From the NCBI RefSeq assembly GCF_021497885.1, contig NZ_CP046523.1:1779501-1843500 (forward strand): 64,000 nt of DNA, read 5' to 3'. The DNA comes from Streptococcus oralis. Its GTDB lineage: Bacteria; Bacillota; Bacilli; Lactobacillales; Streptococcaceae. Both the position numbers and the translations under genes were made by a program. Below, one piece after another: positions 1 through 64,000 of this stretch. Position 1 is the stretch's first letter; each line of letters begins with the position of its first letter. The notes below the pieces were generated by a model, which did no database searches, was not told where the DNA came from, and saw only the letters and a list, made by a program, of their open reading frames with translations.

Positions 1-1840
1 TATAGCCGACACAATGTCCATTCGATTTGATTTGTAAAATGATTCGTGCTTTTTGATCAGGAGAGAGTTTGGCAAAGACAGTCACCTTCTCAACTGCTTG
101 GGCCAACTCTTCGTCCGTCATGGCTTCGATATCAGAACCCAACAAGATTTGATCAACGTCTAAACCAACTTTTTCGCAAACTGCTTGGGTTACCTTCTCA
201 TTGTCTCCCGTCAAGATCTTTGTTTGAACACCGTGTTCTAACAAAGCTTGGATAGCAGGTGCTGCTGATGGTTTTGGTGGATCTAGAAAGGCAAGATATC
301 CTGTTAGAATCATCTCTTTTTCATCTTCAACTGAGTAAGCGAAACCTTCTTTTAGGCCTGTTTTATAAGCGACTCCCAAGACTCGCAATCCCTGTTGATT
401 GAGTTGGTCCACTTCTTTTAAGATTTCCACTCGGATATCATCCGTCAGAGGACTAATCTGACCTTGATATTCCACATGGGTTGAAATCGCAAGCATTTCC
501 TCTAGGGCGCCCTTGGTTACCAAACTAACAACTTCGTTCTCATCCTTGACGATGACACTCATCCGTCTACGCTCAAAGTCAAAGGGCAATTCATCTATTT
601 TTTGGAATCTAGTATCCAAATTTTGTAGAATAGCGTGTTCTTTAGCTTCTTTTTCAGTTCTACTGATAATGGCACGGTCCATCAAGTTTTTCAATCCCGT
701 TTGAAAATAGGAATTGAGATAGGCACGTCTCAACACAGACAAATCCAAATCTCCATGTATATCCAAAGGATATTCAAGGACAATTTCGTCTTGGGTAAGG
801 GTTCCCGTTTTATCCGTGCATAGAATATCAATAGCACCTAGATCTTGTATGGCATTGAGTTTTTTGATGACGACTTTTTCCTTGGCCATGATAATGGAGC
901 CTTTTGCTAGACTGGCCGTGATGATCATAGGAAGCATCTCAGGTGTGAGCCCGACACCCACACTCAAGGCAAATACACCAGCTTCTAACCAATCTCCATC
1001 TGTCAAGCCATTGGAGAGAAACACGATGGGAACCATGACTAACATCAAACGGATTAAGAGCCAAGAGATGCTGTTCATCTCCCGCTCAAAAGAGGTCGGT
1101 TCGTCATAGGTATTGAGGGTCTGCTCGATTTCTCCCATCATGGTGTCATCACCGACTGCTAGAATCAAAGTCTTAGCACTTCCTGATATCACATTGGTTC
1201 CCATAAAGGCGAGCGCTTCTGCTTCTAGTAGACTATCAAAGTTTAACTGACTCATTTTTGACAAGGCTAGTTTCTCAACCGAGTCACTTTCACCTGTCAA
1301 ACCAGACTGTTGGACAAAGAAATCACGTGATTCAATTAAAATGAGGTCTGCTGGAATCATGTCCCCAGCACTTAATTTGACTATATCTCCAACGACCAAA
1401 TCTTCAATTGCGACCTCTAAACTCTGGTCTTCGCGAATAACTGTGGCTGTGTTCACAATCATTTTTGATAGATTGGTCGCAGCCTTGTCACTCCGCAGTT
1501 CTTGGACAAAGCGTATGCCACCAGAGATTAGAACGAGAACAACGATGATGATAGAAGTCGTCGGATCTTCTTGTCCAGGCTTCGCCAACCAGACATTGGT
1601 CACCATGGAAATCATAGCGATGACAAGAAGGATGATTGTAAATGGATTGATAATAGATTCGTAAATCTTTTTGAGGATACTGTCTTCTTGACCCTTGGTG
1701 ATGGTGTTTTCGCCATATAGGTCACGATTTTTTCCCACCTGCTCCTCAGTCAAGCCTGTTAGACTTGTCTTATAAAAAGATAGAGTTTCGTTTAAAGGTG
1801 TGTGAATAGCTGTTGCTAATCTTTCTTTTGTAGTTTTCAT
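1..1840 (-). CDS. mgtA: Mg2+-translocating P-type ATPase, MgtA type (partial, C-terminus outside window)
   Basis: The first 613 codons of a P-type cation pump that imports Mg2+ across the membrane using ATP. Translation from the ATG at 1838-1840 shows an N-terminal cytoplasmic segment, the first transmembrane pair, the actuator motif TGES, the fourth-helix motif PEMLP typical of MgtA/MgtB pumps, and the phosphorylation motif DKTGTLT near 810-835, followed by the nucleotide-binding domain. The frame is open to base 1, so the last membrane helices lie outside. The start is preceded by TAGGAGAAACC. The gene sits behind a Mg2+ riboswitch and a short leader ORF, which independently supports the substrate. 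A Ca2+ P-type ATPase is the alternative, but PEMLP and the M-box argue against it. Confidence 0.93.
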   Translation of the reverse strand, partial: MKTTKERLATAIHTPLNETLSFYKTSLTGLTEEQVGKNRDLYGENTITKGQEDSILKKIYESIINPFTIILLVIAMISMVTNVWLAKPGQEDPTTSIIIVVLVLISGGIRFVQELRSDKAATNLSKMIVNTATVIREDQSLEVAIEDLVVGDIVKLSAGDMIPADLILIESRDFFVQQSGLTGESDSVEKLALSKMSQLNFDSLLEAEALAFMGTNVISGSAKTLILAVGDDTMMGEIEQTLNTYDEPTSFEREMNSISWLLIRLMLVMVPIVFLSNGLTDGDWLEAGVFALSVGVGLTPEMLPMIITASLAKGSIIMAKEKVVIKKLNAIQDLGAIDILCTDKTGTLTQDEIVLEYPLDIHGDLDLSVLRRAYLNSYFQTGLKNLMDRAIISRTEKEAKEHAILQNLDTRFQKIDELPFDFERRRMSVIVKDENEVVSLVTKGALEEMLAISTHVEYQGQISPLTDDIRVEILKEVDQLNQQGLRVLGVAYKTGLKEGFAYSVEDEKEMILTGYLAFLDPPKPSAAPAIQALLEHGVQTKILTGDNEKVTQAVCEKVGLDVDQILLGSDIEAMTDEELAQAVEKVTVFAKLSPDQKARIILQIKSNGHCVGY

Positions 1841-1876
1841 TGGTTTCTCCTATCTGGTATGAATGATGTGTTTCAT

Positions 1877-1934
1877 ACACAGAGACCAATCACTTTATAA
1901 GGGCAGAACGACACAAATCAGCGATTGGCTGTGT
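1877..1934 (-). promoter_or_regulatory. Inverted repeat overlapping the leader ORF, upstream of mgtA
   Basis: ACACAG-AGA-CCAATC (1877-1891) is complementary to GATTGGCTGTGT (1923-1934): twelve pairs with a three-base bulge. One arm lies inside the leader ORF and the other just after its stop, about 40 bases before mgtA. A translating ribosome would open it, so it could couple leader translation to mgtA expression. Confidence 0.5.
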
Positions 1935-1966
1935 ATGTGCGGTTCTGGATGATCGTCAATTTGCAT
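1895..1966 (-). CDS. 23-aa leader peptide upstream of mgtA
   Basis: Short ORF beginning MQIDDHPEPHIH and ending VVLPL, lying between the riboswitch hairpin and mgtA. The ATG at 1964-1966 has a strong ribosome binding site (AAAGGAG, 7 bases upstream), which is rare for a chance ORF. The first eight codons include two Asp, one Glu and two Pro. The family precedent is Salmonella MgtL, an Asp/Pro-rich leader that destabilises ribosomes at low Mg2+ and so controls mgtA. The second half of the ORF overlaps one arm of an inverted repeat (1877-1891 and 1923-1934). That it is translated is inferred from the ribosome binding site; the regulatory role is inference by analogy. Confidence 0.6.
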   Translation of the reverse strand: MQIDDHPEPHIHSQSLICVVLPL

Positions 1967-2001
1967 CGTTTGTCTCCTTTCCTTGTTCTAAAACAGTAGA
2001 A

Positions 2002-2026
2002 AATCCTGCCATAAAATGGCAGGATT
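2002..2026 (-). terminator. Terminator-like hairpin of the M-box leader
   Basis: AATCCTGCCAT and ATGGCAGGATT form a perfect 11-bp stem with a three-base loop, directly after the M-box in the minus direction. It is followed by only a short T stretch. Its position fits the expression platform of the riboswitch: the premature stop used when Mg2+ is plentiful. Confidence 0.75.
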
Positions 2027-2039
2027 GAAAAACTAATTA

Positions 2040-2190
2040 TCTGTTTTTTCGTTCAAGCTTTAACTCCATAGGGCAATGAAATGAGCTTAGTCTTGGCCTT
2101 CGCGACCAGGACTGTTGACCAACGAGTAGTGTCTCCACTGCTTTGCGGTAGTCATCCGTATCCCTATGGTAGCCTCACCTACCGTTTTCG
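2040..2190 (-). ncRNA. M-box (ykoK) Mg2+-sensing riboswitch
   Basis: Read on the minus strand the leader contains GGTAGGTGAGGCTACC, then a GCAAAGCAGTGGAGACACTA segment, GGTCAACAG, GGCCAAGACTAAGCTCATTT and GCCCTATGG, in the order of the M-box consensus. M-box RNA folds tightly around several Mg2+ ions and turns off downstream Mg2+ transport genes. A perfect terminator-like hairpin and mgtA follow, and a well-formed promoter lies just upstream. The outer boundaries are approximate. Confidence 0.92.
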
Positions 2191-2196
2191 TCTATC

Positions 2197-2225
2197 AGTA
2201 TAAACCTTTAAAATATAAAAGTCAA
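2197..2225 (-). promoter_or_regulatory. Promoter of the M-box/mgtA transcript
   Basis: Minus-strand TTGACT (2220-2225) and TATACT (2197-2202) are separated by 17 bases, placing the start of transcription near 2190, exactly at the 5' edge of the M-box. Confidence 0.8.
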
Positions 2226-2243
2226 TGATTTATCATAATTTTC

Positions 2244-3305
2244 TTAAATAACAATTAATTCTTTTGGAGCTAGAGTCAACAATTCGCAACCGTTATCTGT
2301 AATTAAGATATCATCTTCAATACGAACCCCGTATTTACCTTCAATATAGATACCCGGTTCATCAGTCAAGACCATACCAGATTTAATGACTTCTTTCGAA
2401 GTTTGGCTAAAGTAAGGTTCTTCGTGGATGTCCAGTCCGATACCGTGACCAATACCGTGGGTAAAGTAGTCGCCATAGCCTGCCTCGGTGATAATATCGC
2501 GAGGGATTTTGTCAAAGTCACGGAAACCTAGACCTGCCTTGGCTTGGTCAACCAGAGCTTGGTTAGCTTTCAGAACTGTGTTGTAGATTTCTGCCTGCTC
2601 GTCACTGACATGACCGAGGTAGATGGTCCGTGTCATATCGCTAACATAGTGGTCGTAGAGACAGCCGAAGTCCATGGTGATGGCTTCTCCCGCTTCAACC
2701 GGTTTGTGCATTGGATGGGCATGGGGTTTGGAAGAGTTGATGCCACTTGCTAAAATGGTATCAAAAGACAAGCCTGCCGCTCCCAACTCACGCATACGGA
2801 AGTCAAGGAAGTTGGCAATTTCAATCTCAGTTTTTCCTGGTTTGATAAAGTCAAGTGCATCTCGGAAAGCTTGGTCTGAGATAGAACAAGCCTTGCGAAT
2901 AGTCGCAATCTCTTTCTCATCCTTAATCATACGGAGCGCTTCAACAAACTGAGTCTGCGGAAACAAGTCGATTCCCGCAAAAGCTGCCTGCATACGGTGG
3001 TAATAAGAGACCGAAATCTCGTCCTCAAAACCGGTGCGAGACAAACCCATATCCTTAACGATGCCTGCAATAACAGCCAATTCATCACGATCAGCCACAA
3101 TTTCAAAATCTGTCACTTCTTGCTTAGCTGCAATGATATAGCGAGAGTCTGTCACCAAAACCTGACGGTCACGGCTGATAAAAACTGTTCCGTTCGAACC
3201 CCAAAAGCCAGTCAAGTAGTAAACATTTTTAAGGTTGTTGATAATGATTCCATCTAGTTCTTTTTCTTGCATTTTAGCTAGAAATGCTTGCACACGTTTA
3301 TTCAT
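2244..3305 (-). CDS. pepP: Xaa-Pro peptidase, M24B family
   Basis: A 353-residue cytoplasmic metallopeptidase that cleaves the bond next to proline in short peptides. Residues 1-125 form the creatinase N-domain and about 130-350 the pita-bread catalytic domain. The five metal ligands are visible: Asp212 (MDFG), Asp223 (VSDMTRT), His287 ([12 protein letters not shown]), Glu316 (TDEPGIY) and Glu330 (VRIEDD). It overlaps the end of uvrA by 8 bp, so the two are probably cotranscribed. PepP (aminopeptidase P) and PepQ (prolidase) cannot be told apart from the sequence alone, hence some doubt about the symbol. Confidence 0.9.
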
Positions 3306-6129
3306 GATGTAACTTTCCTTTCAAATAGTGTCCTGTGTAGCTGGCTTCATTGCCCGCTACTTCTTCTGGAGTTCCTGTTGCGATGATGGTTCCACCACCG
3401 ACACCGCCCTCAGGTCCCAAATCGATGATATGGTCTGCCGTCTTGATGACATCCAAATTGTGCTCGATGACGAGGACTGTATTGCCATCGTCGACAAAGC
3501 GAGCTAAGACCTTGAGCAAGCGAGCAATGTCCTCAGTATGAAGCCCTGTCGTTGGCTCATCCAGAATGTAGAAAGATTTTCCTGTCGAGCGTTTGTGGAG
3601 TTCACTAGCCAACTTCATACGTTGGGCTTCTCCCCCTGAAAGGGTCGTAGCTGGTTGCCCTAACGTTACATAGCCCAGCCCCACATCCTTGATGGTCTGA
3701 AGTTTGCGTTGAATCTTAGGAATGTGTTGGAAGAACTCTACCGCATCGTTGACGGTCATATCCAAGACTTGCGAGATATTCTTTTCCTTGTAGTGGACTT
3801 CAAGGGTTTCACTATTGTAGCGGGTTCCGTGGCAGACCTCACAAGCAACGTAAACATCTGGCAAGAAATGCATCTCAATCTTGATAATCCCGTCACCTGA
3901 GCAGGCTTCACAACGACCACCCTTGACGTTGAAACTGAAACGGCCCTTCTTGTAACCACGAATCTTGGCTTCATTTGTCTGGGCAAAGAGGTCACGTATA
4001 TCATCAAAAACTCCCGTATAAGTAGCTGGGTTAGACCTTGGCGTCCGTCCGATAGGGCTCTGGTCAATGTCAATCAAGCGGTCTACATGCTCAATCCCCG
4101 TAATCGTTTTAAACTTACCAGGTTTGTCTGAATTGCGGTTAAGCTTTTGAGCGATAGCTTTTTTGAGAATGCCGTTAATCAAAGTCGATTTCCCTGAGCC
4201 AGATACCCCCGTCACCGCGATGAATTTTCCTAGTGGGAAGCGAGCAGTGATATTTTGCAAGTTGTTCTCACGCGCTCCTGTCACCTCGATAAAGCGGCCA
4301 TTTCCGACACGGCGCTCTTCTGGTACTGGAATGGCACGTTTACCTGACAAGTACTGGCCTGTGATGGACTTGCTGTTGCGAGCCACCTGTTTGGGCGTAC
4401 CTGCGGCAACAATCTCTCCACCAAAAACACCCGCACCAGGACCAACGTCAATCAGATAATCCGCCTCACGCATGGTGTCTTCGTCGTGTTCCACTACAAT
4501 GAGAGTATTGCCCAAATCACGCATCTTTTTGAGACTGGCAATGAGACGGTCATTATCCCTCTGGTGGAGACCAATCGACGGCTCATCCAGGATATAGAGG
4601 ACACCTGATAGGTTAGACCCAATTTGGGTCGCCAAGCGAATACGCTGGCTCTCACCACCTGAAAGGGTACCTGCCGAACGCGACAGCGTCAGATAGTTGA
4701 GCCCCACGTTATTGAGGAAGGTCAATCGATCCTTGATTTCCTTGAGAATAGGACGGGCGATGATGGCTTCATTTTCAGACAAGGTCAACTGACTCACCAA
4801 CTCCAAGTGGTCTGCGATAGACAGGTCTGAGATTTCACCGATATGTGGCCCTTGCTCACCACCCACACGGACAGACAAGGCCTGGTCATTGAGACGGTAG
4901 CCGTGGCAAGTTCCGCAGGTTAGCTCATTCATGTAGAGACGCATCTGGGTGCGTGTGTAATCACTGTTAGTCTCATGGTAACGACGCTTGATATTATTGA
5001 CAACCCCCTCAAAAGGAATGTCAATGTCGCGCACACCGCCAAATTCATTTTCATAATGGAAATGGAATTCCTTGCCATCAGAACCATAGAGAATCAAGTT
5101 CTTATCTTCTTCTGACAAGTCCTCAAAGGGCTTATCCACATCCACTCCAAAGGCTGTCATGGCCTGCTCTAGCATATTTGGATAGTAGTTAGACGAGATA
5201 GGATTCCAAGGTGCCAGCGCCCCCTCACGTAAGGTTTTGCTAGAGTCTGGCACTACCAAGTCAGTATCAACCTCCAGCTTGATGCCCAAACCGTCACACT
5301 CACTACAAGAGCCAAAAGGAGCATTAAAGGAGAAGAGACGAGGCTCTAACTCTGGTACGGTAAAACCACAAACCGGGCAGGCATAATGCTCAGAGAAGAG
5401 CAACTCAGAATCGTCCATAGTGTCGATAATCACATAGCCTTCTGCGATACGAAGGGCAGCCTCGATTGAGTCAAAAAGTCGGCTACGGATGCCCTCCTTG
5501 ATGACAATACGGTCAACCACGACATCGATATTGTGTTGCTTGCTCTTGGACAGCTCTGGAACTTCGGTCACATCATAGACCTCCCCATCCACTCGGACAC
5601 GGACATAACCGTCTTTCTGAACCTTTTCAATGACACTCTTATGTTGCCCTTTTTTCTTACGAATGACAGGAGCTAAGATTTGCAGGCGCTGGCGTTCTGG
5701 CAATTCTAAGACCTTATCCACGATTTGCTCTACAGAAGAGGCCTTGATGGCCCCATGCCCGTTGATACAGTAAGGCGTCCCCACACGTGCGTAGAGGAGA
5801 CGCAGATAGTCATTGATTTCAGTCGTTGTTCCAACGGTCGAGCGCGGGTTTTTGCTGGTGGTTTTCTGGTCGATGGAAATAGCTGGGCTGAGGCCATCAA
5901 TGGCATCTACATCTGGTTTTTCCATATTGCCCAAGAACTGACGAGCGTAGGCTGACAAGCTCTCTACATAGCGGCGTTGCCCCTCAGCATAGAGGGTATC
6001 AAAAGCTAGACTGGATTTCCCAGAACCTGACAAGCCCGTTACGACGACCAGCTTGTCTCTAGGAATCTCCACATCGATATTTTTTAAGTTATGGGCACGT
6101 GCCCCATGAATCACAATTTTATCTTGCAT
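3298..6129 (-). CDS. uvrA: Excinuclease ABC subunit A
   Basis: The damage-recognition ATPase of nucleotide excision repair, acting with UvrB and UvrC on bulky DNA lesions. Two ABC cassettes are present, with GLSGSGKSS near residue 33 and GVSGSGKST in the second half, two LSGGE signatures, and CxxC zinc modules (for example CPVCGF and CEACSGDG). I chose the start at 6129 ([17 protein letters not shown]), giving 943 residues as is usual for the family; the ATG 11 codons upstream has no ribosome binding site. It is the first gene of a uvrA-pepP unit, divergent from corA. Confidence 0.97.
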
Positions 6130-6210
6130 CTTTGTTCTTTCTAGTCCATTGTTGCTTTCCATTATACCAAAAAATGTGAAATTCTATTACCCAAAAAGCT
6201 GTTTTTATAG

Positions 6211-6216
6211 TATAAT
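6211..6216 (+). promoter_or_regulatory. -10 element for corA
   Basis: TATAAT lies 50 bases upstream of the corA start. No good -35 is visible at the expected distance. Confidence 0.5.
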
Positions 6217-6265
6217 AGTACGGTGCAAAAAATGAATCACTGAATAGTAGGAAAGGATAGGGGAT

Positions 6266-7210
6266 ATGAAACAAGTTTTTCTCTCAACAACAACTGAATT
6301 TAAAGAGATCGACACGCTTGAACCGGGTACTTGGATCAACCTCGTCAATCCTACACAAAATGAATCGTTGGAAATCGCCAACGCCTTCGATATCGACATC
6401 ACCGACCTCCGAGCACCACTTGATGCGGAAGAAATGTCCCGTATTACCATCGAAGATGAGTACACTTTGATCATCGTGGACGTTCCCATCACAGAGGAGA
6501 GAAACAACCGCACCTACTACGTAACGATTCCGCTTGGGATTATCATCACCGAGGAGACCATTATCACTACCTGCTTGGAACCTCTCCCAGTTCTCGATGT
6601 CTTTATCAACCGTAGACTGCGCAACTTTTACACCTTCATGCGTTCACGCTTTATCTTCCAGATTCTCTACCGCAACGCAGAGCTTTACCTTACGGCCCTT
6701 CGTTCGATCGACCGTAAGAGTGAACAAATCGAAAGTCAACTTCACAAGTCTACTCGAAACGAAGAACTGATCGAGCTCATGGAATTGGAAAAGACCATCG
6801 TCTATTTCAAGGCCTCACTTAAGACAAACGAGCGCGTGATTAAGAAATTGACCAGTGCAACTAGCAATATCAAGAAATACCTAGAGGACCAAGACCTGCT
6901 CGAAGATACCCTGATTGAAACCCAACAGGCCATTGAGATGGCAGATATCTATGGAAACGTCCTTCACTCTATGACAGAGACTTTCGCCTCTATCATTTCC
7001 AACAACCAGAACAACATCATGAAGACTCTGGCTCTCGTGACCATTGTCATGTCTGTCCCAACCATGATCTTCTCAGCCTACGGGATGAACTTTAAGGATA
7101 ATGAAATCCCTCTGAACGGTGAGCCACACGCCTTCTGGTTAATCGTCTTTATCGCCTTTGCTATGAGTGTCTCGCTCACTCTCTATCTCATCCATAAAAA
7201 ATGGTTCTAA
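6266..7210 (+). CDS. corA: CorA-family divalent metal ion channel
   Basis: A 314-residue membrane protein of the CorA/MIT family, which forms pentameric Mg2+ channels. A long acidic N-terminal cytoplasmic domain is followed by a helical stalk and two C-terminal transmembrane segments. The hallmark YGMNF motif sits at the end of the first one (SAYGMNF). The protein ends in the usual basic tail (HKKWF). It is divergent from uvrA, and the DUF1129 gene follows with its ribosome binding site touching the corA stop codon, so the two are probably cotranscribed. Confidence 0.95.
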   Translation: MKQVFLSTTTEFKEIDTLEPGTWINLVNPTQNESLEIANAFDIDITDLRAPLDAEEMSRITIEDEYTLIIVDVPITEERNNRTYYVTIPLGIIITEETIITTCLEPLPVLDVFINRRLRNFYTFMRSRFIFQILYRNAELYLTALRSIDRKSEQIESQLHKSTRNEELIELMELEKTIVYFKASLKTNERVIKKLTSATSNIKKYLEDQDLLEDTLIETQQAIEMADIYGNVLHSMTETFASIISNNQNNIMKTLALVTIVMSVPTMIFSAYGMNFKDNEIPLNGEPHAFWLIVFIAFAMSVSLTLYLIHKKWF

Positions 7211-7221
7211 GAGGAATCCCT

Positions 7222-7899
7222 ATGTCTCAGATTGATTTACAAAAACTAACTAAGAAAAACCAAGAGTTTATCCACATCGCTACCCAACAATTTCTCAAAG
7301 ATGGTAAAACTGACGCTGAAATCAAAGCTGTCTTTGAGGAAGTTATTCCTAAAATCCTTGAAGAGCAAGCCAAAGGTACGACGGCGCGTTCCCTCTACGG
7401 AGCTCCAACCCATTGGGCTCATAGCTTCACTGTCAAGGAGCAATATGAAAAAGAGCATCCAAAAGAAAATGACGATCCAAAACTCATGATTATGGACTCA
7501 GCCCTTTTTATCACCAGTCTCTTTGCATTGGTTAGCGCTCTAACTACCTTCTTCTCTACAGATCAGGCTATTGGCTATGGGTTGATTACCCTCTTGTTGG
7601 TTGGACTTGTAGGAGGACTTGCCTTCTACTTGATGTACTACTTTGTCTACCAGTACTATGGACCAGACACAGACCGTAGCCAACGTCCTCCATTCTGGAA
7701 GTCAATCCTCGTCATTCTGGCCTCTATGGTCCTTTGGTTGGTTGTCTTCTTTGCAACAAGCTTCCTACCGGCCAGCCTCAATCCAGTCCTTGCTCCATTG
7801 CCTTTGGCTATCCTAGGAGCGGCTCTTCTCGCCCTTCGCTTCTATCTCAAGAAACGTTTCAACATCCGAAGTGCAAGCGCGGGCCCATCACGTTATTAA
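7222..7899 (+). CDS. DUF1129 family membrane protein
   Basis: 225 residues when started at the ATG at 7222, which has AGAGG seven bases upstream; an in-frame ATG at 7201 lies inside corA. The N-terminal half is soluble and charged. The C-terminal half holds four hydrophobic segments, consistent with DUF1129 membrane proteins (YhgE/YdfH-like group in streptococci). It ends with a basic tail (KKRFNIRSASAGPSRY). Function is unknown. Location directly after corA is conserved in my recollection of pneumococcus, which hints at a link to Mg2+ or envelope homeostasis, but nothing in the sequence proves it. Confidence 0.8.
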   Translation: MSQIDLQKLTKKNQEFIHIATQQFLKDGKTDAEIKAVFEEVIPKILEEQAKGTTARSLYGAPTHWAHSFTVKEQYEKEHPKENDDPKLMIMDSALFITSLFALVSALTTFFSTDQAIGYGLITLLLVGLVGGLAFYLMYYFVYQYYGPDTDRSQRPPFWKSILVILASMVLWLVVFFATSFLPASLNPVLAPLPLAILGAALLALRFYLKKRFNIRSASAGPSRY

Positions 7900-7914
7900 G
7901 AAAAGTGAAAAGCT

Positions 7915-8262
7915 ATGGCATATAGTCAATCTTTAGCTCAGCAGATTCGAAAAATTCTAGCACTCAAACTTCCTCCCCAAATTTTCGAAGAAGAGTTAGA
8001 AGAAAAGAAACTGTTTGGTGGCCTGGCCTTTATGATTCGTGGGAAAATGGTCCTTACAGTCAGTTCCAGAAAGGACGAACTGGTTATGGTGAGAATTGGC
8101 AAAGAAATGGAAAAGCAAGTTCTACCCCGAATAGGAGCTCATACTACATTGATGAGAGGGCGACGTTATCATGGCTATATAGACCTAGATATAGAAGGTC
8201 AAAAAGAACTTCCTTACTGGATTGATTTAGCCCTCTCCTATAATCAAGAGTTGACCAAGTGA
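7915..8262 (+). CDS. TfoX/Sxy N-terminal-like small protein
   Basis: A 115-residue soluble protein. The core KKLFGGLAFMIRGKMVLTV matches the TfoX N-terminal fold (FGGxxFxxxGKM), followed by a basic stretch GRRYHGYIDL and a C-terminal helix. In gamma-proteobacteria TfoX controls competence, but stand-alone N-domain proteins of Firmicutes have no known role. The start follows 15 bases after the DUF1129 stop with AGAAAAG upstream, so it probably shares the corA transcript. A terminator follows. Confidence 0.72.
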   Translation: MAYSQSLAQQIRKILALKLPPQIFEEELEEKKLFGGLAFMIRGKMVLTVSSRKDELVMVRIGKEMEKQVLPRIGAHTTLMRGRRYHGYIDLDIEGQKELPYWIDLALSYNQELTK

Positions 8263-8292
8263 CGCATATCTAGTGAGATTAGAAAAACGAAA

Positions 8293-8319
8293 AGCAACTG
8301 CTCAGGCGGTTGCTTTTTA
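8293..8319 (+). terminator. Rho-independent terminator after the corA operon
   Basis: AGCAACTGC (8293-8301) pairs with GCGGTTGCT (8306-8314), loop TCAG, followed by a T run. Confidence 0.9.
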
Positions 8320-8418
8320 CTACTTTCTTGATTTAAAAGCATTCTTCTGACATTCGCCATAGCTTTCTCTTATCTTTTTTGATAAAATAGGCTCAATCAA
8401 TTTCTAGGAGGATGAGAT

Positions 8419-9453
8419 ATGGTTTCTACAATTGGTATTGTTAGTTTATCTAGTGGCATTATCGGAGAGGATTTTGTCAAACACGAAGTGGAATTGGGTA
8501 TCCAACGCCTCAAGGATTTGGGACTCAATCCTGTCTTTTTGCCCCATTCGTTAAAAGGCTTGGACTTTATCAAGGATCATCCTGAAGCACGTGCAGAGGA
8601 TTTGATGCAGGCCTTTTCGGACGATAGCATCGACATGATCCTATGCGCCATCGGTGGGGATGATACCTATCGTTTGCTACCTTATCTTTTTGAAAATGAC
8701 CAGCTTCAAAAGGTTATCAAACCAAAGATTTTTCTTGGCTTCTCGGATACCACTATGAACCACCTTATGTTGCACAAACTAGGGGTCAAGACTTTTTATG
8801 GGCAATCCTTTCTAACAGACATTTGTGAATTGGATAAAGAGATGTTGCCCTATAGTCTCCACTACTTTAAAGAATTGATAGAGATGGGAAGAATCTCAGA
8901 AATCCGCCCTAGCGACGTTTGGTATGAAGAACGGACTGACTTTAGTCCCACGGCCCTGGGAACAGCTCGTATCAGTCATGCAAATACTGGTTTTGACTTG
9001 TTGCAAGGAAATACCCAGTTTGAGGGAGAAATCCTCGGCGGTTGCCTTGAGTCTCTCTATGATATCTTTGACAACTCTCGATACGCAGATAGCACGGAGC
9101 TCTGCCAAAAATACAAACTCTTCCCTGACTTATCCGACTGGGAAGGAAAGATTCTCTTACTAGAAACAAGTGAAGAAAAGCCTGAGCCTGATGACTTCAA
9201 AAAGATGTTGCTGGCTTTGAAAGAAACTGGAATATTTGAGATAATTAGCGGTCTCTTGGTCGGAAAACCAATGGATGAAACTTTCTATGACGACTATAAG
9301 GAGACGCTATTGGATGTAGTTGACAGCAATGTCCCGATTGTCTATAATCTGAATGTCGGCCACGCAACTCCAAGAGCCATTGTGCCCTTTGGCGTTCACG
9401 CTTATGTGGATGCACAGGAGCAAGTCATTCGCTTTGACCATAACAAAAAATAA
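8419..9453 (+). CDS. S66 family serine peptidase (LD-carboxypeptidase / MccF-like)
   Basis: A 344-residue protein of the S66 family. The likely nucleophile is Ser109 in LGFSDTT, with the partner Glu in GGCLESL and the His in NVGHATPR. Family members are either LD-carboxypeptidases that trim the peptidoglycan tetrapeptide or MccF enzymes that cleave microcin C-type acyl-adenylates. The GFSDTT context and the lack of a signal peptide fit the cytoplasmic MccF-like group, but the substrate cannot be fixed here. It has its own GGAGGATGAG ribosome binding site (8408-8417) and is preceded by a terminator, so it is a separate unit. Confidence 0.85.
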   Translation: MVSTIGIVSLSSGIIGEDFVKHEVELGIQRLKDLGLNPVFLPHSLKGLDFIKDHPEARAEDLMQAFSDDSIDMILCAIGGDDTYRLLPYLFENDQLQKVIKPKIFLGFSDTTMNHLMLHKLGVKTFYGQSFLTDICELDKEMLPYSLHYFKELIEMGRISEIRPSDVWYEERTDFSPTALGTARISHANTGFDLLQGNTQFEGEILGGCLESLYDIFDNSRYADSTELCQKYKLFPDLSDWEGKILLLETSEEKPEPDDFKKMLLALKETGIFEIISGLLVGKPMDETFYDDYKETLLDVVDSNVPIVYNLNVGHATPRAIVPFGVHAYVDAQEQVIRFDHNKK

Positions 9454-9558
9454 ACAATTTCTCTATTTTTGTGCTTTGGTATTGATTTTCGTTACAATTT
9501 GTGTCTAAATTTATTGCATTTTGCTTATTTCTATGATATCTTTTTGAAGGAGGTATAT

Positions 9559-9822
9559 ATGACTAAACAAAAAATAAATCAAATTGTCGGTTCAATTGGA
9601 GCCTTTATCGGGATTATTGTATTTATCGCCTACATCCCACAAATTTTTGCCAATTTACAAGGCAACAAAGCTCAACCATTCCAGCCTTTATCCGCAGCAG
9701 TATCTTGTTTAATTTGGGTTATTTACGGGTGGACAAAAGAACCTAAGAAGGATTGGATACTAATTATTCCAAACTCAGCTGGCGTTGTCTTAGGTGGACT
9801 GACATTTCTTACTGCACTATAA
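9559..9822 (+). CDS. SemiSWEET / PQ-loop sugar transporter
   Basis: An 87-residue protein with three transmembrane helices. It carries the PQ motif in the first helix (YIPQIFANLQG) and the conserved W-x-x-Y-G in the second (LIWVIYGW). Bacterial SemiSWEETs dimerise to form a sugar uniporter. I chose the ATG at 9559 because GAAGGAGGT lies just upstream; an in-frame ATG 30 codons earlier gives an unrelated extension. The substrate is unknown. A terminator follows directly. Confidence 0.88.
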   Translation: MTKQKINQIVGSIGAFIGIIVFIAYIPQIFANLQGNKAQPFQPLSAAVSCLIWVIYGWTKEPKKDWILIIPNSAGVVLGGLTFLTAL

Positions 9823-9841
9823 AAGTTACTAGCATATAATC

Positions 9842-9875
9842 AAAAAGCTGAGATGAGTTTCTCAGCTTTTTCTCT
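9842..9875 (+). terminator. Terminator between semiSWEET and the CPBP gene
   Basis: AAAAAGCTGAG and CTCAGCTTTTT form a symmetrical stem flanked by A and T runs, so it can work in both directions for the two convergent genes. Confidence 0.9.
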
Positions 9876-9893
9876 TGTATAACTACTAAAACG

Positions 9894-10577
9894 TCACATA
9901 CTACTGATAACTAAAATAATCAAGGAAAGGCTGTTGCCTAACATATGAACAACTAGAGGATAATAAATATTCTCTTTTTCTTTCACATAAATAATAGAAA
10001 AGGCAAGGCCTCCACCTAAGTAACCAACTGCACTGACCCACTCTGATAAAGCCAAACTATGCATATGTGCCAAGGCAAAGACAAGTCCTACCAGAATAAT
10101 GCTTAGTAAACCTGGCAACCGTTTTTGAAAGTGATGCAATAAAAGCTGACGGAAAAAGAGTTCTTCCACAAATGGTCCAATGATGCAGGCAAAAACTGCT
10201 ATCAGTAGCGGTTGTTCTTGAAAGGTGCTTTGAATATTCGACTGGTTTAGACCTTGTCCGACTAGCCCAAAAAACTGCCTCAACATCTCTGATACAAATT
10301 CAAAGACAACCGTCATCAGAATGAGAAAGAGCCAGCCTGTTAAGACGGCAAAGAAGAATTTTCTTTTAGTCTTTCTAATCTCATTCCATTGTTGAATCAA
10401 TCTATCCTTGAACAAGAAAGAGCCATATAGAGCTAATACTACATAGACTAGATATTTTAGATAATTCGCAATGGCAGATGGCATCGAAGAAGCCAGCAAT
10501 TTAACGCCATCAAACACAAAGAGAACTGTATAGAGAATCGCAAAAATCAGAATTCCCTTATTTTTGTTAGACATCAT
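9894..10577 (-). CDS. CPBP family intramembrane metalloprotease
   Basis: A 227-residue, multi-pass membrane protein of the CAAX protease/bacteriocin-processing (Abi) family. The catalytic motifs are present: EELFFR (EExxxR), a following FALAHM with the His, and HMLGNS. In streptococci such proteins often give bacteriocin immunity, but no bacteriocin gene is adjacent here. Its start overlaps the tag stop codon by 4 bp, so the two are translated from one transcript (ruvA-tag-CPBP). Confidence 0.87.
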   Translation of the reverse strand: MMSNKNKGILIFAILYTVLFVFDGVKLLASSMPSAIANYLKYLVYVVLALYGSFLFKDRLIQQWNEIRKTKRKFFFAVLTGWLFLILMTVVFEFVSEMLRQFFGLVGQGLNQSNIQSTFQEQPLLIAVFACIIGPFVEELFFRQLLLHHFQKRLPGLLSIILVGLVFALAHMHSLALSEWVSAVGYLGGGLAFSIIYVKEKENIYYPLVVHMLGNSLSLIILVISSM

Positions 10578-11137
10578 TTAATTCCCTTCCATTCACAATC
10601 ATTCTCATGGTCGTCAACCAGACCAGCAGCTTGTAAAAATGACAAAACCGCGACTGGACCTGTAAACTTGAAGCCTCGTTTTTTGAGATCTTGAGATAAT
10701 TTTTCAGACAAGGCTGTTTTAGCAGGTGCCTGGCGATAGTCAGGGACATCATTGATGATGGTTTGTCCATTGACAAAAGACCAGAGATAGGCATCAAAAG
10801 AGCCGTAGGTTTCCTGGACTTGTAAAAATGCTTGGGCGTTGGCACGCGTCGCAAAGAGCTTGGCACGATTTCGGATGATGACTGAATTCTCTAACAAGGC
10901 TTCCAACTCCCCATCTGTCATTTCCGCGACCGCTTGAATTTGATAGCCATGAAATGCTTCTCGGAAAGCTTGGCGTTTGTTTAGTACCGTTTCCCAAGAC
11001 AGACCAGCCTGATAAGTCTCCATACAGAGCAGTTCAAAAAGAGCGCGGTCGTCATGAAGGGGCTTGCCCCACTCCTGGTCGTGGTAGGCGATGTAGAGCG
11101 GATTGGTCATCTTGACCCACGAACAACGTTTTGGCAT
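10574..11137 (-). CDS. tag: DNA-3-methyladenine glycosylase I
   Basis: A 187-residue base-excision repair enzyme removing 3-methyladenine. The N-terminal CSW (RCSWVKMTNPLYIAYHDQEWG) with the conserved YHDxEWG is diagnostic, and AGLSWETVLNKRQAFREAF is the Tag helix-hairpin-helix region. A conserved zinc-binding Cys/His pattern is seen near the two ends (MPKRC and DHENDCEWK). Length is normal. It sits between ruvA and the CPBP gene, 9 bases after the ruvA stop. Confidence 0.96.
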   Translation of the reverse strand: MPKRCSWVKMTNPLYIAYHDQEWGKPLHDDRALFELLCMETYQAGLSWETVLNKRQAFREAFHGYQIQAVAEMTDGELEALLENSVIIRNRAKLFATRANAQAFLQVQETYGSFDAYLWSFVNGQTIINDVPDYRQAPAKTALSEKLSQDLKKRGFKFTGPVAVLSFLQAAGLVDDHENDCEWKGIK

Positions 11138-11146
11138 ACTCTTCTC

Positions 11147-11740
11147 CTATTTTACCAACATCTTAAGAGCTGATTTGATATAGTTCTCGGCTGTATCTGT
11201 CGTTCCTTCAAAGAATTTCTTGATTTTCTTGAGTTCAGTTGCCTTGTAGCCCAGTGCCAACATGGCTTCCATGGCTTCTTCCAGTTCTTGGTTTTCAGCG
11301 CTGGTTTGCACTGCCGCCTTGGCAGGAAGGTCATCACTAGCCACGACTACCTTGCCTTCCAAGTCCAGCAGCATCTGCTGGGCTGTTTTCTTGCCAATTT
11401 TAGGGAATTTTGTCAAGTAGGTGATGTTCTTGGTCTCAATCGCTTGAACCAAGCCAGCATTGTCATCGGCAGCGATAATTGCCAAAGCTGACACAGGACC
11501 AATCCCTGAAACCGAGATCAAACTGAGAAAGAGCTTCTTCTCATCTTCTGAGCGAAAACCGTAAAGCAGATGGGCGTCCTCACGAACAACTTGGTGCACA
11601 TAAATTTGAGTTTCTTGATTGACCTGACCTGAGTAAGCATAGGGATTGGCTACATGCAAGATATAACCGATACCATTCGCCTCTAGGACGATGTATTTAG
11701 CAGTGATTTTGGTAATAATTCCTTTTAGATATTCGTACAT
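11147..11740 (-). CDS. ruvA: Holliday junction branch migration protein RuvA
   Basis: A 197-residue protein that binds four-way DNA junctions and recruits the RuvB motor. The N-terminal OB fold starts [12 protein letters not shown]. Two helix-hairpin-helix motifs follow ([14 protein letters not shown] and [17 protein letters not shown]), then an acidic linker and the C-terminal RuvB-contact domain ([20 protein letters not shown]). It is the first gene of ruvA-tag-CPBP. The usual partner ruvB is not adjacent, as is common in streptococci. Confidence 0.97.
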
Positions 11741-11818
11741 AATTTTTCTCCATTATTTTGCCTATCTAGTATATCATATTTCCCCAAGACAGACTGCAAC
11801 AAAAGGTGCAACCTCTGG

Positions 11819-11847
11819 TTGACAAAAAGTACAGGAGATTGTATTCT
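11819..11847 (+). promoter_or_regulatory. Promoter of the XRE regulator gene
   Basis: TTGACA (11819-11824) and TATTCT (11842-11847) with a 17-base spacer, about 50 bases before the start codon. Confidence 0.7.
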
Positions 11848-11895
11848 CATTATAAGTAAAAATTGTTAGGATAGAGGTAGAAAAAGGAGGGTAGA

Positions 11896-12396
11896 ATGAT
11901 GAAACTCGCAGAAAAACTATTTGAACTCAGAAAGGAAAAAGGTTGGTCCCAGGAAAAGCTAGCAGAACAAATCAATGTTTCTCGGCAAAGCATCTCCAAA
12001 TGGGAGTCTGGACAAGTTCTTCCAGAAATCGAAAAAATCATTGAATTAAGCAAGATTTTCCAAGTGACAACTGACTATCTACTACTAGATAAAAACTCTG
12101 AAAAAGCTTCCACAGCAGTGATCTGGGAAGAAGACAAGGAAAAATACTATAAAGAGGTTAAATCCTATGGTCTCTGGCAAGTGATTTATATTTTCGTCTT
12201 GGCTCTGGCTATCTATCTCTTTTTAGCCGGTTCTAGTTTCCCAGCCGAATTCACTGCCTGGATTTGGCTGACCTTCGTTCTATTGATTGCTTCAGCTACT
12301 GCGATCAACAAGACTCTCAAAACCAAACAACGTTATCTTGATAAAGTGATTGGTCTTGCGAATCCTTCAAACCAAGACAACTCTGCGAAACCTTGA
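11896..12396 (+). CDS. XRE-family regulator with C-terminal membrane segments
   Basis: 166 residues. Residues 3-62 are a Cro/CI helix-turn-helix ([20 protein letters not shown], then VTTDYLLL). After a charged linker the C-terminal half has two hydrophobic segments ([20 protein letters not shown] and [16 protein letters not shown]), so the DNA-binding domain is tethered to the membrane. The start could be either of two consecutive ATGs; GGAGG lies 5 or 8 bases upstream. It stands alone between ruvA and mutL with its own promoter. The signal and target genes are unknown. Confidence 0.85.
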
Positions 12397-12505
12397 GTCA
12401 ATTGATTCATATTTTTCATACTTTGATAGGACTGGTCTTGTCAAGCAAGTGTAAACCTCATGTCAAGTTGACATGTCCAATCAAAGTTTCCACCTTAGAA
12501 AAGCT

Positions 12506-12540
12506 AAAAAGCCTTGTTTGGAAAAACAAAGGCTTTTTGT
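12506..12540 (+). terminator. Bidirectional terminator between XRE gene and mutL
   Basis: AAAAAGCC (12506-12513) and GGCTTTTT (12531-12538) with inner GTTT/AAAC pairing and flanking A and T runs serve two convergent genes. Confidence 0.85.
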
Positions 12541-12544
12541 GTTC

Positions 12545-14494
12545 TTAATATTTCCCCAACTCACGGAGGCTAGTATGATTTTCCTGAATGCGTCGGAACA
12601 TTTTTTCCATATCCGACTTGGTGAAATGCACCAAAACAGGACGTCCATGAGGACAGTTATATGGGTTGTCGCATTGAGAGAGCTGATAAAGGAGCTGTCT
12701 GGCTGAGTGGTCATCGATACGGTGATTGGCCTTGATAGACCGCTTGCAGGACATCATGATAGCCAGCTCCGCTCGGTATTTCTTGATAGAAACTTCCTTG
12801 GTCAAGAGCAGCATGTCACACATTTCATAGATGCCAGACTCGATTTCTTCCTCTGCCATCCAAATAGGATGTTCACGTAGAATAAATTGATTTTCTCCGT
12901 ACTCTGCTAGAAAGACGCCCACTTCCTCTAAGAGAGGCATTCTTTCTCTAAGACGAAGGGCATCATCCGCAGGAAACTCAAAGATGTAAGGTACTAGGAG
13001 TTGCTGCTGACTCTGGTCAACATTCCCAATGCTTTCACGGTATTCCTCGTACTTGACCCTTTCCTGAGCCGCGTGCTGGTCTATGATGTAGAGCCCATCT
13101 CGCCCTTGGGCAAAGAGATAAGTCCCGTGCATTTGTCCAAAAAATTCCAACTCTGGGAAGCTTGATGATTCTTCTCTCTCCAGCTTGTCATAGGCCTTAT
13201 CCAGACTGGCAAGGTCTAGCTCTGGATGGTCTAGTTGGTCATAGTTAGCTGGTTTCCTCTCTGCAAAATGCAGTTTTGCAGGCTTGGTCAACTGGTCCAA
13301 GGTTTCCTTGGCAAACAGGGTTAAATCCTGCCCATCCTCAGTTAATTCAACCTGATGATCAGCTACCTCAGCTTGACTGGGTCTTGTTACCTCTGTTTTT
13401 TCATAGTAAAGCGTATTTTCTTTGAGTGGAAGAATGGTCTGCTCTACCTTTTGACGATTGCGCACGGTCGATTTGGCAAGATTTTCCAAGGCATCAGGGA
13501 TTAAGGCTTGTTCCTTGAGACTATTTGAAATAGCTTCTGAAAGCAGCGCCATCAGTTCTCTTTCCTTAGAAATCCGCACTTCTTGTTTGGTTGGATGCAC
13601 ATTGACATCAGCCAGATAAGGATCGATATGGATGTGAATGACTGCCAGTGGAAAACGACCTACCATGAGCTTGCTTCCATAACCATCTAAAATGGCACGA
13701 TTGAGCAGGAAGTTCTTGATATAACGACCATTGATGAAGAGACTGATATAGTTGCGATTAGCTCGAGTCAATTCAGGTAAAGACACAAAACCTGTAATTT
13801 CGAAATCTAAATCAGAGTTCTCAATGGCAATCATCTTCTTAGCACTCGCCAAACCGTAAATCCCTGCGATGGCTTGGCGTAGTTGACCAGTCCCTGCTGT
13901 CCGTGTCATTTCCTTGCCATCACTGATCAAACTAAAAGAAATCTCAGGATGAGCCAATCCCAGACGGTTAACAATATCAATGATATGAGACAACTCCGCT
14001 TGCTGGCTCTTCATATACTTGAGGCGGGCAGGCGTGTTGAAAAAGAGGTCCTCCACACAAACTTTGGTCCCCACAGGACTAGTCGCTGGGATGACTTCCT
14101 CAACTTGACCTCCACGCGCAACGAGCTTGGTCCCATGACTCGCACCATCCACCGCCGTCAACAGAGTCAGCACACTAACAGAGGCGATAGAGGGCAGGGC
14201 TTCACCTCGAAATCCAAGCGTCCGAATCCGAAAGAGATCAGCTTGATTTTTTATCTTACTGGTCGCATGGCGACGCAAGGCCAACTCCACCTCATCGTGG
14301 GCAATTCCATGACCATTATCTGTGATTTGGATTTTCTTGAGACCAGCTTCCTCAATCTCAATGATAATCTGGCTAGAGCCCGCGTCAATGGCATTTTCTA
14401 CCAACTCTTTGACTACACTGGCAGGACGTTCAATGACCTCTCCTGCCGCGATTTGGTTTGCCAGCACCTCTGGCAATTCAATAATATGAGACAT
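12545..14494 (-). CDS. mutL: DNA mismatch repair protein MutL (HexB)
   Basis: A 649-residue mismatch-repair ATPase. The GHKL ATPase motifs are at the N-terminus ([30 protein letters not shown]). The C-terminal dimerisation domain carries the endonuclease motif [12 protein letters not shown] and [11 protein letters not shown], so the protein should have nicking activity like other Gram-positive MutL proteins. The start at 14494 ([20 protein letters not shown]) is the usual one. It lies about 3 kb from mutS; in pneumococcus, as I recall, hexA and hexB are far apart. Confidence 0.97.
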
Positions 14495-14702
14495 CTTTCA
14501 GCCCCTTTCTGTATCTATTTTCCTAGAAATTGATTAGTGCTATTATACCATATTTCAGATACTATCAGAAAAAGCAAATACCACATAGACTCCAAATCCC
14601 TCCACATAGGCAAAAGCTCTTGCCAGAGGGAGTAAAATAGTGTTTAATAAAGTTGTACAAGAAGTGATCACAATTTTGTATAAAATGTAAGGAGAGAAAT
14701 TT

Positions 14703-15143
14703 ATGAAAGTAGAACTACAGATTAGTGAGACTTATAAGGAGGAAAAGCTGATTGTCCAAGCTCCTCAGCCGACCGAAAAAGTCCAGAAAGTCATCGAGTT
14801 CGCTGAAAATCTTGACCAAAAAGAAACAATCAAAGGAAAGATTGATGATCAGGTCTATCTAGTTGAAATTGGCAAGATTCAGCGCTTCTATATAGAGAAT
14901 CGAAAGGTTCTAGCAGAAACTGCCAGTCAGACCTACAGCATTGATTTGCGGCTCTATCAGGTTCTTGAAATTCTGCCGACCACTTTTATCCAAATTTCCC
15001 AATCTGAAATCGTCAATATCGACTCCATCTCTCATCTCAGGCTCACGCCCAACGGTCTGGTTGAAATTTTCTTGAAAAACGAAAGTTTCACCTACTCTTC
15101 ACGCCGTTACCTAAAAACCATCAAGGAGAAATTAGAACTATGA
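14703..15143 (+). CDS. LytTR-domain DNA-binding regulator
   Basis: 146 residues. The N-terminal part is a small alpha-beta segment without a receiver domain. Residues from about 45 on form a LytTR domain (IDDQVYLVEIGKIQRFYIENRKV, FIQISQSEIVNID, SRRYLKTIKEKL). It overlaps the following DUF3021 membrane gene by 4 bp. This matches the LytTR regulatory systems of streptococci (HdrRM and BrsRM in S. mutans), in which a membrane protein restrains the cognate regulator, usually with autoregulation and control of competence or bacteriocins. Assignment to that class is by architecture. Confidence 0.85.
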   Translation: MKVELQISETYKEEKLIVQAPQPTEKVQKVIEFAENLDQKETIKGKIDDQVYLVEIGKIQRFYIENRKVLAETASQTYSIDLRLYQVLEILPTTFIQISQSEIVNIDSISHLRLTPNGLVEIFLKNESFTYSSRRYLKTIKEKLEL

Positions 15144-15598
15144 AAAAACAAATCTTTCACGATGCAGCCGCTGGTGTACTTATCGGCCTCATCCTCTCTA
15201 TCCTCTTTTCACTCATTTATGCACCAAGTACCTACGCCCCACTAAGCCCCGAGTCTCTTATCGGCCAAGCGATGGCTCAACATCAGGTTCACGGTGCCCT
15301 AGTCTTGCTCTACTGCATGGTCATCTGGTCAGCTATCGGCGTTCTCTTTAGCTTTGGCAGCCGATTATTCAGCCGTGACTGGAGCCTGCTCCGTGCAACA
15401 CTTTCCCACTTCTTCCTCATGCTGGCTGGCTTTGTCCCACTAGCAACTATGGCTGGTTGGTTCCCTTTCCACTGGACCTTCTATCTCCAGCTCATTCCAG
15501 AGTTTGCGATCGTCTACCTCATCATCTGGGTTATTCTCTATAAAAGAGAAGCAAAAAAAGTGGACCACATCAATCAACTCTTGGCCCATAAAAAGTAA
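15140..15598 (+). CDS. DUF3021 membrane protein, partner of the LytTR regulator
   Basis: A 152-residue protein with four hydrophobic segments (around 10-32, 52-75, 85-105 and 115-137) and a basic C-terminal tail, matching DUF3021. The ATG overlaps the LytTR stop (ATGA). In LytTR regulatory systems the membrane partner acts as an inhibitor of the transcription factor; here that role is inferred from the overlap and topology. It ends at a bidirectional terminator shared with mutS. Confidence 0.82.
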   Translation: MKKQIFHDAAAGVLIGLILSILFSLIYAPSTYAPLSPESLIGQAMAQHQVHGALVLLYCMVIWSAIGVLFSFGSRLFSRDWSLLRATLSHFFLMLAGFVPLATMAGWFPFHWTFYLQLIPEFAIVYLIIWVILYKREAKKVDHINQLLAHKK

Positions 15599-15606
15599 TA
15601 GAGAGA

Positions 15607-15641
15607 AATCCCACTCACAAAGGCGAGAGTGGGATTCTTTT
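15607..15641 (+). terminator. Terminator between DUF3021 gene and mutS
   Basis: AATCCCACTC (15607-15616) pairs with GAGTGGGATT (15627-15636), followed by CTTTTT on the plus strand. Confidence 0.9.
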
Positions 15642-18175
15642 TATAACTTTTGTTTAAGCTCAACTAAGACATTCATAGCCTGCATAGGTGTCATATTGTA
15701 TACATCCAGTTCTGCTAATTCTGCTAGGATAGGATGCTCTTCAGGCGCGTCAAAGAGTGACATCTGCTCTGTAACAGCACTTGTTTGTCTCATCGGAGCT
15801 GGACTTTCTGTACCCTGACTCTCTAACTGAGCCAAAATCTTATCTGCCCTTGCTAAAAGTTCTGCCGGTAAACCAGCAATCTTAGCAACGTGGATACCAT
15901 AGGATTTGTCAGCTGGTCCTGGTTCGATCTTGTGAAGGAAGGTGACCTGCCCATCCTGCTCCAAGGTTGCCACGTGGACATTGACCAAGTGTTCCAAACT
16001 GGACTCCAGACTAGTCAACTCATGATAGTGGGTCGCAAAGAGGGTTTTGGCTCCGATATGTTCATGAATGTATTCGATGATGGACTGGGCAAGAGCCATC
16101 CCGTCATAAGTTGCAGTTCCGCGTCCCAATTCATCAAAGAGAATCAAGGAATTCTTGGTCGCATGCGAAATGGCATTGTTGGCCTCCATCATCTCCACCA
16201 TAAAGGTTGATTGACCTGAAACCAAGTCATCTGCTGCTCCGATACGGGTAAAGATAGCATCGAAGATAGGCAAATGGGCACTCTCTGCCGGCACATACGA
16301 GCCTAGCTGGGCCATAACCGCCATCATGGCTAGTTGGCGCATATAGGTGGACTTCCCGCTCATGTTGGGTCCCGTGATCAGTTGAATGCTGGTATCTTCT
16401 GACATCTGGATACTGTTTGGAATGTAGGTCTGCGCTCCCATGACCTTTTCAACGACAGCATGGCGCCCTTTCTGGATATCAATTTGTGAATCGTCTCCAA
16501 ACTCAGGTCGAATCAAATGCTGTGTTTCAGCCACAACTGCGAGACTTTGCAAGACATCAACCGTCGCAATTCCTTGGGCTAAAGCCTGCAAACGCTGGAT
16601 GTACTTGCTGACTTCCTCACGGATACGCATAAAGATTTCATATTCTAGGTTGGCTGACTTCTCACGCGCCTCCAGCATATCTCCCTCGATACGGGCTAAT
16701 TCTTCGGTACCAAAGCGTTCTGAGTTTTTCAGCGTCGCCTTTCGGAAAAAGTGGGCTGGCACATTTCCCAGTTGCGAATTGGTCACATGGAAGTAGTAGC
16801 CATCCTTTTTATTGTAGTCAATCTTGAGCGTGCTGATGCCAGAGTTTTCTCGCTCCTTAGCCTCAATCTCAGCAATCCAGCTAGTCCCTTCTCTGAGCAC
16901 ACGACGGTATTTATCCAAGGTCTCATCAAATCCCGTACGGATAATGCCACCTTCCGTAATCACATGAGGAGCTTCAGGGGCTATCGCTGCGCTAATCAAA
17001 CTCTCTAACTCTGGAATGGCATCCAACTGTGCGATGAGATAAGCTAAAGCAGGCTGCTCCATTCCCTCTAAAATCGCTCGAATCCGTGGCACACTAGATA
17101 AGGTAGTCGCCAGTTGCAAGAGATCCTTGGGATTGGTCTTGCCAAAAGAAACCCGACTAGCCAAGCGTTCGATGTCATAAACACCCTTGAGACTGTCTGT
17201 CAAATCACTGCGCTCAAAGAAGTGGTCAAGAAAGACCTGCACCACCTCTTGACGTTGGACGATTCGCTCCTTGTCAATCAAAGGACGATGGATCCAAGAA
17301 CGCAAGAGTCGCATACCCATAGCTGTTTTGGTTTCATCCAAAAGCCAGAAAAGACTGCCTTGCTTCTTGCCGGAACGAGCATTCTCAACCAAATCCAGAC
17401 TAGCCTTTGTCGCATAGTCCATCTGTAAGAAATCTTTGATTTCATAGCGGATAACTGGTTTGAGATGATTCAATTCCCGCATCTGGGTACGGTGAACATA
17501 CTGGAGGAGCTTACTAGCTGCTGCTTGCTCCACAGCTGCCAGTCGTTGATCCAGTAAATGAATATCCTCAAAGCCTTCCTTCTCATAGGAAAGCACCAAA
17601 TTCATCTGACGGCTGAGGATTTGTTCTTCTTCCTCAGACAAATCATAACCCAGCACCACTTCACGAGCCTTGAGGTTACGGATTTCCCCACAAACCAGCG
17701 TGAAATCCAATAAACCTGTCACATAAAAGTCACCCGTCACCAGATCCATATATGCCAGACCAAACTGATTGCCATCACGATCTATGGCAACCAAGAAATT
17801 GTTCTGACTATCGGGCTTACTACTATCAACCACTGTACCGGGGGTGATGACCTGAACCACCTCTCGCTTGACAACCCCAACCGCTTGTTTAGGGTCTTCC
17901 ATCTGCTCGGCAATAGCCACCTTATAGCCCTGCTCAATCAAAACATCGATATACTGCTGGGCAGAATGATAGGGAACACCAGCCATGGGTATCGGATTTT
18001 CTGCATTTTTATTACGACTGGTCAGTGAAATCTCTAAAATCTGCGCCGCATTGACCGCATCTTCATAAAACAGCTCATAAAAATCACCCATCCGAAAGAG
18101 CAAAAAAGCATCTGGATATTGCTTTTTAATATCCACATACTGCTGCATACCAGGTGATAGTTTTTCTGTCGTCAT
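15641..18175 (-). CDS. mutS: DNA mismatch repair protein MutS (HexA)
   Basis: An 844-residue protein that recognises mismatches and recruits MutL. The mismatch-binding N-domain has the GDFYELF motif ([14 protein letters not shown]) with the intercalating Phe. The C-terminal ATPase has Walker [10 protein letters not shown], the DELGRGT Walker B and a helix-turn-helix end. I chose the ATG at 18175 ([13 protein letters not shown]), preceded by AAGGAGAG; an in-frame ATG 13 codons upstream lies before that ribosome binding site. 844 residues is the usual streptococcal HexA length. It follows argR by 50 bases, so argR-mutS is probably one transcript. Confidence 0.97.
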
Positions 18176-18225
18176 ATTGGCTCTCTCCTTGTCAAAAATA
18201 AGGCTTGGGAACAAGTCCCAAAACC

Positions 18226-18672
18226 CTATTCATCCTTCATCAAATCTAGCAAACGCTCTTCCATGAGCTTGGCAACATGCTGGTCTCGACAAATAACCAG
18301 TAAGGTATTGGCACCAGCAACCGTCCCTAAAATCGCCTCGTCCTTATTTTCATCAACAATATTTGCTAACACGGCCGCTTCTCCCAGCTTGGTATGAAGT
18401 ACCAAAGTAAACTCTGCTCTCGCAACCCCTTCTAGATGATGCGACAAAAACTCTACCAAATCAATCTTTTCTGTTTCATTCGCTAGCACATAATACACCA
18501 TACCATTTTTCTTAACCTTGATCAAGCCGATCTCGCGCAGGTCGCGAGACAAGGTCGTTTGCGTCACAAAGACATTCCGAACTTCTAGGCGATCTTGGAT
18601 ATCCTTTTGTGTAGCTAGTTTTTCCTCAGTGATCATCTTTTTAATCAACTGGTGCCGTTCTTTTTTTCTCAT
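18226..18672 (-). CDS. argR: Arginine repressor ArgR/AhrC family
   Basis: A 148-residue hexameric regulator. The N-terminal winged helix contains [30 protein letters not shown] with the SRDLRE-type recognition helix. The C-terminal domain has the arginine-binding region ([18 protein letters not shown]). It controls arginine biosynthesis and uptake genes; argG-argH and an adjoining binding protein lie in this same window with an ARG-box-like site. It is divergent from argS with a short shared intergenic region. Confidence 0.95.
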
Positions 18673-18686
18673 ATCAACCTCTTACA

Positions 18687-18753
18687 TGAATATTTATAAC
18701 CGATTTCGGGTTTATTTTTAGATATAATTATACCAAAAAAACTGAATAATTCA
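18687..18753. promoter_or_regulatory. Candidate ArgR-binding sites between argR and argS
   Basis: TGAATATTTATA (18687-18698) and the palindrome TGAATAATTCA (18743-18753) resemble ARG-box half sites. They lie in the divergent argR-argS promoter region, so autoregulation and argS control are plausible. The matches are partial and the region is AT-rich. Confidence 0.45.
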
Positions 18754-18819
18754 AAAAAATCTTTCTTCTTTCACTAAATTTATGATAAAATAGAATAAAA
18801 GTCCAAAAGGAGCCTACTT

Positions 18820-20508
18820 ATGAGTACAAAAAAACTGATTGCTAGTGAATTGGCTAGCGTCATTGATAGCCTAGATCAAGAGGCTATTTTAAATTTACTA
18901 GAACAACCAAAAAACTCTGACATGGGAGATATCGCTTTCCCTGCTTTCTCACTTGCAAAAGTCGAACGCAAGGCACCTCAAATGATTGCTGCTGAAATCG
19001 CTGAAAAAATCAACAGCCAAGCCTTTGAAAAAGTTGTTGCAACTGGCCCTTACGTCAACTTCTTCCTTGATAAATCTGCCATTTCTGGAGCAGTTATCAA
19101 AGAGATCATCGAAAAAGGATCTGACTACGCTCAACAAACGGAAGGCAAAGAGCAAAATATCACGATTGACCTATCAAGTCCAAACATCGCAAAACCTTTC
19201 TCAGTAGGTCACTTACGTTCAACTGTTATCGGAGATGCTCTTTCTAATATCTTTAAGAAAATGGGCTACAACACTATTAAAATCAACCACCTTGGAGACT
19301 GGGGTAAACAGTTTGGCCTTCTCATGGTTGCCTATAAAAAATGGGGAAGTAAGGAAGCCGTCGAAGCTAATCCGATTGACGAATTGTTGAAATTGTACGT
19401 TCGCATCAATGCTGAAATCGAAAATGACCCAGTTCTTGATGAGGAAGGACGTCTTTGGTTTAAAAAATTGGAAGACGGCGATCCAGAAGCAACTCAACTC
19501 TGGCAATGGTTCCGTGACGAAAGTTTGGTTGAGTTCAACCGCATTTACAAACTGTTGAACGTTGAATTTGACAGCTTAAACGGGGAGGCCTTCTATAATG
19601 ACAAGATGGACGAAGCCGTGCAAATCCTTGAAGAAAAAGGCTTGCTAGAAGAATCACGCGGCGCTAGCATTGTCAACCTAGATGATGTCGAACTGCCACC
19701 TGCTATGATTAAAAAATCTGACGGTGCAACCCTCTACATTACACGTGATATTGCGACAGCTATCTACCGTGCACGTACTTACAATTTTGTTAAGAATATC
19801 TATGCGGTTGGTCAAGAGCAGTCTAACCACTTTAAACAGTTAAAAGCCGTCTTGAAAAAAATGGGATTTGACTGGAGCGATGATATGATTCACGTAGACT
19901 TCGGTTTGGTAACCAAGAATCGTCAAAAGCTCTCTACTCGTAAAGGAAATATCATCCTGCTCGAACCTACTCTTCAAGAAGCTATCAGCCGTGCCAAAGC
20001 ACAAATCGAAGCGAAAAATCCTGACCTCGAAAACAAGGAACAGGTTGCCCAAGCTGTCGGAGTGGGAGCTGTTAAATTCTACGACCTCAAAACGGACCGC
20101 AGAAATGGTTACGACTTTGACCTTGAAGCTATGGTTTCCTTTGAAGGAGAGACTGGTCCATACATCCAATACGCTTACGCTCGTATTCAGTCTCTACTTA
20201 GAAAAGCAGACTTCCAACCAAATGCTCAAGCAAGTTACAGTCTAAATGATGCTGAAAGCTGGGAAATTATCAAACTTCTCCAAGACTTTGCCCGTGTCAT
20301 CAAACGCGCATCTGTTAACTATGATCCATCGCTCATTGCCAAGTATGCAATCAGCTTGGCTCAAGCTTTCAATAAATACTATGCCCACACTCGTATTCTG
20401 GATGAAAGCCCAGAGCGCGACAGCCGTCTAGCCCTCAGCTACGCAACAGCTGTTGTTCTCAAAGAAGCCCTTCGTTTGCTTGGAGTAGAAGCTCCAGAGA
20501 AGATGTGA
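18820..20508 (+). CDS. argS: Arginyl-tRNA synthetase
   Basis: A 562-residue class I aminoacyl-tRNA synthetase that charges tRNA-Arg. The N-terminal Add1 domain is followed by the HIGH-type motif ([19 protein letters not shown]) and the KMSKS-like KLSTRKGN, then the DALR anticodon-binding domain. The start is preceded by AAAAGGAGCC. Length is normal for streptococci. It is divergent from argR, linking arginine sensing with its use in translation, and is followed by an unusual array of stem-loops. Confidence 0.97.
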
Positions 20509-20515
20509 TTCAGTA

Positions 20516-20756
20516 CTAACAATTGGAACTAAAGTTCCTAATTGTTAGACGCTAGCCGCTTAGTATGCGGACTAGCTAACTGCTTCACTAGTATTGTAAT
20601 AGAAATAACATCGATTTCTATTACAATACGTCGTAACTATGGCGAATTGCCTAAACGCTTTACTAATTCACCAAACCAAATAAAATCGATTTGATTTGGT
20701 TCATGTCGTAATCTTTAAATCACTTAATTGAAAAGCGAAAATTTCTTTCGCTTTTC
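20516..20756 (+). repeat. Array of six consecutive stem-loops downstream of argS
   Basis: Stems at 20516-20548 (14 bp with one bulge), 20551-20576 (GCTAGCCGC/GCGG-A-CTAGC), 20591-20629 (perfect 16 bp), 20641-20672, 20674-20701 and 20730-20756 (11 bp, terminator-like). Linkers recur with similar sequence (CTAACTGCTTCACTA and CTAAACGCTTTACTA; GTCGTAA twice; ATCGATTT in two loops) while stem sequences differ. No coding frame of note. The last stem could terminate argS transcription. See finding. Confidence 0.7.
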
Positions 20757-20795
20757 TTATGTCATCAACTTTTTTATCAAACCAGGAGAAATTTT

Positions 20796-21041
20796 ATGAG
20801 CCAGTATGCTTATATCTTAGTTCTTATCAGTCTTGTCGTTCTTTTTCTCATCAATAAATACGAAAAAGAAAAACTTCAACAACTCCTTCAGGAACAGCTT
20901 CTGAAGGACGAAGTTTTCAAAACAGACATACGCGAAAGGATCCAAACAACGGAAAATATCAATGATGTGATTGACTACATCAATAAAGGGTACCGTTTGG
21001 GACTCCTGCTTTCTAAGGAAATCACTGAGCAATTGAAATAA
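20796..21041 (+). CDS. Small single-pass membrane protein of unknown function
   Basis: 81 residues. One N-terminal transmembrane helix (YAYILVLISLVVLFLI) is followed by a charged coiled-coil-like segment (KEKLQQLLQEQLLKDE) and a C-terminal helix. AGGAGAAATTTT precedes the ATG, and a terminator follows 7 bases after the stop, so it is very likely expressed. I do not recognise a family; a similar small gene follows argS in pneumococcus in my recollection. Confidence 0.75.
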   Translation: MSQYAYILVLISLVVLFLINKYEKEKLQQLLQEQLLKDEVFKTDIRERIQTTENINDVIDYINKGYRLGLLLSKEITEQLK

Positions 21042-21047
21042 GGGAAT

Positions 21048-21074
21048 CCGAGAAGTTTTTTTCTCGGTTTTTTT
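21048..21074 (+). terminator. Rho-independent terminator
   Basis: CCGAGAA and TTCTCGG with a six-base loop, followed by seven T. Confidence 0.92.
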
Positions 21075-21157
21075 ACTCCCATCAATACCATTTCCTTGTG
21101 ATAATCATATCTTTCATATGATTTTTCTGAAATTTTCTAAATTTTTCAAAAATTCTC

Positions 21158-21186
21158 TTGCATTTTTCATAAGTTTCTTGTAGAAT
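21158..21186 (+). promoter_or_regulatory. Promoter of the NRAMP-related gene
   Basis: TTGCAT (21158-21163) and TAGAAT (21181-21186) with a 17-base spacer. Confidence 0.75.
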
Positions 21187-21203
21187 AGTAGCTACCTATT
21201 CAG

Positions 21204-21218
21204 ATTATTCTGAAAATT
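21204..21218 (+). promoter_or_regulatory. Candidate CodY box upstream of the NRAMP-related gene
   Basis: ATTATTCTGAAAATT agrees with the CodY consensus AATTTTCWGAAAATT at 13 of 15 positions and lies just after the -10, where a repressor would block transcription. It is also part of the dyad TTCAGA-TTAT-TCTGAA (21199-21214). Confidence 0.5.
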
Positions 21219-21236
21219 CAAAAATAGGAGGTTTTT

Positions 21237-22499
21237 ATGTCACAAGTTACTTCATCACACCAATCTACCTGGACAAGCAAGCTAAAAGCAATGGGACCTG
21301 GGATCCTAATGGCTTCCGCTGCAGTCGGAGGTTCTCACATCGTATCCTCCACTCAAGCCGGTGGTTCTTATGGATGGTCGCTGCTTCTCTTGGTCATCTT
21401 AGCCAATGTTTTTAAATATCCATTTTTCCGTTTTGGTGCCGAATATACTGCCGACACTGGTAAAACCTTGGTCGAAGGTTATGCCGAAAAAGGGAAACTC
21501 TATCTCTGGATTTTCTTTATCCTAAATGTCTTTTCTGCTATGGTCAATACAGCTGGAGTCGCTATCCTTTGCTCAGCCATCATCGCTAGCGCCTTTCCAA
21601 TGATTGGTCTTAGCATCACTCAATGGTCCCTTATCCTTGTTGCGGTCATTTGGGCTATGTTGCTCTTTGGGGGCTACAAACTATTGGACGGTATGGCAAA
21701 ATGGATCATGTCTGCCTTGACTATTGCAACTGTTCTTGCCGTCATCATTGCTGCCGTTAAACACCCAGAATACAGCTCTGATTTTATCGAGAAAACACCT
21801 TGGCAAATGGCAGCCCTACCCTTTATCGTTTCCCTTCTAGGCTGGATGCCTGCCCCTATTGAAATCTCAGCTATCAACTCACTTTGGTCAGCCGAAAAGA
21901 AAAAGACCGTCAACTTTAATACAGAGGATGCTCTTTTCGACTTTAACGTTGGTTACATTGGAACGGCTATTCTAGCTGTATTCTTTGTAGCACTAGGAGC
22001 ACTCATTCAGTATCCTACAGGTCAAGCAGTTGAAGCTGCTTCTGCCAAATACATCTCGCAATTTGTGGGTATGTATGCCTCTGTTCTTGGGGAATGGTCT
22101 CGATATTTGATTACCTTCATCGCTTTCCTCTGTATCTTTGGGACAGTCATTACTGTCATCGATGGCTATTCACGTGTCAACCAGGCCTCCCTTCAACTCT
22201 TGGCAAATCAAAAAGAGGATAATCGTAAATCTTTGAACATCTGGATGACCATCACAGCTATCATTGGTATCGTCATCATCAAGTTCTTTGCTGGTCAAGT
22301 TTCAACCATGCTCCGCTTTGCCATGATTGGATCTTTTCTTACAACACCATTCTTTGCCCTTTTGAACTATGTGTTGGTGACAGGTGAAAATAAAAATCTT
22401 CCTTCTTGGCTAAAACTCCTCGCTATCGCAGGATTGATTTTCCTCTTTGGATTTGCCATCTTCTTTATCTATGCACTTGCCATCGGAAAAGCAGGTTAG
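21237..22499 (+). CDS. NRAMP-related membrane transporter with non-canonical metal site
   Basis: A 420-residue, 11-helix protein of the NRAMP/SLC11 superfamily. The canonical first-helix DPGN is replaced: the stretch reads MGPGILMASAAVGGSHIVSS. The sixth helix has GWMPAPIEIS in place of the usual A-M-P-H. These two helices hold the Mn2+/Fe2+ ligands in true NRAMPs, so the substrate may differ; a Mg2+-transporting NRAMP-related subfamily is known. Its own promoter and a possible CodY site precede it, suggesting nutrient control. Start is the ATG after AGGAGG. Annotating it simply as MntH would be unsafe. Confidence 0.8.
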   Translation: MSQVTSSHQSTWTSKLKAMGPGILMASAAVGGSHIVSSTQAGGSYGWSLLLLVILANVFKYPFFRFGAEYTADTGKTLVEGYAEKGKLYLWIFFILNVFSAMVNTAGVAILCSAIIASAFPMIGLSITQWSLILVAVIWAMLLFGGYKLLDGMAKWIMSALTIATVLAVIIAAVKHPEYSSDFIEKTPWQMAALPFIVSLLGWMPAPIEISAINSLWSAEKKKTVNFNTEDALFDFNVGYIGTAILAVFFVALGALIQYPTGQAVEAASAKYISQFVGMYASVLGEWSRYLITFIAFLCIFGTVITVIDGYSRVNQASLQLLANQKEDNRKSLNIWMTITAIIGIVIIKFFAGQVSTMLRFAMIGSFLTTPFFALLNYVLVTGENKNLPSWLKLLAIAGLIFLFGFAIFFIYALAIGKAG

Positions 22500-22511
22500 T
22501 TCACAAAGTAT

Positions 22512-22535
22512 CACCCTCGTCTGGGTGCTTTTTTC
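22512..22535 (+). terminator. Terminator after the NRAMP-related gene
   Basis: CACCC and GGGTG enclosing TCGTCT, followed by a T-rich run. Confidence 0.85.
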
Positions 22536-22542
22536 TGCATTC

Positions 22543-22571
22543 AAAAGGCAGTTGAGAAAATCCAACTGCCT
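22543..22571 (-). terminator. Terminator of nrdI
   Basis: AGGCAGTTG (22546-22554) pairs with CAACTGCCT (22563-22571); on the minus strand the stem is followed by TTTTG. Confidence 0.75.
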
Positions 22572-22583
22572 ACTTGAACGATT

Positions 22584-23054
22584 CTAACTTTCTGAATCCA
22601 ATCCATACAAATCCGCAATAATCGCTGCGACCTTTTTAATATCTCCCAGCATACCACGCATTTCAAAGTCTGCTAGGACCGGGAAACCAAAGCGCTGGCT
22701 ATACTGCTTGGCTGTCAGGCAGTATTGATTGTTAAAATTGCGATTACCAGATCCCACTACACCAAAACACTTACTGGCATTGTCCCCATAGGCGATAAAA
22801 TCACCCACTGGAGTCGTTAAAATCTCAACATCGCCGTTATCGACACCATTTCCACCTTCTAGATAAGTTGGTAAGAAGGCGACATAAGGGTGATCCATAT
22901 CAAAGAATTCTTGACCTTCCTTGACCAGATCCTTGATATGAATCTTTTGGACCTCAATCCCTTCGTACTGAGACAAGAGATAGTCCTTAAGTCGAGTTAC
23001 AAAACTCTCTGTATTCCCGCTCAAACTGATATACACTAAGGATATTTTTTTCAT
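22584..23054 (-). CDS. nrdI: NrdI-type flavodoxin
   Basis: A 156-residue FMN protein. The phosphate-binding loop is SLSGNTESF near residue 11, and the second FMN loop includes [15 protein letters not shown] with the NrdI-like GNRNF. In class Ib ribonucleotide reductase systems NrdI supplies the oxidant that builds the di-manganese tyrosyl radical in NrdF. The reductase genes are not adjacent, as is usual for this streptococcal copy. It appears monocistronic with a terminator downstream. Confidence 0.88.
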
Positions 23055-23131
23055 GTTAACCTCGATTTTTATGTTTACGATATAAAAAGAACTAACAAGA
23101 TTGTAACTTGATAGTTCCCTTTTGTCAACTC

Positions 23132-23665
23132 TTATGCGAGTTCTTCTGTTTCGACTTCCTCAGTCAAGTCCTTTTGTTGACGCCACATCTTGTAAAAGAC
23201 AATGGCAAGGAAGAGGACATTGATAACAACAAATAAAATCGTTGTTCCCTTTCCAAGGACTTCTGTTCCTAGTCGCAAAGTTTCATCACGGATGGCTTGT
23301 ACAGCATCTTGCATACCCATGTAAGTATAAATCGAACCAACAATGGCAAGCAAAACATAAGCAATGTAAGCATAATTTGCATATTGCAAATTATTACGAA
23401 CCAAGAGCACAATACCTGTGACTACTAAAATCGCAGATAAAATAATCAAAACGATGTTAACAGTCGAATGCGATAATTCAGCTGTCTTATGTAGATAATT
23501 AATCGTATCCTCCAGTTGCTGGGCGCTAGCACCTTGAATTTGAGCTTGACTGGCACCTAGTGTTTCTTTACTAGGAACTGGACTTAGTATTCCAAACAAA
23601 GACATAGCTGAAATCAATGCTGATAGGACTAATAGAACCCAAAGATAAATTGGTTTCTTTTTCAT
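23132..23665 (-). CDS. Four-pass membrane protein of unknown function
   Basis: 177 residues with four hydrophobic helices (about 7-27, 68-88, 95-115 and 142-160). An extracytoplasmic loop after helix 1 is rich in Ala, Gln and Ser ([15 protein letters not shown]), and the tail is acidic ([10 protein letters not shown]). AAGGAGGAAAAATT precedes the ATG. It follows the response regulator gene by 60 bases and might be a target or partner of that system, but I recognise no family. Confidence 0.75.
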
Positions 23666-23725
23666 AATTTTTCCTCCTTAAGGTATTTTGGACATTATAG
23701 CATTTTTTGCACGTAAATACAAGTT

Positions 23726-25012
23726 TTACAGGGAACTTTCGACTTGTTTGCGGTAAGCTTTTGGTGATTTTCCGCACAATTTACGGAAAACCTTGTAGAA
23801 ATATCCAACATTGCTGTAACCAACAGCATAGCAAACATCTTCAATACTATCATTGGTTGAAAGCAAGAGCTGTTGCGCCGCCTTGATGCGCTGTTTGTTG
23901 AGCAGTTCTGCGAAGGTTGAGTTGGTTTCTCGCTTGATCAGCTGACCGAGATAGACAGGATTAATAAAGAGATCCTTGCTGATATCCTTAAGTGAGAGCT
24001 CTTTCTGATAATCACGCCCAATCACCTCCAGAACACTCACCACATTTTCATTCATGCGGTACTGGCCAAAGAACTTGGTCAAGGTTTCTTTGATATAGGC
24101 AACCAATTCTTCAAAGGTGTTAATGGCATGGATAGCTTTGACAATCTCGGTCATATCATCCGCTTTTAAGTGCTCAAACAAGTGGAAGACATCCATGACA
24201 AACTGGGTGAAGAGCTGTTTGGTGATAGCCACGCGCGGTGTGTTCTCTAAGACAACCTTCTCCAGCAGGGTTAATTCTTCGATGATTTGATTGATATTTC
24301 CTTGGATAATCACGCGATAAATCGGTTCATAATAAGCAAATAGACTCTCGGATTTTTCTAGATTGACAGAACCGTAAAAGAGAGCTTTTTCTGCGTTGAT
24401 CTTCCATTTTTCAAAGGCTTGTTGGTAGGGCGCTACAAAAGGCGTCACTACGATTCCATCTAGTGGTTGATCAGAGATAAAAATCTGCCAGTCTTGACCT
24501 AAAACATAGTAAGGAATAGTGAAGGAGCCCTGCTTTTCCTTGGAAAGACCTATCCACCAGTTGTCTTTACCTGCTAAGAAGTTGACAAAGCCTTCTTCAT
24601 CCAATTCTTGGCTGAGAGTCTGGCTCTGCTCCACTTTTTCCTGAAGTTGGCTCGCAATTTTTTCTAATAAATGACTCAACTCAACCTTATCCACTGGCTT
24701 CACCAGATAATCCACGACACTCAGGTTCATTGCTTTCTTGACATAGTCAAATTCCTGATAACCTGACAGCAAGATATAATAGGTATCTGGAAGCAGCTCC
24801 TTCATTTCCTTAATCATCTCAAGCCCTGTCTTATCTGGCATATTGACATCGGAAATGATCACATCTACTGGATTTTCCTTGACATAGTCTAAAGCATCAT
24901 CAGCATGATTGGCTGTTGCGACGACTTGCATATCCCATTTTTCAAAGGGGATTAATCGCTTGAGCCCCTCTGTCACCATATACTCGTCGTCTACTAATAA
25001 AACTTTATACAT
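23726..25012 (-). CDS. YesN/AraC-type response regulator (TCS07-like)
   Basis: 428 residues. The receiver domain has the acidic pair at Asp8/Asp9 and the phospho-acceptor Asp55 (DVIISDVNMPD). A long linker leads to a C-terminal AraC helix-turn-helix pair (ELSLKDISKDLFINPVYLGQLIKRET and SIEDVCYAVGYSNVGYFYKVFRKLCGKSP). It follows its sensor kinase by 12 bases. In pneumococcus the matching pair is TCS07, implicated in glycan or host-sugar responses; that name is by recollection of gene order. Confidence 0.92.
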   Translation of the reverse strand: MYKVLLVDDEYMVTEGLKRLIPFEKWDMQVVATANHADDALDYVKENPVDVIISDVNMPDKTGLEMIKEMKELLPDTYYILLSGYQEFDYVKKAMNLSVVDYLVKPVDKVELSHLLEKIASQLQEKVEQSQTLSQELDEEGFVNFLAGKDNWWIGLSKEKQGSFTIPYYVLGQDWQIFISDQPLDGIVVTPFVAPYQQAFEKWKINAEKALFYGSVNLEKSESLFAYYEPIYRVIIQGNINQIIEELTLLEKVVLENTPRVAITKQLFTQFVMDVFHLFEHLKADDMTEIVKAIHAINTFEELVAYIKETLTKFFGQYRMNENVVSVLEVIGRDYQKELSLKDISKDLFINPVYLGQLIKRETNSTFAELLNKQRIKAAQQLLLSTNDSIEDVCYAVGYSNVGYFYKVFRKLCGKSPKAYRKQVESSL

Positions 25013-25024
25013 TTCCCTTCCTTT

Positions 25025-26671
25025 CTATTCATTTTGAATAGTAATACGGTAACGAACACCTTCTTGCTCAGCTGACTCGACACTGATTTGGTAGCGATCC
25101 CCAAAATAGAGAACAAAGCGTTCGTGTACATTGACTATTCCAATTGATTGTCGCTCTCCGCTATAGCTTGCCTCGTGCTCAAAACTTCTCTGAGTTAGTT
25201 TTTCTTGCAAGCTAGCTAGTTTCTCAGCAGTCATCCCGCGACCATTGTCTACCACTAGGATTTCAACAAAACCTTGGCCCTTCAAGACCTTGATGCTGAT
25301 GACATTATCTGTTCGACGGTGGTCAATACCGTGGGCAAAGTAGTTTTCGACCAATGGTTGGAGCGTAAACTTGGGAATCTTCATATTTTCTAATTCGGGT
25401 GCGATCTTAAAACCATAGGCAACTGACTTTGGATAACGTACCATACAGAGATAGCTGTATTTGCGACAAAATTCTAATTCTTGCTTCAGCGTCGTTTCCC
25501 GCTCATCGGAGATATTATTGCGTAGTAAACTGCTAAATTCATAGATAATATCCGCCAGTTCATCTTGGCTTTCCATGACGGCATACATGCGCAGAAACTC
25601 TAAGGTATTGTACATAAAGTGAGGATTGATTTGAGCTTGTAAGGCCCGCATATTGGCATCTTTCTGACTGAGCTCTAGCTGATAGATATCATGGATATTT
25701 TTTTCCAGACGATCCAACATATCATTAGTGGTTTCTGCAATGAGCAGCAATTCTTGATCTTTTTCAGAAGTATCGATCCGAAGTCCCTCTTCTCCTTGGG
25801 CAATAACCTCGATAGACTCTACCAAGTCCACAACCTGCTTTTGGTAATTGGAGAAGGTCTGCCTCAAGGTCACATATAAAATAATAATAAAGAGACCACT
25901 CAAACCAACAATGACAGCGGAACTAGTTAAAGTCCCAGTAAGAACAAAATCCTTAGGAACTGCTGATTGGACTTGATAGCCATGTGATGTCAAACCAACA
26001 ATCCAATTTTCGCGTTCAGCTACTACATTTTCCCCTATATGAAACAATTCAGTATCAAAAGGGGAGGTGATCGTCACGGCCACAGGAATCAGACCGCGAG
26101 TATTATCAATTGCTTGGTAAAGTACATCCTGCGATAAAGAAATGTAGATAACACCTAGAGACTGATCGGAGTTAGGATCAAGTACTGGTATGGCAAAACT
26201 ATTGGCTGCTGGTTTGAAATTTTCTGCTGGAATTTTCTCCCCGCTACGTTTCTCTCTAGTAGAAACGTAGACTTCCTTGTAGTCTTGCAAAACAATTGCA
26301 ACACCTGTCACAAAGTCATTTCTTACATACAAATCATCAATGTTTTCATACAAGGATACTGAGACATAGGGAGACGCTTTACGTTGCAACAGCCAGTAAA
26401 AATAATCCGATGTACTCAGACTAAAATACTTGTAAATCCCTTCAATCCGTGCTCGATTTTCAACCAGTTCCTGCGCTAGCTGAGTCGACTCCCTGTGGTA
26501 ATATTCAATCTCACTCACTGTTCGAGTCGTTACACGTTGAGCTACTCGCTGGGCTTCTTTTTCACGGGAACTCCAGTCAGCATAGGAGAGCATGACCGCA
26601 AAACTTGCAATGATCACAATCATCACCAAGGTATAGATGCGCAAGAGCGAGTGGAGCCAGAACGGCTTCAT
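25025..26671 (-). CDS. YesM-type sensor histidine kinase (TCS07-like)
   Basis: 548 residues from the ATG at 26671, which comes one base after the stop of the DUF624 gene (TAAAATG); longer in-frame starts lie inside that gene and lack a ribosome binding site. Architecture: transmembrane helix near 10-30, a large extracytoplasmic sensor region, a second helix, HAMP, a His_kinase domain with the phospho-His in QINPHFMYNTLEFL, and an HATPase_c domain (VVDNGRGM). It probably senses an extracellular ligand and phosphorylates the downstream AraC-type regulator. Confidence 0.92.
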   Translation of the reverse strand: MKPFWLHSLLRIYTLVMIVIIASFAVMLSYADWSSREKEAQRVAQRVTTRTVSEIEYYHRESTQLAQELVENRARIEGIYKYFSLSTSDYFYWLLQRKASPYVSVSLYENIDDLYVRNDFVTGVAIVLQDYKEVYVSTREKRSGEKIPAENFKPAANSFAIPVLDPNSDQSLGVIYISLSQDVLYQAIDNTRGLIPVAVTITSPFDTELFHIGENVVAERENWIVGLTSHGYQVQSAVPKDFVLTGTLTSSAVIVGLSGLFIIILYVTLRQTFSNYQKQVVDLVESIEVIAQGEEGLRIDTSEKDQELLLIAETTNDMLDRLEKNIHDIYQLELSQKDANMRALQAQINPHFMYNTLEFLRMYAVMESQDELADIIYEFSSLLRNNISDERETTLKQELEFCRKYSYLCMVRYPKSVAYGFKIAPELENMKIPKFTLQPLVENYFAHGIDHRRTDNVISIKVLKGQGFVEILVVDNGRGMTAEKLASLQEKLTQRSFEHEASYSGERQSIGIVNVHERFVLYFGDRYQISVESAEQEGVRYRITIQNE

Positions 26672-26672
26672 T

Positions 26673-27287
26673 TTATTTTGTCGCCAATTTTTCATGGATA
26701 CTTTCATATACAGGTTCCAACATATCACTGATAAAGAAATGCCACATCCCAATTCCTACGAAGGAAAGCAAGGCGGGCATATAGTAACCAATTCCTACAA
26801 GCATGACCGTACCAAATAAAACCTTGGCAATTGCCGGCAAATTCATAAAAATTCCGATAAGAGCGAGTTTTACAGTATTTCGATAAGAGAGCTCATAGTG
26901 AACTTGGAGTTTCAATGAAACGGTATAAGCCAAAAAAACAAAGGCAACAACAAGGATATTGAGAAAGGTTGCCAAGAGATGGAAGATAGTCTGATGAGGC
27001 AATTGAACCAAAAGGTACAAACCATAGACTAAGACTAGATCTACAAGTACAAAACTATAGAAAGCTAGGTTACTCTTGACAAAGCTACTCTTATACAATT
27101 CCCAAGCTTCTTTCAAACTATAAGCTCGATAAGTATAACCGTGCTCCGCATATAAACTAATAAGAGTTGCACTAGCTGGTGCCAAACCAAAGACCACACC
27201 TCCTGCTAGTGTTAATAACCAGAAAAAAGCCGTCGCAATCATTCCTAAAAAGAAACGATTAAAGACGAATTCTAGAAACTTTCCCAT
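26673..27287 (-). CDS. DUF624 (YesL-like) membrane protein
   Basis: A 204-residue protein with five to six hydrophobic helices and the family start MGKFLEFVFNRFFLGMIATAFFWLL-type segment. DUF624 proteins usually stand next to YesMN-type two-component systems, as here, where it is the first gene of DUF624-sensor-regulator with a one-base gap to the kinase. Its role, perhaps in signal transfer to the kinase or in carbohydrate import, is not established. Confidence 0.87.
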   Translation of the reverse strand: MGKFLEFVFNRFFLGMIATAFFWLLTLAGGVVFGLAPASATLISLYAEHGYTYRAYSLKEAWELYKSSFVKSNLAFYSFVLVDLVLVYGLYLLVQLPHQTIFHLLATFLNILVVAFVFLAYTVSLKLQVHYELSYRNTVKLALIGIFMNLPAIAKVLFGTVMLVGIGYYMPALLSFVGIGMWHFFISDMLEPVYESIHEKLATK

Positions 27288-27420
27288 AATATCCTCCTTA
27301 AAACAACTATGTGACTATTATATCATATTTCAAACGTTTTCAAAAACATAGAGCTCCCATTTACAATCCTCTAAAAGCGTGATACAATTGATTTTGACAG
27401 TTTTATATAAGGAGATTCTC

Positions 27421-27990
27421 ATGAAGAAAAATATCTTAACTACCCTCTTAGCCGTCGTCCTCTACTTCCTCTGTCTAGGAATCGGAGTAGTACTTGGACA
27501 CTTGGTCGATTCAACGGGCAATATGTTCTACGCGCCTGCCTTTTCTGCCCTTGTCGGTGGCAGTGTCTACATGCTTCTTTTGGCAAAGGTTCCTCGTTTT
27601 GGAGCGATTACCACTCTCGGACTCTTTATGGCTCTCTTTTTTCTAGCTAGTAAACACGGCGCTGGCGCTTTTCTACCAGGACTCGCCTGTGGTCTTGCAG
27701 CAGATGCTATCGCTCGCCTCGGCAACTATCAGGATAAGATTAAAAATCTTCTCTCCTTCCTCGTCTTTGCTTTTAGTACAAGTGGCCCTATCTTCCTCAT
27801 GTGGATCCGTCCCAAAGCTTACGTGGCTACCTTACTCGCGCGTGGAAAATCCCAAGAATACATTGACCGTATCATGGTCGCTCCAGAGTGGGACAAAATC
27901 CTTCTCTTTGTTTCAAGCATCCTCCTTTGTGCCTTAATTGGTGCCTTGCTTGGGCAAGCTATTCGTAAAAAGTTTGCACACAAAATCTAA
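27421..27990 (+). CDS. ECF transporter S component, MptD/Trep_Strep family
   Basis: 189 residues from the ATG at 27421, which has AAGGAGATTCTC upstream; an in-frame ATG 14 codons earlier has none. Six hydrophobic segments, a small-residue-rich core (GAGAFLPGLACGLAADAIARLGNY) and a basic C-terminus fit the TIGR02185/MptD group of energy-coupling-factor substrate-binding subunits. The ATPase and EcfT parts are not nearby, so it would use a shared ECF module. The substrate is unknown. It is alone, convergent with the methionine operon. Confidence 0.82.
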   Translation: MKKNILTTLLAVVLYFLCLGIGVVLGHLVDSTGNMFYAPAFSALVGGSVYMLLLAKVPRFGAITTLGLFMALFFLASKHGAGAFLPGLACGLAADAIARLGNYQDKIKNLLSFLVFAFSTSGPIFLMWIRPKAYVATLLARGKSQEYIDRIMVAPEWDKILLFVSSILLCALIGALLGQAIRKKFAHKI

Positions 27991-27995
27991 TCACT

Positions 27996-28020
27996 AAAAA
28001 AGAGCTCTTCGGCTCTTTTT
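27996..28020 (+). terminator. Bidirectional terminator between ECF gene and metI
   Basis: AAAAAAGAGC and GCTCTTTTT around TCTTCG form a symmetrical hairpin for convergent genes. Confidence 0.9.
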
Positions 28021-28711
28021 ATTTATGACTTAATTTCTTGGTCAAGAAATCTCCTAAGAACTGGATCGTGAAGATAATCAAGATGATAATGATGGTTGCT
28101 AAAACTGTCACATCGTGATTGAAACGGTTAAATCCATAGGCAATGGCTACATTACCAATACCGCCAGCTCCGACCGCACCGGCCATAGCTGTTTCCCCAA
28201 CAAGGGAAATCAAGGTCACAGTCGTCACACGAATCAAATCTGGAAGACCTTCGGATAGGTAAACACCCACGATGTCCCAGAATGTCGCTCCACTAGCCTG
28301 CGCCGCCTCAATGACACCGCCATCCAGCTCAGCCAAGACAACCTGCACCTGACGGGCAAAGAAGGCAAAGACTGCAAAAGAAAGTGGCACAAGGGCTGCA
28401 TTTGGCCCAATACTAGTCTTGACAATCAAGTGAGAAAGTGGAGACAAGATCGCCAAGAGGATGATGAAAGGAACCGCACGGAAAATAGAGGTAATCTTGT
28501 CTAAAATCCAGAAGACAACCTTATTTTCCAAGACACCACCTGGCGCTGTCAAGACAAGGAAGAGACCTGCCACTAGCCCCAAGAACCCTCCAATGATGAA
28601 GGAAAGAACCGTCATATAAAGAGTTAGATAGATAGCCGTTCCCCAGCCAGCTTGACCAGCCCAGCCCATCTTGTAGACATTTGGTAAGTAAGTTTGAATA
28701 AACTCTGTCAT
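28019..28711 (-). CDS. metI: Methionine ABC transporter permease MetI
   Basis: A 230-residue, five-helix permease with the ABC coupling loop (VIEAAQASGATFWDIVGVYLSEGLP, containing the EAA-type motif). It starts directly after the metN stop and is the last gene of metQ-M20 peptidase-metN-metI. Together they import methionine (and probably its derivatives) from outside. The operon is probably regulated through the MET-box upstream of metQ. Confidence 0.95.
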   Translation of the reverse strand: MTEFIQTYLPNVYKMGWAGQAGWGTAIYLTLYMTVLSFIIGGFLGLVAGLFLVLTAPGGVLENKVVFWILDKITSIFRAVPFIILLAILSPLSHLIVKTSIGPNAALVPLSFAVFAFFARQVQVVLAELDGGVIEAAQASGATFWDIVGVYLSEGLPDLIRVTTVTLISLVGETAMAGAVGAGGIGNVAIAYGFNRFNHDVTVLATIIIILIIFTIQFLGDFLTKKLSHK

Positions 28712-28712
28712 C

Positions 28713-29774
28713 TTACTGTCCTCCCTTCAATACTTTTAACTGCACACCAGCCTGACGGATAGCCTCTTGAGCACCTGCTAGCGCTGCTTTTTCTCCTGAC
28801 AAGACCACAACCAATTCTCCAACGGGAGTGCCATCGAGAATTTCGATATTCCCATAGAGGATATTGGCCGTTACTTGGTAACGCTTGTACAATTCATTCA
28901 AAAGTGGTTCGTCTGTCGAAGCCCCTGCATACTTGAGCTGCACTAAAATACTGTTCTCAGATAAATGTTCTACGATTTCTTGCTTCTCAATCTTAACCAT
29001 GGCTTCATCAATACCTGTCGCAGTTGAGATAAAGTCCTGAGTCAAAGGTTGTTTAGGGTCTGAGAAGATTTCAAGGACACTGCCCTCTTCAATCAAATGC
29101 CCATCCTGCATAACTGCCACACGGTTGGCAATATCTTTGACAATCTGCATTTCATGCGTAATCAAGACAACAGTCAAGCCTAATTTTTGGTTCAAATCTT
29201 GCAATAAGGCCAAAATCTGCTTGGTTGTCTTAGGATCAAGGGCAGAAGTTGACTCGTCTGAAATCAAGATTTTTGGATCATTGGCCAAGGCACGCGCAAT
29301 GGCCACACGCTGTTTTTGCCCTCCTGATAGCTGTGAAGGGTAGTTTTCAGCACGATCTGCCAAACCAACCAAGTCCAACAACTTGGCTACTTTGGCTTTC
29401 TTTTCTTCCTTGCTGAGTCCAGAGTGTTTGAGGGCAAAGGCTACATTTTCCTCTGCTGTCTTTTGACTCATCAGGTTGAAATGCTGGAAAATCATTCCAA
29501 TGTCTTGACGCTTACGACGCAACTGCTCGGCCGTCAAGGTCACTTTGCCATCAAAAATGACGTCGTTATCAATGGTAATTTTCCCAGCAGATGGTTTTTG
29601 CAAGAGGTTAATCACCCGTACAAGGGTTGATTTCCCTGCTCCAGAATATCCAACGATTCCGTAGATATCCCCTTCTTGAATGTGAATAGTCACATCCTTG
29701 ACCGCTGTGATGGTTCTCTTCTTCTGGTGAAAAGTCACATCAATCTGATCTAACTTGATAATATCTCTACTCAT
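28713..29774 (-). CDS. metN: Methionine ABC transporter ATPase MetN
   Basis: 353 residues. Walker [10 protein letters not shown] near residue 40, [15 protein letters not shown] signature, [12 protein letters not shown]alker B and an H-loop (LITHEM). The C-terminal 100 residues form the NIL/ACT-like domain that binds methionine for trans-inhibition in MetN proteins. Overlaps the end of the M20 peptidase gene by 8 bp. Confidence 0.96.
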
Positions 29775-31140
29775 AGCTTCTAATCAGCTCCTCTACTAAT
29801 TCAATATGGGTGTAGTAATCGGCGATTCGCACGTTTTCATCTCCACCGTGGTCTCGGCTATTGGCATTTCCTAGACCGAAAGCCACCATTGGCACTTCCA
29901 GGGCGTCAAAGACCGTATGCATCGGTCCTGTTCCCGCTGTTGTTGGCAAGACTGATACGCCCTGTGGATAGAATTTCTTGGCCAACTCGATCACATTGAG
30001 AATGGCTGGCGCACTCATATCGCTTCGATAGCTCATCTCTCCCAAGGTATAGTATAATTCTACCTTATCAAAGCCATTTTTGTCTAGCTGTTTCCGAATT
30101 TTTTCCAGAACATCATGCGGTTCTAGGCCAGGAACCAAACGAACCTCTAGCTTAGCACTAGCTTCTGCTGGCAAAATCGTTTTAACCCCTTGCCCTTGAT
30201 AACCTGACTGAATCCCTTCGATATTAAGGGCTGGCTCGAAAAAGAAACGTTTTAGAAAGGCTGCGCGGTCCTCTTGTAAGAGAGGCAATTCCAAGCCATA
30301 AATGCGACTAATTTCCTCAGGATTGCGTTGGGCATAGGTATCTACCAAGGCTAGTTCTCGTTCATTTGGCTCTTGAACATCCTCGTACAAGCCTTCTACT
30401 AGGATTCGGCCATCTGCTGCACGTAGACTACTTAAGGCCTGGATAAGATACCATGGAGCTGATTCCACGACACCACCATAACTCGAGTGGATATCCACAT
30501 CCGCACTTTTCACCTTAGCATCAAAGGTCACAATCCCCTTGTTTCCGCCAGAGATTTCCAGCTGTTCCAAGGCGTTCTTGGTCCCTTGTTCCCAGACTAG
30601 CAAGTCCGCCCCACGCAGTTTGTCTGCGTGTTTCTCTAAATACTTATCTAGATCCATGGAAGCAGATTCCTCTGCCCCTTCCATGATAAAGCTGATATTG
30701 ACAGGCAGGTCATCATGGTGCTGCATATACTTTCTCAAAGCACTCAAACGAGCTGTGATGTGGCCTTTGTCGTCGTCAACCCCACGTCCATACATAAAGC
30801 CATTTCGCACAGAAAGGGTAAAAGGATCCTCTGTCCACAACTGGTCGCCATCCGCTGGCACGGTGTCATAGTGATTATAGAAGATCAAGGTCTTGGCATC
30901 TGGACGCGAACTCTTGAAATGCGCCATGACAAAGGGAGCCGTGTAAGTCTCATCAATCTCCACTTCAGCCCCAACACGTTTGAAAATCTCACCCAGATAG
31001 TTTGCGACTTCCTTGAGTCCAACCTGCTGAGCAAAGACTGATTTCTTGGAAATCAAGGTACGCAAAACTTCAAAATAATGCTGGGCCACATGATCCTTTT
31101 CAAATTTTTCAATCTGCTCTTGTTCGCTAGGAAAAACCAT
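29767..31140 (-). CDS. M20 family metallopeptidase in the methionine operon
   Basis: 457 residues. Zinc-ligand motifs [19 protein letters not shown] (bridging Asp) and EGAEES with the catalytic Glu, then a dimerisation domain and a final His ([10 protein letters not shown]). It lacks a signal peptide, so it is cytoplasmic. Lying between metQ and metN, it probably releases methionine from imported dipeptides or acyl-methionine; that is inference from operon membership. The family also includes succinyl-diaminopimelate desuccinylase-like enzymes. Confidence 0.9.
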
Positions 31141-31258
31141 TTTCTCTCTCTTTCTACTACGTACTTGCGTCCTTGGAACGACTGCAAGTGCTTCTTTAAA
31201 ATCAACTCTCTATACAAAAGCAAGAGGTGGAAACTCTCTCCCACCTCCCTGTGTCTTA

Positions 31259-32113
31259 TTACCAAACTGGTTGGTCCAAACCGTCTGATGTTTCTTCGAT
31301 AACTTTTTTCACTTCATCAGTGTGGTAAGCTGCAATAATTTTCTTGATGGCATCCGCTTTAGGTGATGACTCCCAATCTTTTTTCGCAACGATGATGTTG
31401 TACCATTGTTTTGAGTTTTCGTCAGCTTGTTCTTTGAAGAGTGCTTTCTTGTAGTCCAATTTTGCTTCTGTAACGAAGGTATTGTTTACGACGGCAGCGT
31501 CAACTGATGACAATGAACGAGCGGTTTGGCTAGCGTCCAATTCAGTGATTTTCAAATTCTTTGGATTTTCTTTGATGTTTGCGATAGTAGCAAGTTCAGT
31601 TCCAGAAACGTCCAATTTAATCAAACCAGCTGATTGAAGCAAGTAAAGCGCGCGGCTTTCGTTTGTTGCATCGTTTGGTACAGCAATTTCACCCTTATCT
31701 GGGATTTCTTCCACCTTCGTGTACTTGTTTTCTTCTCCATTTTTACCTGAGTAAAGGCGGATTGGTGAGATGTAGGTATCTGCAATCGCTACAAGGTCTT
31801 TCCCGTTTTCTTTGTTCCAGTTGTTCAAGAAGTTGTAGTGTTGGAAGGCATTCAAGTCTACTTCGCCATCAGCAGTTGCCTTGTTTGGTTGAGAGTAGTC
31901 AGTGAACTCTGTGAATTCCAATTTAATACCATCTTTTTTAACCAATTCTTGGATTTTATCCCAACGTTTTTCTTCAGAACCACTGCGGTTAACTGTTGCG
32001 ATTTTAACAACTGTTTCATTGTCCGCTTTCTTTTCTGAATTTCCGCAAGCTGCAAGAGCCAAACCTGCGACTGTAGCGATAGCTACTACACCGAGCCATT
32101 TTTTGATTTTCAT
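31259..32113 (-). CDS. metQ: Methionine-binding lipoprotein MetQ
   Basis: 284 residues from the ATG at 32113, with AAAGGAGATGGAATC upstream. Signal peptide with lipobox LAAC at about 18-21, so it is lipid-anchored outside the membrane. The body is NlpA family (KIATVNRSGSEEKRWDKIQ, YINPIRLYSGK-like region, VVNNTFVTEA). It delivers methionine to MetN-MetI. The last residues are QPVW, as in the family. Regulated by the MET-box upstream. Confidence 0.94.
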   Translation of the reverse strand: MKIKKWLGVVAIATVAGLALAACGNSEKKADNETVVKIATVNRSGSEEKRWDKIQELVKKDGIKLEFTEFTDYSQPNKATADGEVDLNAFQHYNFLNNWNKENGKDLVAIADTYISPIRLYSGKNGEENKYTKVEEIPDKGEIAVPNDATNESRALYLLQSAGLIKLDVSGTELATIANIKENPKNLKITELDASQTARSLSSVDAAVVNNTFVTEAKLDYKKALFKEQADENSKQWYNIIVAKKDWESSPKADAIKKIIAAYHTDEVKKVIEETSDGLDQPVW

Positions 32114-32191
32114 GATTCCATCTCCTTTAAAAATAATACTGTAATAGTATCTCATACTTTATTTGATTTCGCAAATTGTTATTAGATAGGC

Positions 32192-32218
32192 AGACATATA
32201 GTTTAAAACTATATGTCT
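32192..32218. promoter_or_regulatory. MET-box (MtaR/MetR-type operator) upstream of metQ
   Basis: A perfect 27-base palindrome centred on 32205. Its core TATAGTTTAAAACTATA (32197-32213) is an exact match to the streptococcal MET-box consensus TATAGTTTnAAACTATA, bound by the LysR-type methionine regulator MtaR/MetR. It lies 80 bases upstream of metQ. Confidence 0.88.
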
Positions 32219-32267
32219 AAAAATTAGAAAATCATCCGCCTTTCTCAGACTGAATGATTTCATAAGA

Positions 32268-33146
<879 letters not shown>

Positions 33147-33181
33147 TTAACAGAAAAAAATTTTTTTCGCCATTATATGAT

Positions 33182-33207
33182 ACCTATCTCGGTGATAGGT
33201 TTTTTTT
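33182..33207 (+). terminator. Plus-strand-facing hairpin upstream of the binding-protein gene
   Basis: ACCTATC (33182-33188) pairs with GATAGGT (33194-33200), followed by seven T on the plus strand, although both flanking genes are on the minus strand. It could block antisense transcription into azlD. See finding. Confidence 0.6.
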
Positions 33208-33215
33208 ATGGCTGA

Positions 33216-33539
33216 CTAAAAGACCAGACGCAAGACTGCAATCAGGACTACTCCAAAAAGAACCGTACCCACTAGATTGCGGTAGCGGAAGGCTACCAAT
33301 GCCGTTGGAAAGACTGCTAAAAAGTCCAGCCATTTGATTTGGGGAAGGCTCCCAACCTTGCCGGTCACTACGCTTGAAAGGATCAAGGCAAAGATAATGG
33401 AAACAGGTAAGAACTTCAAAAACTGCTCAACGATAGCTGGCAACCCCTTGTACTTAACCAAGATGAAAGGAATCATACGGGGAATCCAAGTCACCAATCC
33501 AGAAAAGACGATTGCCATTAATATATACTTACTGACCAT
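33216..33539 (-). CDS. azlD: AzlD family branched-chain amino acid exporter subunit
   Basis: A 107-residue protein with four hydrophobic helices, including the family segment TWIPRMIPFILVKYKGLP. With AzlC it forms a two-component exporter for branched-chain amino acids. It overlaps the end of azlC by 11 bp, implying coupled translation. Confidence 0.92.
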   Translation of the reverse strand: MVSKYILMAIVFSGLVTWIPRMIPFILVKYKGLPAIVEQFLKFLPVSIIFALILSSVVTGKVGSLPQIKWLDFLAVFPTALVAFRYRNLVGTVLFGVVLIAVLRLVF

Positions 33540-34224
33540 CTAAGACCACCCCCATGGTACAACCTAGCAAGGTCGCAAACAGAACAGCTAGCGACTGAGT
33601 CACCACCGTCAAGAGCAAAAAGAAAGACACCGCAACAACTGCTAGGATCAGCAGCAGATTGCGGACAGGGACCCGTCTTTGCATAATCTGAAATTGCGAA
33701 GTAAAAATCCCGATAAACATCCCAACAAGGGCAAAGTCTAATCCAAAGACCTCAGGATTTGGAAGAAGGGCACCTAAAGCTGTCCCCGCAACTGTCCCAA
33801 TAAACCAGGCTACATAACTATTGAGATTGTTCCCGTGCATCCACATGGGATGAACCTTATCTGTATGGGCTAATTCTCCCATCAAAACCCCATAGGTCTC
33901 ATCTGTCAGGAGACTGGACATACCGATATTTTGCCAGAGACTAGTATGACGGAAATAAGTCGACGCATGCAAGCTCAGCAAAAAGAGTCGCAAGTTGATC
34001 AAAAAGACCGTCATAGCAATAGCTGCTACAGGCGCTTGTACTGCAATCAATGCCAACATGGCAAACTGGGCGCTCCCAGCATAAACAAAGAAGCTCATCA
34101 AGCCCATCTCAACAGGTGTCACATAAGGTGCACCGATAATCCCGCAAGCCAGACCAATGCTGACATAGCCAAGGGCAGTCGGCATGGCAGCCTGTACACC
34201 TTCCCAAAATCCTTTTTCTTTCAT
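33529..34224 (-). CDS. azlC: AzlC family branched-chain amino acid exporter
   Basis: A 231-residue membrane protein. The family motif region FFVYAGSAQFAMLALI and the LRLFLLSLHAS-type loop are present, with about six to seven helices. It pairs with AzlD to export leucine and related amino acids or analogues. A -10 (TATAAT, minus strand, 34284-34289) lies 60 bases upstream of the start. Confidence 0.92.
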   Translation of the reverse strand: MKEKGFWEGVQAAMPTALGYVSIGLACGIIGAPYVTPVEMGLMSFFVYAGSAQFAMLALIAVQAPVAAIAMTVFLINLRLFLLSLHASTYFRHTSLWQNIGMSSLLTDETYGVLMGELAHTDKVHPMWMHGNNLNSYVAWFIGTVAGTALGALLPNPEVFGLDFALVGMFIGIFTSQFQIMQRRVPVRNLLLILAVVAVSFFLLLTVVTQSLAVLFATLLGCTMGVVLDGQ

Positions 34225-34367
34225 CTTTCTCCTCTTATTCTCTTCGATTGAGGCTGTTCAAGGTCACAGCCACAGCAAGGACTATTATAACACATTAAAA
34301 GAAGAGAAAAAAGTTTAGAGTTTGAAACTAGTAGCTAGCAAAAAATGCTGAAATCCCATGAGTGTTA

Positions 34368-34973
34368 TTAATGCATCCTAAACTGATCCACCCGAATAGT
34401 ATACTTTTTATCTTCAATTTCTTTAGCATCTTCATCTTCTGTCGGATAAACATCGATCCAAAATTCTCTCCTTTGTCCTTTCAACTTGACTTTATAGCGA
34501 TAGCCGTCATCGTATAGTCCTACCGTCTCGGTAGTTACAGATTGAACATTTGGAAGAGCTTCAATTTCTTTTTTTATAGTCTGGGATAGATTGTTGAGCA
34601 CTACATATTGCTCCCCTTTTGAAGCTACAGGAATATGAACTGTCGCTTTTTCCAAGCGATGTGATTTTGAAAATGTGAATCTTGCTCGACCTGTATAACC
34701 ATTCAAAGCAATATTTTCGTAATCATAGAAAAGACGCCCTGTTTTATAGAAATAAGGGTCTTCAGCACGCCAAGTATCGCGATAGGCCATTTCTGTTTCC
34801 TCCTCCACTTCGCTAGCCTCTCCAAATACTTCTTCAAAGGATTTAGGAGACATGCCGAATGAAAGGGATTCAAACAAGACCAGTTGTGTCTTTTTGATAT
34901 TCTGGCAAGCTGATAAAAGCATGAGTAAAGCTCCAAGAGCAAGCAGACTACTGATTATTTTTGTAAATTTCAT
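34368..34973 (-). CDS. Putative lipoprotein of unknown function
   Basis: 201 residues. Signal peptide with the lipobox LLSAC (Cys23). The mature part begins QNIKKTQLVLF and contains SFGMSPKSFEEVFGEASEVEEE, a pattern seen in SmpA/OmlA-like and DUF3862-type small lipoproteins; I cannot name the family with confidence. It ends in a charged region (DEDAKEIEDKKYTIRV). It lies downstream of the CPBP gene beyond a terminator, so it is probably transcribed separately. Confidence 0.75.
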   Translation of the reverse strand: MKFTKIISSLLALGALLMLLSACQNIKKTQLVLFESLSFGMSPKSFEEVFGEASEVEEETEMAYRDTWRAEDPYFYKTGRLFYDYENIALNGYTGRARFTFSKSHRLEKATVHIPVASKGEQYVVLNNLSQTIKKEIEALPNVQSVTTETVGLYDDGYRYKVKLKGQRREFWIDVYPTEDEDAKEIEDKKYTIRVDQFRMH

Positions 34974-35104
34974 ATTTCTACTATACTAAAAAACTCTCAG
35001 ACTGACAAACTTTGATAGAATCGGATTCCGTGATTGATTTTAAAAATGCTTCTTTTTGTTTTAAATTGAGCAAGAGTCAGTAACAAACCGTCATAATAAG
35101 AAAA

Positions 35105-35126
35105 AGACTGGGCAGCCAGCCTTATC
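35105..35126 (-). terminator. Terminator of the peptide/CPBP operon
   Basis: On the minus strand AGGCTGG-CTGC-CCAGTCT forms a seven-pair stem (one G-U), followed by TTTTT. Confidence 0.7.
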
Positions 35127-35153
35127 TATGTGATGTAAAAAATTCTGCCAATC

Positions 35154-35828
35154 CTAATACCCAAACACCAATAAACTCACGATAATTAAAAAGCTATTCC
35201 ACAAGATGTGGAGTGCCATTGACCAATAAATTGAACGTGTATAACGAAAGAGCATACAGAGTAGCAGACCTGCTCCTGCATAAATGATGAAGTCTGTTAT
35301 CACCCATCCATATTGCAAAACATGGATAAGACTGAATAGAGTCGAGGAGACAATTATGTCAACATAGTATTTTTTAAATTTAGTTAGGGATGTCATCAGA
35401 AGCCCCCGAAAAACCAACTCTTCAACTATAGGAGCAATGAGACTACCGTATAAAATGCGCGTTATAAAGTAACTAATTCCTGTCAAATTAGCTGCTTCTT
35501 TCACTATTGCACTCCCATTTTGCGTGCTGGGAAAGATCCGAGTCGTTATATTTACCCACAAAAACATCAATAGAAAGGAAAGAAAGAAGATACCCAGATA
35601 GGACCAACGAAACTCGAATCGACCGTACTCTTTCCAACGTTGACTCTTTACAAGAACCACAGTAGCAACAATTCCCTCAATTACTATCAATAAAATTTGA
35701 ATCCCATAAAATCCCAAATCAGATAACTGGCTCACTGAGTCTAATTTTGCTACAAGATTAAAAATCAAGTAATAGGACACAAGCACCAAAATGGTCCCTA
35801 GATAAAATTTCGTTTCTTTCCCTTTCAT
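35154..35828 (-). CDS. CPBP intramembrane protease linked to the double-glycine peptide
   Basis: 224 residues, seven to eight helices. Catalytic motifs EELVFRG, SLIHVLQY (His) and HILWNS. In streptococcal peptide loci such Abi-type proteins give self-immunity or process peptides; here the gene starts 18 bases after the small double-glycine peptide gene, so the two form one operon. Which of the two roles applies cannot be told from sequence. Confidence 0.88.
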   Translation of the reverse strand: MKGKETKFYLGTILVLVSYYLIFNLVAKLDSVSQLSDLGFYGIQILLIVIEGIVATVVLVKSQRWKEYGRFEFRWSYLGIFFLSFLLMFLWVNITTRIFPSTQNGSAIVKEAANLTGISYFITRILYGSLIAPIVEELVFRGLLMTSLTKFKKYYVDIIVSSTLFSLIHVLQYGWVITDFIIYAGAGLLLCMLFRYTRSIYWSMALHILWNSFLIIVSLLVFGY

Positions 35829-35846
35829 AGTTGATCCTTTTAAGTT

Positions 35847-36059
35847 TTATTTACGTCTTCTTTCAGCCAAACCTGCCCAGAGTCCTTTCATCCAATCAAA
35901 AGCTCCGTAAGGGCTTGGTCCAATACCTCCGCCTCCCCAAATCGGTAAAGCAATTCCACCACCATTGCCTGGGTTAACCACAAGGCTTCCTCCGTAAACT
36001 GCCTCTAACTCCACTTCTGTTAGTTCCATTGTTTCTGCAAATTGTAAATTCAACATCAT
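35847..36059 (-). CDS. Double-glycine leader peptide (VP1/bacteriocin-like)
   Basis: A 70-residue secreted peptide precursor. The leader MELTEVELEAVYGG ends in the Gly-Gly cut site used by ComA/BlpA-type peptidase exporters. The predicted mature part of about 45 residues starts SLVVNPGNGGG, is rich in Gly, Pro and Trp (PIWGGGGIGPSPYG) and ends in basic residues ERRRK. Two ATGs in tandem have AAGGAG upstream. Its place beside an SHP and an Rgg gene resembles the pneumococcal Rgg144-VP1 locus, where the peptide signals and promotes biofilm; a bacteriocin role is the alternative. Confidence 0.82.
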   Translation of the reverse strand: MMLNLQFAETMELTEVELEAVYGGSLVVNPGNGGGIALPIWGGGGIGPSPYGAFDWMKGLWAGLAERRRK

Positions 36060-36162
36060 TTACACTCCTTCAATTATGTTATTTGTAAACCACTTCTGCG
36101 ACCTAGGATTTGCTTCAAATGTCTTACAAGAACAGTGTAACACGAAAATTGGCTTATTTTAG

Positions 36163-36243
36163 AAAATCGCATATTTGATATTTTTTCTCATGGAAATTTC
36201 ACATTTGCGATTTTGATTGATTTGATTATTTCACTGATATAAT
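36163..36243. promoter_or_regulatory. Inverted repeat and promoter between the peptide operon and the SHP gene
   Basis: AAAATCGCA (36163-36171) and TGCGATTTT (36206-36214) are perfect inverted copies 34 bases apart, likely the Rgg operator. The plus-strand -10 TATAAT (36238-36243) lies 23 bases further on and drives the SHP gene. The same dyad sits about 105 bases upstream of the minus-strand peptide gene. Confidence 0.65.
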
Positions 36244-36272
36244 ATAGTTACCATTATGTAGGAGGACATGAA

Positions 36273-36338
36273 ATGAAGAAACAAATCATAGCATTATTGA
36301 CAATCGTTGCTGATATTATTATCATTTCCCATCTTTAG
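36273..36338 (+). CDS. Short hydrophobic peptide (SHP) pheromone precursor
   Basis: 21 residues: MKKQIIALLTIV, then ADIIIISHL. This is the classic SHP layout: two to three basic residues, a hydrophobic core, and an Asp or Glu before an isoleucine-rich C-terminus; the mature pheromone probably starts at the Asp. TAGGAGGAC precedes the ATG. The gene is convergent with the rgg gene, its stop one base from the rgg stop, exactly as in known rgg-shp pairs. The peptide would be exported (PptAB), trimmed, re-imported by the oligopeptide permease and bound by Rgg. Confidence 0.85.
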   Translation: MKKQIIALLTIVADIIIISHL

Positions 36339-37202
36339 CTAATCGATAAGTTCTTTATATTGCTGTAAGCGTAGTTCAAAAAGGGCTGTTAATTGTGGAT
36401 TTTCTAATATTTGCAGAGATTGGATAAAGTGTTCAATCTCTTTTTGATTGCTTCCCTTAGTTTGAAGGAAAACACTCATCTTCTTTAAAAATTGCCACAA
36501 TAATTTCTCAAAAACATCATACGGACGAAGCATGCTCTCCAACTCGGACTCAAAGATTGGGATGTAAGAGAAAAGCTTACGCTCTATGAGCTCTGATATG
36601 ATATTCAGATAGCCACTTTTCATATACAGTCTATTGTGTGCCAATTCTTTAAATTCCTTGGATTTTTCGAGTAAGGAGGTTGATAAAAAGATCAGATCTT
36701 GATTACTCAAGAAGGGCATGGTATTGCAAAAAAGATAGAGTTCAAACCAGGTCCAAGACTCGATAGCATAGAGGTAGCTAGTCAAAAACTCGCTATCCTC
36801 CTCTTCTAGCAGATAGTTTTTATCCAGAGAATGGATAGCGTTTTTAATCACAATAGCATTCAAACGACGATAGGTCTGCGCTATCTGTTCCTGCTCGACC
36901 TTCTCTAATAGTTGCTCTAAACCCGCTATATCTTGATGGGCAAAGCGATCCACAACCTTTCGACCAAATCGCATATGGGGAGATTCTTGGTAGTTATTAA
37001 GCTTGTGCCCAAACTCATCAAAGGTCACATTTATCCCTTGGATAGCTAGGATCAGCTTATCCGCAGACAGCATAGACTGTCCTAGTTCAAACTTGGATAG
37101 CTGGGATGCTGTCAGTCCATCACAAGCTACATCTGACTGCTTGAGTTTTCGCGCCAAGCGTAATTCCTTGTAAAATTCTCCCAATTCCTGTTTTTCAATC
37201 AT
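36339..37202 (-). CDS. Rgg family quorum-sensing regulator
   Basis: 287 residues. N-terminal Cro/CI helix-turn-helix (KQSDVACDGLTASQLSKFELGQ) followed by a long helical, TPR-like peptide-binding domain. Its partner SHP gene is convergent and immediately downstream. It probably activates the SHP gene and the double-glycine peptide-CPBP operon through the dyad at 36163-36214. I avoid a specific Rgg number because the SHP sequence determines the pherotype. Confidence 0.9.
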   Translation of the reverse strand: MIEKQELGEFYKELRLARKLKQSDVACDGLTASQLSKFELGQSMLSADKLILAIQGINVTFDEFGHKLNNYQESPHMRFGRKVVDRFAHQDIAGLEQLLEKVEQEQIAQTYRRLNAIVIKNAIHSLDKNYLLEEEDSEFLTSYLYAIESWTWFELYLFCNTMPFLSNQDLIFLSTSLLEKSKEFKELAHNRLYMKSGYLNIISELIERKLFSYIPIFESELESMLRPYDVFEKLLWQFLKKMSVFLQTKGSNQKEIEHFIQSLQILENPQLTALFELRLQQYKELID

Positions 37203-37286
37203 GGCTAAACTCCCTTTTAAAGATTCCCTTTACTATTCTATTCGTAAAAAATTTTACTTTTTTTATCATATTATAAAATATTTTAG

Positions 37287-37312
37287 CAAAAAAGCCAGCT
37301 CAAAGCTGACTC
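37287..37312 (-). terminator. Terminator after tsaD
   Basis: On the minus strand AGTCAGCT-TTG-AGCTGGCT is followed by TTTTTTGC. Confidence 0.85.
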
Positions 37313-37313
37313 T

Positions 37314-38324
37314 TTATTCTATGGTATCAAAAGCGAGACTCGGTTTGGCATTGAGATCCAAGCCTGCAAAGTTTTCTTTGTTCCACTCGCTGACGCTGGC
37401 ATAGGCAATCATGCCTGCATTGTCTCCACATAGGCGCAGAGGAGGGATAATGACCTTGACATCTGTGATTTCAGCTGCCAAGCGTTCTCTGAGACCTTTA
37501 TTGGCAGCCACGCCACCGGCCACGACTAGGGTTTTAACAGGATATTTCTCCAAAGCTTTCTTGGTTTTGGCCATAAGAATATCCATGACTGCTGCTTGGA
37601 AGGATGCACACAAATCCTCTGTAGACAGGCTTTCTCCCTTTTGCTCAGCATTATGATGGAGATTGATAAAGGCAGACTTCAAACCTGAGAATGAAAACTC
37701 TAGATTGTCCTCCTTAATCATGGCACGAGGGAAATCATAAATATCCTGCCCCTGATGAGCCAACTCATCAATCTCGCGACCTGCAGGATAGGTCAAGCCC
37801 ATGACACGACCGACCTTGTCATAAGCCTCCCCAACCGCATCATCTCGTGTCTCCCCAACAATCTTGTAATCGCCAGCCTCAGAAACATAGACCAACTCTG
37901 TGTGGCCACCGCTGACCAAGAGGGCCAACAAAGGAAACTCCAAAGGCTCCACACTCTGAGCCGCCATGAGGTGGCCAGCCATGTGGTTAACGGGGATAAG
38001 TGGTAGACCATGCGCCCAAGCAAAGGCCTTGGCAGCTGACAAACCAACTAGCAGAGCTCCAACCAATCCAGGTCCATAGGTAACCGCAACAGCTGTAACG
38101 TCCTCTTCGGTAATTCCTGCTTCTACTAGAGCCTCCTCGATACAGGCTGTAATGATCTCGACATGGTGACGACTGGCAACTTCTGGCACCACGCCCCCAA
38201 AGCGTTTGTGACTCTCAATTTGACTAGCAATGACATTGGACAAGAGCTGGTCGTCGTTTTTTAAGACGGCAACACTGGTCTCATCACAAGATGTTTCAAA
38301 TGCTAAAATATATCTATCCTTCAT
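37314..38324 (-). CDS. tsaD: tRNA N6-adenosine threonylcarbamoyltransferase TsaD
   Basis: A 336-residue ASKHA-fold enzyme that moves threonylcarbamoyl to A37 of tRNAs decoding ANN codons, working with TsaB, TsaC and TsaE. The metal motif HMAGH is visible ([11 protein letters not shown]), as are FETSCDETS at the start and the ATP-binding SGGHTEL and [10 protein letters not shown]. Overlaps rimI by 11 bp as the last gene of tsaB-rimI-tsaD. Confidence 0.97.
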
Positions 38325-38751
38325 CTATTTCTCTCTTCATGATGATGGCGTCCTCGACTGGGTCATGGTAATAGGACTTTCGCTCAGCGATGACCGCCAT
38401 CTTTTCTTTCTTGTAAAATGCTTGCGCTCGATGATTTGACTTTCTGACTTCAAGGAAAATTTCCTTATCTGTCGGCAATGTTGCAAACAAGGCTGATGCA
38501 ATTCCATGACCCTGATAGGCTCCTTTGACAGCGATTTGCAGGATTTCTGCCTCAAAGAGATTCTCCTGAACGGCTAGAAAGCCAATCACTTCTGTCCCAT
38601 CATAAGCCAGAGCATACCAAGTTTGGTCTTGGGACAGGTCTGCTTGGATTTGTTCCAGCGTCCAAGGACTGACTGGGTAAACATCTGCCATGACAGCGTA
38701 GATGGCTTGAGCCAGGTCAGGTTGCTGTTGGATTCGTTTGATTTCTATCAT
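38314..38751 (-). CDS. rimI: Ribosomal-protein-alanine N-acetyltransferase RimI-like
   Basis: A 145-residue GNAT enzyme. The acetyl-CoA-binding motif A is [19 protein letters not shown] (Q/RxxGxG/A), and the C-terminal [11 protein letters not shown] is the typical motif B. It overlaps tsaB by 4 bp and tsaD by 11 bp, the standard Firmicute order. The substrate is probably a ribosomal or other protein N-terminus. Confidence 0.93.
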
Positions 38752-39431
38752 AGGCGTTTAATGTAAGACTCACCAGACTCGGTATGGTTCTTGAGCCAGT
38801 TTTCCTCAGCTTCTACACGCTTGAGATAGTTTGGTACAAAATCGTGCAAGGAGTCTGCTTTCTTGTCCCATGCCCAAAGAGCTAGATTAGCTGCATTTGG
38901 CAAGGTTTCCTGGTAACTAGCTTGTGGTAGCTGTTCTTGGATCTGCTCCACAAAGGGGCCAACTTCTCCGACAAAGGTTACCTGTTCAGCATTCTTGACC
39001 TGCTCTAGCACTTCCGCAAAGGACAGGTGTGCTTCTTGCATGACAGGTTTGGCATTTTCATAAAATCCTGCGTAAACATTGTTGCGACGTGCATCCATCA
39101 GGGGAACAAATAAGCCTTCTTGTTGGCGCGGTACCAGAGCCAAGAGGCTAGACATGCCAACTAACTCAATGTTCAGGGTATGAGCCAAGGTCTTGGCAGT
39201 TGCTACCGCGATTCGCAAACCTGTGTAGCTACCTGGTCCTTCAGCTACCACGATTCGATCCAAATCCTTGGGTGTCCAATCCAAACTTGCCATCAAAAAA
39301 TCGATGGCTGGCATGAGGGTAATACTGTGATTCTTCTTGATATTAATCGTCATCTCGGCAAGAACCTGCTTGTCCTCTAAAATGGCTAGAGAAAGAGCCT
39401 TGCTGGACGTATCAAAAGCTAATACTTTCAT
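38748..39431 (-). CDS. tsaB: tRNA threonylcarbamoyladenosine biosynthesis protein TsaB
   Basis: A 227-residue partner of TsaD with the start MKVLAFDTSSKALSLAIL and the motif GPGSYTGLRIAVATAKTLA. It lacks the metal ligands of TsaD and acts as a scaffold. First gene of the three-gene operon, with a promoter -10 at 39462-39467 on the minus strand. Confidence 0.96.
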   Translation of the reverse strand: MKVLAFDTSSKALSLAILEDKQVLAEMTINIKKNHSITLMPAIDFLMASLDWTPKDLDRIVVAEGPGSYTGLRIAVATAKTLAHTLNIELVGMSSLLALVPRQQEGLFVPLMDARRNNVYAGFYENAKPVMQEAHLSFAEVLEQVKNAEQVTFVGEVGPFVEQIQEQLPQASYQETLPNAANLALWAWDKKADSLHDFVPNYLKRVEAEENWLKNHTESGESYIKRL

Positions 39432-39461
39432 AACACATTCCTATCTTTTTGTCTGTTTACT

Positions 39462-39467
39462 ATTATA
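39462..39467 (-). promoter_or_regulatory. -10 element for tsaB
   Basis: TATAAT on the minus strand, about 30 bases upstream of tsaB. The -35 (TTCCCA) is weak. Confidence 0.55.
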
Positions 39468-39508
39468 CTACAAAAGCCAGCGCATGGGAATTTTCTTTAT
39501 TTCCAAAC

Positions 39509-39543
39509 AAAAGTGCCTGCCACTTAAACAAAGAGGAAGGCAC
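39509..39543 (-). terminator. Terminator-like hairpin upstream of tsaB
   Basis: GTGCCT (39513-39518) and AGGCAC (39538-39543) with inner CC/GG and CTT/AAG pairs; on the minus strand followed by TTTTGTTT. The rest of the 348-base gap 39432-39779 holds the tsaB promoter, a CTTTTC/GAAAAG hairpin at 39576-39593 and a possible GC hairpin with a T run near 39711-39741 that could end the small membrane gene. No convincing ORF was seen there. Confidence 0.55.
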
Positions 39544-39779
39544 AAAAATTTTAAAAAAGTTGTAGATTTTTCTATCTTTTCCGAATAGAAAAGTAACCAA
39601 GGCAATTGAAAGGTCCTTCATAGGAAGTTTAGATAAGTCATATATGCTTCAACTCGGTTTTCGATGCGAGAAATCATCATCGTAACAATAAAGAGCTCAT
39701 CTAAAAATAGAAAAATCCGCCCCTTCTATCAAGACGGGGTGAACTTTTCGTATCTGTTTATTTAGATGAATAATTAAGT

Positions 39780-39995
39780 TTAAGCATTTAAACCGAAGTG
39801 AAAAACAAACCAGACAACATAGGTGACAAGAAGCAGAAATATAGAGTAGAGTATTACAAAGGTCAGCTTCCAAAGGAATTTTGTTTTTCGGTGCTCTAGA
39901 TATGTAAAAATAAGATTTCCTCCATAAACACAAGCTACAAAGACTACAAACATCAAGAGGCGAACCCCAATCGCAAATTCAAACAAACTAAACAT
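39780..39995 (-). CDS. Small two-pass membrane protein of unknown function
   Basis: 71 residues with two hydrophobic helices (VRLLMFVVFVACVYGGNLIF and FVILYSIFLLLVTYVVWFVF) separated by a basic loop (EHRKTKF). AAGGAGG lies 7 bases upstream of the ATG, a very strong ribosome binding site, so expression is likely. An overlapping frame on the same strand (39697-39933) is less likely. No family recognised. Confidence 0.68.
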   Translation of the reverse strand: MFSLFEFAIGVRLLMFVVFVACVYGGNLIFTYLEHRKTKFLWKLTFVILYSIFLLLVTYVVWFVFHFGLNA

Positions 39996-40145
39996 CCTTA
40001 ATCCTCCTTGTTTTAAAAGCTATAGGGAACGTTCCCATCCATAAATTTCCCTTTCTCTTTCCATTATAACACCTAAGTGCTCTCCAACCAAATTCTATCT
40101 ATCTTTTTGCCCCTCTTTCCCTCACAACTTTCTCATTTTCCGTCT

Positions 40146-40174
40146 TTTACTAATTTTTCATTTTGTGGTATAAT
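40146..40174 (+). promoter_or_regulatory. Promoter of rpoY-rnjA
   Basis: Extended -10 TGGTATAAT (40166-40174) with a weak -35 TTTACT (40146-40151), 17-base spacer. The transcript has a leader of roughly 100 bases before rpoY. Confidence 0.7.
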
Positions 40175-40285
40175 TGAAATAATTGTAACGAATCAAGGTC
40201 AATCTAGACACAAAATGGAATGAAATCAAGCAAATCTCTACTAAAAGTTTGGAATAAGCTGACCTGTAAAATAGAAAGGAACTAT

Positions 40286-40519
40286 ATGATTTACAAAGTT
40301 TTTTATCAAGAAACAAAAGAACGTAGCCCACGTCGTGAAACAACACGCTCACTTTACCTAGACATCGATGCCAGCTCAGAACTTGAGGGCCGTATCGCTG
40401 CTCGTCAACTTGTCGAAGAAAATCGCCCAGAGTACAATATCGAGTATATCGAACTCTTGTCTGACAAATTGCTAGATTACGAAAAAGAAACTGGCGCCTT
40501 CGAAATCACGGAGTTCTAA
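40286..40519 (+). CDS. rpoY: RNA polymerase epsilon subunit RpoY
   Basis: A 77-residue protein (formerly DUF1447) that binds Firmicute RNA polymerase. It starts [20 protein letters not shown] and has the conserved TRSLYLD and [12 protein letters not shown] segments. I chose the ATG at 40286, preceded by AGAAAGGAAC; an upstream in-frame ATG at 40220 lies beyond any ribosome binding site. It lies one base before rnjA, the standard order. Confidence 0.95.
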
Positions 40520-40520
40520 T

Positions 40521-42203
40521 ATGGCCTATACTCTTAAACCTGAAGAAGTCGGCGTTTTTGCCATCGGTGGTCTGGGAGAAATCGGGAAAAATACATACGG
40601 AATTGAATACCAAGATGAGATTATCATCGTCGATGCTGGGATTAAATTCCCGGAAGATGACTTGCTGGGTATCGACTACGTTATCCCCGACTACTCTTAC
40701 ATCGTAGACAATATCGACCGCGTCAAGGCTGTCTTGATCACACACGGACACGAGGACCACATCGGTGGAATTCCTTTCCTGCTCAAGCAAGCAAATGTCC
40801 CTATCTACGCTGGACCACTTGCCTTGGCTTTGATCCGTGGGAAACTCGAAGAACACGGTCTCTTGCGCAACGCCAAACTTTACGAAATCAACCACAACAC
40901 TGAGTTGACCTTTAAAAATCTCAAGGCAACTTTCTTTAGAACAACCCACTCTATTCCAGAGCCTTTGGGAATTGTCATTCATACTCCTCAAGGAAAAATC
41001 GTCTGTACGGGTGACTTTAAGTTTGACTTTACTCCAGTTGGGGAACCTGCAGACTTGCACCGGATGGCAGCCCTTGGTGAAGAGGGTGTGCTCTGCCTTC
41101 TCTCTGACTCGACAAATGCAGAAGTGCCAACCTTTACCAACTCTGAAAAAGTCGTTGGTCAGTCCATCATGAAGATTATCCAAGGCATTGAAGGACGCAT
41201 CATCTTTGCATCCTTTGCCTCAAATATCTTCCGTCTCCAGCAGGCAACGGATGCCGCTGTTAAGACTGGACGCAAGATTGCTGTCTTTGGACGTTCGATG
41301 GAAAAGGCCATTGTCAACGGAATCGAGCTTGGCTACATCAAAGCTCCTAAGGGAACCTTTATTGAGCCAAATGAAATCAAAGACTACCCTGCAGGCGAGG
41401 TTCTGATTCTCTGTACAGGTAGCCAGGGCGAGCCGATGGCAGCCCTCTCTCGTATCGCTAACGGAACCCACCGTCAGGTGCAACTCCAACCCGGTGATAC
41501 CGTTATCTTCTCTTCTAGCCCAATCCCTGGAAACACCACTAGCGTCAACAAGTTGATTAACATTATCTCAGAAGCTGGTGTCGAAGTCATCCACGGTAAG
41601 ATTAACAATATCCACACCTCTGGACACGGTGGTCAGCAAGAGCAAAAACTCATGCTCCGCTTGATCAAGCCCAAATACTTCATGCCTGTCCATGGTGAAT
41701 ACCGTATGCAGAAAGTCCACGCTGGACTAGCGGTGGATACGGGTGTCGAGAAGGACAATATCTTTATCATGAGCAATGGTGATGTGCTTGCCCTTACTGC
41801 TAACTCAGCCCGTATCGCAGGTCACTTCAATGCCCAAGACATCTATGTCGATGGAAATCGTATCGGCGAAATCGGTGCGGCTGTCCTCAAAGATCGTCGT
41901 GATCTATCTGAAGACGGTGTCGTTCTAGCAGTCGCTACTGTTGACTTCAAGTCTAAAATGATCTTGTCTGGGCCTGATATCCTCAGCCGAGGCTTTGTCT
42001 ACATGAGAGAATCTGGTGACTTGATTCGCCAAAGCCAGCGCATCCTCTTCAATGCAATTCGTATCGCACTGAAAAACAAGGACGCTAGCGTGCAATCTGT
42101 CAATGGCGCCATTGTCAACGCTATTCGCCCCTTCCTCTATGAAAATACAGAACGTGAACCGATCATCATCCCGATGATCCTCACACCAGATGAAGAAGAA
42201 TAA
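40521..42203 (+). CDS. rnjA: Ribonuclease J1
   Basis: A 560-residue metallo-beta-lactamase/beta-CASP nuclease with 5'-3' exonuclease and endonuclease activity in mRNA decay. The zinc site HGHEDHIGG is visible near residue 74, with CTGDFKFD and the beta-CASP motifs including SSPIPGN and HTSGHGG. The C-terminal domain drives dimer formation. It is directly downstream of rpoY, tying transcription and RNA decay in one operon. Confidence 0.97.
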
Positions 42204-42209
42204 ACCAAC

Positions 42210-42239
42210 AAAACAGCCCCGTCTTCGGGGCTGTTTTTC
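42210..42239 (+). terminator. Terminator between rnjA and mnmG
   Basis: AAAACAGCCCC-GTCTTC-GGGGCTGTTTTT is a strong, symmetrical hairpin serving both convergent genes. Confidence 0.95.
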
Positions 42240-42240
42240 T

Positions 42241-44154
42241 CTATGCTTTCTTTTCTTGATTTTTAGAAATACTACGATTTTTACCTTCCAAATACACCAT
42301 CAAAATAGAAATATCTGCTGGGTTTACTCCCGAAATACGGCTGGCCTGGCCGATGGTTTCTGGATTGATGAGTTTGAACTTCTGGCGAGCTTCTGTTGCG
42401 ATAGAATCAATGTCATCCCAATCAATATTGGCTGGAATGCGTTTTTCTTCCATGCGTTTCATCTTGGCAACCTGATCCATGGCTTTGGAAATATAGCCTT
42501 CATACTTGATTTCTGTTTCAATCAATTCGATAATCTTGTCATCCAAGTCCTCAGCAGCTGGCCCGATGAAGGCCACCACATCCTGGTAAGACACTTCTGG
42601 ACGGCGAAGGAATTCCTTGGCTGTCACTGCATCTGTCAACGGCTTGAAGCCCATCTCCTCAACCTTGGCATTGGTTTCCTTGACTGGCTTAAGTTTGATG
42701 CTATCGAGACGCTTCATCTCATTGTCAAATTGATTTTTCTTGATTTCAAAACGAGCCCAGCGTTCATCATCCACAAGTCCAATCTCACGACCCATCTCGG
42801 TCAAACGCATATCGGCATTATCATGACGGAGGATGAGACGGTATTCAGCACGACTGGTCAAGAGACGGTAGGGTTCAATGGTTCCCTTGGTCACCAAGTC
42901 ATCAATCATCACCCCGATATAACCGTCACTGCGCTTCAAAATCAATTCAGGCTTGCCTTGGATTTTCAGAGCCGCATTGATACCCGCGATAATCCCTTGA
43001 CCAGCTGCCTCTTCATAACCTGATGTACCATTGGTCTGACCAGCTGTGAAAAGTCCTGAGATTTTCTTGGTTTCCAAAGTCGCACGCAACTGATGAGGCA
43101 AGACCATATCATACTCAATAGCATAACCTGTTCGCATCATCTCTGCATTTTCCAACCCTTTGATAGAATGAACCAACTCACGCTGTACATCCTCAGGCAG
43201 ACTAGTTGAAAGACCTTGAACATAAACTTCCTCTGTATTGCGCCCTTCCGGCTCAAGGAAGAGTTGGTGACGTTCCTTATCCGCAAAGCGCACAATCTTG
43301 TCCTCAATTGACGGACAGTAGCGAGGCCCCACTCCCTTGACCACACCTGTAAACATAGGCGCACGGTGAAGGTTGTTTTGGATAATCTCATGACTGGTAC
43401 CGTTGGTATAAGTCAACCAGCATGGTACTTGGTCCTTGACATAATCTTCATCACGTGAAGTGTAGGAGAAGTGATTAGGCACTTCGTCTCCTGGTTGGAT
43501 TTCTGTCACATCGTAATTGATAGAAGAAGCCTTGACACGTGGAGGGGTTCCTGTCTTGAAACGACCGATTTCGAGGCCCAGTTCCTTGAGATTATCAGCT
43601 AGGTTAATCGAAGCTAGGCTGTGATTAGGGCCAGACGAGTACTTGAGGTCTCCGATGATGATTTCCCCACGGAGGGCAGTTCCTGTGGTCACGATAACAG
43701 CCTTAGCAGCATATTCTTGATGGGTCGCTGTACGAACACCGACAACCTTGCCATCTTCCACCAAGATTTCATCAATCATGGTCTGACGAAGGGTGAGATT
43801 CTCTTGATTTTCAACTGTCTTGCGCATTTCCTTAGAGTAAAGCTCCTTGTCAGCCTGCGCACGAAGAGCACGGACAGCTGGACCTTTCCCAGTGTTGAGC
43901 ATCTTCATCTGGATGTAGGTCTTGTCAATATTCTTGGCCATTTCACCACCAAGGGCGTCGACTTCACGCACGACAATCCCCTTGGCAGAACCACCGATAG
44001 AGGGATTACAAGGCATGAAAGCCAGCATTTCAATGTTGATAGTCGCAAGCAAGACTTTACAGCCCATACGGCTGGCAGCCAAGGAAGCCTCGACCCCAGC
44101 ATGTCCCGCACCGATTACAATAATATCGTATTCTTCTGTAAAATTATAAGTCAT
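42241..44154 (-). CDS. mnmG: tRNA uridine-34 carboxymethylaminomethyl modification enzyme MnmG (GidA)
   Basis: A 637-residue FAD protein that, with MnmE, adds cmnm5 to the wobble uridine of several tRNAs. FAD-binding [17 protein letters not shown] at the N-terminus, the [21 protein letters not shown] segment and the C-terminal GidA domain are present. It follows two Nudix genes and mnmA, so two enzymes modifying the same U34 are probably made from one transcript. Confidence 0.97.
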
Positions 44155-44575
44155 TTCTTAACCTTTCAAAAATTTCTCGCAAATAAGGAACTAACTTCTC
44201 CTCCTCTAGAGCTTGAGCCATAGTAACCCATTTAAAGTGTGTATGCTCTTCAGGATCTAATCTGATAATTGGCTTCTCCCCAACCCACTCTGCTTTATAA
44301 ACTAAGCGAGTAAAGACCGTATCCTTAGAGGCATCCAGTTGACTATCTTCGTGAAGAAGTTTGAGCGAACTGCTATCTAGCCTAACTCCCGCTTCTTCAA
44401 TGCATTCTCTAAGAGCACCATCTCGCGGAAGTTCACCCTTTTCAACCCCGCCACCAGGAATATCCCAGTAAGTTGGATAAACGTTGGGTTCTCCTCTTTT
44501 AATTTCCGAACGCTGAATGAGCAAATAATCACCACCACTATGAATAAGTACATGGGCAATAAGCTTAACCATCAT
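44144..44575 (-). CDS. Nudix hydrolase
   Basis: A 143-residue phosphohydrolase. The Nudix box runs [20 protein letters not shown] followed by EAGV, an intact GX5EX7REUXEEXGU motif. It overlaps the start of mnmG by 11 bp. MutT-like sanitising of nucleotides is common in this family, but the substrate cannot be read from sequence. Confidence 0.88.
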
Positions 44576-44583
44576 TTTCTCTC

Positions 44584-45039
44584 CTATTCTTCAAGATGAA
44601 TGTGTCTTAGTTGGCTGTCCCAATCTGGTAGGGCTGTTTTTAAAAAGGCTGGAACTAGCTGTATATTCTGGAGTTCATCCAAGTCAATCCACTCACAAGG
44701 CTGCGGTTTTTCGTCTTCCTGCATGGTCAATGGAGCATCTTCAAGCAAGTCCACCAGATAATGAAATTCGATGTTGTGATAGGAAACACCGTCCTGTTCA
44801 AAACGATTTTCAACCACGAAAGCTAGCTGCCCAGCTTGAGCTTTGACACCCAGTTCTTCCCTCACTTCACGGACTACCGCGTCTTCCGTGCTTTCATTGA
44901 CTTGAATCGCACCGCCAATAGTGTAATACTTGCCCTTGTCTTTGGTGACTAGGAGCTTGCCATTTTGGAGAATCAAGGCTGTCGCCCGAACACCAAAAAC
45001 AGTATTTTCCACTTTTGTCCGAAAGTCTTGTTGAGTCAT
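44584..45039 (-). CDS. Nudix hydrolase
   Basis: 151 residues from the ATG at 45039 (MTQQDFRTKVENTVFGVRAT), which has AAGGAC upstream; in-frame ATGs further upstream are poorly placed. Nudix box GGAIQVNESTEDAVVREVRE followed by ELGV. It lies 8 bases before the second Nudix gene and about 140 bases after mnmA, in the same direction. The presence of two Nudix genes between mnmA and mnmG suggests gene duplication followed by divergence. Confidence 0.88.
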   Translation of the reverse strand: MTQQDFRTKVENTVFGVRATALILQNGKLLVTKDKGKYYTIGGAIQVNESTEDAVVREVREELGVKAQAGQLAFVVENRFEQDGVSYHNIEFHYLVDLLEDAPLTMQEDEKPQPCEWIDLDELQNIQLVPAFLKTALPDWDSQLRHIHLEE

Positions 45040-45178
45040 TTTTGTCCTTTCCATTAAACGACACAAAAACAGTCAAAACTCCAAAGAAGTGCAGGACAAA
45101 AAGCCTGCAACATCCATGAGCTTTGACCATCATTTCTATTGCTTTTATTATTGTAGCAAATTGAGAAAATTTGTCAAT

Positions 45179-46566
<1,388 letters not shown>

Positions 46567-46568
<2 letters not shown>

Positions 46569-46605
46569 GAAAGAGGCTGATAAATCATCTCAGCCTCTCT
46601 TTCTT
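46567..46605 (-). terminator. Terminator after argH
   Basis: AAGAAAGAGGCTGA and TCAGCCTCTCTTTCTT pair with a two-base offset. It lies just after the argH stop and upstream of the mnmA promoter. Confidence 0.75.
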
Positions 46606-46619
46606 ACTTTGCAAATGAA

Positions 46620-48011
46620 TCAATTTTCCCCTTTAAGTTCTTTTTTCGCTTGTTCTATCTGGTATTTCACTTGCTCAAAGCCGGTTCCTCCTAAGGAATT
46701 CCGTCTCTGAACAGCAGTCTCCGGACGCAAGTAGATATAAATATCCTCTTCAATCAAGGGATGGTAGGCTTGCAACTCCTTCAAGTCCCAATCTTGGATG
46801 TTTTTACCATGCTTGATAGAGTCTAGAACCAATTTCCCTACTATTTCATGCGCTTCTCTAAAGGGGAGGCCTTTTCCAGCCAAATAATCTGCCAGTTCGG
46901 TCGCATTCGAAAAATCATTCTCTGTAGATTGCTGCATTTTGACCTTATTAATCTGCATGCTCGATAGCATACCTGCCAACACATCCAGAGAATTCAAAAT
47001 CGTTTCTACTGTATCAAACATGCCTTCCTTGTCCTCTTGCAAATCCTTATTGTAAGCCAGAGGCAAAGATTTCATGACGGTCAATAGTCCAAGTAAGTGC
47101 CCGTAAACCCGTCCTGTCTTCCCTCGAATCAATTCGGCCATATCAGGATTTTTCTTCTGGGGCATGATAGATGAACCTGTTGAAAAGCTATCAGACAAGC
47201 TAATGTACTGATACTCAAAACTGCACCAATTGATGATTTCCTCACAAAAACGACTCATATGCATCATCAAAATGCTGGCATTTGATAGAAATTCCAAGAT
47301 AAAATCACGGTCACTCACTGCATCCAAGGAATTGGTATAGGGTTGTTGGAAGCCCAGTAAATCACTCGATAATTGACGATCGATTGGAAAAGTTGTCCCC
47401 GCCAATGCAGCCGCACCCAGTGGAGATAGGTCCGTATGTTTTAGGTTAAATGCAAAACGTTCGCTGTCCCTTTGAAACATATTGTAATAAGCCATGAGAT
47501 GGTGGGCAAAACTAATCGGTTGGGCGTGTTGTAAATGGGTATAGCCTGGCATAATGGTTTCCACATGTTTTTCAGCCAAATCCAGCAAAACACTGTTCAG
47601 ATTCGCCAACTTATCCAAGACATGGTCAAGTTGCTCCTTTAGATATAAGTGCATATCCGTTGCGACTTGGTCATTCCGAGAACGAGCCGTGTGTAGTTTT
47701 CCAGCCAGAGGACCGATTTTCTCTGTCAGCAACACTTCCATGTTCATATGAATATCTTCATTTGCAATATCAAAATGAAGCTCTCCTGTCTCTAAATCTC
47801 GCAACAAAGCTTTCAGACCATCTTGGATCTGCTCTGCCTCTTCCAAGCTTAAAATGCCAGTCTGTCCTAGCATTTGAACATGAGCTAGGGAGCCCATCAA
47901 ATCAAATTTTGCCAGCTGGTGGTCAAAGGAAATACTCGCACCGAACTGTTCTACCCACTCTTCCACAGCGCCTTCAAATCGACCACCCCATAATTTTGTA
48001 TTTTTCGACAT
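46620..48011 (-). CDS. argH: Argininosuccinate lyase
   Basis: 463 residues of the fumarase/aspartase superfamily. The signature [12 protein letters not shown] is intact, as are TARSRNDQ and the HLQHAQP region. It splits argininosuccinate into arginine and fumarate. The gene follows argG by 28 bases, in the operon binding protein-argG-argH. Confidence 0.97.
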
Positions 48012-48038
48012 ATCTTGTCGTCCCTTTCTATCGCGTCA

Positions 48039-49235
48039 CTACTCAACATTTTTCTGAACTTCTGAATAAACCTTAGTCGGAAGCCCCCAAAGCTTGATAA
48101 ATCCAACGGCTGCATCTTGGTCAAAGGTATCCGCACTAGTATAAGTCGCCAAATTTTCATCGTAAAGAGAATTTGGAGATTTCCGAGCCACTACCTGGGC
48201 GTTCCCCTTATAGAGTTTAACTTTTGCAGTTCCATTGACAACTTTCTGTGTCTCCTTGATATAGGCAATCAAAGCCTGAGTTGCTGGGCTAAACCACAAG
48301 GCATTATAGATGAGATTGGACAACTCATTTTCGATAATAGGTTTGAAATGAGCCACTTCTCTCACGAGAGTCAAGTCTTCAATCTCCTTATGAGCTGCCA
48401 ATAAAGTCACAGCACCTGGGCACTCATAAATCTCTCTTGACTTAATACCGACTAGGCGATTTTCCACATGGTCAATACGACCGACACCGTGTTTGCCTGC
48501 AATTTCATTTAGCTTTTGAATCAAATCAGCCACTTTCATCTTCTCACCATTGAGGGAGATGGGCACCCCGCAGCTAAACTCAAGGTCAATAAATTCTGGA
48601 CTGTCTGGTGCCTCTTCTGGAGAAGATGTGATTCCAAATGCTTCTTCTGGCGCTTGGTTCCAAGGATTTTCCAAGACACCACATTCATTTGCACGTCCCC
48701 ATAGATTTTGGTCGACAGAGTAAGGATTGTCAAGGTCAGCTGGAACTGGAACGCCGTTTTCTTTGGCATATTGGATCTCTTCTTCACGAGACCATTTCCA
48801 CTCACGAACAGGCGCAACCACCTTTAAATTGGGATCCAAAGCTGCAATAGAGACTTCAAACCGAACTTGGTCGTTTCCCTTACCTGTGCAACCATGAGCA
48901 ATTGTGGTTGCCCCCGTCTGATGAGCTATTTCAACGAGTTTTTTTGAAATAAGAGGGCGACTCAGAGCAGATACCAAGGGATACTTTTGTTCATAGTAGG
49001 CATGAGCCTGAAGGGCCACTAAAACATAATCATTAGCAAATTCTTCCTTAACATCAATGACATAAGACTCTACAGCCCCAACCCTGAGAGCTTTATCATG
49101 GATGAACTCCAAATCTTTTCCCTCACCCACATCCATACAAACAGCGATCACATCATAGTCTTTTTTTAACCATGTAATAGCAACTGACGTATCCAATCCA
49201 CCTGAATAGGCTAAAATAACTTTTTCCTTACTCAT
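48039..49235 (-). CDS. argG: Argininosuccinate synthase
   Basis: A 398-residue enzyme that joins citrulline and aspartate using ATP. N-terminal ATP pyrophosphatase loop [12 protein letters not shown], the [13 protein letters not shown] motif and a normal C-terminal tetramerisation tail. No other arginine biosynthesis genes are near, so arginine is probably made from citrulline in this organism. It begins 15 bases after the binding-protein gene. Confidence 0.97.
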
Positions 49236-49250
49236 TTCTCATCCTTCTTT

Positions 49251-50057
49251 CTATTTTTCGATAGAGGCTTTAAAAGCATCGTCAATCAATTTGTCCAACT
49301 CCCCAGAATCCTTCAACTTCTGGATGGTTTTGTCAACCGCCTCTTTTAATTCTTTACTGTCTTTTTTCATCGCAACAGCGTAGGAATCTTCTTTGTCATT
49401 GTCAACATCAAACTCAGCGACGGCTAGGTCTGGATTATTCTCTACAAATCCTTTCGCCACTGGTTCCTCAAAGATAAGAGCATCCAGTTGCCCTGATTTC
49501 AAATCTGTTATCAAATTTCCATTTTTAGGAAGTGAAACGAGAGAAGAATTCTGTAAGGTTTCTTTGACCAGAGTTTCCTGGATAGAACCTTTCTGCGCTC
49601 CAACCTTTTTCTGAGCTAAATCCTTCACTGATTGGTAATTCGTTAATTCAGATTTTCTTACGATAACCTTATTTTTCGAAGCGTAGTAGGGAATTGAAAA
49701 ATCGTAAACTTGACTTCTCTCTTCCGTTTTAGAAACACCTGATATGGCAAGATCGGCCTTACCTGAATCAAGACTAGCTAGTACATTGTCAAAACTCATT
49801 GGAGAGAACTCCACTTCTACACCTAGTTCCTTTGCGATGGCTTTGGCTAGCTCAACATCTGAACCTACAATCTGATTTTTCCCATGAACCAATTTCTGGT
49901 ATTCAAATGGAGCAAACTCTGGATTTAGGGCCACCACCAATTTTCCTTTAGCCTTAATGGCTTCAACACCTTGGGACTGACTGTTACTACAAGCAAACAA
50001 TAAGGGAAACATAAGCAAACTAAACATCGCCATCAGCACCTTCTTTACTTTATTCAT
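49251..50057 (-). CDS. Amino-acid ABC transporter substrate-binding lipoprotein in the argGH operon
   Basis: 268 residues from the ATG at 50057 (GAGGGGGG upstream); a longer in-frame start is unsupported. Lipobox LLFACSNS, then a polar amino-acid binding domain (VALNPEFAPFEYQKLVHGKN, ADLAISGVSKTEERSQVYDFS, DALIFEEPVAKGFV). The operon position before argG-argH suggests arginine, ornithine or citrulline as ligand, but that is inference. No ATPase or permease gene adjoins it in this window, so it is an orphan receptor. Confidence 0.88.
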   Translation of the reverse strand: MNKVKKVLMAMFSLLMFPLLFACSNSQSQGVEAIKAKGKLVVALNPEFAPFEYQKLVHGKNQIVGSDVELAKAIAKELGVEVEFSPMSFDNVLASLDSGKADLAISGVSKTEERSQVYDFSIPYYASKNKVIVRKSELTNYQSVKDLAQKKVGAQKGSIQETLVKETLQNSSLVSLPKNGNLITDLKSGQLDALIFEEPVAKGFVENNPDLAVAEFDVDNDKEDSYAVAMKKDSKELKEAVDKTIQKLKDSGELDKLIDDAFKASIEK

Positions 50058-50091
50058 AGAAAACCCCCCTCTTATTTTTATACTTTTAAAT

Positions 50092-50106
50092 TGTATAAAT
50101 AATACA
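50092..50106. promoter_or_regulatory. ARG-box-like palindrome upstream of the arginine operon
   Basis: TGTATAAATAATACA has TGTAT/ATACA arms and lies 35 bases upstream of the binding-protein start. It fits the size and layout of ArgR operators and agrees with the argR gene in this window. Confidence 0.6.
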
Positions 50107-50302
50107 CTTATCAACCTCGTTTGTCAAGTCAAAACTGTATTTTATTCCACTTCAATCAAGAAAATTCTTATTATATGATATATTTTTACATATAATAAGC
50201 TTATTTATACTATTTGAGTTTTAAGACAATTTAAAACATTGCATTGAATTCATACAAAAAGATCATTCTGAAAAGATATTTACACTTTTTGTTCTAGCAA
50301 AA

Positions 50303-50327
50303 CAAAAAAGAGTCCTAAAGGACTCTC
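50303..50327 (-). terminator. Rho-independent terminator
   Basis: GAGTCC-TAAA-GGACTC; on the minus strand followed by TTTTTTG. It could end transcripts of the small membrane gene at 50522-50728. Confidence 0.8.
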
Positions 50328-50459
50328 AGAACGTAAACAAACCCTATCAGAGTTGCAAAATTGCTCTTTTGAAGGTTGGCTATTATATAGTAGAAACTCT
50401 TAGGAATGCTGATATAATGCTATTTTTAAGAGTTTTCTACTTTCTCTAGTAAAAGAAAA

Positions 50460-50501
50460 AGATTGAAGAAAATTGTCCAAAATGGACTTTTTCTTCAATC
50501 T
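50460..50501. repeat. Long hairpin in the arginine operon upstream gap
   Basis: AGATTGAAGAAAA (50460-50472) pairs with TTTTTCTTCAATCT (50488-50501), with an inner GTCC/GGAC stem. No T run follows cleanly. The rest of the gap 50107-50521 is AT-rich without a supported gene. Confidence 0.6.
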
Positions 50502-50521
50502 GGACACTTTTCAAATCCAAA

Positions 50522-50728
50522 CTATTCTTTATAGAAAAACTTCCTATAAAATCGAGCAATAGTTAAAATACAAACAAATATAATTCCCAAAATAGATAAT
50601 ACTATGTTCACAAAACTCATTTCAGAACCTATAACATAGATATGAAAAAGAGGGGCTAGTCCTACACATAGAGACAATAGATAACTAATAAATCTTATCT
50701 CACCAATTCCTGCAAAAAAATATTTCAT
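50522..50728 (-). CDS. Small two-pass membrane protein of unknown function
   Basis: 68 residues from the ATG at 50728 (GGAG nine bases upstream), or 76 from an ATG at 50752. Two hydrophobic helices (IRFISYLLSLCVGLAPLFHI and IVLSILGIIFVCILTIARF) and a basic tail RKFFYKE. AT-rich codon use unlike the core genes. It sits inside an AT-rich patch bounded by a 12-bp inverted repeat. Family unknown; small bacteriocin-immunity-like proteins have similar shape. Confidence 0.5.
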   Translation of the reverse strand: MKYFFAGIGEIRFISYLLSLCVGLAPLFHIYVIGSEMSFVNIVLSILGIIFVCILTIARFYRKFFYKE

Positions 50729-50752
50729 GTAACGATTCTCCATTTGCTCCAT

Positions 50753-51211
50753 TAAATCAGTTTTATTTTAGAATAGCATAAAATAAGCAATCCTTCAATA
50801 AAAACCATTGGCGAAATACTATTCTAAAGCATTGATAGCTCAGATTTCTCAGAATAGAGCTGTCCAAACTATCGAACAGCTCAAATACATATATATATCC
50901 ATGCAATTCTAAACTTAGAATTGCTATAAAATAAATGTTTTATGAGTATTCTAGGTCTTTGACTGCTTAAAATTTTACGTTCTGAAGGATTCTAAAGCTA
51001 GAATAGCTCAAAAATCACGAGAACTAAGGTATTTGAAGCTTAAGAGTCATACGTTCTCCATAGGATTTCTCCATTCTTATTAAGCCTAATTAAAATGTAT
51101 TCCTAATAAGTGATCGTCGACTGTGTTTATAGCACTTAGTTCCCTAGATAAGACTATTTCCCTTTATCATATCTGATTTTAAGCTATTCTAAGACTTAAC
51201 CTATGTTTCTA
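50753..51211. repeat. AT-rich gap with clustered ATTCTA inverted repeats
   Basis: No convincing gene. The motif ATTCTA/TAGAAT recurs many times, including the perfect hairpin GCAATTCTAA-AC-TTAGAATTGC near 50915-50936 and ATTCTA-AAGC-TAGAAT near 50990-51005. TTTACGTTCTGA (50974-50985) is the reverse complement of 50326-50337. It may be decayed mobile or gene sequence. Confidence 0.5.
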
Positions 51212-51940
51212 TTAATTACTATTTTTAAATAATTCGTATTCCTTTTCTTTGATAAATGGAACTGAAAAATTAGAGAAAAGAAGTAAAACTGAAAACAAAT
51301 AGCCTGCTTTTTGAATCACTAAAAGATATCCTAAAAACAAGTAAACTATAACATCCAATGCGAAAAGAAAAAATATTCTCCTCTTCATTAAAGTACTTGT
51401 GTCAAATAATCTGATGAATAAAAATTTTATCGTAGTATCTACACAAATTTTTATCAAAAAGATAAGAGTCAGTACATGATTATCAACTGTACCATGAAGA
51501 ATAAATGGAAATATGGTTAATATGAAACTAGAAATCTCTAAGTATTTTATCCGAGGAGATTGAGACACCTTGCTTTTGAACTGACTAATTTTTTTATATT
51601 CGTTAGTCAATTTAGTATCAAAATCTTTACCAATTAAATGAAAGATTGCTAACTCTAGGATAAAAACACTTATTAATACGATATAAGTGAAAAAACTTTC
51701 TGGGAAAAATTTATTGATTAAAATTGGGAAACTCATTAACAGAACCGAATTTATGGCTAGACAGATAGATACTATTTTATTTTTCACAGAATATAGAGGC
51801 AGTGATACTATTGAGTAGATAAAAGCTAAAAAAATAAGCAAAAAATACTCCGTGTCATTTATAATCCCCTTGAATGATAAAAATATATACATCCAACATA
51901 CGATAATGTGTATTTTACGAATTTTATCTACACTACTCAT
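51212..51940 (-). CDS. Multi-pass membrane protein of unknown function
   Basis: 242 residues from the ATG at 51940 (GAGGAAAAAGG upstream). About eight hydrophobic helices, very rich in Ile, Leu and Phe, with AT-rich codons. No family recognised. It is divergent from an Rgg-like regulator gene 150 bases away, so it is a likely target of that regulator; a role in peptide export or immunity is only a guess. Confidence 0.7.
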   Translation of the reverse strand: MSSVDKIRKIHIIVCWMYIFLSFKGIINDTEYFLLIFLAFIYSIVSLPLYSVKNKIVSICLAINSVLLMSFPILINKFFPESFFTYIVLISVFILELAIFHLIGKDFDTKLTNEYKKISQFKSKVSQSPRIKYLEISSFILTIFPFILHGTVDNHVLTLIFLIKICVDTTIKFLFIRLFDTSTLMKRRIFFLFALDVIVYLFLGYLLVIQKAGYLFSVLLLFSNFSVPFIKEKEYELFKNSN

Positions 51941-51982
51941 CCTTTTTCCTCTTATCTTTGGTTCCATTTTTAAACTATGTCA

Positions 51983-52081
51983 ACCTTTTTCACAGATTTA
52001 TTTTAGATTTCTTTTTTACTTTTTATACTACTATGATACAATATTTTTAATCAATTTCAATTTATTGTTAACTTTTTCACA
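51983..52081. promoter_or_regulatory. Direct repeats in the divergent regulator/membrane gene promoter
   Basis: AACCTTTTTCACA (51983-51995) and AACTTTTTCACA (52070-52081) are near-identical, one next to each gene start, and flank TACAAT (a likely -10 for the regulator). A candidate operator pair. Confidence 0.5.
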
Positions 52082-52096
52082 AATAAGGAGAAAATC

Positions 52097-52960
52097 ATGC
52101 GCTACGATTTTGGAAATGTTTATAAAGAAATCCGTGAGTCAAAAGGGTTGACCCAAGAGAAGGTCTGTGGGGATATTCTCTCAAGAACCAGCCTATCAAA
52201 AATCGAAAGCGGGAAAACAACTCCTAAATATGAGAATATGGAGTTTCTTCTCCAGCAAGTCAATATGACCTTTGAAGAGTTTGACTATATCTGTCAACTT
52301 TATCAACCAAGTCAACGCACAGAAATTATGCAAACCTATCTCAATATGAGCTCAATCCTAGGGACTAGTGAACTCGAAAAACTATTTCAAAAATGTCAAG
52401 ACTACCTCAAGATCCACCACGATCTCCCTATCAAAGAGATACGAGATATGCTAGAAATTGTTATCTATATCCGCCAAAATGGGACTAAAAAGCTGTCAAC
52501 CGAAGTTAACAATACTGTAAAGAAGCTGTGGAAGAAAATAGAAAAGCAGGACACTTGGTACGAGAATGACTTAAAAATCCTCAATACCATTCTCTTTACC
52601 TTTCCTATAGAACATATCCATCTTATCACTGGAAAAATCTTGCAACGCCTGGAAATCTATAAAAACTATCAACATTTATATGACTTGCGAATGGCAATCC
52701 TACTCAACCTCTCCACCATTTACTTATACAATCAAGATAAAAACATGTGCCAACAAATCTGCTACACTTTACTGGAGGATGCCAAGAACAAGAAAAACTA
52801 CGATAGGCTTGCTATCTGCTATGTCCGTATTGGGATTTGTACGGATGATTCTAAACTTATCCAAAAAGGTTTCTCCCTTCTGAAGCTAACCGATGAGACC
52901 TCCATGCTATCTCATCTCAAAAAAGAAGTAGAGACCTATCATCAACCGAAGGAAATATAA
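52097..52960 (+). CDS. Rgg-like XRE-family regulator
   Basis: 287 residues. Helix-turn-helix at 6-60 (GLTQEKVCGDILSRTSLSKIESG), then a long helical domain with TPR-like repeats (FTFPIEHIHLITGKILQRL, AILLNLSTIYLYNQDKNM), the architecture of Rgg/RopB peptide-responsive regulators. AAGGAGAAAATC precedes the ATG. No SHP-like gene was found beside it, so the ligand may be encoded elsewhere or the protein may be ligand-free. It is followed by a strong terminator and is divergent from the membrane protein gene. Confidence 0.85.
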   Translation: MRYDFGNVYKEIRESKGLTQEKVCGDILSRTSLSKIESGKTTPKYENMEFLLQQVNMTFEEFDYICQLYQPSQRTEIMQTYLNMSSILGTSELEKLFQKCQDYLKIHHDLPIKEIRDMLEIVIYIRQNGTKKLSTEVNNTVKKLWKKIEKQDTWYENDLKILNTILFTFPIEHIHLITGKILQRLEIYKNYQHLYDLRMAILLNLSTIYLYNQDKNMCQQICYTLLEDAKNKKNYDRLAICYVRIGICTDDSKLIQKGFSLLKLTDETSMLSHLKKEVETYHQPKEI

Positions 52961-52987
52961 AAAAGTCGAGGAAATTCCTCGACTTTT
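52961..52987 (+). terminator. Bidirectional terminator
   Basis: AAAAGTCGAGGAA and TTCCTCGACTTTT form a symmetrical stem between the convergent regulator and LysM genes. Confidence 0.92.
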
Positions 52988-53017
52988 ACTTCTTATTCTG
53001 TTTCTGTTAGTTAGTTC

Positions 53018-53644
53018 TTAATACCAACCGTTGTTAAGCCAGAAGTTCTTGGCAGCTGCCCATGAACCGTAACGTCCTGCAACGTAGGCATCTGCTACAC
53101 GTTCTTGGTTTTCAGCTGAGTAGTCACCGTTCAAGTATGAATCTGTCAATTGGTAACGTCCGATGTAACGTCCGTTTGTAGCTGTGTAGCTACCACCTGA
53201 TTCTTTTTGAGCGATCCATTCTTTGGCTTCTGCTTCAGAACCACTTACAGTTGAAGCTGTGTAGCTTTCTTCTTCATAAGAAGTGCTTGTTGTAGCAGCT
53301 GGCGCTTCGTAAGTTGTTGTTTCAGTTATTTCTTCGTAAGTCGTAGCCTCTTCGATTGTTTCTCCTGTTGCAGCTGGTGCTTCATAAGTTGTCGCAGCTG
53401 GAGCTGTCCCCTCGATGACCAAAACTTGGTCCACAAAGATCAGATGAATATCCTCTATCTTATTTTTTTCTGCCAATTTTTCAACAGTAGTATTGTACTT
53501 CTCAGCGATCTCTGAAAGAGTGTCACCTGGTTTCACTGTATAAGTGACTGTTTCATCCGCAAAAGCAAGTGATGGTGCAAGGAAAGCAAGAAAAGTTGCT
53601 GCTCCTGCAAGAGTTAATTTAATTTGTTTAGTTGTTAATGTCAT
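53018..53644 (-). CDS. Secreted LysM-domain protein with transglycosylase-like C-terminus
   Basis: 208 residues. A signal peptide ending near ALAFADE is followed by one LysM domain (about 33-77, YTVKPGDTLSEIAEKYNTTV), a Thr/Glu/Ala-rich spacer with repeated TTYEAPAAT, and a C-terminal domain (EAKEWIAQKESGGSYTATNG, GRYQLTDSYLNGDYS, VADAYVAGRYGSW) that resembles lysozyme/transglycosylase-like secreted proteins with the catalytic Glu in KESGGSY. It binds peptidoglycan and may cut it. Similar to a pneumococcal cell-wall protein of the WalRK regulon by recollection. Confidence 0.88.
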   Translation of the reverse strand: MTLTTKQIKLTLAGAATFLAFLAPSLAFADETVTYTVKPGDTLSEIAEKYNTTVEKLAEKNKIEDIHLIFVDQVLVIEGTAPAATTYEAPAATGETIEEATTYEEITETTTYEAPAATTSTSYEEESYTASTVSGSEAEAKEWIAQKESGGSYTATNGRYIGRYQLTDSYLNGDYSAENQERVADAYVAGRYGSWAAAKNFWLNNGWY

Positions 53645-53848
53645 TTCTAAAAATTCTCCTTTTTACTATGCTTCTATCATACCGTTTGAATATTACCGTT
53701 TCTTGACGGTTTTGTGTAGAAATATTACAAAAATATTTTATATTTACTGAAACATTGATATTTTTGTCATAAAAGACAAGATTTTATACCATTTTTATCC
53801 ATTTTTTCAGTTTTATAAGGGAAATAAGCACAGAACTTCATTCTTTGA

Positions 53849-53854
53849 TATAAT
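53849..53854 (+). promoter_or_regulatory. -10 element for sdaAB
   Basis: TATAAT, 31 bases upstream of the start codon. A clear -35 is not visible. Confidence 0.55.
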
Positions 53855-53884
53855 AGAAACAAGAATCTTTGTAAGGGGAAACAG

Positions 53885-54556
53885 ATGCACTCACTTCGTT
53901 TTCAATCTGTCTTTGATATTATCGGCCCTGTCATGATTGGCCCATCAAGTAGCCATACAGCCGGTGCGGTTCGTATCGGAAAAATCGTGTCTTCTATCTT
54001 TGGTGATAGACCGACAGAGGTGGAATTCCAATTATTTAATTCATTTGCCAAAACCTACCGTGGTCATGGAACTGACCTAGCTCTCGTTGCTGGAATTTTA
54101 GGTATGGATACGGATGATCCTGACATTCCAAATAGCCTTGAGATTGCTCATAAGCGTGGCATCAAGATTGTCTGGACCATTCAGAAAGACAGCAACGCTC
54201 CTCACCCTAACACCACTAAAATTACTGTGAAGAATGAACACAAGTCCATCAGTGTGACAGGAATTTCCATTGGTGGGGGAAATATCCAGGTCACGGAACT
54301 CAATGGCTTTGCCGTCTCTCTCAACATGAATACCCCGACCATCATCATCGTGCATCAGGATATTCCGGGGATGATTGCCCATGTTACAGAAGCCCTCTCT
54401 CGTTTCGATATCAACATCGCTCAGATGAATGTAACTCGGGAAAAAGCTGGAGAAAAAGCCATTATGATTATCGAAGTCGATAGTCGAAGTTGCGAAGAGG
54501 CGATTGAAGAAATCCGAAAAATCCCTCATCTCCACAATGTCAATTTCTTTAAGTAG
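53885..54556 (+). CDS. sdaAB: L-serine dehydratase, beta subunit
   Basis: A 223-residue subunit of the iron-sulfur L-serine deaminase, which converts serine to pyruvate and ammonia. The N-terminal FDIIGPVMIGPSSSHTAG is the family signature and the C-terminal third is an ACT domain (TIIIVHQDIPGMIAHVTEAL) that probably senses serine. AAGGGGAAAC precedes the ATG. The alpha subunit gene follows after 8 bases. Confidence 0.95.
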   Translation: MHSLRFQSVFDIIGPVMIGPSSSHTAGAVRIGKIVSSIFGDRPTEVEFQLFNSFAKTYRGHGTDLALVAGILGMDTDDPDIPNSLEIAHKRGIKIVWTIQKDSNAPHPNTTKITVKNEHKSISVTGISIGGGNIQVTELNGFAVSLNMNTPTIIIVHQDIPGMIAHVTEALSRFDINIAQMNVTREKAGEKAIMIIEVDSRSCEEAIEEIRKIPHLHNVNFFK

Positions 54557-54564
54557 GAGGAAAC

Positions 54565-55437
54565 ATGTTTTATTCTATCAAAGAATTGGTCGAGCAAGCG
54601 GATCTAGACTTCCAAGGAAATGTCGCAGAACTCATGATTGCGACAGAATATGAACTGACCGGCCGATGTCGAGATGAAGTTCTCCTCCTCATGGAACGCA
54701 ATCTAGAAGTCATGAAAGCCTCTGTCGAGCTTGGCCTTAGTGAAAACAAATCCCGCAGTGGCCTAACAGGCGGAGACGCGGCCAAACTAGACCGCCATCT
54801 CAAAAGTGGCAAGGCCTTGTCTGACTTTACCATCCTATCAGCAGCCCGAAATGCCATCGCGGTCAACGAACACAACGCTAAAATGGGCTTGGTCTGCGCC
54901 ACTCCAACCGCAGGAAGTGCTGGCTGTCTGCCAGCCGTTCTCACTGCTGCTATCCAAAAACTAGACCTTAGCCACGAAGAACAGCTAGATTTCCTCTTTG
55001 CTGCGGGTGCCTTTGGACTAGTCATCGCAAACAATGCCTCTATCTCAGGTGCTGAAGGTGGTTGCCAGGCCGAAGTCGGATCCGCCTCTGCCATGAGCGC
55101 CGCAGCCTTGACCTTGGCTGCAGGTGGAACCCCCTATCAGGCTAGCCAAGCCATCGCCTTTGTCATTAAAAATATGCTAGGTCTCATCTGTGACCCCGTC
55201 GCTGGTTTGGTTGAAGTTCCCTGTGTCAAACGAAATGCCATGGGAGCTAGCTTTGCCTTTATCGCGGCTGATATGGCCTTAGCAGGTATCGAATCTAAGA
55301 TCCCTGTCGATGAAGTTATCGATGCCATGTACCAAGTCGGATCCAGCCTTCCAACTGCCTTCCGAGAAACGGCTGAAGGTGGACTCGCAGCCACCCCAAC
55401 TGGTCGTCGCCTACAAAAAGAAATCTTCGGAGAATAA
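54565..55437 (+). CDS. sdaAA: L-serine dehydratase, alpha subunit
   Basis: The 290-residue catalytic subunit. Conserved Gly-rich motifs (PTAGSAGCLPAVL, ISGAEGGCQAEVGSASAMSAA) and the Cys residues that hold the [4Fe-4S] cluster (SAGC, GGCQAE, LICDPVAGLVEVPCVKRN) are present. AGGAGGAAAC lies before the ATG. It acts with the beta subunit in serine catabolism. Confidence 0.96.
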   Translation: MFYSIKELVEQADLDFQGNVAELMIATEYELTGRCRDEVLLLMERNLEVMKASVELGLSENKSRSGLTGGDAAKLDRHLKSGKALSDFTILSAARNAIAVNEHNAKMGLVCATPTAGSAGCLPAVLTAAIQKLDLSHEEQLDFLFAAGAFGLVIANNASISGAEGGCQAEVGSASAMSAAALTLAAGGTPYQASQAIAFVIKNMLGLICDPVAGLVEVPCVKRNAMGASFAFIAADMALAGIESKIPVDEVIDAMYQVGSSLPTAFRETAEGGLAATPTGRRLQKEIFGE

Positions 55438-55458
55438 CCTTATCTAATAGGAGAAACT

Positions 55459-56088
55459 ATGTCATCAATCTCAGCCATCTTTTTCGATCTAGACGGAACT
55501 CTGGTTGACAGTTCCATCGGGATCCACAATTCCTTTACTCATACCTTTGAACAACTGGGAGTTCCGACTCCTGATGCTAAAACCATTCGTGGTTTCATGG
55601 GTCCACCGCTTGAAACTAGTTTTGCAACGTGTCTTCCCAAGGAGCAAATCTCGGAGGCTGTGCAGATATACCGTTCTTGCTACAAGAAAAAAGGAATCCA
55701 CGAAGCCCAACTCTTCCCCCGAATGACGGAATTGCTTCAAGAACTCTCGCAAAACTATCCTCTCTATATCACCACTACAAAGAATACCCCTACTGCTCAT
55801 GATATGACTAAAAATCTGGGAATCCATCATTTCTTTGATGGCATTTACGGTTCTAGTCCTGAAACGCCACACAAGGCGGATGTTATCCGTTATGCTTTGC
55901 AAACGCACCAACTCCCTGCAGACCAAGTCCTCATCATCGGAGACACCAAGTTTGATATGATCGGAGCCCAAGAAACTGGCATTAAAAAGTTCGCTGTTAC
56001 TTGGGGATTTGGAGAAGAGGCTGATTTACTCAGCTATCAACCCGACTGGATTGCTCATACCATTGATGATATCATCAGTCAGCTATAA
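55459..56088 (+). CDS. HAD-family phosphatase (phosphoglycolate phosphatase-like)
   Basis: A 209-residue haloacid dehalogenase superfamily enzyme. Motif I FFDLDGTLVDS with the nucleophile Asp, a small helical cap, motif II (TTTKN), Lys of motif III, and motif IV GDTKFDMIGA. It follows sdaAA by 21 bases with TAGGAGAAACT upstream, so it is in the same transcript. Substrate unknown; the GPH/PGP subgroup includes phosphoglycolate phosphatases. Confidence 0.9.
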   Translation: MSSISAIFFDLDGTLVDSSIGIHNSFTHTFEQLGVPTPDAKTIRGFMGPPLETSFATCLPKEQISEAVQIYRSCYKKKGIHEAQLFPRMTELLQELSQNYPLYITTTKNTPTAHDMTKNLGIHHFFDGIYGSSPETPHKADVIRYALQTHQLPADQVLIIGDTKFDMIGAQETGIKKFAVTWGFGEEADLLSYQPDWIAHTIDDIISQL

Positions 56089-56117
56089 CAAGCTAATAGC
56101 TTCAAACTACAGAGTAA

Positions 56118-56155
56118 AAAGACCAAGGTTCTGTCTATACAAAACCTTGGTCTTT
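56118..56155 (+). terminator. Bidirectional terminator
   Basis: AAAGACCAAGGTT and AACCTTGGTCTTT (13 bp) around a 12-base loop separate convergent genes. Confidence 0.9.
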
Positions 56156-56183
56156 GATTTATGATTAATTGTATGAGTCACTC

Positions 56184-58034
56184 TTACTCAATATGAGTTG
56201 TTTCATTTGCAAAGGAAATGATCGCTTCTTTAAGCTCATCTCCACTGAGTGAACGGAACTCCTCAATTTTCTGATTGATGGCTTCTAGTGGCATGACATT
56301 TACCTTACCAACGAAAATCTTGTCCATGACTTGGTTATCAACCAATTCGGTCGAAACCAAGAGTTCTTCATAGAGTTTTTCACCTGGGCGAATCCCAACC
56401 TCAACGATTGGAATTTCACTTTCTGTGTGCCCGCTTAGAAGCACCATTTTCTTGGCTAAGTCATAGATCTTGACTGGTTTGCCCATATCAAGGATAAAGA
56501 CTTCTCCGTCCTTGGCATAAGCGCCAGCATGGATTACTAGACGGCTGGCCTCTGGAATGGTCATGAAGTAACGTGTCATGCGGAAGTCTGTCACCGTTAC
56601 AGGGCCACCTTCAGCAATCTGGCGTTCAAAGACAGGAATCACACTACCACGACTCCCAAGAACATTCCCAAAACGAACTGCACAGTAGGTTGATTTGCTA
56701 CGTTGGTTAAAGCCAGTGACAATCAACTCAGCCACGCGCTTGGTTGCGCCCATAACATTCGGTGGATTGACCGCCTTGTCAGTCGAAATCATGACCATCT
56801 TAGGTACTTTGGCTGCATCAACAGCCTTGGCAACATTATAGGTTCCTAGGATATTGTTCTTGAAGGCTTCTTTTGGATTGCGTTCCATCATCGGAACGTG
56901 TTTGTGAGCTGCAGCATGGTAAACGATGGCTGGTTTGTACTGTTCAAACACTTGTAGAAGACGGTCATAGTCCTGAATATCTGCAATAACGGGAACATAA
57001 TCAATCCCTTGGAATTTACGAATCAACTCATGATAAATAAGGTAGATGGAGTTTTCACCATGTCCCAGCAAAATCACGCGTTCAGGATTAAAGCGGCTGA
57101 CCTGACGACAAATCTCCGAACCAATCGAACCGCCGGCTCCTGTCACCAAGATGGTCTTGCCTGTAAGCTCTGCACCAAGACGGGATTCGTCGAGACGAAT
57201 TTCCTGACGACCCAAAAGGTCTGTAATGTCAATCTTCTGGAAACCACTACCTGGTTGGTGAAGCCCTTGAACAACTGTCTCAACCTTGGGCATCTTGTAA
57301 CATTTGATACCGAGTTTATTACACATCTGCAGGATACGTTCGTACTCTGACGGATCAAGCGAAGGGATGGCTACGATGACGCGCTCGATTTGGTGACGTT
57401 TGGCCAATTCAGGCAGATTATCATAAGAACCCAAAACGGAAATTCCACCTAGTTTTTGTCCCTTTTTCTTCTCATCATTATCCAAAATTCCCACTAACTC
57501 AAGGTCACTAGTTGGGTGTTGGTAGCTGTTCATAAAGAGGGCCCCACCATCACCAGCACCAATCAAGAAGGTACGGCGGTGTTCGCCCTCCCCACTACCC
57601 TGCTTGCGCTTAGAATAAATCAGCTGCCAAGTGATACGAGGGAGTAAGATGAGGAAAGTACTCAATAAGATAAAGAGTATGATGAACCGGATAGAAAATA
57701 GAGGAAGAAAGGCGTAGCAGAGTCCGTAAGAGACAATGCTGCTGACGGTTACACCAAAAAAGATTTTTAAGAAATCTGTGATTTTACTATAGCGACTAAT
57801 ACTCGCATTGAGCCCCCAAAATCCAATCATGATTTGATAGAAGAGGAAAGCCAAACCAGTATAGATAACATAGTCCACAGGCGCTGGGTTAATCAAGCCA
57901 TAAAAGAGAATGTAAGACACGATGATGGAAACCACCATACTAATAATATCAAATACACCCCAGAACACCTGCTTTTGCTGTTTATTTAAAATTTCAACCA
58001 GATCAATTACATAATCTGTTAGTTTTTTATTCAT
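56184..58034 (-). CDS. Membrane-anchored nucleotide-sugar 4,6-dehydratase (CapD/WbpM-like)
   Basis: 616 residues. Four N-terminal transmembrane helices, a CoA-binding-like domain (TFLIGAGDGGALFMNSYQHP), then a Rossmann SDR domain (VTGAGGSIGSEICRQVSRF) with MISTDKAVNPPNVMGATKR, where Ser/Thr-Met-Lys-type catalysis occurs in WbpM/PglF. Such enzymes convert UDP-GlcNAc to a 4-keto-6-deoxy sugar for surface glycan synthesis. It follows a glycosyltransferase gene by 80 bases. No larger polysaccharide cluster adjoins. Confidence 0.92.
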   Translation of the reverse strand: MNKKLTDYVIDLVEILNKQQKQVFWGVFDIISMVVSIIVSYILFYGLINPAPVDYVIYTGLAFLFYQIMIGFWGLNASISRYSKITDFLKIFFGVTVSSIVSYGLCYAFLPLFSIRFIILFILLSTFLILLPRITWQLIYSKRKQGSGEGEHRRTFLIGAGDGGALFMNSYQHPTSDLELVGILDNDEKKKGQKLGGISVLGSYDNLPELAKRHQIERVIVAIPSLDPSEYERILQMCNKLGIKCYKMPKVETVVQGLHQPGSGFQKIDITDLLGRQEIRLDESRLGAELTGKTILVTGAGGSIGSEICRQVSRFNPERVILLGHGENSIYLIYHELIRKFQGIDYVPVIADIQDYDRLLQVFEQYKPAIVYHAAAHKHVPMMERNPKEAFKNNILGTYNVAKAVDAAKVPKMVMISTDKAVNPPNVMGATKRVAELIVTGFNQRSKSTYCAVRFGNVLGSRGSVIPVFERQIAEGGPVTVTDFRMTRYFMTIPEASRLVIHAGAYAKDGEVFILDMGKPVKIYDLAKKMVLLSGHTESEIPIVEVGIRPGEKLYEELLVSTELVDNQVMDKIFVGKVNVMPLEAINQKIEEFRSLSGDELKEAIISFANETTHIE

Positions 58035-58115
58035 AGGAATTTACTCTTTCTTAAAAGAATGCAAATAAATTTATTGTCATTATAACATTTTTTGGCTACT
58101 TTATCTTTTACAATA

Positions 58116-58946
58116 CTATTTATTTTTTCTTAGTAATTTTACAAAAATAAACTGACGTACAAAACCTGGACAAAGTGCCACAATCGCCTGAATGGCAATG
58201 CTTTTCGCATATTCCATGTAGGAAATTTGCCCTCTTTCAAGCATGCGCTGACGAGCTTGGCGATAGAGTCTGAGGTAGCGCAGACCGCCTCGACGTTCAA
58301 ACATCCCTGCACCGACACGAACCTGACACAAGATCTGATCGAGGTTTCCAGTCTTGGCACCTGCGGCAATCATATTGAGCCAGAGGAGATCATCCTCCAT
58401 ATAAAGCCCATCTTCATAGTTGCCTGCCTTGAGAACCATATCCTTCTTGAACATGACTGTCATGTGGTTAAAGGCGCTTCTCATTCTCTGATAAGCCACA
58501 ATGTCTGCGTGCTGAGTTGGAACACGACGGTAAGAAACAATCTCGTCAGGATTGTCAATAAACTCTGCAATATGTCCACCTAAGAGATCGAGATTTTCTT
58601 TCTCCATTAGTTGAAGCTGTTTCTCAAAACGATCCGGAACGGCTAAATCATCCGTATCCATGCGGGCAATAATGTCATACTGGCACTGCAAAACACCGTA
58701 ACGAAGAGCCAAGCCTAAACCTTGGTTTTGCTCTAAGGGGCAACGTTTCACTGGAATCTCTGACTGCGCTTCCACTTCATCTAGCACTTGATAGAGTTCG
58801 GGCGTGAGCGGCCCGTCCTCAACAAGAACAAGCTCACTTGGTTTCAAGGTCTGGTTTTGAATACTCTTGATAGCATCTCTCAAAAATGTCGGATTTTCCT
58901 TTACATAGACCGACATCAAGACGCTGATTTTTTGCTTTTCAGACAC
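58116..58946 (-). CDS. Family 2 glycosyltransferase
   Basis: 276 residues. GT-A fold with the start ISVLMSVYVKENPTFLRDAI, the LVLVEDGPLT sugar-nucleotide region and RMDTDDLAVPDRFEKQ (DxD metal motif). The initiation codon appears to be GTG at 58946, seven bases after GGAG. Probably adds a sugar to a surface glycan together with the downstream CapD-like dehydratase gene. The acceptor is unknown. Confidence 0.92.
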   Translation of the reverse strand: MSEKQKISVLMSVYVKENPTFLRDAIKSIQNQTLKPSELVLVEDGPLTPELYQVLDEVEAQSEIPVKRCPLEQNQGLGLALRYGVLQCQYDIIARMDTDDLAVPDRFEKQLQLMEKENLDLLGGHIAEFIDNPDEIVSYRRVPTQHADIVAYQRMRSAFNHMTVMFKKDMVLKAGNYEDGLYMEDDLLWLNMIAAGAKTGNLDQILCQVRVGAGMFERRGGLRYLRLYRQARQRMLERGQISYMEYAKSIAIQAIVALCPGFVRQFIFVKLLRKNK

Positions 58947-59105
58947 AGTTTTTCTCCAATTTATAGATTTCCTTCCACTATTTTATCACAAAATTTCCTA
59001 GTTTCCTATTTTTATCTCAAATCAAGAAAAATTCTGGTAAAGAAATCTGTCCCCTTTCACTCTATTTTCAGTTAAATCATTCTAGCTTTCTTAGCAGTCC
59101 TCTCC

Positions 59106-59134
59106 TTGACATTGTAAGAAAAAAACCTTAAAAT
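59106..59134 (+). promoter_or_regulatory. Promoter of the MFS gene
   Basis: TTGACA (59106-59111) and TAAAAT (59129-59134) with a 17-base spacer. Confidence 0.85.
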
Positions 59135-59168
59135 AAGCTGTTATTAAAATCATCCTATCGAGGTTTTT

Positions 59169-60335
59169 ATGAAAAAACAATCACTCTTTTTTGTTCTAGG
59201 AATTGTCTTAATCGGGACTGTTTTACGATCTCCTTTTACTGCTCTTCCAACTATTTTAGGTGATATCGCTCAGGGACTGGGAGTGGAGGTTAGCTCTCTT
59301 GGGATTTTAACTAGTCTCCCTCTCTTGATGTTTGCTCTTTTCTCTGCTTTTGCAAGCCGCTTGGCACAAAAAATCGGGTTGGAGCATCTCTTTACTTACT
59401 GTCTCCTCTTCTTAACTATTGGCTCTGTCATTCGGATTTTCAATCTCCCCCTTCTCTATCTAGGAACTCTGATCATCGGAGCGAGCATCGCCATTTTCAA
59501 TGTACTCCTCCCAAGTATGATTCAGGCAAGTCAGCCTCAAAAGATCAGTTTCCTAACAACTCTCTATGTCACTGCCATGGGGGTTTCAACGGCCATCGCT
59601 TCTTATCTTTCGGTCCCTATCACCCAAGCTAGTTCGTGGAAGGGCCTCATCCTCGTTCTCAGCTTTCTCTGTCTGGTCACTCTGCTAGTCTGGTTGCCAA
59701 ATCATCGCCACAACCACCACCTAGAAAGCCAAAAAGAAAAGCAAGTCAAAGAGAATATTCTAAAAAGTAAAGATGTTTGGGCTATCATTATCTTTGGCGG
59801 GCTTCAGTCCTTGCTCTTTTATACAAGTATGACCTGGTTGCCAACTATGGCTATTAGTGCTGGTCTTTCTAATAGCGATGCGGCTCTCCTGGCTTCTATC
59901 TTCTCACTGATCAGCATTCCTTTTTCCATGACTGTTCCAAGTCTGACGACTCGTCTGTCAGATGGTCACCGTCGAATCATGCTGGCAATTATCTCTATCG
60001 CTGGAATGACAGGAATTGCCATGCTCTTGTATCCAAGCAACAATTTCCTCTACTGGTTAGTCGTCCATCTCTTGATTGGAACGGCCTGCAGTGCCCTCTT
60101 CCCCTACCTCATGGTTTGCTTTTCTCTTAAAACCAGTTCTCCTGAAAAGACAGCTCAGCTATCTGGACTAGCGCAAACAGGGGGCTACATTTTGGCAGCC
60201 TTTGGTCCTACCTTGTTTGGTTATAGTTTTGAACTTTTCCAATCTTGGATCCCAGCTGTCCTTGCCCTTCTAGTCATCGATATCATCATGACCGTCTCAC
60301 TCTTTATGGTGGATCGGGCTGATAAAATCCTTTAA
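59169..60335 (+). CDS. MFS transporter, CynX/NimT type
   Basis: A 388-residue, 12-helix transporter. The motif between helices 2 and 3 is SRLAQKIGLEHLF-like, and LAQTGGYILAAFGPTLFGYSF is the family pattern of CynX/NimT anion and drug transporters. Own strong promoter and downstream terminator; a single-gene unit. The substrate (cyanate, nitroimidazole or another small anion) is unknown. Confidence 0.9.
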   Translation: MKKQSLFFVLGIVLIGTVLRSPFTALPTILGDIAQGLGVEVSSLGILTSLPLLMFALFSAFASRLAQKIGLEHLFTYCLLFLTIGSVIRIFNLPLLYLGTLIIGASIAIFNVLLPSMIQASQPQKISFLTTLYVTAMGVSTAIASYLSVPITQASSWKGLILVLSFLCLVTLLVWLPNHRHNHHLESQKEKQVKENILKSKDVWAIIIFGGLQSLLFYTSMTWLPTMAISAGLSNSDAALLASIFSLISIPFSMTVPSLTTRLSDGHRRIMLAIISIAGMTGIAMLLYPSNNFLYWLVVHLLIGTACSALFPYLMVCFSLKTSSPEKTAQLSGLAQTGGYILAAFGPTLFGYSFELFQSWIPAVLALLVIDIIMTVSLFMVDRADKIL

Positions 60336-60369
60336 TTTTTCTAAAATACTTCTCAGATATAAACAATGC

Positions 60370-60396
60370 AAAGCTAGACTCTGTCTGGCTTTTTTG
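60370..60396 (+). terminator. Terminator after the MFS gene
   Basis: AAGCTAGAC-TCT-GTCTGGCTT with one G-T pair, followed by TTTTT. Confidence 0.85.
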
Positions 60397-60450
60397 GTGC
60401 TTATACCAACAAAAAGCACCATCCATCTGTTAGCAGAAAGATGGCATTTT

Positions 60451-60459
60451 TGATATAAT
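60451..60459 (+). promoter_or_regulatory. Extended -10 promoter of the repeat/DUF2971 gene
   Basis: TGATATAAT carries the TGn extension; the start codon is 80 bases downstream. No clear -35. Confidence 0.6.
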
Positions 60460-60538
60460 AAGATGTATAGAAACTAATTGTCATGCGAAAAATAAATTAG
60501 TTTATAAGACAGCTACTATTTTAAATGAGGTGTACAGA

Positions 60539-63484
60539 ATGGATGAACTGAAATACAATTTGGATCAAAGTTTAGCAGAGTTAGATCAGCTCTTTGACTT
60601 ATCAGCAAAGGAGACAGATAAGACTGCCTGCGAAGCTCTAGCAGAAAAAGCAAGAATAATTTATGAGCAATACCCTGAATCAGAAGACATTGCGTTGCGG
60701 TATGCTAGGATTTTGTTCAATTTGTCAGTTGAACAAGTAAATGTAGAAGAGAGAGGGAATACCGCTAATTTAGTCAAACAAATCTTTGAGAAGTTCAACC
60801 AGTCTGAAGATATTGCGTTACAGTATGCTATGGCTTTAGTCAATTTGTCAGCTAAACAAGAAATTGTTGAGGAACTACTAAACACTGCTAATTCAATCAA
60901 ACAAATTTTTGAGCAGTTCAAGGATTCTGAAGACATTGCTTTACGATATGCTATGGTTTTAGTGAATTTGTCAGTTGAACAAGTAAATGTTGAAGAGAGG
61001 AAGAATACCGCTAATTTAGTCAAAAAAATTTTTGAGCAGTTTCAGCAGTCTGAAAACATTGTGTTACGATACGCTATGGCTTTAGTCAATTTATCAGCTA
61101 AACAAATAAATGTTGAAGAGAGAAAGAATACCTCTAATTTAGTCAAAGAAATTTTTGAGCAATTCAAGGATTCTGAAGACATTGCGTTACAACACGCTAT
61201 GGTTTTATACAATCTTTCAAACAGGCAAACTGATAGCAAGGAACGTAAAGAAACCATATCAGAAATAGAAACTTTAACCCTAAAGTTTCAACATTCTGAA
61301 AACATTGCGTTACGATATGCTAGGGCTTTAGTCAATTTGTCAGCTGAACAAGGAAATGTAGAAGAACTAGGCGATACCGTTAATTCAGTCAAAAAAATTT
61401 TTGAGCAGTTTCAGCAGTCTGAAGGCGTTGCGTTACAATATGCTAAAGCTTTAGTCAATTTGTCAGCTAAACAAGGAAATGTAGAAGAGAGAAAGAATAC
61501 CGCTAATTTAGTCAAACAAATCTTTGGGCAGTTCAAGCAATCTGAAGACTTTGCGTTACAATACGCTATGGTTTTAGTGAATTTGTCAATCGAACAAGTA
61601 AATATAGAAGAACTAGGCGATACCGTTAATTCAGTCAAACAAATTTTTGAGCAGTTTAAACAGTCTGAAGACTTTGCGTTACGATATGCTAAGGCCTTAG
61701 TCAATTTGTCAGCTGAACAAGTAAATATAGAAGAACTAGGCGATACCGTTAATTCAGTCAAACAAATTTTTGAGCAGTTTAAACAGTCTGAAGACTTTGC
61801 GTTACAATACGCTATGGTTTTAGTGAATTTGTCAGTTGAACAAGGAAATGTAGAAGAGAGAGGGAATACTGCTAATTCAGTCAAACAAATTTTTGAGCAG
61901 TTTCAGCAGTCTGAAGGCGTTGCGTTACAATATGCTAAAGCTTTAGTCAATTTGTCAGCTAAACAAGGAAATGTAGAAGAGAGAAAGAATACCACTAATT
62001 TAGTCAAACAAATCTTTGAGCAGTTCAAGCAATCTGAAGACATTGCGTTACAATATGCTAAGGTTTTATTTAATCTAGCAAACCTTCAAAATGAAAGAGA
62101 TAAAATAGACAATACAGTTAAACAAACATTAGCTATCTTAACAAATCTCTCTAGCGTTGAAATATTTAAAATTGTAGTGGAAATATTAGAAAACAATCCT
62201 GATACTCCATTAGATACAAATGATACTCCATCCACTAGCATCACAAAGATTTTAGATAAACTATGTTTTTATTCCAATGATGATTTTGACAGAAAACTAC
62301 TCATTCGGGCTTTAAATCTTGACCTTGTTATAAATACAAAATACGATATTTTAAAGGATTGGATAAAACACTATAAAGATGATGAAAATAAGCTCAATCA
62401 GTTAATAGATATCTATAGAATTGTTCAAGAAATCAAGTATCAACTTGGCTTGAAAGCAAAAGATAAAAATTCGAATCTTAAATTTGGTCATTATACCAAA
62501 GGAAAAACTCTCCAAAATTTATTAGATCAAGATACAGGAAAGACAGATGATACAAAGTTTTCCGTATCTGGAAAAACTCGTTTGTATAATGCCAATTATA
62601 TGAACGACCCCGAAGAAGGTGTAGTTATCGAAGAAATATTGGAACCTAGCAAAGATGGGGAAAGAACATCCTACTTCGAAAAGCGAAATATTTTAGATCC
62701 TAGTCCATGGTTTTTAATGAGCTTCACCAGTAAAACAGATGACTTGACTATGTGGTCCCAATACGGCGATGATGCACAGGGTGTTTGTCTGGTACTTAAG
62801 GAAGATGATTTCTCAAGATTTACTTCTTTCAATGATGTTTCATGGCGTCGAGAAACTACATCCCTAGAGTTCATTAATAAGATTGATTTGTCTATGTCGG
62901 AATTAAGCAGTGATTTAAAAATCTCAGCAAACGAAGCCAAGAAAAAAGAGCAAACTTTTTCTGCTAGGATTGAAGAAATACAGCACCAACCTGAAAAAAA
63001 AGATAAGGTAGCTAAAGGGAATATTGATTATCTCTACCGAATAGCCTATGTCAATGATTCAGATGGTGAGTTTAGCATAGAAAAAACGGAACTCTTCAAC
63101 GACGATGAAATCAAAAAATTAGAAGAATTCTTGGAAGCTTTAAAGGAAAAAATAGATAAGAATTTGAACAAAAGAGATGATTTTTATCAAAAAGCGATTT
63201 CTGACTGTATCGAAGAAATTCGTTACTTGTTTAAATCTGTCGATTATAAATATGAGAATGAACTGCGTATCTTACGCTATGCTAACCTAGACCCAAGTAA
63301 TGATAAAATCAAAATTGATAAAACCTCTGGGATAGGCAGACTTTATGTAGAACGTGAAAATTCAATTCAAATCGATGAAGTCATTTTCGGTCCTAAATTT
63401 CCAAATCCTGAGTACGTGACTCCTCTATTAAAACTTTTAGATAAGAAAATTAACTATAAGAAATCTACGATAAAATTTAGATAA
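60539..63484 (+). CDS. Large TPR-like repeat protein with C-terminal DUF2971-like domain
   Basis: 981 residues from the ATG at 60539 (GAGG eight bases upstream); an in-frame GTG three codons earlier is possible. After a short N-terminal segment come twelve 41-residue helix-turn-helix repeats (about residues 33-524), the last eleven very alike (NTANLVKQIFEQFKQSED core). A linker region follows, then from about residue 645 a domain with KFGHYTKGKTL, YMNDPEEG, FLMSFTSKTDDLTMWSQYGD and YENELRILRY, the hallmarks of DUF2971. It is AT-rich, has no signal peptide, stands alone with its own promoter and terminator, and has no homologue at this place in the pneumococcal order I recall. The DUF2971 function is unproven; I suspect a defence or toxin role. 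Confidence 0.85.
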   Translation: MDELKYNLDQSLAELDQLFDLSAKETDKTACEALAEKARIIYEQYPESEDIALRYARILFNLSVEQVNVEERGNTANLVKQIFEKFNQSEDIALQYAMALVNLSAKQEIVEELLNTANSIKQIFEQFKDSEDIALRYAMVLVNLSVEQVNVEERKNTANLVKKIFEQFQQSENIVLRYAMALVNLSAKQINVEERKNTSNLVKEIFEQFKDSEDIALQHAMVLYNLSNRQTDSKERKETISEIETLTLKFQHSENIALRYARALVNLSAEQGNVEELGDTVNSVKKIFEQFQQSEGVALQYAKALVNLSAKQGNVEERKNTANLVKQIFGQFKQSEDFALQYAMVLVNLSIEQVNIEELGDTVNSVKQIFEQFKQSEDFALRYAKALVNLSAEQVNIEELGDTVNSVKQIFEQFKQSEDFALQYAMVLVNLSVEQGNVEERGNTANSVKQIFEQFQQSEGVALQYAKALVNLSAKQGNVEERKNTTNLVKQIFEQFKQSEDIALQYAKVLFNLANLQNERDKIDNTVKQTLAILTNLSSVEIFKIVVEILENNPDTPLDTNDTPSTSITKILDKLCFYSNDDFDRKLLIRALNLDLVINTKYDILKDWIKHYKDDENKLNQLIDIYRIVQEIKYQLGLKAKDKNSNLKFGHYTKGKTLQNLLDQDTGKTDDTKFSVSGKTRLYNANYMNDPEEGVVIEEILEPSKDGERTSYFEKRNILDPSPWFLMSFTSKTDDLTMWSQYGDDAQGVCLVLKEDDFSRFTSFNDVSWRRETTSLEFINKIDLSMSELSSDLKISANEAKKKEQTFSARIEEIQHQPEKKDKVAKGNIDYLYRIAYVNDSDGEFSIEKTELFNDDEIKKLEEFLEALKEKIDKNLNKRDDFYQKAISDCIEEIRYLFKSVDYKYENELRILRYANLDPSNDKIKIDKTSGIGRLYVERENSIQIDEVIFGPKFPNPEYVTPLLKLLDKKINYKKSTIKFR
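60758..62110 (+). repeat. Eleven tandem 123-bp coding repeats
   Basis: Each 123-bp unit encodes 41 residues (start AAYACYGCTAATT or similar, then GAGCAGTTYAAGCAGTCTGAA and TATGCTAARGCTTTAGTCAATTTGTCAGC). Neighbouring units, such as those beginning near 61617 and 61740, are almost identical at DNA level, showing recent duplication or gene conversion. A divergent first unit precedes them from about 60635. Confidence 0.9.
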
Positions 63485-63502
63485 AGGCTAACAACATTCT
63501 CT

Positions 63503-63532
63503 AAACTTCTAGTTTTTACTAGGAGTTTTTTA
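63503..63532 (+). terminator. Terminator after the repeat/DUF2971 gene
   Basis: AAACTTCTAGT-TTTT-ACTAGGAGTTT with one wobble pair, followed by TTT. Confidence 0.85.
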
Positions 63533-63617
63533 TATATAAAATTTTTACACATATTTCTTGACAGGGCTTTCAACTTGAGATACAATATATTTGAAAAGAG
63601 TATATATAAAATTTTTA
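63531..63617. promoter_or_regulatory. padR promoter flanked by two identical operator-like repeats
   Basis: TATATATAAAATTTTTA occurs at 63531-63547 and again at 63601-63617, exactly 70 bases apart. Between them lie TTGACA (63558-63563) and TACAAT (63581-63586) with a 17-base spacer. The repeats contain an AT dyad typical of PadR operators. Confidence 0.75.
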
Positions 63618-63639
63618 TATAATATAAAGGAGGTTTCCC

Positions 63640-63966
63640 ATGTACTTCCCAACATCCTCTGCCTTGATTGAGTTTCTCATCTTGGCTGTACTGGAGCGGG
63701 GAGATTCTTATGGTTATGAGATTAGCCAAACCATTAAGCTCATTGCCAATATCAAAGAATCTACGCTCTATCCCATTCTCAAAAAATTGGAAGCCAGTGG
63801 CTTTCTGACCACCTACTCTAGAGAGTTTCAGGGGCGTATGCGCAAATACTACTCCTTGACCAATCGGGGCGTAGAGCAGCTCGTTACTCTAAAGGAAGAG
63901 TGGACGCTCTATACCGACACCGTCAACGGCATCATAGAAGGGAGTATCCGCCATGACAAGAACTGA
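63640..63966 (+). CDS. PadR family transcriptional regulator
   Basis: 108 residues, a winged-helix repressor of the small PadR-s2 type. The core is LIEFLILAVLERGDSYGYEISQ and STLYPILKKLEASGFLTTY, with the PadR Y-x-Y/TxxG positions (RKYYSLTNRGVEQL). AAGGAGGT precedes the ATG. It overlaps the next gene by 14 bp, so regulator and DUF1700 membrane protein form one operon, a frequent layout for envelope-stress or antimicrobial sensing. Confidence 0.93.
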   Translation: MYFPTSSALIEFLILAVLERGDSYGYEISQTIKLIANIKESTLYPILKKLEASGFLTTYSREFQGRMRKYYSLTNRGVEQLVTLKEEWTLYTDTVNGIIEGSIRHDKN

Positions 63967-64000
63967 CTATCTGACTCAGTTAGAAACCTATCTCCATAAA
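63953..64000 (+). CDS. Start of a DUF1700-type membrane protein gene (partial)
   Basis: The ATG at 63953 opens a frame MTRTDYLTQLETYLHK that runs off the window end. This N-terminus and the place after a small padR fit DUF1700 proteins, which start with a short soluble helical segment before membrane helices. Only 16 codons are visible. Confidence 0.65.
   Translation, partial: MTRTDYLTQLETYLHK

Follow-up and report, generated by a model that had tools for sequence, protein, structure and literature searches.

A stand-alone repeat-DUF2971 gene exchanged with a retron gene at one chromosomal site of streptococci, a candidate single-gene defence protein

The window (the whole 64,000-nucleotide stretch of DNA analysed here) carries a single open reading frame for a protein of 981 amino acids at 60539..63484 on the forward strand, to which the strand-specific features of the gene given below also belong. 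The frame starts with ATG, and a GTG at 60530 is also a possible start. The protein opens with an N-terminal cap (residues 1-47; 60539..60679) and continues with twelve repeat units of 41 residues, the proposed sensor (residues 48-539; 60680..62155), a linker that is helical in the AlphaFold model (residues 540-639; 62156..62455) and a C-terminal DUF2971 domain, the proposed effector (residues 640-981; 62456..63481), for which a fold resembling that of ADP-ribosyltransferases (ARTs) is predicted. A preliminary description made from the letters alone had already called the single frame, its DUF2971-like C-terminal domain and its AT-rich coding, and all three are confirmed (33.4% G+C in the gene, 42.0% in the window). 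The gene lies between genes that we take to encode an MFS transporter and PadR; these names, as well as TatD, RnmV, KsgA, UvrB and Der for other neighbouring genes, are readings of the sequences, made in the preliminary description or by us.

Comparison with the empty MFS-padR sites of other genomes places the insert at 60336..63501. The MFS stop codon, TAA at 60333-60335, is followed directly by the cargo. On the far side TAAACTTCTAG resumes at 63502, a boundary that is uncertain to within a few bases. Empty sites read TAA and then ACTTCTAG or a near variant, and filled sites read TAA, cargo and then TAAACTTCTAG or a near variant. A terminator-like hairpin with a T run (60372..60395), read by eye and not called by the scanner, lies near the left end of the insert, and a similar left-end hairpin occurs in other genomes in retron cargo and in a cargo of two genes of 498 and 141 codons. 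The scanner does call a promoter-like site, TTAGCA-18-TATAAT with a TG before the -10 box (60430..60459, the box ending at 60459), whose -10 region is conserved across the 15 printed counterparts. Because the scanner reports 25 promoter-like sites versus 12.6 in shuffled sequences, conservation alone speaks for the promoter. The leader also holds an inverted repeat, AAACTAATT...AATTAGTTT (60471..60503), similar in the 15 counterparts printed, which could be a regulatory hairpin; an Rfam search of 58900-64000 gave one chance match and none at this repeat. An own promoter and terminator had been claimed for the gene. The promoter-like site common to the counterparts agrees with the first half of this claim, and the second half falls away: where the site is empty, the terminator (63503..63528) follows immediately on the MFS stop codon, and it therefore belongs to the site rather than to the gene.

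How the gene is distributed becomes clear from the genus. The protein is matched at E <= 0.001 in 48 of 284 genomes. Thirty of these, including its own, hold a counterpart with a C-terminal match of E 1e-44 or better, and the other 18 match in the C-terminal part only (open frames of 552-678 amino acids in 17 and of 1343 in one). A gene-free comparison set comprised 76 genomes in which the MFS match was at least 72% identical among the matches listed; genomes with partial matches may be absent from it. The survey of the site covered 106 genomes, 90 of which have both flanks on one contig and count as resolved; in the remaining 16 a flank was missing on the contig or the gene was elsewhere. In five further genomes (L038, L043, L044, L046 and L056) the gene is flanked by an RnmV-like and a KsgA-like gene. 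Of the 90 resolved sites, 53 are empty, the gap measuring 138-142 bp in every case, and 17 carry the 981-residue type of gene, twice together with the 498/141-residue pair. The pair occupies a further 13 sites (three times with a gene for 266 residues), an RT-Toprim retron gene occupies five, and the 266-residue gene alone and other genes account for one site each. The repeat-DUF2971 gene is accessory, and it is exchanged with a retron gene at one site. An insert between two collinear neighbours had been proposed earlier, and the empty sites and the junctions bear this out. What had been named as evidence against an accessory role (a gene in nearly all strains, a fixed repeat number and a housekeeping C-terminal domain) did not turn up among the species-level genomes compared.

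The five retron loci at the site are L166, L171, L173, L177 and L188. The proteins of L166 and L171 match the PADLOC family RT-Toprim_I-C (E 4.9e-209 and 3.2e-210), and the other three were assigned by similarity, sharing 77-93% of their residues with the first in alignments of 498-722 residues; in L173 the gene is split over two open reading frames. The 498/141-residue pair (L179:585-2548, with similar pairs in 15 further loci) gave no Pfam match above cut-off and no PADLOC match, and is possibly an undescribed defence pair. No family matched the 266-residue gene above cut-off (L199:298-1098; also in L206, L236 and L241). In L243 the same site holds a 4.6-kb insert (L243:1669-5459), in which two genes start like those of secreted or surface proteins.

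The repeat array consists of twelve units of exactly 41 amino acids each, as had been described, and TRF reports a 123-bp array of 11.3 copies at 60683-62068. The units are less alike than the earlier wording, 'near-identical', implied. Their pairwise identity averages 0.62 at the amino acid level (range 0.32-0.95) and 0.74 at the nucleotide level (range 0.50-0.98), and those that stand apart are the fifth and the twelfth, not the first. We infer that each unit contributes two helices to a helical solenoid. Between species-level genomes, intact counterparts have 6-23 units, in line with the expectation that repeat number can change; units were counted with a profile of the window units at a score above 5 bits, which could overlook units that have diverged strongly. 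Spacing in the counterparts is 41 residues, apart from a final step of 43 in L042, L045, L047, L050 and L055, one step of 39 in L054, a mixture of 41 and 45 in L056 and a spacing of 40 in L059. Compared with L032, from another species-level genome, the last 1.1 kb of the gene shows no difference, and the 123-bp blocks within the array differ by 10-58. The padR protein is identical in the two as well, so one recombination tract may explain this pattern.

Replacements within the units concentrate at few positions. In 16 arrays, pN at unit position 7 is 0.493 versus a mean pS of 0.287 (ratio 1.72, bootstrap interval 1.45-2.07). The corresponding ratios at positions 25, 17 and 10 are 1.26, 1.17 and 1.13, and none of their intervals excludes 1. 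Measured against the pS of the position itself, the ratio is 1.21 at position 7 (1.02-1.45), 2.05 at position 17 (1.20-4.96), 0.83 at position 25 and 0.82 at position 10. All these intervals are too narrow, because the arrays share ancestry. This set leaves out arrays of fewer than six units, the loci L032, L054, L056 and L059, first and last units, and unit pairs less than 55% identical; it includes L055 and L058, which come from broken or gapped genes. With the helix limits that we set, variation is one-sided in the first helix (p 0.0028) and not in the second (p 0.35). Variable unit number and replacements concentrated at few positions together mark a diversifying array, and this pattern of variation fits the earlier suggestion that the array recognises a partner.

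The same data bear on a plainer reading, in which the gene encodes an ordinary repeat protein that serves some house role, for instance in regulation or as a scaffold, and its array varies neutrally by slippage. Repeat arrays can indeed change length without selection, broken copies of the gene occur (e.g. L057 and L058), and the excess of replacements is weak once each position is measured against its own synonymous rate. Set against this are the ratio at position 7, which exceeds 1 by both measures while framework positions are fixed, the presence of the gene at only 17 of the 90 resolved sites and its swap with a retron gene. We consider a neutrally varying house protein highly unlikely, and a diversifying sensor remains our preferred reading of the array.

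Several families matched stretches of the array. The Pfam and NCBIfam matches (OSCP/ATP synthase delta, Rad4, NBD94 and others) were rejected, although several exceeded the cut-off, because the stretches fall inside the repeats and the families are mutually unrelated. NBD94, which was over the cut-off, and two weak helicase or AAA-lid matches, all inside the array, were likewise treated as spurious. Aligned with TPR units by hhalign, the 41-mer reached a probability of 0.2%, compared with 0.1% for a column-shuffled control, and its positions were therefore not mapped onto TPR positions.

At the other end of the protein, hmmscan of the full sequence places PF11185 (DUF2971) at residues 738-911 with 21.9 bits (E 4.7e-4), just under the cut-off of 22.0, and a six-frame search of the genome gives 27.2 bits, above it. 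On sequence profiles, then, the domain appears to belong to DUF2971, although the assignment is borderline and its score depends on the program. The domain also matches the PADLOC candidate family PDC-S31 (E 2.4e-10), for which the PADLOC library holds no description, and PHROG 1762, of unknown function (8.1e-15). Three motifs stand out. HYT (residues 651-653; 62489..62497) lies in the first strand of the domain. In NDPEEG (residues 689-694; 62603..62620) the N, D, P, second E and G are invariant in an alignment of 73 sequences. In E-x-E-x-R (residues 906-910; 63254..63268) both glutamates (E906 and E908) and the arginine are invariant in alignments of 73 and 52 sequences. Members of the ADP-ribosyltransferase superfamily have a conserved catalytic glutamate on a late strand, and E906 and E908 are the putative catalytic glutamates of this domain.

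The AlphaFold model of the domain has low confidence at model residues 230-287 (window residues 770-827). Structure searches with this model and with that of a relative from a different phylum gave identical top families, DarT and Tpt1, and with the high-confidence model of the two, ARTs (DarT, Tpt1, pierisin and toxin chains) fill 13 of the first 15 rows. By sequence profile the PDB gave one designed protein (E 1.4), and Foldseek against viral models gave nothing below E 1. It could be that the likeness to DarT and Tpt1 is due to chance and that DUF2971 serves for binding or has some other enzymatic activity, in which case a role in defence could still hold. The agreement of two models from different phyla, and the share of ARTs among the best rows of the more confident one, make such a coincidence quite unlikely. 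The models thus support, without proving, an ART-like fold closest to DarT and Tpt1.

Beyond the genus, a scan of species genomes gave 148 pattern matches, reduced to 93 relatives and 79 loci kept, with search patterns that favour the solenoid-bearing subset. Strong internal periods are present in 16 of the 36 non-streptococcal loci with enough N-terminal sequence: 34 residues in most, 36 in L135 and L143, and 40 in L096. Nine of the ten proteins scanned matched TPR or Sel1 families (the exception is L120), and seven of the ten had DUF2971 among the matches listed. Judged by sequence, the solenoid-DUF2971 architecture is not private to the window gene and recurs in several phyla. It is a minority form, since in a sample of 398 genomes of the phylum, 26 of which have DUF2971, the open frames in 26 of 34 match rows are of only 279-354 residues. 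Among the streptococcal paralogues, none displayed a periodic array. The genome of the window itself encodes a second DUF2971 protein (G000:C1:1092423-1093067; L073:9100-10938; 612 residues), whose gene adjoins a UvrB-like gene, and a third (G000:C1:555258-555503; L266:877-1929; 350 residues), which is stand-alone and downstream of a Der/EngA-like GTPase gene. On viral contigs, 5 relatives were found out of 47 matched stretches; one contig catalogued as viral (L153) encodes a 984-residue protein with a 34-residue period and a DUF2971-type domain, of the same length as that of L097.

Some relatives have defence genes as neighbours. In Nitrospira (L098, L099, L100 and L101, from two assemblies) repeat-DUF2971 genes adjoin type III restriction genes, with a methylase upstream in three of three scanned and a restriction subunit downstream in four of four, and one relative from Spirochaetes is next to hsdS and two genes from hsdM. 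Altogether, co-location with defence genes comprises the retron at the same site and five relatives with restriction genes of type III or type I close by. We also scanned 143 of the 147 proteins encoded within two genes of 40 non-streptococcal relatives (the four longer than 1100 residues were dropped), which matched 289 PADLOC families at 1e-10. A far set of 143 random proteins shorter than 1100 residues, drawn from 232 at four or more genes away (40201 residues, fewer than in the near set), matched 157, including restriction, Septu, PARIS-type and Cas13a genes. We claim no enrichment, because the counts are of families rather than proteins and the far set comes from the same regions.

A toxin-like gene that serves in addiction or in antagonism between strains, directed at related strains or plasmids, might also look like this: many toxins have ART domains, the structure matches include several chains of ART toxins, and the gene exchanges with other cargo at one site. 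Against this, the gene has no fixed partner: in 15 of the 17 occupied resolved sites the interval from MFS to padR contains only the repeat-DUF2971 gene or fragments of it. Moreover, the alternative occupants include a retron gene and relatives adjoin restriction genes, so we regard a competition toxin as quite improbable beside phage defence.

Taken as a whole, the evidence inclines us slightly towards a single-gene defence protein in which a diversifying solenoid sensor is joined to an NAD-using effector of ART fold. The 41-residue units would form the helical solenoid, and their number and a few first-helix positions appear to change fast, so the array could track a changing partner. That partner would most likely be a phage protein made, or changed, during infection. 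Its binding would release or assemble the DUF2971 domain, which might then use NAD+ to ADP-ribosylate nucleic acid or some other component of the cell, or might exhaust the NAD+ pool; the cell would arrest and phage production would stop. We assume that the protein is self-inhibited until triggered, because the window shows no companion gene.

A variant of this scheme lets the cell survive. That is, the domain would bind NAD+ or ADP-ribose, or modify one phage or plasmid target, and defence would not be abortive. Some relatives have Y or Q in place of the H in HYT, so catalysis may differ, and DarT acts on viral DNA (PMC9503650). Against this alternative, E-x-E-x-R is invariant in both alignments, as expected of an active site. 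Non-abortive defence by the same protein is to our mind unlikely, though the least so of the alternatives, and arrest of the infected cell by an ART effector is the reading that we prefer.

More tentatively, the relatives may represent phylum-spanning one-protein immune receptors that lack an NTPase, in which DUF2971, as an unrecognised kind of ADP-ribosyltransferase, is under the direct control of a rapidly diversifying solenoid, recruited on several occasions as a 41-mer, TPR or Sel1 array, with specificity set by unit sequence and number; this wider claim is possible rather than probable. If true, these proposals would assign DUF2971, a family without known function, a fold and an active site open to testing, tie it to ADP-ribosylation in phage defence and provide a simple system in bacteria for studying how repeat arrays acquire new specificities. 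In oral streptococci the MFS-padR site would also be a place to seek further defence genes, such as the unnamed 498/141-residue pair.

Several known systems invite comparison. By profile the C-terminal domain belongs with DUF2971 (27.2 bits) and PDC-S31 (E 2.4e-10). Most DUF2971 match rows in the sample of 398 genomes have open frames of 279-354 residues, whereas the window protein adds a twelve-unit array. Our literature search, which left most subscription papers and bioRxiv preprints outside, found DUF2971 only in a Halomonas genome paper. PADLOC candidate genes have been reported in S. thermophilus, and PDC-S31 is not among them in the accessible portion of PMC11514479. With DarT (PF14487) the domain shares its predicted fold. 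In the hhalign comparison only HYT aligned, on the H-x-T of DarT and not significantly; the probability was 0.3% against six DarT-family proteins (all six usable), and DarT is absent from the Pfam families matched up to E 10. In DarTG the antitoxin is the DarG macrodomain, encoded by an adjacent gene. The window gene, unlike DarT, is fused to a repeat array and stands without a partner, and no adjacent antitoxin gene of the DarTG type lies between MFS and padR in the window or in 15 of the 17 occupied resolved sites. Tpt1/KptA (PF01885) differs in lacking a solenoid and shows no profile similarity: it is not in the Pfam families listed, and hhalign gave 0.15% against six of seven Tpt1-family proteins (the seventh locus, cut by a contig end, was dropped).

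The array itself recalls the WD, ANK and TPR repeats of fungal NLR-type receptors, in which units are conserved, unit number changes and positive selection acts on the concave side (PMC4986451). Tandem units, varying number and replacements at few helix positions are common to both, whereas the window units are 62% alike versus the threshold of 85% in that paper, and no NTPase family, such as NLR/STAND receptors have between effector and repeats, matched outside the array. The RT-Toprim retrons, to which the antiphage Retron-Eco2 belongs (PMC12405507), are unrelated in protein and mechanism; RT-Toprim_I-C shares only the chromosomal site (5 of 90). The window protein shares features with each of these systems, which stops short of membership in any one of them. 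Repeat-based sensing and NAD-related defence are both known in kind, and there is a real chance that the window protein represents a distinct class of receptor.
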